Origin: Emcibacter sp.
GTDB taxonomy: Bacteria > Pseudomonadota > Alphaproteobacteria > Sphingomonadales > Emcibacteraceae
NCBI GenBank assembly: GCA_016764855.1
Contig: JAESRB010000061.1
Span: forward strand, 1-33,601
Length of the DNA: 33,601 bases
Direction: 5' to 3'
The notes below the pieces were generated by a model, which was not told where the DNA came from, did not search any database, and was given only the letters and a program-made list of their open reading frames with translations. Both the position numbers and the translations under genes were made by a program. Below, in pieces: positions 1 to 33,601 of this stretch. Positions within the stretch are counted from its first letter, which is position 1. Every line of letters begins with the position of its first letter.

Positions 1-143
1 CCGATAATGGGGCGATGATCGCCTGGGTCGGGGTTGAACGGCTGAGGCTGGGGCTGGTCGATGGGTTGGATATTGCCGCCCGGGCGCGGTGGCCTTTGGA
101 CCCGGATGCGCCGCTTGCTACGGGTGCCGGAGTGAAGGCCTGA
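1..143 (+). CDS. tsaD: tRNA N6-adenosine threonylcarbamoyltransferase TsaD, C-terminal fragment (truncated by window start)
   Basis: Frame from nt 3 reads [46 protein letters not shown], typical of the alphaproteobacterial TsaD C-terminus, directly upstream of gpsA. Confidence 0.85.
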
Positions 144-227
144 CGCGGAAGTATGGCTCAAAAAGGTGACTCCGAAGGATGAACCGAACGAAGACATAAT
201 AAGACGAAAAAGGGACGATAGGCGATA

Positions 228-1232
228 ATGGCAATATATGAAAAGATAAGCGTGATTGGCGGCGGAGCTTGGGGCACAGCCCTCGCGGCGATGAGCAGTC
301 GGGCCGGACGTGACGTGCTTTTATGGGCGCGGGAGAAAGACGTCGTGACGTCAATCAATGAGGCCCACGAAAATAAAGACTTCTTGCCGGGGATTTCTTT
401 GCCGCCGACCTTAAAGGCCACAGGGAGTCTGGCTGCTACGGCGGACGCGGATCTTATTCTGATGGTGGTGCCCGCACAATTTGTCCGGTCAGTCGCACAG
501 GAGATGAAAAGCCACCTGAAAGAAAGTACGCCGATCGTCCTTTGTGCCAAGGGGATTGAGCAATCTTCGGGCAAACTGATGAATGAGGTTATGGTCGAGG
601 TTCTGCCCAAGAGTCCGCTGGTGGTTCTGTCTGGGCCAACTTTTGCCCGTGAGGTGGCGACTGATATGCCCTCTGCGGTGACGATTGCCTCTAAATATCA
701 ACAAATTGCCCAGAATGTAGCCGATACGTTGGGCCAGGCAACTTTCCGGCCTTATCTGTCCCGTGATGTGGTTGGCGCAGAAGTCGGCGGCGCGGTGAAG
801 AATGTTCTGGCGGTGGCCTGTGGTATTGTGGCGGGTATGGAGCTTGGTGAGAATGCAAGAGCAGCCTTGATCACGCGCGGTCTGGCCGAAATGGTTCGTT
901 TTGGCGAGGCATTGGGCGCCAAGGCAGAAACCATGATTGGTCTGTGTGGTTTGGGTGATTTGATTTTAACCTGTTCGTCACCTCAATCCCGGAACATGTC
1001 GCTGGGAATGGCTTTGGGGCAGGGGAAAACGGTTGATGAGATCATGTCCGGCCGCATTAGCGTGGCCGAGGGCTATCACACGGCGGGAATTCTTGCGGAA
1101 ATTGCCGCAAGGGAAAATATTGAGATGCCCATTGCGGGCGCGGTGAATGAGATTCTCCACAACGGCGGAAATGTGAAAGAAATTGTTCAAGAATTGATGA
1201 ATCGTCCCTATGTCAGCGAACAAGAAGGCTAA
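228..1232 (+). CDS. gpsA: Glycerol-3-phosphate dehydrogenase [NAD(P)+]
   Basis: 334 aa; N-terminal GGGAWGTALA Rossmann motif, LSGPTFAREV, GLCGLGDLILTCSS. Confidence 0.97.
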   Translation: MAIYEKISVIGGGAWGTALAAMSSRAGRDVLLWAREKDVVTSINEAHENKDFLPGISLPPTLKATGSLAATADADLILMVVPAQFVRSVAQEMKSHLKESTPIVLCAKGIEQSSGKLMNEVMVEVLPKSPLVVLSGPTFAREVATDMPSAVTIASKYQQIAQNVADTLGQATFRPYLSRDVVGAEVGGAVKNVLAVACGIVAGMELGENARAALITRGLAEMVRFGEALGAKAETMIGLCGLGDLILTCSSPQSRNMSLGMALGQGKTVDEIMSGRISVAEGYHTAGILAEIAARENIEMPIAGAVNEILHNGGNVKEIVQELMNRPYVSEQEG

Positions 1233-1312
1233 GGGGCCTGTAAGTTTTACAGGGCTAGTGAATTTTAAAAGGCCAGTGAACTTTAAAGAGTTTGTAAATT
1301 TAAGGAATTTAA

Positions 1313-1615
1313 ATGCATTTTATTATTTTGGCAGAAGACAAAGCAGATAGCTTGCAACTGCGTATGGATAATCGTCCGGCCCATCTGGACTATGCCCAGA
1401 AGCAGGGCTGTGTTGTTTTGGCGGGACCGCTTTTGACAGAAGGCGACGCGCCAAAGCCAAGAGGCAGCATGTTGATCATTGAGGTCGCCGACCGGGCCGC
1501 CGCAGAAGCCTTTGCCGCTGGCGATCCCTATGCGGTTGCCGGGCTTTTTGCCAAGGTGGATATTCATCCATGGATGCCAGCATTAGGTCCGTGGATGCCT
1601 GACGCGGAGAGCTAA
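1313..1615 (+). CDS. YciI family protein
   Basis: 100 aa; RPAHLDYA...GPLL...G(S)MLIIE pattern of the YciI family; downstream of gpsA. Confidence 0.85.
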   Translation: MHFIILAEDKADSLQLRMDNRPAHLDYAQKQGCVVLAGPLLTEGDAPKPRGSMLIIEVADRAAAEAFAAGDPYAVAGLFAKVDIHPWMPALGPWMPDAES

Positions 1616-1616
1616 G

Positions 1617-1979
1617 GTGAAGGCTAGTGAGATTACGAACGGCCCAAAGCCCGGTGAGATCATTTGTGCTTTGTCGGATATTGAAGATGGCAAAGCCGCG
1701 GAATTTTCCTACCGGGATAAGGACGAGGTCAGAGAGATTTTTATTCAGCGCATGGGGCAAGAGGTTTTCGCCTATGAGAATAGTTGCCCTCATGCCTATT
1801 TACCGCTGAATATGAAAGAGGGCGTATTTACGGAGAAATCCGGTAAATATTTCATGTGTCAGAACCACGGGGCCTTGTTTGATATTAAAAGTGGAAAATG
1901 TTTGGGCGGACCGTGTAATGGACAGGGGCTGACCCCGATTGAGGTTGTGTTAAAAGACGGAAATATTATTGCATGCTGA
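1617..1979 (+). CDS. Rieske [2Fe-2S] domain protein (ferredoxin-like), GTG start
   Basis: CPH ... CQNH Rieske ligand pairs (SCPHAYLPLN / FMCQNHGALFD). Confidence 0.9.
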   Translation: MKASEITNGPKPGEIICALSDIEDGKAAEFSYRDKDEVREIFIQRMGQEVFAYENSCPHAYLPLNMKEGVFTEKSGKYFMCQNHGALFDIKSGKCLGGPCNGQGLTPIEVVLKDGNIIAC

Positions 1980-2014
1980 GGTGAGATGTGAACAGGAGAG
2001 GTTAAGGTGACAAA

Positions 2015-2665
2015 ATGACCAGTATCGAAACAGAGCGTTTCATATTAAGGCCTTTTGAGACGGGTGACCTTGACTTTCTGGATGCGCTGCATGGGGATGA
2101 AATGGTCATGCGCTATATTCTGGGCCGGGTGCGCAGTCCTGCGGAAAATATCGCCTACCTTAACAATCTACTCACGCTGGAGGAAGATCATGGCATCGGT
2201 CACCGTGTGGTGATTCGTAAGGAGGATAACCAGCCGGTGGGCCGCTGTGGTTTGAGCTTCTTTTACGGCATGGAAGTCAGCGAAGAAATCAGCGAAGAAT
2301 TTGGGGCGGGAAATAGCCCGGAAGACGGTATGAAAAATGGGCAGATGATGTCCTATGTTCTTGATCCGAATAGTTTACCCTCAAATATGAAGACAGGAAC
2401 AAAGGCAGGGACAGTTGTGATCAGCCGAATTTTTGAGCTAGGTTATACTTTCTTGCAGTCCGCATGGGGGAAGGGCTATGCCAGTGAAGCGGCCGCAGCC
2501 ATGCGTCATGATAGTTTACATCGTTTGAAAATACCGGAAATTCATTCTGTGATACATCAGGACAATATGGGCTCCATTGCGGTTGCGGAAAAGATCGGCG
2601 GTCGGCGTCTGGGGGCTTGTCGGATACTGGGAAATCCGGGATGGGACTATGTCTCAACATTATAA
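2015..2665 (+). CDS. GNAT family N-acetyltransferase
   Basis: TERFILRPFETGDLDFLDAL start and SAWGKGYASEAA acetyl-CoA-binding motif. Confidence 0.88.
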   Translation: MTSIETERFILRPFETGDLDFLDALHGDEMVMRYILGRVRSPAENIAYLNNLLTLEEDHGIGHRVVIRKEDNQPVGRCGLSFFYGMEVSEEISEEFGAGNSPEDGMKNGQMMSYVLDPNSLPSNMKTGTKAGTVVISRIFELGYTFLQSAWGKGYASEAAAAMRHDSLHRLKIPEIHSVIHQDNMGSIAVAEKIGGRRLGACRILGNPGWDYVSTL

Positions 2666-2695
2666 AGATACATTATAAAGAAAAAGGGATTTGAT

Positions 2696-3367
2696 ATGAT
2701 TGATCTATATACGGCGGCGACCCCAAATGGGCATAAGGTGTCTATCGCGTTGGAGGAAATGGGGCTGGCCTATGAGGTTCATCGCATCGATTTGTCCAGC
2801 GGGGAACAAAAAAGCCCTGAATTTCTTCGTTTAAACCCGAATGGCCGGATTCCGGCGATTGTTGACCGGGATAATGACGATCTGGTGATTTTTGAATCCG
2901 GGGCGATCTTGATTTATCTGGCGGAGAAAACCGGCATGTTAATGCCCCGTGATGTGAAAGGCCGTATGGACGTCATACAATGGTTGATGTTTCAAATGGG
3001 CGGGGTTGGTCCTATGCAGGGGCAGGCCCATGTGTTTTTCCGCTATTTCCCGGAAACGGTCCAACCAGCCATTGATCGTTATCAAAATGAAACAAAACGG
3101 CTTTATACGGTCTTGAATGATCAGTTAACGCATAAAGATTATCTGGCGGGTGCAGGGCGTGGGGAATATTCCATTGCGGATATCGCCAATTGGACATGGG
3201 TCAGGTCCTATGAGTGGGCGGGGGTGGAGATTGATGATTTACCCCATTTGAAAGATTGGATTGACCGGATTGCGGCGCGACCCGCTGCGGAAAAAGGGGT
3301 GAATACGCCGGAACAAGTTGGCGGCAAAAAAACCGCCGAAGCCGGAAAGAAAATGATCGTTACGTAA
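2696..3367 (+). CDS. Glutathione S-transferase family protein
   Basis: [24 protein letters not shown] thioredoxin-like N-domain, [25 protein letters not shown]. Confidence 0.93.
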
Positions 3368-3410
3368 GATTAATCATCACTTATTATTACTTAAGGTTAA
3401 GAGAATAGAC

Positions 3411-4220
3411 ATGTCAGAATATAGTATTTTTCAAGTTGATGCCTTTGCCGATAAAATTTTCCGGGGGAACCCGGCGGCGGTCGTACCGTTGGCTGATTGG
3501 TTGGAGGGGGACGTGCTTCAGCAGATTGCCATGGAAAACAACCTGTCGGAAACGGCATTTTTTACCCGGGCGGATGATGATGATGTGGATTTTCACCTGC
3601 GCTGGTTTACGCCAGCATCGGAAATTGATCTGTGTGGTCACGCTACATTGGCGGCGGCCCATGTATTGTTTACCGAACTTGACTGGTATGAGGCTGTGGT
3701 GCGTTTCAGTACAGAAACAGCCGGAATTTTGATCGTCAGCCGGCTTGAGGACGGTCAATTACAGCTTGATTTTCCTGCCCGTCCGGCGACTGATATTGCG
3801 CCGCCTGAGGATTTGTTGGAAGCCTTGAGCGTCCGGCCTGATCGAGTCATGTTGGCGCGGGATCATATGGCAATTTTTGAGACAGAGGCCGAAGTTGCCG
3901 CCGTCACACCAGATATGGAAAAATTGGCGGCCATCAATAAGGTCGGTGTGATTGTCACGGCTCCGGCTGATCAGTCGGGCATAGATTTTGTCTCACGGTT
4001 TTTTGCACCGGCACAGGGTATCCCGGAAGATCCGGTAACGGGCTCTATCCATTGTACATTGATTCCTTACTGGGCGGAGAGGCTGGGCAAGACAAATATG
4101 CAGGCTCGTCAGATTTCCGCGCGCAGTGGTGAGTTGCAATGCGAATATTTAAAAGAGGAAAAACGTGTTTATATAGCGGGCTATGCAATCACTTATTTAA
4201 AAGGGCATATTTTTGTGTGA
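3411..4220 (+). CDS. PhzF family protein (isomerase/epimerase fold)
   Basis: QVDAFADKIFRGNPAAVVPL, NNLSETAFF, DLCGHATLAAAHVLF, EDPVTGSIHC motifs. Confidence 0.93.
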   Translation: MSEYSIFQVDAFADKIFRGNPAAVVPLADWLEGDVLQQIAMENNLSETAFFTRADDDDVDFHLRWFTPASEIDLCGHATLAAAHVLFTELDWYEAVVRFSTETAGILIVSRLEDGQLQLDFPARPATDIAPPEDLLEALSVRPDRVMLARDHMAIFETEAEVAAVTPDMEKLAAINKVGVIVTAPADQSGIDFVSRFFAPAQGIPEDPVTGSIHCTLIPYWAERLGKTNMQARQISARSGELQCEYLKEEKRVYIAGYAITYLKGHIFV

Positions 4221-4255
4221 TAAGATAACAGGATAAATAATTTGAGGGGTATTCT

Positions 4256-5554
4256 GTGGAATCTTTAGTTTTTCTCGCTATCATCTGGGCTTCTGTATTT
4301 GTCGCATCCGTGCTGGCCGATAAAACACGTATGACACCAGTTTTGTTTTTCCTATTTATGGGCGCAATATTGGTTAATACGGGGCTATTGCCGCCAGAAG
4401 GCGATCCTTTTATTCGGGTATTTGCCGAACTGGGCATCATTATCATTATGTTTGCCCTGGGGTTCGAGGAAAGCACCAGCGATTTCCTGAAAAGCATTAA
4501 ACGCAGTTGGGGCATTGCCCTGTTTGGGGCATTAGCCCCGTTCTTTACGGCTTATGGTTTGGCGGATTATTTTTGGGGGGATGTCAATATATCCATCATG
4601 TGCGGTTTGGCCATGACGGCGACAGCCGTGTCGCTGACTATGGTGTCTCTGAAATCCGCCGGGTTGAATAAGACATTAGCGGCCAAAGGTATTATGACAT
4701 CCGCTATTCTGGATGATATTGCGTCGCTGGTTTTTGTCGCCATTCTGGTGCCGATTGCCACGGGAGAAGCCGTACTCACCTTTTGGGGCGTTGCGGCAAT
4801 TGCTGGAAAGGCGGCGGCATTCTTCATTATTATTACCATCATTGGCATATGGATTTTACCGGAAAATTCCAGCGAGTTCTTTTCTTCTATACCGTTCATT
4901 GGCCGTCACGGGGTGAAGCATCTTCTGTCTTTTGGTAAGGGCGAGAATACGACGCTGACGGTGTTGTTGGTGGCGATACTTGCCGGTCTTTTGGCCCATG
5001 AATTTGGATTTCATCCGGCGGTAGGTGCCTATATGGCGGGCTTGATCCTGAAAGAAGAATATTTCAAATTCCGTCATAGTCCCAATGTGGATCATTATCA
5101 GAATACCAAGAAAATTATCGATAATGTGGCCTTCTCCTGGATTGGCCCGGTGTTCTTTGTGGAGCTTGGGACCCGGATAATATTTGATATGAGCCTGTTC
5201 ATGACGATCCTGCCTCAGGCGGCAATCCTGACAGGGTGCTTGTTAGTTGCGCAGATTACTTCGGCAGCTTTGGCGGCAAAATATACTGGCGGCTTTGTTT
5301 GGCGAGAGAGTGTTATGATCGGTATTGGTATGTTGGGTCGGGCGGAGCTGGCCTTTGTGGTGATTGATATCGCTTATGTGCAAAATCATATCATTACGAC
5401 CGAAGTCTTCTATACGCTGATGGTCACGGCCTTTGCTCTGAATGTGGCAGTGCCGGTGGGGATTGGGTTATGGAAACCTTACTTTTTGGGGGAAAAGGGT
5501 AATTTTGCAGCTCACAACCGACCCAAGACTGGCCGGTATAAAGACCGGGTGTGA
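4256..5554 (+). CDS. CPA2-type cation:proton antiporter (Kef-like membrane protein), GTG start
   Basis: 432 aa, multiple hydrophobic helices; DKTRMTPVLFFLFMGA, ILDDIASLV motif of sodium/hydrogen exchanger family. Confidence 0.88.
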   Translation: MESLVFLAIIWASVFVASVLADKTRMTPVLFFLFMGAILVNTGLLPPEGDPFIRVFAELGIIIIMFALGFEESTSDFLKSIKRSWGIALFGALAPFFTAYGLADYFWGDVNISIMCGLAMTATAVSLTMVSLKSAGLNKTLAAKGIMTSAILDDIASLVFVAILVPIATGEAVLTFWGVAAIAGKAAAFFIIITIIGIWILPENSSEFFSSIPFIGRHGVKHLLSFGKGENTTLTVLLVAILAGLLAHEFGFHPAVGAYMAGLILKEEYFKFRHSPNVDHYQNTKKIIDNVAFSWIGPVFFVELGTRIIFDMSLFMTILPQAAILTGCLLVAQITSAALAAKYTGGFVWRESVMIGIGMLGRAELAFVVIDIAYVQNHIITTEVFYTLMVTAFALNVAVPVGIGLWKPYFLGEKGNFAAHNRPKTGRYKDRV

Positions 5555-5612
5555 GGGGCGAAAATTAAGTCCAGAGTTAGAGGCTCAATGTTAGAGGGTG
5601 GGTCTATTAACG

Positions 5613-8360
5613 TTACGTGGCGTCATCCTTTAGAAAGTCTTTGGTTTTCTGAATGGCCTCGGCCAGACCAACCCGCTCAATGATAACATCTTCGGGGAAG
5701 GCGCTCAACAGGCGGGTGGGGGTGGCCCCATCCAGCATGACAAAGACGCCTTTGTCCGTGGCCCGGCGAATCAGTCGGCCATAGGCCTGTTTCAGGCGCA
5801 GGCGGGTGATCAGATCATCATAGGTCTGTTTGCCGAATTTCTCCCGGCGGGCTTTATGCAGGATCGTTGGCCGTGGCCAAGGAACTTTGTCAAAGACACA
5901 AAGTCTGAGCGAGGGGCCGGGGACATCAACGCCGTCTCGCACCGCATCCGTGCCGAGTAGGCAGCTATCCTCCACATCGCGGAAAATATCAATCAAGGTA
6001 GAGACATTGATTGGGTCCACATGTTGGGCATAAAGCGGAATATGATTTTGCTCCATAGGATCGCAAAGCCGTTGATGGACCGCGCGCAGGCGGCTGATGG
6101 CGGTGAAAATGCCCAAGGCGCCCCCGCCGGAGGCGATCATCAATTCACGGTAGGCCGCCGCCAGTTGATCGAGGCTGCGTCGGTTCATGTCATTGACAAT
6201 GAAGATCCGGCTTTGGGTCCCATAATCAAAAGGTGATTTCAGGCTTTGACGGCGGGGCGGCGTAATCAAATGGGCGGCCCCGGTGCGGACTTCTGCGGCG
6301 TGCCATTCGATGTCGGGATTCTCATCATTACTGGTGCGGTCGCGCAAGGTGGCAGAGGTAATGACCACACCCTGTGCCGGTTTCAGGACCGTCTCTACAA
6401 AGGGAAAGCTGGGGTCGACCCAATGATGATACATGCCTGTGTCATTTTCCCGGCCTTGAGAACGGTCCAGTTCAAACCAGTCCACAAAGGCCTCGTTCTT
6501 GTCACCTTTCAGATTGACCAGCATGGGCATCCAGCCCTCGGCGATGGTATCTGCCCGTCGGGTCAGCGTGCGGGAAACTGATTCGAGCCGGGACCGGGTA
6601 TTGCTGTCCAGTTCCGCCGCATCGTCATCCAGCTTCTTCAGCAGTATGGTTGCCAGTTTTTTCAAGGGTAGCACCAGTCCGGCCAGAGCCTCATGTAACA
6701 CTTCCGAGGCTTCGATAAGTCCGGGGATTAAATGTTGTGCCGGGGTTTCCAGACTGTGATATTGGTCCGCGCCGTGGTTACGGGCAAGGACTTGCTCACG
6801 GACCAATTTCAGGAAAGATTCCGCAGGTCCAAAGGGGGTGTTTTCCATGATTCGGCCATGCCAGCCGTCGGCAGGCAGGCACCGGGCGGCGGTGATGATC
6901 TTTTCCAACAGGCTCCGGGCTTCGTCATCGTCGCTGACCAATTCCTCAATCCGGCCTTTCAGGCCTTTGCCCCGGCGGCCAGTTTCCTCGCCGCCTCTGA
7001 TCCAACGGCGCAGTTCCAGACCTTCTTGTCCGGTCAGATGGGCGGCAAAGGCGCTGTCTGCTGCATCAAACAGATGATGGCCTTCGTCAAATACATAACG
7101 GGTGGGGAGTTCCATATCGCCTCGGCGGGTGGCGCTCTGTGTCATGACCAGCGCATGATTGGCGATGACAAGGTTGGCAGTTTTGGCCTTGCGTTGGGCT
7201 TTTTCGATATAACATTTACGATAATGAGCGCAGGCGGAATAGAGGCATTCGCCGCGCCGGTCGGTCAATTGGGCAAGACGGCTGCGGCCAAAGATCTCCC
7301 CAAGCCATGCGGGAAAATCGCCGCCAATCATATCGCCGTCCCGGCTGTATCTGGCCCAGCGGGACACCAGCCCGAGCAGGATGCGGCCTTGGGGCTGGGC
7401 GGCGCCGTGGGAAACTTCCTGAAGATTAAGCAGGCAGAGATAATTTTCCCGGCCTTTGCGGATCACGACTTTCTCTTTTTTAATCTGTGGATCGGGATAG
7501 AGTCGGTCTAATTCCTGATCCAATTGCCGTTGTAGATTTTTGGTATAGGTGGCGAGCCAGACTGTGCCGCCATTCTTTTCGGCCCATAGGCTGGCCGGGG
7601 CGATATAGCCTAAAGTTTTGCCAATGCCGGTTCCGGCCTCGGCGAGGATCAGACGGGGCTCATCCGAATTTTCCGGGGCGTCGAACGCTTGGGCCGTCAG
7701 CGCGGCGTAGGCCTGCTGGCTTTTACGTTCCTCAGCACCCGGTCCCAAAAGTTCCCGGAGACGGGCCAGACTTTCCTGCTCGCTTACAGGTTCTATGCCG
7801 GGCGGCGGGGGTGGGGCGGCGTCTTCCCACTCGGAAAGATGGTTCCAGACGTGGTAATCTTGATTTTTCTGATCAAGCCCAAGCGTGCCGAGGATAAGAG
7901 GTCCCCAGGGCCATCCTGCCTTAGCCATGCTTTGGGCGCTTGCAGCGGCCCCCTCTGGATATTTGTAATCGGTGGCTTTCAGGTCATGGAATAAGCGTTG
8001 TGCCGCTTGTAGAATGATTAGGGCAGATTCTTCCAAGCTGTCGCCACTGGGCGGGAAGTCCATGGCCTTGGCCAGTCCGAAAGGCAGGGGCAGGCAAAAT
8101 TCGGCGGGGCGAACGAAAGCGAAAAGTTCCAGAACGTCAAAGGGTCGGTAGGAAGTGCCTTTAAGGTGGCGAGATGTTAAATTTTGATTGCAAATCAGAA
8201 ACGCCTGATCCCGGATGACCTGTTTCAGGTCTTTGAGCTCATAGTCCTCCACTTCCCCATCAGGGGTCAGGATGGTACCATGGGTCGGCCCCACGACCAG
8301 CGCGGGCAGGCGGGACAGAACCTCAAAAGGGTCAGGAAAGTTAAAAAGCGGTTCGGTCAT
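5613..8360 (-). CDS. ATP-dependent DNA helicase, DinG/XPD-like superfamily 2
   Basis: 915 aa; Walker A AEAGTGIGKTLGYIAP, DEGHHLF (DEAH-like box), four-Cys set around CLYSACAHYRKCYIEKAQ, C-terminal helicase motifs GTDAVRDGVDVPG and QAYGRLIRR. Confidence 0.93.
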   Translation of the reverse strand: MTEPLFNFPDPFEVLSRLPALVVGPTHGTILTPDGEVEDYELKDLKQVIRDQAFLICNQNLTSRHLKGTSYRPFDVLELFAFVRPAEFCLPLPFGLAKAMDFPPSGDSLEESALIILQAAQRLFHDLKATDYKYPEGAAASAQSMAKAGWPWGPLILGTLGLDQKNQDYHVWNHLSEWEDAAPPPPPGIEPVSEQESLARLRELLGPGAEERKSQQAYAALTAQAFDAPENSDEPRLILAEAGTGIGKTLGYIAPASLWAEKNGGTVWLATYTKNLQRQLDQELDRLYPDPQIKKEKVVIRKGRENYLCLLNLQEVSHGAAQPQGRILLGLVSRWARYSRDGDMIGGDFPAWLGEIFGRSRLAQLTDRRGECLYSACAHYRKCYIEKAQRKAKTANLVIANHALVMTQSATRRGDMELPTRYVFDEGHHLFDAADSAFAAHLTGQEGLELRRWIRGGEETGRRGKGLKGRIEELVSDDDEARSLLEKIITAARCLPADGWHGRIMENTPFGPAESFLKLVREQVLARNHGADQYHSLETPAQHLIPGLIEASEVLHEALAGLVLPLKKLATILLKKLDDDAAELDSNTRSRLESVSRTLTRRADTIAEGWMPMLVNLKGDKNEAFVDWFELDRSQGRENDTGMYHHWVDPSFPFVETVLKPAQGVVITSATLRDRTSNDENPDIEWHAAEVRTGAAHLITPPRRQSLKSPFDYGTQSRIFIVNDMNRRSLDQLAAAYRELMIASGGGALGIFTAISRLRAVHQRLCDPMEQNHIPLYAQHVDPINVSTLIDIFRDVEDSCLLGTDAVRDGVDVPGPSLRLCVFDKVPWPRPTILHKARREKFGKQTYDDLITRLRLKQAYGRLIRRATDKGVFVMLDGATPTRLLSAFPEDVIIERVGLAEAIQKTKDFLKDDAT

Positions 8361-8482
8361 CTAAACTCATCATGTGGTAAATCAAAAAAAGTGACTATAT
8401 TCGTCTCTTTGCCATAAGCCAAGAGTTGACGTAACCCTCAAAGGGTTTTATCAAGACGCAACATCTAAAGAAAGTCGAAATC

Positions 8483-10066
8483 ATGTCAACATCACCGGAA
8501 AACATTCAATTTGCCTTGGATAGCAATGCCTGGCCCTTTAAAGAAGCGAAAAATCTTCTGAAACGGTTGGAAAAGTCGGGGAATGATAAGGACTATGTCC
8601 TGTTCGAAACCGGCTATGGTCCCAGTGGCTTGCCGCATATTGGAACCTTTGGTGAGGTGGTCCGGACCACAATGGTGCGTCAGGCCTTTCAAGTGCTGAG
8701 CGATACGCCAACAAAATTAATTGCCTTTTCCGATGATATGGATGGTTTTCGTAAAGTTCCGGGTAATCTGCCCAATCAGGACATGCTGGCCAAACATCTG
8801 GGCTTGCCGCTGACCAAGGTGCCGGACCCTTTCGGGACTCATGAGAGCTTTGCCCATCACAATAATGCGAGGCTTTGTAACTTTCTGGATGGTTTTGGCT
8901 TTGATTATGAATTTAAAAGTGCCACCGAAGCTTACCTGAGTGGGGAAATGGATGCCACTTTGCTGCGTATGCTTGGGGCCTATGACAAGATTATGGAAGT
9001 GATTCTGCCCACGTTGGGCGCAGAACGGCAAGCGACTTACAGCCCGTTCCTGCCCATTTGTCCTAGGACGGGGATTGTTCTGCAAGTGCCAATTGTGGAA
9101 AAAGACCTGAGTGCGGGAACCGTGACTTATATTGACGACGAAACCGGCAAACATGTGGAAGTTCCGGTAACGGGCGGTAGCTGTAAAATGCAATGGAAAG
9201 CGGATTGGGCCATGCGCTGGGTTGGCTTGGGTGTTGATTATGAAATGGCCGGAAAAGATTTGATAGAATCTGTTAAATTGTCCAGTGCGATCACCCGTAT
9301 TATGGGGAGTACGCCGCCGGAAGGGTTTAGCTATGAATTATTTCTGGATGAGAATGGCGAGAAGATTTCCAAATCAAAAGGCAATGGCCTGACCATGGAA
9401 GACTGGTTGAAATACGGGACGCCGGAAAGCTTGTCACTGTATATGTTCCAATCCCCGCGTAAGGCGAAGAAACTGTTCTTTGACGTCATTCCCAAGACGG
9501 TGGATGAATATATTGCACATCTATCTAAATATGATGGCCTGGAAGGCAAACAGAAATTTGCCAGTCCGATCTGGCATGTACATAACGGCAATGCGCCAGA
9601 ACAGTCAGTGCCGGTGACTTTCGCGCTTCTGATTAATCTGGTGAGTGCCAGTAATGCGGAAGATAAGGAAACACTGTGGGGCTATATCAGTAATTATGCT
9701 GAAGGAACAACCCCGGAAGACTTCCCTCTGTTGGATAAGTTGGTCGGCTATGCACTGGTCTATTACGACAATTTCGTGAAGCCTCATAAAAATTACAGGA
9801 AACCGACCGAAAAAGAGGTCGTGGCACTTGAAAATTTGACAGCAGAGCTGTCGAAGTTGGACGATAACCTGCCCGCTTCGGATTATCAGAATGTGGTCTT
9901 TGCTGTCGGTAATGCACAGGGATATGAAAACCTGCGTGAGTGGTTCGGGGCTTTGTATGAGATATTGTTAGGACAAAAACAGGGGCCACGCATGGGATCG
10001 TTCATTGCACTTTATGGACGGCAGAAAACGATTGATTTAATTGCAAAGGCATTAGCAGAAAAATAA
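8483..10066 (+). CDS. lysS: Lysyl-tRNA synthetase, class I
   Basis: 527 aa; GPSGLPHIGTFGE (HIGH) and EKISKSKGNG (KMSKS) motifs of class I LysRS. Confidence 0.95.
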   Translation: MSTSPENIQFALDSNAWPFKEAKNLLKRLEKSGNDKDYVLFETGYGPSGLPHIGTFGEVVRTTMVRQAFQVLSDTPTKLIAFSDDMDGFRKVPGNLPNQDMLAKHLGLPLTKVPDPFGTHESFAHHNNARLCNFLDGFGFDYEFKSATEAYLSGEMDATLLRMLGAYDKIMEVILPTLGAERQATYSPFLPICPRTGIVLQVPIVEKDLSAGTVTYIDDETGKHVEVPVTGGSCKMQWKADWAMRWVGLGVDYEMAGKDLIESVKLSSAITRIMGSTPPEGFSYELFLDENGEKISKSKGNGLTMEDWLKYGTPESLSLYMFQSPRKAKKLFFDVIPKTVDEYIAHLSKYDGLEGKQKFASPIWHVHNGNAPEQSVPVTFALLINLVSASNAEDKETLWGYISNYAEGTTPEDFPLLDKLVGYALVYYDNFVKPHKNYRKPTEKEVVALENLTAELSKLDDNLPASDYQNVVFAVGNAQGYENLREWFGALYEILLGQKQGPRMGSFIALYGRQKTIDLIAKALAEK

Positions 10067-10357
10067 TTTATCCTTAAATAGTTAGAAGTTAGCTAGACGG
10101 TAAAATCAGCCCAAAGGGACGTGCCGGTTTTTTTCTCTTGCGCCGGATATTATAAGATGCTAATCCCGGTTGTGAAAATGCATAATTTTCTCCGGTCCGA
10201 AAACCACAAGTTGAGTTGGATATTCTTACATCGTTTTTTGGGGGACCGTTTTACAGCGTAGCGTAACTGTTCATATTATTTAGTGCTAAAATTAATCTTG
10301 GGTTAACCTTAAATGTTTAGAACAGGAAAAACAACGATGAAGACGACGAGGAAATAA

Positions 10358-11002
10358 ATGCGAGGGATTACCTACAAAACGGCTTGGAAGAGGCTTCTAG
10401 ACATAGCGGGCTCTTTATTAATTATAGTGTTATTGTCGCCTTTGCTGCTTATTGCGGCCGCGATGGTGCGCTTTAAATTAGGTAGCCCTATATTTTTCAC
10501 GCAAGAAAGACTGGGCCTAAACGGGCAATCTTTCAAGATCTGGAAATTCCGCAGCATGACCAATTGTGTGGGAGCAGATGGTGAGCTTCTGTCAGATGAA
10601 TATCGGTTAACTAAATTCGGAAAATTACTGCGAGACATTAGCGTTGATGAGCTGCCTCAATTATGGAATGTGTTGATCGGCGATATGAGCTTGATTGGCC
10701 CGCGGCCTTTCATTGCGGAATATGGTTCGCGTTATACGTCTGAGCAAATGCGTCGTCATGATGTTCGCCCCGGAATAAGCGGTTGGGCACAGGTGATGGG
10801 CCGTAATTCCATCAGCTGGAATCAGAAATTCATCTTGGATATCTGGTATGTTGATAATTGCAGCTTCCTGACGGATTTGAAAATTCTATTCATGACAGTT
10901 CCTATCGTTTTGAAACGTAGCGGTGTCTCCGCAGAAGATCATGTGACCATGCCGGAATGGGCAAATTCAGAAGAGCCGGTTGATGATCACGCCTCTAAAT
11001 AG
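10358..11002 (+). CDS. Bacterial sugar transferase (undecaprenyl-phosphate sugar phosphotransferase, PglC/WbaP C-domain type)
   Basis: KRLLDIAGSLLIIVLLSPLLLIAA membrane segment; KFRSM, SVDELPQLWNVLIGDMSLIGPRPF, RPGISGWAQV motifs. Confidence 0.93.
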   Translation: MRGITYKTAWKRLLDIAGSLLIIVLLSPLLLIAAAMVRFKLGSPIFFTQERLGLNGQSFKIWKFRSMTNCVGADGELLSDEYRLTKFGKLLRDISVDELPQLWNVLIGDMSLIGPRPFIAEYGSRYTSEQMRRHDVRPGISGWAQVMGRNSISWNQKFILDIWYVDNCSFLTDLKILFMTVPIVLKRSGVSAEDHVTMPEWANSEEPVDDHASK

Positions 11003-11028
11003 ATTGTTAATATGATCTCTAGGATTAG

Positions 11029-11062
11029 AGCCTGATGCCGCAAGGTCTCAGGCTTTTATTTT
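11029..11062 (+). terminator. Rho-independent terminator of the sugar transferase gene
   Basis: AGCCTGA (11029-11035) pairs with TCAGGCT (11048-11054), followed by a T-rich tract. Confidence 0.75.
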
Positions 11063-11173
11063 GCCTTTTTTTTAAGCAATAATTAATGTTTATGTAATAT
11101 AAAGGTTTCTTTATATAAAAGATATGTTATATATCTGTTTAAATATCTAACTTTTGTAGCCGGAGAATTGTCT

Positions 11174-12336
11174 ATGTCCAGAAAGAATTTTTTATTCACT
11201 AGTGAATCCGTTTCGGAAGGTCATCCCGATAAAGTTTCGGACTGTATTTCGGGTGCCATTGTTGATCTTTTCTTGGCAGCGGAACCAGAATCTCGGGTTG
11301 CGGTAGAGACATTAACCACGACAAACCGGGTAGTTTTGGCCGGTGAAGTTCGCGGGCCGGCATCGATTGATGCGGCTGCTATGGAAGCTGCGGCGCGGCG
11401 TGTGGTCAAAAAAATTGGCTATGAGCAGGATGGCTTCATTGGAAGAACATGGCCGTTGAAGTGCATGTGCATGAACAGTCAGCAGATATTGCCATGGGTG
11501 TGGATAGTGGCGACAACAAAGATGAAGGCGCTGGCGACCAAGGGATTATGTTTGGCTATGCAACGAATGAAACCGATGCTTATATGCCGGCTGCCATACA
11601 TTATTCTCATTTGATTCTGAAATCTCTGGCAGAGGCTCGGCACAACGGTGTGACCGAATTGGGACCGGATTCTAAAAGTCAGGTGACGCTTAAATATGAA
11701 AACGGCGTTCCTGTGGGGGCCACATCAGTTGTGGTGTCCACACAGCATGGGGCGAATGTGTCTCAGGAGCGTGTGCGGGAAATCGTTCTGGAGCATATTG
11801 AGAAAAGCTTGCCTGAAGGCTGGATGTGTCCGGAAGACGGGTTATATATCAACCCAACGGGTAATTTTGTTATTGGTGGACCGGATGGTGATGCGGGCCT
11901 GACAGGACGAAAAATTATTGTGGATACTTATGGGGGAGCATCGCCTCATGGTGGCGGCGCTTTCTCGGGTAAGGATCCGACGAAAGTGGACCGTTCCGCC
12001 GCTTACGCAACGCGTTATTTGGCCAAGAATGTGGTCGCCGCAGGTCTGGCAGATCGTTGTACGATTCAGTTGGCCTATGCGATTGGTGTTTCCCACCCTC
12101 TGTCTTTATATGTGGATTTTCATAATACGGGTAAGGTTGATCCTTCTCAGCTTGAAAAAGCCTTGTTTGAGATTATGGATTTGAGCCCTCGGGGCATTCG
12201 GGAGCATCTGCAACTGAACCGGCCGATCTATGAGCGGACAGCAGCTTATGGTCATTTTGGTCGTGCGCCAGAAGCAGATGGCGGTTTCTCATGGGAAAAA
12301 CTGGATTTAGTGGGCCGTTTGAAAAGTTATTTTTGA
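11174..12336 (+). CDS. metK: S-adenosylmethionine synthetase, disrupted by an apparent 1-nt deletion near 11437/11438
   Basis: [23 protein letters not shown]...[10 protein letters not shown] in one frame, then [19 protein letters not shown]...FSWEKLDLV in another; one C added after 11437 restores [18 protein letters not shown]. Confidence 0.93.
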
Positions 12337-12341
12337 GTCTT

Positions 12342-13052
12342 ATGCGTAATCTGGAAAATATTAAAGGCAGCCGGGTATATGGTCGCAGGCAGGGACAGGT
12401 TTTGTCGACCGCCCGTCAGAGTCGCCTTGATGACTGCTTGCCGAAAATGGAAATATTATTGGCGGAGTCAGGGGGGGCTGTCGACCCGGAAGATTATTTT
12501 GAGTCTTCCTGTCAGGATTATTGGCTGGAGATTGGCTTTGGTAAGGGGGAGCATTTGGCCGAGCAGGCGAAATCTCACCCGGATATTGGCATGCTCGGTA
12601 GTGAACCTTTCCTGAATGGTGTTTCAGGATTGGTGGACCTCATCGTCCAAGAGGATTTGGCCAATGTCAGAATATTCAGAGATGATGCAAGGCTTTTGAT
12701 GGATAGCCTGCCTGATGAGAGTATTGGACGGGCCTTTATCTTATTTCCTGATCCGTGGCCGAAGGCGCGTCACCATAAACGCCGTATTGTCAGCGCAGGA
12801 AATATTGCCGTCTTGTCCCGTATCCTGAAAGATGGGGCGGAGCTGCGCATTGGTACAGATCATATGGAATATTGCCGGTGGATTATGGCTCATATGCTGG
12901 AAAACCCAGATTTTGTCTGGCTGTGTGATGCTCCAGAGGATTGGCGGGTAAGGCCAGATGACTGGCCAGCCAGTCGCTATGAAATTAAATCTCTGGAACA
13001 GGGGCGTATCAGTAGCTATCTGCGTTTTGTCCGCCGTTCCCGTAAGTCATAG
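12342..13052 (+). CDS. trmB: tRNA (guanine-N7-)-methyltransferase
   Basis: YWLEIGFGKGEHL, FPDPWPKARHHKRRIV motifs; ATG at 12342 preferred over the ORF-track start at 12291, which overlaps metK. Confidence 0.94.
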   Translation: MRNLENIKGSRVYGRRQGQVLSTARQSRLDDCLPKMEILLAESGGAVDPEDYFESSCQDYWLEIGFGKGEHLAEQAKSHPDIGMLGSEPFLNGVSGLVDLIVQEDLANVRIFRDDARLLMDSLPDESIGRAFILFPDPWPKARHHKRRIVSAGNIAVLSRILKDGAELRIGTDHMEYCRWIMAHMLENPDFVWLCDAPEDWRVRPDDWPASRYEIKSLEQGRISSYLRFVRRSRKS

Positions 13053-13131
13053 TTTCACGCTGAATACTATTCGCTTGAAGTTCTAAGTTTTTCGACTATA
13101 TATATAGCAACCGAATCACTTGAAATGTTTA

Positions 13132-13168
13132 AAGTGCGGGCAAGTGTTTCACTGGCCTGCTTTTTTAT
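13132..13168 (+). terminator. Probable rho-independent terminator after trmB
   Basis: gcgggcaagtg / cactggcctgc imperfect stem followed by TTTTTTATTT. Confidence 0.65.
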
Positions 13169-13214
13169 TTGGTGCTAACTTTTTTTATTTGGTGAAAGCC
13201 TGAACGGAAATATA

Positions 13215-13706
13215 GTGTCGTCACAGATAAATATATTACATAAGATTATTGATCCTGTCGCGGATGCGATGGGGTATGAGATCATACGGATCGCCATACA
13301 TAACTCTTCCCGTGGTGACGCACCGACTCTGCAGGTCATGGCGGAACGGCCTGATGGCACCATGCTGGTGGAGGATTGTGCTAAGCTGAGTCGTGAAATT
13401 TCCGTATTGCTTGATGTCGAGGACCCTATATCCGGCGAATATATGCTGGAGGTGAGTACTGCTGGCATCGACAGGCCACTGACCCGGCGCAAGGATTTTG
13501 CGAATTACGCCGGTTATGAGGCCAAGATTGAATTGTCGGTGCCTGAGGAAGGGCGACGTCGGTACCGGGGTAAATTGTTGGGTATCACGGGTGATGTGGT
13601 GAAGATTAATGTGGACGGTGATGTTTTTGAAGTAGACTTCGATAATATTAACCGCTCAAAACTTGTATTGACAGATGAACTGCTGGCGGCCGCATCAAAG
13701 GCGTGA
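13215..13706 (+). CDS. rimP: Ribosome maturation factor RimP, GTG start
   Basis: Position directly upstream of nusA; RIAIHNSSRGDAPTLQVMAERPDGTMLVEDCAKLSREIS, SGEYMLEVSTAGIDRPLTRRKDF. Confidence 0.95.
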   Translation: MSSQINILHKIIDPVADAMGYEIIRIAIHNSSRGDAPTLQVMAERPDGTMLVEDCAKLSREISVLLDVEDPISGEYMLEVSTAGIDRPLTRRKDFANYAGYEAKIELSVPEEGRRRYRGKLLGITGDVVKINVDGDVFEVDFDNINRSKLVLTDELLAAASKA

Positions 13707-13754
13707 TGATAAGCCAGTAAAATGGAATTAAGGACAGAATGCTTGGGATAAAGC

Positions 13755-15353
13755 ATGAATGGAGTTCAGGATATGACAACGGCAGTTAGTGCGAACAGGA
13801 TGGAATTACTACAAATTGCTGATGCGGTTGCACGGGAAAAGAATATTGACAAGGAGATCGTTCTGGAAGCTTTGGAAGAAGCCATTCAGAAGGCAGCTCG
13901 GTCCCGTTATGGTGCAGAGAATGAAATTAAGGCCCATATTGAGCGCAAGACCGGCGATATCAAGCTTTATCGCGTTATGGAAGTTGTGGAGCATGTGGAA
14001 AATCATGCGACCGAACTCACCCTGAAAGACGCCGAGAAAATAAAGAAGGGGGCTGTGATTGGAGATGTGTTGGCCGATGAACTGCCGCCAATGGATTTTG
14101 GCCGGGTTGCGGCCCAGACAGCCAAGCAGGTCATTGTGCAGAAAGTGCGTGATGCGGAACGTCAGCGTCAGTTCGATGAGTATCAGGACCGTATTGGTGA
14201 GATTATAAATGGTGTTGTCAAGCGGGTTGAGTATGGCAATGTAATTGTTGATGTGGGACAAGCCGAGGCTATCATCCGTCGGGATCAAATGATCCCTCGT
14301 GAGCATATGCGTAACGGCGACCGTATCCGGGCCTATATCGCCGATGTTCGCCGGGAAGTCAGAGGGCCGCAAATTTTCTTGTCGCGCTCTCACTCTGATT
14401 TTATGGCTAAGTTGTTCACTCAGGAAGTGCCAGAAATATATGATGGCGTGATTGAGATTATTGGTGTTGCTCGTGATCCGGGAAGTCGGGCAAAAATTGC
14501 GGTCAGCAGTTCCGATGGCTCTATTGATCCCGTTGGCGCCTGTGTTGGTATGCGTGGTAGTCGCGTGCAGGCGGTGGTCAACGAATTGGCGGGTGAGAAG
14601 ATTGATATTATTCAGTGGTCTGATGATCCGGCAACCTTCATTGTCAGTGCGTTGGCGCCTGCCGATGTTTCCAAGGTGGTTCTGGATGATGAACGTAAGC
14701 GTATTGATGTTGTGGTTCCTGAAGATCAGTTGAGTCTTGCTATTGGTCGTCGGGGGCAGAATGTGCGTCTGGCCTCCCAGTTGAGCGGCTGGCAGGTGGA
14801 TATCATGACCGAAGCAGCGGAATCTGAAAAACGTCAGGCTGAGTATAAGATCAGTACAGATATATTCGTTGAACAGTTAGACGTTGATGAGACACTGGCC
14901 CTGTTGCTGGTGGCGGAAGGCTTCCGTAATATGGAAGAGGTCGCTTATGTGGCACCGGAGGATTTTGCGGGAATCGAAGGCTTCGATGCGGATTTGGTCG
15001 GTGAATTGCAGAATCGCGCCCGTGAGTCTCTGGATCGTCAATCGGCAGAATCCGAAAAAGCCCGTATTAAATTGGGTGTTTCTGATGAAATCGCTGCGAT
15101 TGAAGGTTTAACAACCTCGATGATGGTGACGTTGGGAGAAGCTGGAATTAAGGCTCTTGATGATCTTGGTGATCTGTCTGCGGATGAGTTGATCAGCCGA
15201 GAAGATGGTATTCTGAACAAGGCTGGCTTGAGTGAAGATAAAGCCAATGAGATCATTATGGCTGCGCGCGCCCATTGGTTCGATGATGAAGATACTGAAG
15301 ATGAAGCAGTCATTGAAGAAGCCGTTGTTGAAGAGGCCGTAAAGGCAGAATAA
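13755..15353 (+). CDS. nusA: Transcription termination/antitermination protein NusA (start may be 13773)
   Basis: S1 and KH domains, PGSRAKIAVSS, DPVGACVGMRGSRVQAVVNEL, AIGRRGQNVRLAS. Confidence 0.97.
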   Translation: MNGVQDMTTAVSANRMELLQIADAVAREKNIDKEIVLEALEEAIQKAARSRYGAENEIKAHIERKTGDIKLYRVMEVVEHVENHATELTLKDAEKIKKGAVIGDVLADELPPMDFGRVAAQTAKQVIVQKVRDAERQRQFDEYQDRIGEIINGVVKRVEYGNVIVDVGQAEAIIRRDQMIPREHMRNGDRIRAYIADVRREVRGPQIFLSRSHSDFMAKLFTQEVPEIYDGVIEIIGVARDPGSRAKIAVSSSDGSIDPVGACVGMRGSRVQAVVNELAGEKIDIIQWSDDPATFIVSALAPADVSKVVLDDERKRIDVVVPEDQLSLAIGRRGQNVRLASQLSGWQVDIMTEAAESEKRQAEYKISTDIFVEQLDVDETLALLLVAEGFRNMEEVAYVAPEDFAGIEGFDADLVGELQNRARESLDRQSAESEKARIKLGVSDEIAAIEGLTTSMMVTLGEAGIKALDDLGDLSADELISREDGILNKAGLSEDKANEIIMAARAHWFDDEDTEDEAVIEEAVVEEAVKAE

Positions 15354-15362
15354 GATACAGGA

Positions 15363-16151
15363 GTGAATGGACGTCGCGTGTCACAGAATATCCCTCTAAA
15401 AAAAGCTCAAGCTCAAAAAAATAAGGGCCAGAAGCGTGAAAGACAGAGGAATAAGGGATCTAAGGACCGGAGCCGGAGATGTCTGGTAACGGGTGAAACA
15501 TACGCGGTTTCCAAGTTGATCCGGTTTGTATTGGACCCTGAAGGTCGAGTGATACCTGATGTTGCCGGTAAACTTCCGGGACGTGGTGGTTGGGTTCTTG
15601 CGGATGGAAATACGCTGGAATTGGCCATGAAGAAAAAGATATTTGTCCGTTTTGGTCATCGGGCTCTGGCGCCCTCTTCTGGAAAATCCAAGGATGTGGA
15701 AACGCTGGAAGAGCCAGACAAAGAAAAAGTAGACGTAGAAGAGAAGAAAGACAAGGCAGCAAAAGGCCGGAAATCACGGGTCACGGTAGATGATAATCTG
15801 CCTCATATGGTGGAACAGTTGCTTCGACAACGGTGTCTGGATTATTTAGGACTTGTGAATCGGACCGGACTTTTGGTGTCTGGATTTGAAAAGGTGAGAG
15901 CGACCCTGAAGGCTGGGAAATGTCGGGCATTGGTCACGGCAGAGGACGCAGCAGAAGGGGGGCATCGTAAAATATGCTCCGGGTTGGGGAATGTTCTTGA
16001 TAAATTGCGGATGATTGATATGTTCACCCGCGAACAGTTGGGACAAACGTTGGGTTTGTCCAATGCAGTGCATGTGGCGTTATTGCCCGGTGGAATGACG
16101 GAGAGCTTTTTAAAGGAGTTTTCCCGGTATGAAGGTGTTGTTATGCGTTAA
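15363..16151 (+). CDS. YlxR/DUF448 RNA-binding protein with C-terminal L7Ae-like domain
   Basis: RRCLVTGETYAVSKLIRFVLDPEGRVIPDVAGKLPGRGGWV (YlxR); NRTGLLVSGFEKVRATLKAGKCRALVTAEDAAEGG (L7Ae-like); located between nusA and infB. Confidence 0.9.
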   Translation: MNGRRVSQNIPLKKAQAQKNKGQKRERQRNKGSKDRSRRCLVTGETYAVSKLIRFVLDPEGRVIPDVAGKLPGRGGWVLADGNTLELAMKKKIFVRFGHRALAPSSGKSKDVETLEEPDKEKVDVEEKKDKAAKGRKSRVTVDDNLPHMVEQLLRQRCLDYLGLVNRTGLLVSGFEKVRATLKAGKCRALVTAEDAAEGGHRKICSGLGNVLDKLRMIDMFTREQLGQTLGLSNAVHVALLPGGMTESFLKEFSRYEGVVMR

Positions 16152-16202
16152 TATTAATAGCATAATGAGCTTTATTTTTAAGTGGTTGAAGGCGAATATA
16201 GA

Positions 16203-18764
16203 ATGAGTGACGATAAAGACACAAAAAAATCATTGTCGATATCAGGCAGGAAAACCCTGCAATTGAAGCCATCGATTGCGCCCGCTTCTGCCTCGCGCGG
16301 GGCAGGCAATGTGGTTGTGCAGCGTAAAAAGAAGCTGATTCTAAAGCCTGGAGAAGAGGTCGCCGCTGCGGCGCCGTCCCCAGCTCCTGTGGCTGCACCT
16401 GTAGCTGCTTCTGTAGCTCCGAGAAAGAAAGTCTTGTCAAACGCGCGGCCTTCCATGAAGCCTAGAAGCTCTGGCCGTCAATTGACGGAAAATGAATTGA
16501 AAGCCCGTGCAAAGGCGTTGGAGCTGGCTAAAATTGAAACCGCCAAACGTGCCGTAGTAGAGGTAGAAGCCGCGAAAAGGCGTGCCGTAGAAGAAGCTGC
16601 GCGTTCTGATGCTGATAAAGTGCAAGCGGAAAAAGAGGTAAAAGATGCCAAGAAAGCGGCCCGAGATGACGCTAAATTCAAGGCTGATATTGAAGTTAAG
16701 AAAAAAGTAGAAGACGAATTAAAAGCCAAGGCTGAAAAAGAAGAAAAAGAACAGAAGCGTACGGATAAAAGCAAGAAAAAGCCGGCCGTTATGAAAAAAC
16801 CGCTGCCCGCTGCGAATGCTGCAGAGGAAAAACGGCCTGCGGCAAAACCTTCCCGAGGCCGGGGAGAGCCAGCACGCCGTACAGGACGATTAACCGTCAC
16901 GCAGGCTTTGTCTGGTGGTGGACGGGAACGTCAACGCAGCTTCGCCGCCTTGAAACGGGCGCGGGCCAAAGAAAAACGTAAAGGCGGACAAGGTCTGCAG
17001 CAAAAGATTTTCCGTGAAGTTATTATTCCAGACATGATTACGGTGGCGGAACTCTCCAACCGGATGACGGAAAAAACCGTTGATGTGATTCGGGCGCTTA
17101 TGAAAATGGACGTCATGGCTACTGCGGGACAGGAAATCGATCAGGATACAGCGGAACTGATCGTTGAAGAATTTGGCCATAAAGTAAGACGGGTCAGCGC
17201 GGCTGATGTGGAAATTGATCTTTCCGGTCCCGATGATGTGGAAGCGGATATGGTCTCACGGGCACCGGTTGTGACGGTCATGGGACATGTGGATCATGGT
17301 AAAACATCCGTGCTTGATGCTTACCGTAAATCTACTGTCGTTGCCGGCGAAGCCGGGGGTATTACGCAGCATATCGGTGCTTATCAGGTTCGTATGAAGG
17401 GCGGGGATAAAGTTACTTTCCTCGATACGCCGGGACATGCGGCTTTTTCCGCCATGCGGTCACGTGGGGCAAGCGCAACGGATATCGTGATTCTTGTGGT
17501 CGCGGCCGATGACGGGATCATGCCACAAACTATTGAGGCCATCAGCCACGCCAAAGCGGCGGAAGTGCCGATCATTGTTGCTATCAACAAGATGGATAAA
17601 GCTGGCGCTAACCCAGACAAGATTCGTCAGGATTTGTTGCAGCATGAAGTCTTTGTGGAAAGTATGGGCGGTGAAGTGCTGGATGTGGAAATATCCGCTT
17701 TAAAAGGTACTAACCTAGATAAGCTGGCAGAAGCCATACAGTTGCAGGCGGAATTGCTTGACATGAGAGTCAGTGAGAAACGCAATGCGAACGGTATTGT
17801 TGTGGAAGCGCGTCTTGACAAGGGACAGGGCTCCGTGGCGACGATTCTGGTTCAGCGTGGCACGTTGAGAGTTGGTGATATTTTTGTCTGTGGTAATGAA
17901 TGGGGCCGGATTCGGGCCTTGCTGAATGACAAAAGCCGTAATGTGAAAAAAGCTGGCCCGTCAGTTCCTGTGGAAATTTTGGGTCTGAACGGTATGCCAA
18001 GGTCTGGTGACAGCTTTATAGTGGTAGATACGGAAGCGAAAGCCCGTGAAGTCTCCGAATTCCGTAAGAATCGGGAAAGGCTGGAAAAAGAAGCCGCACC
18101 AAAAGCAACGTTGGAAGCCATGTTTGAGAAATTGAGCAGTAAACAGGCAGAGATCGTACCATTGGTGATCAAGTCGGATGTGCAGGGTTCCGCTGAAGCG
18201 ATTACGGGGGCTTTGGAGGCTATGAATACCGATGAAGTTCAGGCAAAAATTCTACATTCTGCGGTTGGCGGAATTTCAGAATCCGATGTGACACTGGCGA
18301 TTGCCTCTGGCGCACCGATTTTGGGCTTCAATGTACGGGCTAGCCGGAAGGCTGCGGCTCTTGCTCATCAAGAAGGTGTGGAAATCCGGTATTATTCTGT
18401 GATTTACGACCTTGTGGATGATATCAAGGTGGTTATGTCTGGTAAGTTGGCTCCTGAACTGCGGGAAACAATACTGGGATCAGCCGAAGTTCTCGATATC
18501 TTCTCTGCGGGTAAAACCGGTAAAGCAGCCGGTTGTCTGGTTCTTGATGGTGTCATGCGCAAAGGGGCTAAGGCTCGTCTGCTCAGAGATGATGTTGTGA
18601 TCTTTGAAGGGGATCTTGGTTCACTTCGTCGCTTTAAGGATGATGTATCAGAGGTCATATCCGGTACGGAATGCGGTATGAATTTTGCCAGCTATAATGA
18701 TCTGAAAAAAGGTGACGTCATTGAGTGTTATGAGGTCGAGGAAATCGAACGGTCTCTAGACTAA
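16203..18764 (+). CDS. infB: Translation initiation factor IF-2
   Basis: Lys/Ala/Glu-rich N-terminus; [42 protein letters not shown] GTPase motifs; MSDDKD start at 16203 preferred over 16182. Confidence 0.96.
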
Positions 18765-18820
18765 ATCTGTAACAGCTTCTGAGCTTTCAAGATATGAAGC
18801 CTGATTTTAAGGATACGTGT

Positions 18821-19246
18821 ATGTCCAAGTCACAATATGATGACCCAAATGAGAATAGTGGTCCCAGCCACCGACTGCTTAGGGTGGGGGAGAATATCCG
18901 CCACGCATTGTCGGAAGTGTTTGCCCGCGGTGAAATTCGTGACCCTGCACTTGATGGGGTTTCTATAACCGTTACCGAAGTTCGCTGTAGTCCGGACCTG
19001 CGCAATGCGACGATTTTCGTGATGCCTCTTGGCGGTGCGAATGAAAAGGATGTGGTTAAGGGCTTGAACCGGTGCAATAAATATATTCGGGGCCAACTAT
19101 CTCGCTTGGTCAGTATGAAGTATCTGCCGAAATTGAAATTTACCAGCGACGGTAGCTTTGGTGAGGCAGACCATATTGAGAAATTATTGAGCAGCGCCCA
19201 TGTAGCACAGGATTTGACCAAAAATTCTGATGAGCCGGAAGATTAA
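18821..19246 (+). CDS. rbfA: Ribosome-binding factor A (start at 18821 preferred over 18794)
   Basis: RLLRVGENIRHALSEVFARGEIRDPAL, operon context. Confidence 0.95.
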   Translation: MSKSQYDDPNENSGPSHRLLRVGENIRHALSEVFARGEIRDPALDGVSITVTEVRCSPDLRNATIFVMPLGGANEKDVVKGLNRCNKYIRGQLSRLVSMKYLPKLKFTSDGSFGEADHIEKLLSSAHVAQDLTKNSDEPED

Positions 19247-19249
19247 CCT

Positions 19250-20158
19250 TTGGCTCGTAAGCGTAAAGGGATCAAGCTGGACGGCTGGCTGGCCATAGAC
19301 AAACCACTGGGAATGACTTCCACGCAGGTTGTGGGTAAATGCCGCTGGTTGACCAAAGCCCAGAAAGTCGGCCACGGTGGCACATTGGACCCACTTGCCA
19401 CGGGTATTCTGCCCATCGCTTTTGGCGAGGCGACCAAAACCATCCCTTTCATCGTAGATGCCCGGAAAACCTATGAGTTTACGGTTACTTTCGGTGAGGC
19501 GCGGGCCACGGATGATGCGGAGGGCGAGGTTACCGCCACCAGCGATATTCGGCCAGAAGAAGAACAGATCCGGGCCGCTCTGCCGGCATTCATTGGTCAC
19601 ATCACACAGATTCCGCCGATTTATAGCGCTCTGAAAATTGAGGGGCGGCGGGCCTATGATCTTGCGCGTGCCGGTGAAGAAGTAGTGATGAAATCCCGGG
19701 AAGTTGATGTTTTTGCACTGGAACTATTATCTTGTGACGGACAGTCTGCGACGCTGCGTGTAGACTGTGGCAAAGGGACTTACGTCCGCTCTCTGGCGAG
19801 GGATTTAGCAGAAAAATTGAACACTGTGGGATATGTTTCCTATCTTCGGCGAACACGGGTCGGGGCTTTTGATTTGAATGCGTCGATTTCGCTGGAAAAG
19901 TTAGAGGATATGGGCCATAGTGCGCCGCCTGAAGAGTGGATTCTTCCTGTGGTGACCGTGCTGGACGACATCTTGGCATTGGCCGTTACGGAAGAGGAGG
20001 CAAAGCTTCTGTCTCATGGACAAAGACTTGCAACTTCAGAGCCCCTTGTACCGGGGACCATCAGGGTGATGACGGGTGACCGTATTGTCGCGTTATGTGA
20101 CGTTGAAATCACCCCGGAAGGCGCAGTGCTTAAGCCGGTACGGGTGTTTAATATTTAA
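19250..20158 (+). CDS. truB: tRNA pseudouridine(55) synthase, TTG start
   Basis: [55 protein letters not shown]. Confidence 0.96.
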
Positions 20159-20180
20159 TTTTTTAAAAAAGGAGTATATG

Positions 20181-20450
20181 ATGTCGATTACAGCGGAAAA
20201 GAAACAGGAACTGATTAAAGATTTTGCCACGACTGATGGCGATACAGGTTCCCCGGAAGTACAGGTAGCAATTTTGACAACAAGAATTGTTAACCTGACA
20301 GAACACTTCAAAGATCATAAAAAAGATAACCACTCACGTCGCGGTCTGCTGATGCTTGTTAATAAACGTCGCAGCCTGTTGAGTTATTTGAAATCAAAAG
20401 ACGTCACACGCTATCAGAAATTGATCAAGCGTCTTGGCCTGCGTAAGTAA
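20181..20450 (+). CDS. rpsO: 30S ribosomal protein S15
   Basis: [36 protein letters not shown]...RLGLRK; 89 aa from ATG at 20181 (SD-like aaaggag upstream). Confidence 0.98.
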
Positions 20451-20545
20451 TACGCGTTAATATGTTATGTGTAAGCAATATGTGCAAGTATAACATGCGT
20501 AAGTAACAGCAGGATTTATGTATGGCCATAGGGGGCATACACAAA

Positions 20546-20597
20546 GGTTTTCGATCTTCTCTGGCTGGGGATGGGCCTCAGTCAGAGATCGAAATCC
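20546..20597 (+). promoter_or_regulatory. Long rpsO-pnp intergenic hairpin (candidate RNase III/PNPase autoregulatory site)
   Basis: GGtTTTCGATCTtCTCTGGCTGGGG-atgg-GCCTCAGTCAGAGATCGAAAtCC folds into a long near-perfect stem. Confidence 0.65.
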
Positions 20598-20616
20598 ATA
20601 GGTTAAGGTAAGATAT

Positions 20617-22743
20617 ATGTTTGAAATACATAGAAAAGAAATTAATTGGGGTGGCCGGACATTAGTTCTAGAAACCGGTCAAATCGCGCGTCAGGCAAAT
20701 GGCGCTGTTATGGTCACTTACGGTGAGACATCATGTCTGACAGCGGTAACAGCCGCGAAGACAGCAAAAGAAGGAATCGACTTTTTCCCTCTCACCGTGA
20801 ATTATCAAGAACGTGCTTATTCCGCCGGTAAAATACCAGGCGGTTTTTTTAAGCGCGAAGGTCGCCCCGGCGAAGCAGAAACATTGACTTGTCGTTTGAT
20901 CGATCGGCCAATTCGTCCTCTGTTCGTTAAAGGCTTCAAAAATGAAACTCAGGTCGTCAGCACAGTGATGTCTCATGATCTGGAAAATAACCCTGACATT
21001 ACTGCATTGATCGGAACAAGTGCCGCATTGACCATTTCCGGTCTGCCGTTCATGGGCCCTATCGGTGCCGCACGTGTGGGTTATATCGATGGCGAATACA
21101 TCCTGAACCCAACTTATGAACAGCTGGAAACATCGGATCTTGACCTGGTTGTTGCCGGAACAAGAGATGCGGTCTTGATGGTGGAATCAGAAGCCAATGA
21201 GCTTTCTGAGAAAATTATGCTGGGTGCGGTTATGTTCGGTCACGAACAGATGCAAGTTGTTATTGATGTTATTATCGAACTTGCCGAATTGGCCGCCAAA
21301 GAGCCAATGATACTACCAGAACCAGAAGATCATTCTGCTCTGGCTGCGAAAGTTGCAACTCTTGCAGAAGCAGACCTTCGTGCCGCTTACAGCGAAATCG
21401 TGAAACAGGTTCGTTCCACACAGCTTAGCGCTATCAAGGACCGGGTAATTGCGGAACTGACCGAAGCTGACGAGAATGTGAAATCCGGCGTTGTTGCCGA
21501 TCTGTTGAAAAACTTGGAAAAGACCATCGTTCGCGGTGATATCATTAAAACCAAGAAACGCATTGACGGACGTGACCTGGATACAGTTCGTGCCATTGAA
21601 TCCAGCGTGAATATCCTACCCCGGACCCATGGTTCGGCGTTGTTTACACGTGGTGAAACACAGGCAACTGTTGTGACAACATTGGGTACCGGTGATGATG
21701 AGCAGTTCATTGATGCTTTGACTGGGACTTATAAAGAACGCTTCATGCTGCATTATAACTTCCCACCCTATTCCGTTGGTGAAGTTGGTCGTATGATGGG
21801 AACAAGCCGTCGGGAAACCGGACATGGTAAATTGGCATGGCGTGCGTTACGTGCGGTTCTGCCGGATCATGACGAATTCCCTTACACCATTCGTGTTGTG
21901 TCCGAGATTACAGAATCAAACGGTTCTTCTTCTATGGCGTCTGTTTGTGGTGGCTCATTGTCTCTTATGGATGCGGGTGTTCCATTGAAGCGTCCGGTTT
22001 CCGGTATCGCCATGGGCCTGATCAAAGAGGGTGATGATTATGCGGTTCTGTCCGACATTTTGGGTGATGAAGATCATCTTGGTGATATGGACTTTAAAGT
22101 AGCAGGAACATCCGAAGGTATTACATCGCTTCAGATGGATATCAGGATTACTGGCATTACCAAGGATATCATGGAAATTGCCTTGAAACAGGCTTCAGAA
22201 GGTCGCGCTTTTATTCTGGAAGAGATGAATAAAGCTTTGGCTACTGGTCGTGAAGAAATGAGCGATCATGCGCCGCGTATCGAAACCATTCAGATCAACC
22301 GCGAAAAAATCCGTGAAGTGATCGGAACTGGTGGTAAAGTGATCCGGGAAATCTGTGAAGTGACTGGTGCTAAGGTTGATATTGAAGACGACGGAACCAT
22401 CAAGGTTTCCTCTTCTGATCTGTCTGCCATTGAAGCCGCGCTTAAATGGATCGAAGGTATTGTTGCTGAGCCAGAAGTTGGTAAGATTTACGAAGGTAAA
22501 GTGGTCAAAACTGTTGATTTCGGTGCGTTTGTTAATTTCCTTGGTAGCCGTGATGGTCTGGTTCATATCAGTGAACTGGAAAACCATCGGGTTAAACAAG
22601 TTACGGACGTCTTGAGTGAAGGAGATATTATCAAGGTTAAAGTTCTGGCTGTTGATGATCGGGGTAAGGTTCGTTTGAGCCGCCGTGCGGTAGATCAGGA
22701 AACTGGTGAAGATATTCAGGACAAGCAGGGCGAAGAGGAATAA
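20617..22743 (+). CDS. pnp: Polyribonucleotide nucleotidyltransferase
   Basis: 708 aa; [62 protein letters not shown] (KH), C-terminal S1. Confidence 0.98.
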
Positions 22744-22885
22744 TCTCTTCGTGATCAAATGAGGGACCGGGTGATGGTCATTTCTTGTAACGGGCCGTTT
22801 AATCCCTATATAAGAAAGGCACATCCGGTCTTATTTTAGCAGAAGCCGGATGTGGGTGCGGCAGTTATGTAGGGTATAAGGGCTT

Positions 22886-24283
22886 ATGAGTTTACTTGAA
22901 CCGTTAATGATGTCAGGCAAAGAAGTTCTCCCACTTGTAGAAGGTGGTAAAGGAATTTCTGCGACGAACGGCATGAGTGCCGGCGCTTGGGCAGCCGCTG
23001 GTGGTGTTGGGACTGTTTCATGTGTTAATGCGGACAGTTACGATGATGCTGGAAATATCATTCCACAGATTTATCATGGCAAGACCCGTATAGAACGCCA
23101 TGTAGAGCTTATTGATTATGCCATTGATGGTGGTGTAACTCAGGTTCAGGAAGCCCATGAAATGGCCGGTGGTAATGGTCGTATTCATATCAACGTTCTT
23201 TGGGAAATGGGTGGCGCAGAAGCCATACTTGAAGGCGTTTTGACCAAAGCTAAAGGTCTGGTTCACGGGGTTACCTGCGGTGCAGGCATGCCTTATAAAC
23301 TGAGCGAAATTGCCGCGAAGCACGAAGTTTTTTATCATCCGATTATTTCTTCAGCTCGTGCATTCGGGATTCTCTGGAAACGGGCTTATAAGAAATACGG
23401 TAATTGGCTGGGCAGTGTGGTTTACGAAGACCCGTGGCTGGCTGGTGGCCATAATGGTTTGACCAACGCGGAAGACCCTCGCGAACCACAAGATCCTTAT
23501 CCCCGTGTTGCGGAGCTTCGGACGATGATGAATAAATTCGGCTTGAACCATGTGCCGATCATCATGGCTGGGGGAGTCTGGTATCTTCGGGATTGGAAGA
23601 ATTGGCTTAATAATCCTGAAATTGGCCCAGTGGCTTTTCAATATGGAACGCGGCCTTTGCTGACTCAAGAAAGCCCAATTCCACAAATTTGGAAAGATGC
23701 CCTGACCAAGCTGTCCGAAGGTGATATTCTATTACACCGTTTCAGCCCAACGGGTTTTTACTCTTCTGCGGTTCGTAATAAATTTTTACGTAGTCTTGAG
23801 AGCCGTTCCGGCCGCCAAGTTGCCTTTCAGTCGAAACAATCCGAAGAGTTTTCCGTTCAGATTCAGGCGGGGAAGAAGAAATATTACGTTCACCCCGAGG
23901 ATAAGCCCAAGGCCGACAGCTGGATTGCTGATGGTTATTGTGAGGCTATGAAAACACCGGATGACACATTGGTGTTTGCCACGGTGGCGGAATGTAAAGA
24001 AATTCGTCAGGATCAAAAGGATTGCATGGGCTGTCTGAGCCAATGTAAATTTTCCAACTGGTCGCAAAATGCGGACAAGAATTATTCCACAGGACGCGGG
24101 GCAGACCCGCGCAGTTTCTGTATTCAGAAAACGCTGATGGATATTTCCCATGGTGGCCCTCTTGAAAATAATCTGATGTTTGCGGGTCATGCGGCGTTTA
24201 ATTTGGGCCAGGACCCTTTCTTCAGTAATGGGTTTGTTCCGACGGTAAAGGAATTGGTTGACCGTATTCTCATCGGGGATTAG
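22886..24283 (+). CDS. Nitronate monooxygenase / NAD(P)H-dependent flavin oxidoreductase family protein with C-terminal Cys cluster
   Basis: TIM-barrel flavoprotein pattern (KGISATNGMSAGAWAAAGGVGTVS, HGVTCGAGMP, HVPIIMAGGVW); C-terminal CMGCLSQC. Confidence 0.75.
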   Translation: MSLLEPLMMSGKEVLPLVEGGKGISATNGMSAGAWAAAGGVGTVSCVNADSYDDAGNIIPQIYHGKTRIERHVELIDYAIDGGVTQVQEAHEMAGGNGRIHINVLWEMGGAEAILEGVLTKAKGLVHGVTCGAGMPYKLSEIAAKHEVFYHPIISSARAFGILWKRAYKKYGNWLGSVVYEDPWLAGGHNGLTNAEDPREPQDPYPRVAELRTMMNKFGLNHVPIIMAGGVWYLRDWKNWLNNPEIGPVAFQYGTRPLLTQESPIPQIWKDALTKLSEGDILLHRFSPTGFYSSAVRNKFLRSLESRSGRQVAFQSKQSEEFSVQIQAGKKKYYVHPEDKPKADSWIADGYCEAMKTPDDTLVFATVAECKEIRQDQKDCMGCLSQCKFSNWSQNADKNYSTGRGADPRSFCIQKTLMDISHGGPLENNLMFAGHAAFNLGQDPFFSNGFVPTVKELVDRILIGD

Positions 24284-24393
24284 GGGAAATTAATCGGACT
24301 GTAACTATAGTCCCATATTCTTTATGTTATTTATTATCTTATGAAAGTAAGTTACCATAACACTGGATAACTTGGGGGAGAGGATATGAGAAT

Positions 24394-24822
24394 ATGCTGG
24401 ATAAAGTAAAAAAAAGACCATTTTCTTCCGTCATAAAAAAATTACGGCAGGTAGAATTACGCCCTACCCGTCAGAGGATGGCGTTGGCGAAACTGCTGTT
24501 CGACGGGCCGAATCGTCATGTGACCGCAGAAATGCTCCATGAGGAAGTGCAGCAGGCGAATATCAATGTTTCGCTTGCGACGGTTTATAACAGTTTACAT
24601 CAATTCACCAGTGCGGGTTTGTTGAGAGAAGTGGTCGTGGATTCCGGCCGAACCTATTTTGACACCAATACGACGGATCATCATCATTATTTTATGGAAA
24701 AAGAAGGCTGTCTGAAAGATATTCCCGAAGGGGAAATTAATTTTGACATGTTGCCTACTGCCCCAGAGGGGAAGAAATTTTCCCGTGTTGAGGTGATCAT
24801 TCATGTGGCTGAGGATAATTAA
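24394..24822 (+). CDS. irr: Fur family transcriptional regulator, Irr type
   Basis: LRPTRQRMALAKLLFDGPNRHVTAEMLHEE, SLATVYNSLHQFTSAGLLREV, DHHHYF motif of Irr. Confidence 0.88.
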   Translation: MLDKVKKRPFSSVIKKLRQVELRPTRQRMALAKLLFDGPNRHVTAEMLHEEVQQANINVSLATVYNSLHQFTSAGLLREVVVDSGRTYFDTNTTDHHHYFMEKEGCLKDIPEGEINFDMLPTAPEGKKFSRVEVIIHVAEDN

Positions 24823-24918
24823 AACAGAAAAATTCTGGCCACGCCCTCATTAAGATACTGGTTAAACGCTGACTATGAGACGAACTGACGGCTCTGGCTG
24901 AAATTTGATCCGGGCAGT

Positions 24919-25431
24919 TTAATCCAGAATTTCGCCTTCCAACGTACCCCAGAAATCGGGCTGTTCCAGCCACCCTTTAAAACCATTGACGTCCAGCTCA
25001 CACCAGCCCTTTTCGCAGCGATGGATTTTACCAATCACACCAGCCTCCGCGATAACGGCTGTTGGTTGATCGCTGTCTGGCCCCTTTAAGAGGGCTTGTT
25101 GTTCGGCAATGATCAATGCGGTCCGCTTGCTGGATAGTAACGGACCCCAAATCCAGCCACTGGCCCCTTCCGAATCAACTATTTTACGCCAGTTCTTATA
25201 TTCTGCGATTACTTTGACCGGCAGGCCAGATTTTTTAAAGACCCAGATTATAGGATATTTTCCATTTGGTCCGGTCCGCACATTGACAGTATTTTTGGCA
25301 AGTGAGACGTATCTTGGGACCAGATAGCCGCTTTTCCCCACGGTTGTTTTTTCCTTGGCCACTGCGGGAAAATACGCCAACCCCATGATCAGGAAGCTGA
25401 AGGTTACAAATATGATGCGCCAGATGGCCAT
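24919..25431 (-). CDS. Secreted SH3b-domain protein
   Basis: N-terminal signal-like segment; NTVNVRTGPNGKYPIIWVFKKSGLPVKVIAEYKNWRKIVDSEGASGWIWGPLLS (SH3b) plus a second weaker repeat. Confidence 0.85.
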   Translation of the reverse strand: MAIWRIIFVTFSFLIMGLAYFPAVAKEKTTVGKSGYLVPRYVSLAKNTVNVRTGPNGKYPIIWVFKKSGLPVKVIAEYKNWRKIVDSEGASGWIWGPLLSSKRTALIIAEQQALLKGPDSDQPTAVIAEAGVIGKIHRCEKGWCELDVNGFKGWLEQPDFWGTLEGEILD

Positions 25432-25578
25432 GGGATTGTTTCTCCGGGGTAGACGAATGGCTGTTTATTGATCGAGATGTTTGAATCTGTTGGTGACATC
25501 TGCTAGACATGATAATGAAAGAGGGAGCGACCTCAAGCCTTTTTATATGTTTAACGATAATAAAAACCGGAGTTTTGA

Positions 25579-26565
25579 ATGACGTCAAAGAAGCCATTGG
25601 TAATCGTCACAAGAAAATTGCCTGACATTATTGAAACACGGATGATGGAATTGTTTAATGTCCGTCTTAACCTGGATGATCATGCTTTTACGGCGGCGGA
25701 AATGATCGAAGCTGTGAAAGAGGCTGATGTCCTTGTTCCAACGGTGACGGACCGTTTAGACGCCAGAATATTGGCGCTGTCCGGCCCGAATTTGAAATTA
25801 ATCGCCAATTACGGTGCGGGCGTGGATCACATTGATCTGGCCTCTGCCCGTCAGCGTACGATCACTGTGACCAATACGCCGGGTGTTTTGACTGAGGATA
25901 CCGCTGATATGACGTTGGCGTTATTGTTGGCTGTTCCCCGCCGTCTGATCGAGGGTGAGCGGCTGCTGCGGAGCGGAGATTGGGCCGGTTGGTCGCCGAC
26001 AGGTTTGCGTGGCTCCCGCATTTGGGGGAAACGCTTGGGCATCATTGGTATGGGCCGTATTGGGCAAGCGGTTGCCCGTCGTGCCAAGGCTTTTGGTCTG
26101 TCTATCCATTATCATAATCGTCACCGCATTGCCGCAGATGTGGAAGAAGAACTGGAAGCAACCTATTGGGAAAGTCTGGATCAGATGTTGGCGCGCATGG
26201 ATATTATTTCCGTCAACTGCCCCCATACGCCAGCCACATACCATTTACTGTCGGCGCGACGTTTGAAGTTGATGCAGCAACATGCCTTTATCATTAACAC
26301 TTCTCGTGGTGAAGTGATTGACGAAAATGCGCTCATTCGCATGCTGGTTGCCGGGGAGCTGGCGGGTGCCGGGCTGGATGTATTTGAAAATGAGCCAGCG
26401 GTGAACCCCAAACTGTTGGAGATGCCTAACGTGGTGGCCTTGCCTCATATGGGATCCGCGACGACAGAGGGACGCAATGACATGGGGGAGAAAGTCCTGA
26501 TCAATATCAAGACCTTTACCGATGGACATAATCCGCCGGACAGGGTGTTGGAAGATTGGGTATAA
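25579..26565 (+). CDS. D-isomer-specific 2-hydroxyacid dehydrogenase (glyoxylate/hydroxypyruvate reductase-like)
   Basis: YGAGVDHIDLASARQRTITVTNTPGVLTEDTADMTLALLLA, GKRLGIIGMGRIGQAVARRA, NTSRGEVIDENAL, LPHMGSAT. Confidence 0.94.
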   Translation: MTSKKPLVIVTRKLPDIIETRMMELFNVRLNLDDHAFTAAEMIEAVKEADVLVPTVTDRLDARILALSGPNLKLIANYGAGVDHIDLASARQRTITVTNTPGVLTEDTADMTLALLLAVPRRLIEGERLLRSGDWAGWSPTGLRGSRIWGKRLGIIGMGRIGQAVARRAKAFGLSIHYHNRHRIAADVEEELEATYWESLDQMLARMDIISVNCPHTPATYHLLSARRLKLMQQHAFIINTSRGEVIDENALIRMLVAGELAGAGLDVFENEPAVNPKLLEMPNVVALPHMGSATTEGRNDMGEKVLINIKTFTDGHNPPDRVLEDWV

Positions 26566-26587
26566 TTTCAGAGGAATGAAAGAGGGC

Positions 26588-27337
26588 TCAGCCGGAATGA
26601 CAGGCTGGGCATCCGGGATCCTTGGGCAGTTTTATGGTGCGGCTGGTGGCGCTAAGCGCATCATACAGGAGTATTTTTCCGGCCAAACTGTCGCCGAGAT
26701 CTAATATTTCTTTTAATATTTCAACGGCTTGCATGGTTCCAACCACGCCTGCGACCGCGCCTAATATACCAGCCTCAGCGCAATTACCCACCTGTCCGGG
26801 ATGGTCCGGGACAAAACAACGGTAACAGGGTTTGTCGTCAAGATAGCCCTTAAACGTGCTGATCTGCCCATCGAATTGGCTGAGAGCTGCCGAGACAAAG
26901 GGCTTTTTAAGCTTCAAACAGGCGTCATTCACCAAAAACCGGGTTTCAAAATTATCACAGCCATCGGCAACAATATCATAGTCGGCGATGATCTGATGGG
27001 CATTATCCGTGGATAACCGTTCCGCTATGGCAATGATTTTCACGTCCGGGTTAATTTGACGGATCATATCTTTGGCGCTTTGGGTTTTTAGATTTCCAAT
27101 CTGGTCTGTGGTGTGCAGGACCTGCCGTTGCAGATTGCTCAGGTCAACTACATCATCGTCGATGACGCCGATTGTCCCAACACCCGCAGCGGCAAGATAC
27201 AAGATCAACGGGCTGCCCAGTCCTCCGGCTCCGATCACAAGAACCTTGGCCGCTAGTAATTTTTGTTGTCCGGCTCCGCCGACCTGTTTCAGGATGATAT
27301 GACGGGCATATCGGTCAAGTTGGTCATCATTAAGCAT
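26588..27337 (-). CDS. moeB: MoeB/ThiF-family E1-like adenylyltransferase
   Basis: RYARHIILKQVGGAGQQKLLAAKVLVIGAGGLGSPLILYLAAAGVGTIGVIDDD, DLSNLQRQVLH, CYRC and CPAC Zn motifs, NCAEAGILGAVAGVVG. Confidence 0.93.
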   Translation of the reverse strand: MLNDDQLDRYARHIILKQVGGAGQQKLLAAKVLVIGAGGLGSPLILYLAAAGVGTIGVIDDDVVDLSNLQRQVLHTTDQIGNLKTQSAKDMIRQINPDVKIIAIAERLSTDNAHQIIADYDIVADGCDNFETRFLVNDACLKLKKPFVSAALSQFDGQISTFKGYLDDKPCYRCFVPDHPGQVGNCAEAGILGAVAGVVGTMQAVEILKEILDLGDSLAGKILLYDALSATSRTIKLPKDPGCPACHSG

Positions 27338-27342
27338 GGTTG

Positions 27343-27654
27343 TTAAGTATCATCGGTAATTTCACTTGAGGTCTCTTCGTCAATTTCTTCGCCAATTTCT
27401 TCGCCAATTTCTGGGGTTGTGTCGTTGGCCACATTAACGGTGATTTCCACATCTTCATAATCTGCTGGCAGGATGACAAACAGATCTCCGGCCTCTACCT
27501 CAAGGTCGTCGGGGTTGGTTACTTCGATGCCATTGCGGAATACGGCAAATTCCTTGAGATGCACGGCGCGCGCCTCGGCCAAGATACGCTCAATGGTTAA
27601 ATCGGCCACAGAAAGAGAGGATTCCGTCCCCTGTACGCGTAAAATTACGGTCAT
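27343..27654 (-). CDS. Small putative beta-grasp-like protein with acidic repeat tail (function unknown)
   Basis: ATG at 27654 begins 4 nt after the cysK stop; MTVILRVQGTESSLSV...FAVFRNGIEVTNPDDLEVEAGDLFVILPAD resembles the ThiS/MoaD/ubiquitin-like layout; tail EIGEEIGEEIDEE. Confidence 0.7.
   Translation of the reverse strand: MTVILRVQGTESSLSVADLTIERILAEARAVHLKEFAVFRNGIEVTNPDDLEVEAGDLFVILPADYEDVEITVNVANDTTPEIGEEIGEEIDEETSSEITDDT
27377..27412 (-). repeat. Three 12-bp in-frame tandem repeats inside the small protein gene
   Basis: tcgtcaatttct / tcgccaatttct / tcgccaatttct, encoding the EEIG/EEID tail. Confidence 0.85.
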
Positions 27655-27658
27655 GCCC

Positions 27659-28615
27659 CTAAAGCCCGTCAAACATAGGGGTGGAGAGATACCGTTCCGC
27701 GAAAGAAGGTATGATCACAACAATTTTCTTACCCTTCATGTCGTCGCGCGCGCTAAGCTCCATAGCGGCGGCCACGGCGGCCCCGGAAGAAATACCCACG
27801 GGAATGCCTTCTTTTTTGGCTATCTGCCGTGCGGTTTCAAAGGAGGTTTCATTGCCGATGGTCAAGACCTCATCCACAAATGCAGTGTCAAGAATTTCGG
27901 GAATAAAACCGGCACCAATACCTTGTATTTTGTGGGGTCCGGGTTGACCGCCGGATAAAATAGGACTGTCTTCCGGTTCGACAGCCACCATGTAAATGCT
28001 GTCTTTTTTAGCTTTCAGAGCCCGACCAATACCGGTGATCGTGCCGCCAGTACCCACGCCGGATACAATGACATCTACTTCGCCGTTGGTGTCATTCCAG
28101 ATTTCATTGGCAGTGGTAATTTCGTGAATGGCTGGATTGGCCGGATTGGCAAATTGTTGTGGCATAACCGCATTGTCTGATTCTGCAATCATTTCTTCTG
28201 CGCGGGCGATGGCCCCTTTCATACCCAGTTCCGCTGGGCTGAGCTCAAGGTCCGCGCCCAGAATCAATAACATCTTACGCCGTTCCATTGACATGCTTTC
28301 CGGCATGACCAAGGTCAGGTCATATCCCTTGGCTGCACAGACAAAGGCTAGCGCAATTCCCGTATTGCCGGAGGTTGGCTCAATAATCCGGGTACCTTCT
28401 TTAATTTTGCCCTTTTTTTCCAGATCGGCAATCATGGCCGCGCCGATTCTGTCTTTGACAGAGGACAGGGGATTAAAAAACTCTAGCTTCAACAGAATTT
28501 CTGCGCCGCCACTGTCCATGCGATTTAGTCTGACCAACGGGGTATTACCCAGCGTTTCGATAATGTTATCGTAAATTTTGCCACGGCCCTCGGTGCCAGT
28601 TTCAGTTACGGACAT
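27659..28615 (-). CDS. cysK: Cysteine synthase A (O-acetylserine sulfhydrylase)
   Basis: ETLGNTPLVRLNR, FFNPLSSVKDRIGAAMI (PLP Lys), EPTSGNTGIALAFVCAAKGY, GVGTGGTITGIGR; ATG at 28615 preferred over 28759. Confidence 0.95.
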   Translation of the reverse strand: MSVTETGTEGRGKIYDNIIETLGNTPLVRLNRMDSGGAEILLKLEFFNPLSSVKDRIGAAMIADLEKKGKIKEGTRIIEPTSGNTGIALAFVCAAKGYDLTLVMPESMSMERRKMLLILGADLELSPAELGMKGAIARAEEMIAESDNAVMPQQFANPANPAIHEITTANEIWNDTNGEVDVIVSGVGTGGTITGIGRALKAKKDSIYMVAVEPEDSPILSGGQPGPHKIQGIGAGFIPEILDTAFVDEVLTIGNETSFETARQIAKKEGIPVGISSGAAVAAAMELSARDDMKGKKIVVIIPSFAERYLSTPMFDGL

Positions 28616-28655
28616 GTGATGTCTCCTGCTGTTATTTATTGCCAATTGTATCGTA

Positions 28656-29111
28656 TTAAATCGTAAACGTGAAGCTATTCGCGGAATCTGTTTCGACTCC
28701 TTCGGACATGGCCTGCTGACAAAGATCCTGCAGCGTAATATCGTTAAGCTTCTCCACAATGCTGTGATTTAGATTCTCAATCAAGGGATTAATAACCTTC
28801 ATTCCTAGCGGCGAGGTGGATAACGTTTCGTCTTTATCTTTTTTCGAATCCATATCGTTGACCACCTTAACAATTTCGCCAACGGATACTCGGCGTCTTT
28901 CCCGCGCCAGATTATAGCCGCCTTTTGGACCTCTGACACCCTTTAATATTCCTGCCCGGACAAGCTGTTGCATGACCTGCTCCAGATAACGCTGGGGAAT
29001 TTCCTGCCGCCGGGTAATGTCCCGGGATTGTACAGGTCCGGTGCGGCCATTATAGGCCACATCGACGACGGCCTCTAAGGCATAAATCATTTTCTTGGTT
29101 AAACGAAACAT
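28656..29111 (-). CDS. Rrf2 family transcriptional regulator
   Basis: MFRLTKKMIYALEAVVDVAYN, IPQRYLEQVMQQLVRAGILKGVRGPKGGYNLAR; ATG at 29111. Confidence 0.93.
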   Translation of the reverse strand: MFRLTKKMIYALEAVVDVAYNGRTGPVQSRDITRRQEIPQRYLEQVMQQLVRAGILKGVRGPKGGYNLARERRRVSVGEIVKVVNDMDSKKDKDETLSTSPLGMKVINPLIENLNHSIVEKLNDITLQDLCQQAMSEGVETDSANSFTFTI

Positions 29112-29130
29112 CTGTTTTCTCTTTAAAAAA

Positions 29131-29586
29131 TTAACTTTGTGTCCCCGTGGAGCCAAATCCTCCAGCTCCCCGTGCGGTTTCATCCAGGTTTTCGCGTACG
29201 TCCCACGAAATTTGCGTGACCGGAGCGATAACCATCTGGGCAATGCGCATGCCACGTGTGATGACAAAATCTTCGGCCCCGTGATTGATAAGAATGACTT
29301 TCACTTCGCCCCGGTAATCGGCGTCAATAGTCCCCGGACTATTGAGAACGGTGACACCATTCTTCCAGGCAAGGCCGGAACGAGGGCGGACTTGTGCCTC
29401 GAACCCCGGTGCCAACGCCATGGCAAATCCTGTGGGCACCAAAAGCCGCATACCTACTTTGAGGACCAGTTCTTCCCCCGCATTCAGGGCCGCCATAAGA
29501 TCCATACCGGCACTGTTGACCGTTTCATATTCTGGTAGTTTCAGGCCTTCGCCGTGGGGGAGTTGTTGGAAACCGACTATTGTCAT
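29131..29586 (-). CDS. dut: dUTP diphosphatase
   Basis: [46 protein letters not shown] motifs. Confidence 0.97.
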
Positions 29587-29600
29587 TCATTCATCCTGAT

Positions 29601-30824
29601 TTATGTGAAGTGTTTTTCTATTTTTTTGGCTAGTTTTTCCGCGACGTGATCTTTAGGAATATTATCCCAGTCTTCGCTTCCGGTATTGGTCATGACCGTG
29701 ACCTTGTTATGGTCCCCGCCCATGACGGATTTTCCGTTGATGACGGAGACGTCATTGGCGACGATCCAGTCACAGCCTTTTCTTTGCAACTTGGCTTCCG
29801 CATGGGCCATAAGGTTTTCCGTTTCGGCAGCGAAACCAATAACAAGAGAAGGTCTGTTGCTTGCGGCTTGTGACAGAGTTTGTAGAATATCCGGGTTTTC
29901 GATAAGCTCCAGAGGGGGCAGGGCGCCGTTCTGCTTCTTGATTTTTTGAGCGGCGCTTGTGGATACCCGCCAATCAGCGACCGCCGCCACACAAATGGCC
30001 ACATCTGCAGGCAGGACATTTTGGCAGGCGGTGAGCATTTCACAGGCTGTCTCAACCTGTATTGTCTCAACCCCGGTTGGTTCGGTAAGGCTGGTTGGCC
30101 CGGAAATCAGGCTGACCCGAGCACCCAAGTCCCGTAAGGCCCGAGCGATGGCATAGCCTTGTTTGCCTGATGATCGGTTGGCGATATAGCGTACCGGATC
30201 AATAGGCTCATACGTGGGGCCAGCGGTAGTCAGGATATGTTTGCCGTTAAGCGGTCCGGTGGGGGTAAAGAATTTTTCCAGTGTCGTAACCATCTCATCC
30301 ACATCGGCTAAACGTCCGGCGCCAACCTCACCACAGGCCAGATCGCCGTCCGCAGGCGGGATAAGGTGGACGCCGTCTTGGATCAGTTGTGCCAGATTGC
30401 GCTGTGTGGCGATATGGTGCCACATACGGCTGTTCATGCTGGGCGCGATCATCACCGGTTTGTCAGTGGCCAGCAATGCTGTGGTGGCCAGATTGTCGGA
30501 AATGCCGGCAACCATTTTGGCCATCATATCGGCGGTGGCCGGGGCGACCAATATGAGGTCTGCTTCTCGTGACAGGCGGATATGGCCCATTTCCGTCTCA
30601 TCGGTCAAAGAGAAAAGATCGGTGTAGACTTTTTCGCCGCTCAATCCGCCGATAGACAGCGGGGTGACAAATTGTTCACCGCCCTTGGTCAGGATGGTAC
30701 GGACGGTCATGCCCCGTTCTCGCACGCGGCGGATCAGGTCAAGACATTTATAGGCCGCAATGCCGCCGCCAATGATCAATAATAATCGTTTTCCGTCCAA
30801 GGGACTTTTTGAATCTAAGGTCAT
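29601..30824 (-). CDS. coaBC: Bifunctional phosphopantothenoylcysteine decarboxylase / phosphopantothenate-cysteine ligase
   Basis: LLIIGGGIAAYKCLDLIRR, APSMNSRMWHH, LTTAGPTYEPIDPVRYIANRSSGKQGYAIA. Confidence 0.97.
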   Translation of the reverse strand: MTLDSKSPLDGKRLLLIIGGGIAAYKCLDLIRRVRERGMTVRTILTKGGEQFVTPLSIGGLSGEKVYTDLFSLTDETEMGHIRLSREADLILVAPATADMMAKMVAGISDNLATTALLATDKPVMIAPSMNSRMWHHIATQRNLAQLIQDGVHLIPPADGDLACGEVGAGRLADVDEMVTTLEKFFTPTGPLNGKHILTTAGPTYEPIDPVRYIANRSSGKQGYAIARALRDLGARVSLISGPTSLTEPTGVETIQVETACEMLTACQNVLPADVAICVAAVADWRVSTSAAQKIKKQNGALPPLELIENPDILQTLSQAASNRPSLVIGFAAETENLMAHAEAKLQRKGCDWIVANDVSVINGKSVMGGDHNKVTVMTNTGSEDWDNIPKDHVAEKLAKKIEKHFT

Positions 30825-30880
30825 GGGGATAATGTAGGAATAAAAAGCAGTAAAATCAATAGTACTACGAAAAGATACTG

Positions 30881-32455
30881 TTAATTAAATAATTTATACA
30901 GAGAATATAGTGCTAAACCGCCTATAACGCTGCCTGTTAGGCCATATATAAATAATTTCACAGGGCCACGGCGCAGGCTTTGGCTTTGCATCTCCTGCAT
31001 TCTACGGGCGCTATTGGCTAGCATTTCCACATCATCAAGGATTTTAGGGATTCGGTTCAAGCTTTCAAGGGCGGTTTCCGCAAAATCCCGAACCTTTGCC
31101 TTTGGCCCCAGATTATCCCGCATCCATTTCTCGATGATGGGGCGGGAAGCTTCCCACATGTTGATTTCCGGGTAGAGATTAAGCGCCACTCCCTCTACCG
31201 TGACCATGGTTTTTTGCAGAAGGATAAGCTGTGGCTGGGTCTGCATATTAAAGGTTTCGGTGGTTTCAAAAAGCTGGGCCAGTAATTTGCTGACGGAAAT
31301 TTCCGCCACCGGTTTCCCGGCGATGGGGGCGCCAATGGCGCGAATGGCTTGTTTGAATTTCTCCAATGATTGATCCTGAGGTACATAACCAATATCGAAA
31401 TGAGCGCGGGCGATCAGATCATAATCCTGTGTGATAAAGCCATAAAGGATTTCGGCCAGACAGCGGCGTGTTTTTTTGTCGATCCGGCCCATGATACCGA
31501 AATCAATGGCGGTAATTTTATTATTTGGGCAAGCAAAGAGATTTCCCTGATGCAGATCCGCATGAAAGAACCCGTCGGTCAATGCCTGTGTCAGGAAGCT
31601 ATGAACCAGCCCTTCGGCCAGTTTTTTCAGGTCATATCCTGCTGTGATCATGTCTTGCTTATGGGCAAAGGGAATGCCTTCGACCAAACTGGTGCAAAGA
31701 ACGCGCCGACTGGTCAGATCCCAATCCACATCCGGGACCGCATAATCGGGATTGTTGGCGTTGTTTTCTTTTAATTCTGATGCTGCGGCGGCTTCGTACC
31801 GCAAATCCATTTCAAGGGCAATGACCTCGGAAATGGTTTCAACAATAGACGTTGGTTTCAGGCGTCGGGCCTTGCGGGAAAAACGTTCCATCATCCGGGC
31901 TAACCACAGGAAACTTTCCAGATCACGGGCGAAAGCTTTTTCAATGCCGGGCCGTAAGACCTTTACCGCCACACGGCGTCCGTCCTTGGTGGTGGCAAAA
32001 TGCACCTGCGCGATGGAGGCTGCGGCAACGGGCGTGCTGTCAAATTCCGCGAACAGGTCGTCCAGCGGTGCCGCCAGTTCCTGTTCCAGAATGCGGATGG
32101 CCTCATCACCGGGAAAGGGCGGGACTTTATCCTGAAGCCGCATCAGGTCAAGGGCCACGTCCGGTCCGACAATATCGGGACGAGTAGCCATGGCCTGCCC
32201 GATTTTAATAAAACTTGGCCCCAGAGACTGGAAAGCCTCGACTAGATTGCTATTTTTATCCTTATGGGAGTTTTTTGTGCCGAGATTGCGTAACTTTCTT
32301 AACCGGATCAATGCTTTTGGCTGTTCGCCAAATAACGACAGAAGGTCCATCAGCGCATCATGGCGGGACAGAACAAAGGCAATCCGAGTCAGGTGACTCA
32401 TATGAAGCAGGCTTTTAAACACGCTAGATTTTCCATCCTGAGAGCAGGGCGACAA
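30881..32455 (-). CDS. ubiB: UbiB family ubiquinone biosynthesis protein kinase-like (start may be 32401)
   Basis: [58 protein letters not shown]-terminal membrane helix; downstream of ubiE. Confidence 0.95.
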
Positions 32456-33215
32456 CGCCGCCGGTCATATTACGGTAAGTAACGCGCTTGAATCCGGCGT
32501 CCTCAATCATGGTCTTGAATTTCTCCTGAGATGGAAACTGGCGAATGCTTTCCACCAGATATTGGTATGATTCCCGATCGCCGGTGATCATTTCTCCGAA
32601 TCGGGGCAATAAGTGAAAACTGTAGGTGTCATATATTTTTTTCAGCAGCGGCGTATGTACTTTGCTGAATTCCAGACAGAGGAAACGTCCACCGGGTTTC
32701 AGAACCCGGTGTGCTTCGGCCAAAGCCTTATCAATATTGGTGACATTTCGGATACCAAAAGCAATGGTATAGGCCTCAAAACTGTTGTTGGGAAAGGAAA
32801 GGCATTCCGCATTGCCGCATACCCATTCAATATTCCTCAGAATGCCCCGGTCAATGGCCCGGTCTCGGCCGACTTTCAACATTTCGGCATTGATATCACA
32901 GACGGTGACTTCTGCGGCAATAGAATCAGAATTCTCACGTTTTTCTGCCGCATCAAGAAACCGAAAAGCGATATCCCCAGTGCCACCGGCAACATCCAGG
33001 AGTTTGTGTCCCGGTTCCGGGCGCAGAACCCGGATCATATCATTTTTCCACAAGCGATGCAGCCCGCCGCTCATCACATCATTCATGATGTCGTATTTCT
33101 CGGCAACACTGTCAAAGACGTTGCGAACCATGCCTTGTTTGGCCTGTTTATCGACGGTCTTGAAACCAAAATGTGTGGTTTCCTCAGTCTCTTGTTGTGG
33201 ATTTTTCTCTGTCAT
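32424..33215 (-). CDS. ubiE: Demethylmenaquinone/2-methoxy-6-polyprenyl-1,4-benzoquinol methyltransferase (ORF track start 33233)
   Basis: [62 protein letters not shown]. Confidence 0.97.
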
Positions 33216-33289
33216 GCTGACAACATAAACCACTGTGCCACGCTGTGCTAGTTTTTTAGGTGATTTTTTGGTTTAGTCTTAGGTAGGGG

Positions 33290-33459
33290 GATTTTTTGTT
33301 TAACCTCAGGCGCCAGCGCTTTGCTCAGGCTTATCCTCGCGTTGGCTCGGGCGGCCGCTTGATTTTTTTGTTTTGCCTCAAACGCCGGCGCTTCGCTCAG
33401 GCTTATCCTCGTATTAACTCGGGCGGCCGTTGGCCTTGCCTCCGCCTAGTCGGCTTCGG
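33290..33459. repeat. Two direct copies (period about 72 bp) of an intergenic repeat
   Basis: cctcaggcgccagcgctttgctcaggcttatcctcgcgttggctcgggcggccg (from 33304) vs cctcaaacgccggcgcttcgctcaggcttatcctcgtattaactcgggcggccg (from 33376), each preceded by a gatttttt(t)gttt tract. Confidence 0.9.
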
Positions 33460-33537
33460 TTATGGAAATATTTTCGGGAAGGAAAAGCAATAAGAAAGAA
33501 GCATAGCCTCTTCATCCCCCGCCGTATATACTCCGAT

Positions 33538-33601
33538 CCGAAGCCTTAAAGGCTGAGGCAAGCGCAAGTGCGCGTCCGAGTTAATACGAGGATAAGCCTG
33601 A
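33538..33601 (-). repeat. Inverted copy of the same repeat, cut by the window end
   Basis: Reverse complement starts TCAGGCTTATCCTCGTATTAACTCGG, identical over 26 nt to 33397-33422, and remains alignable through CTTGCCTC..GCCT....GGCTTCGG. Confidence 0.9.

Follow-up and report, generated by a model that had tools for sequence, protein, structure and literature searches.

What is the pair of inverted, hairpin-forming sequences at the end of an Emcibacter contig: a structured RNA, or a palindromic repeat of the mobile kind? The window, i.e., the whole stretch of 33,601 nucleotides that we analysed (contig C275, positions 1-33601, from a 3.12-Mb source genome of 289 contigs that is 78% complete), breaks off within this pair, and a preliminary description had proposed that base changes between the two copies preserve both of their hairpins, as in a REP/RAYT-type element. 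We find that the pair belongs to a dispersed mosaic family of hairpin repeats, found in many copies between genes across Alphaproteobacteria, whose members keep their structure, are inherited at fixed sites across species and have no link to RAYT. The original observation is confirmed, and its interpretation is partly supported.

The repeat lies upstream of the start of ubiE, within the divergent gap between ubiE and mutM, and its units follow one another in the order A-A-spacer-B' (Table 1). All hairpin positions reported previously (33425-33435, 33562-33573, 33444-33454 and 33542-33554) agree with the sequence, as does the inverted pair with its identical 26-nt core, which a repeat search places at 33397-33425 and 33573-33601 (29 nt, 97% complementary); the first of these copies is part of unit A2 and the second part of unit B. 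Within A2, the S2 pairs join 33407-33408 to 33421-33422 and 33411-33412 to 33417-33418, and S3 joins GGCC at 33425-33428 to GGCC at 33432-33435. In unit B, the core occupies 33554-33593, S3 reads GCGC-AAGT-GCGC (33562-33573) and S4 reads AGCC-TTAAA-GGCT (33542-33554). Two features had been overlooked, namely an extra direct unit (33292-33357) and the fact that the contig breaks off within the repeat. The extra unit, A1, shares 85% identity with A2 at a spacing of 72 bp, and where its 3' part would stand, the lead of A2 begins. The spacer of about 78 bp also recurs as a component of the element, which the preliminary description had not seen: homologous spacers, of the form TTATTGAG..CCGGGTAGAA..ATACTCC, stand between forward and reverse units at three other loci of the same genome (L030, L031 and L033).

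Table 1. Features at the right-hand end of the window (positions are those of the 33,601-nt stretch)
Feature	Coordinates	Strand	Evidence
ubiE/menG-like methyltransferase gene, neighbour of the repeat	32424..33215	-	ORF 32424-33233; translation, ATG at 33215
Truncated forward unit A1, with T-rich lead, S1 region and the core as far as the S3 5' arm	33292..33361	+	nhmmer 33295-33361
Complete forward unit A2, with T-rich lead, S1, S2, S3 (GGCC type) and S4	33364..33459	+	nhmmer 33367-33459, E 4e-26
Conserved core of A2 (model R1)	33405..33443	+	R1 match 60.1 bits, E 7.5e-18
S4 hairpin of A2, GCC-TAGTC-GGC	33444..33454	+	read directly; S4 hairpins enriched across the family
Spacer linking the forward to the reverse unit of the compound element	33460..33537	.	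homologous spacers at L030, L031 and L033, same genome
Unit B, reverse, cut by the contig end	33538..33601	-	nhmmer; R1 55.9 bits, E 2.3e-16

The window ends abruptly because many contig ends of this assembly fall inside copies of the repeat or close to them (position 33601 of the window itself, and contigs C20, C26, C62, C142, C144, C159, C213, C223 and C274 of the source genome, G000), and the repeat thereby explains why assemblies of such genomes are broken. Since one of these contigs, C213, starts inside a copy and runs on into mutM, the missing right-hand neighbour of the window is probably mutM.

A BLASTN search of positions 33290-33601 against the same genome, the check that had been suggested, returned 55 matching places, which is more than expected by chance. 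The core, represented by a covariance model (R1), gave 43 matches, and iteration of a profile over the contigs concerned gave 43 units with a consensus of about 95 nt; these own-genome counts come from genome searches together with searches of individual contigs. The consensus unit consists of a T-rich lead, GCCTCAAGCGCCGGCGCTCCGCTCAGGCT (S1), CCTCGYRTTRRCTCGGGC (S2), the 4-bp S3, TTGCC, and an S4 that ends in CGG. At its centre is a nearly invariant core of 34 nt (CCTCG-YRNNRR-CTCGGGC-hairpin-TTGCC), which holds the two small stems S2 and S3 and is flanked by two variable hairpins: S4 on the 3' side, and on the 5' side S1, a module with at least two interchangeable kinds, of which type P has GCCTCAATCGCCGGCGC...AGGC and type Q has GGGGGATAACTCCCCC...TCCCCC. 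At several loci, a conserved spacer (about 70 nt) separates two or three forward units from the one or two reverse units that come after them; at L030, L031, L033 and in the window, this yields a BIME-like mosaic of units in both orientations joined by conserved linkers. The type of S3 goes with orientation, forward units having mostly GGCC/GGCC and reverse units GCGC/GCGC. Tiny palindromes (GCTTTAGTTTACTAAAGC; CCCATAAATTAAATGGG and its variants) are inserted within hairpin loops, where they lengthen the stems without breaking them, both in S1 (L303, L318, L320 and L326) and in S3 (L314, L299 and L327).

Counts made with R1 are lower bounds, because Iodidimonas went unmatched in the run over named genomes even though its locus scores 67.6 bits. 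By this measure, 12 of the 15 other members of the genus that were searched carry from 2 to more than 30 copies each, and G005, G008 and G010 (93-97% complete) show no copy. Among 192 genomes of the alphaproteobacterial class, high copy numbers occur in few only, and 28 of 29 genomes of named carriers gave from 2 to at least 147 matches. A strict pattern for the core found 88 stretches among 84,980 bacterial and archaeal species, with titles that are nearly all alphaproteobacterial and in a few cases just 'Proteobacteria'; the named matches are all proteobacterial and nearly all alphaproteobacterial. Carriers include Emcibacter and Kordiimonadaceae MAGs, Qipengyuania and other Erythrobacteraceae, Sphingomonas, Sphingobium, Asticcacaulis, Iodidimonas, and the Rhizobiales MAG PAR1. 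The spread is patchy, as in mobile repeats; carriage by phages is unsupported, the exact core pattern being absent from viral contigs.

If the changes between copies are compensatory, pairing should persist wherever the sequence varies, and this holds at three levels. In 63 core sequences, 99.6% of the drawn pair cells are paired and three pairs change on both sides, with 29 two-sided changes vs. 5.2 +/- 1.9 in shuffles; the covariation score is 0.196, against 0.060 +/- 0.010 when shuffled (reached in 0 of 500) and at most 0.068 when slid. Among 152 non-redundant elements, S3 pairs in 148, with five types of arm. Perfect stems of at least 5 bp occur in the S4 region of 53% of these elements (8% when shuffled; 45 different arms) and in the S1 region of 58% (17% when shuffled; 53 different arms), and control flanks outside the element are near background. 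Because the elements were collected by their core alone, the S1 and S4 hairpins constitute separate evidence. Finally, in orthologous copies within the purH-gdh gap, where the flanks are conserved, S3 is GGCC/GGCC in two species and GCGC/GCGC in a third, and the arms of S2 and S1 also change together. Pairing being kept in the cores, the flanking hairpins and the orthologs alike, the compensatory change proposed from the window was right, although some of the stem swaps may have been produced by module exchange or gene conversion. Copies taken one by one show modest z-scores for folding (about -3.0 to +1.1). In overall RNA folding energy the two strands do not differ, and the asymmetry of G-U and A-C changes does not tell which strand is folded; a single-stranded DNA form might also be served by compensatory change.

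Copies occupy the same place and orientation across sister species at ffh-rpsP, 4.5S-ffh, hisS-prfA, purH-gdh and pepA-holC, and are missing there in other species. Flanks can be homologous where the 5' module differs, with type P in one species and type Q in another; at the ubiE-mutM gap itself, sister genome G013, in which tblastn located the ubiE ortholog (L319; 80% identity), has a single Q-type element vs. the P-type array of the window. Core identity at orthologous sites exceeds that of the flanks in some pairs only, and may there reflect gene conversion. Comparison of filled with empty sites at ffh and hisS revealed no target duplication, in sequences too diverged to show one. In sister species with few or no copies of this family, the same slots between genes are filled by another REP-like family that is unrelated to it (GCCTTGAGCCCGTTTCATGGTGTT-loop-AACACCGGAAACAAAAC), as at the ffh flanks of G006, G008, G014 and G011 (L262, L263, L260 and L269, respectively); none of the Y1_Tnp genes searched had a copy of this other family nearby.

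Most copies are situated between ORFs. At 90 non-redundant sites with clear neighbours (genes being called by a simple longest-ORF rule), 42 lie between convergent genes, 6 between divergent genes, 30 between tandem genes with the reverse strand as the sense strand, and 12 between tandem genes with the forward strand as the sense strand; this bias in tandem orientation stems mainly from the Emcibacter-like group, the ratio in other orders being 8:6. Between tandem genes, the end of the element, as in ...GATTGAGGCAAAACTAAAATG, is often just 10-20 nt away from the start codon that follows, and near many start codons its GAGG is the sole visible SD-like stretch. Copies also reside in rRNA operons: Sphingobium has one in the 16S-tRNA spacer, Iodidimonas has one between its two spacer tRNAs, and Emcibacter-like genomes have them in 23S-5S spacers and one 16S leader. 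Such copies, which occur in several genera (L215, 3001-3084; L066, 1000-1039; and L301, L302, L321 and L331-L333), are surely transcribed. In G011, identical copies are present at three places that share one rRNA-flanked sequence.

On balance, the ubiE-mutM site is one site of a dispersed BIME-like mosaic repeat, and we consider it probable that its units act as RNA hairpins at the 3' ends of mRNAs and between cistrons. Under this model, units would be transcribed with the neighbouring gene, and the resulting chain of G+C-rich hairpins, located at the 3' end of an mRNA or in an intercistronic region, might protect the upstream message. Between tandem genes, the outer end of the element (GAGG followed by an A-rich stretch) could also provide the gene that follows with its ribosome-binding region. 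The repeat would have spread in trans through a putative mover, together with gene conversion between copies.

The main rival, a possible but clearly less probable one, is that the repeat is purely selfish: a non-autonomous, MITE- or REPIN-like element whose hairpins are kept for recognition as single strands by a transposase or recombinase, and whose placement simply marks the sites at which insertions are tolerated. Such an element could account for the patchy distribution both between and within genera, for the arrays and inverted pairs of units, and for the situation in Asticcacaulis sp. AC402 (L218-L227), where the core forms part of a longer repeat, near-identical between its copies and ending in TATACCAA...TTGGTATA, and gives at least 147 matches, many of them near-identical. 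However, if the copies were of use only to a mobile element, those at inherited sites would be expected to decay neutrally unless repaired by gene conversion, and they are structurally intact. Nor does an obvious mover accompany them: Y1_Tnp does not track the repeat, and the protein families that recur beside copies are housekeeping only, with no transposase or other mobile-element protein among them.

The start-proximal copies raise another explanation, which we regard as unlikely, that the repeat is a cis-regulatory RNA (a switch or thermosensor that sequesters the ribosome-binding site) copied to many genes, with the GAGG of tandem pairs in the outer arm of S1. Consistent with such a role, copies ending in ...GATTGAGGCAAAACTAAAATG place the core 40-48 nt from the start codon of ffh, holC and other genes, in several species as well as in other orders. 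Yet convergent gaps, which have no downstream start codon to control, make up nearly half of the sites, and the GAGG is not consistently sequestered in predicted folds. An outer stem closing the whole element, hinted at by one fold, was not clearly above cross-paired controls (13.8 vs. 13.2) and was rejected.

Short palindromic repeats are usually explained by way of RAYTs, and the suggestion that the repeat is a classical REP/BIME family with a RAYT as its mover agrees with its forward/reverse mosaic, its preference for the 3' side of genes, and its compensatory hairpin changes. The REP-like architecture has stood up to analysis, but the RAYT link has not. A search for PF01797 (Y1_Tnp) in the source genome, itself 78% complete, found none, and the family is also absent from the copy-rich genomes G035, G196 and G202 (98-100% complete, 7-34 copies) but present in the copy-free sisters G008 and G010. 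Moreover, the core was recovered near Y1_Tnp genes at none of 20 loci. Among 152 elements, most have no GTAG or GTGG at a fixed place (CTAC at -4 and GTGG at -16 in only 17 each). The absence of Y1_Tnp from copy-rich genomes, its presence in copy-free ones and the lack of the core at the 20 loci speak against a RAYT as the mover, and we consider this largely refuted reading very improbable. Least probable of all is a bidirectional intrinsic terminator, which would suit the strong hairpins and the favoured convergent gaps, but on neither strand do the outer hairpins lead into a U-run, and the T-run lies 5' of the unit with no hairpin before it in most of the copies inspected.

A more ambitious version of the favoured model, which we offer as speculation and think rather unlikely, is that the family represents a class-wide RNA element: a module spread as a repeat and then retained at 3' ends and between cistrons, where it would stabilise the upstream message and supply the next gene with a ribosome-binding site that could be masked, its strongly constrained core probably being recognised by a specific cellular RNA-binding protein or nuclease. 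Alphaproteobacterial palindromic repeats have so far been left without a mover. Because the core of this family spans several orders, compensatory changes are visible between orthologs, modules are exchanged, and presence and absence are clean among sister species, it provides a good system in which to learn whether repeats of this sort behave as parasites or have become domesticated as RNA parts, and by what a conserved core is recognised when there is no transposase.

Neither the element in the window nor loci from several orders matched any Rfam 15 family over the element, at the gathering score or at a relaxed E-value. Literature searches with the core string and by topic, whose coverage leaves out most subscription journals, gave no description of the repeat. 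Among known systems, MITEs and small repeats that are transcribed, such as Correia/NEMIS, ERIC and RUP, are non-autonomous, intergenic and hairpin-forming, and some such elements alter mRNA stability. The present family resembles these in being intergenic, hairpin-forming and non-autonomous, but it differs from them in that no terminal inverted repeats are common to its members outside the Asticcacaulis AC402 version (TATACCAA/TTGGTATA) and that the core is common to several orders; target duplication was not seen at the diverged sites compared.

Its closest counterparts are of the REP/BIME kind, of which it is a variant, one with a testable functional case. As described (PMC2817692, PMC3116915, PMC3733652), BIMEs and GTAG REPs share with it short palindromic units in a direct and inverted mosaic, intergenic locations mostly 3' of genes, and stems kept through compensatory changes. 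They consist, by the same accounts, of one palindrome of 20-40 bp, whereas here a chain of hairpins is built around a long, near-invariant core; and unlike GTAG REPs, the family has neither a RAYT association nor a conserved GTAG/GTGG tag. RAYT-linked REPs with abundant copies are found in gammaproteobacteria (PMC2817692). CGTC REPs are described as predominating in alpha-Proteobacteria without a dedicated transposase, and as having a CGTC, TGTC or CCTC tag and, after it, a stem of 8-9 bp whose first pairs are A-T (PMC3733652). By this description they differ from our elements, in which S3 is a 4-bp G+C stem, S4 is mostly 5-7 bp of free sequence, and no tag is fixed (CGTC is scattered over the 152 elements, with no conserved position). 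They nevertheless resemble the present family in being alphaproteobacterial, spread over many orders, hairpin-forming and without transposase association (PMC3733652), and a remote relation between the two is possible.
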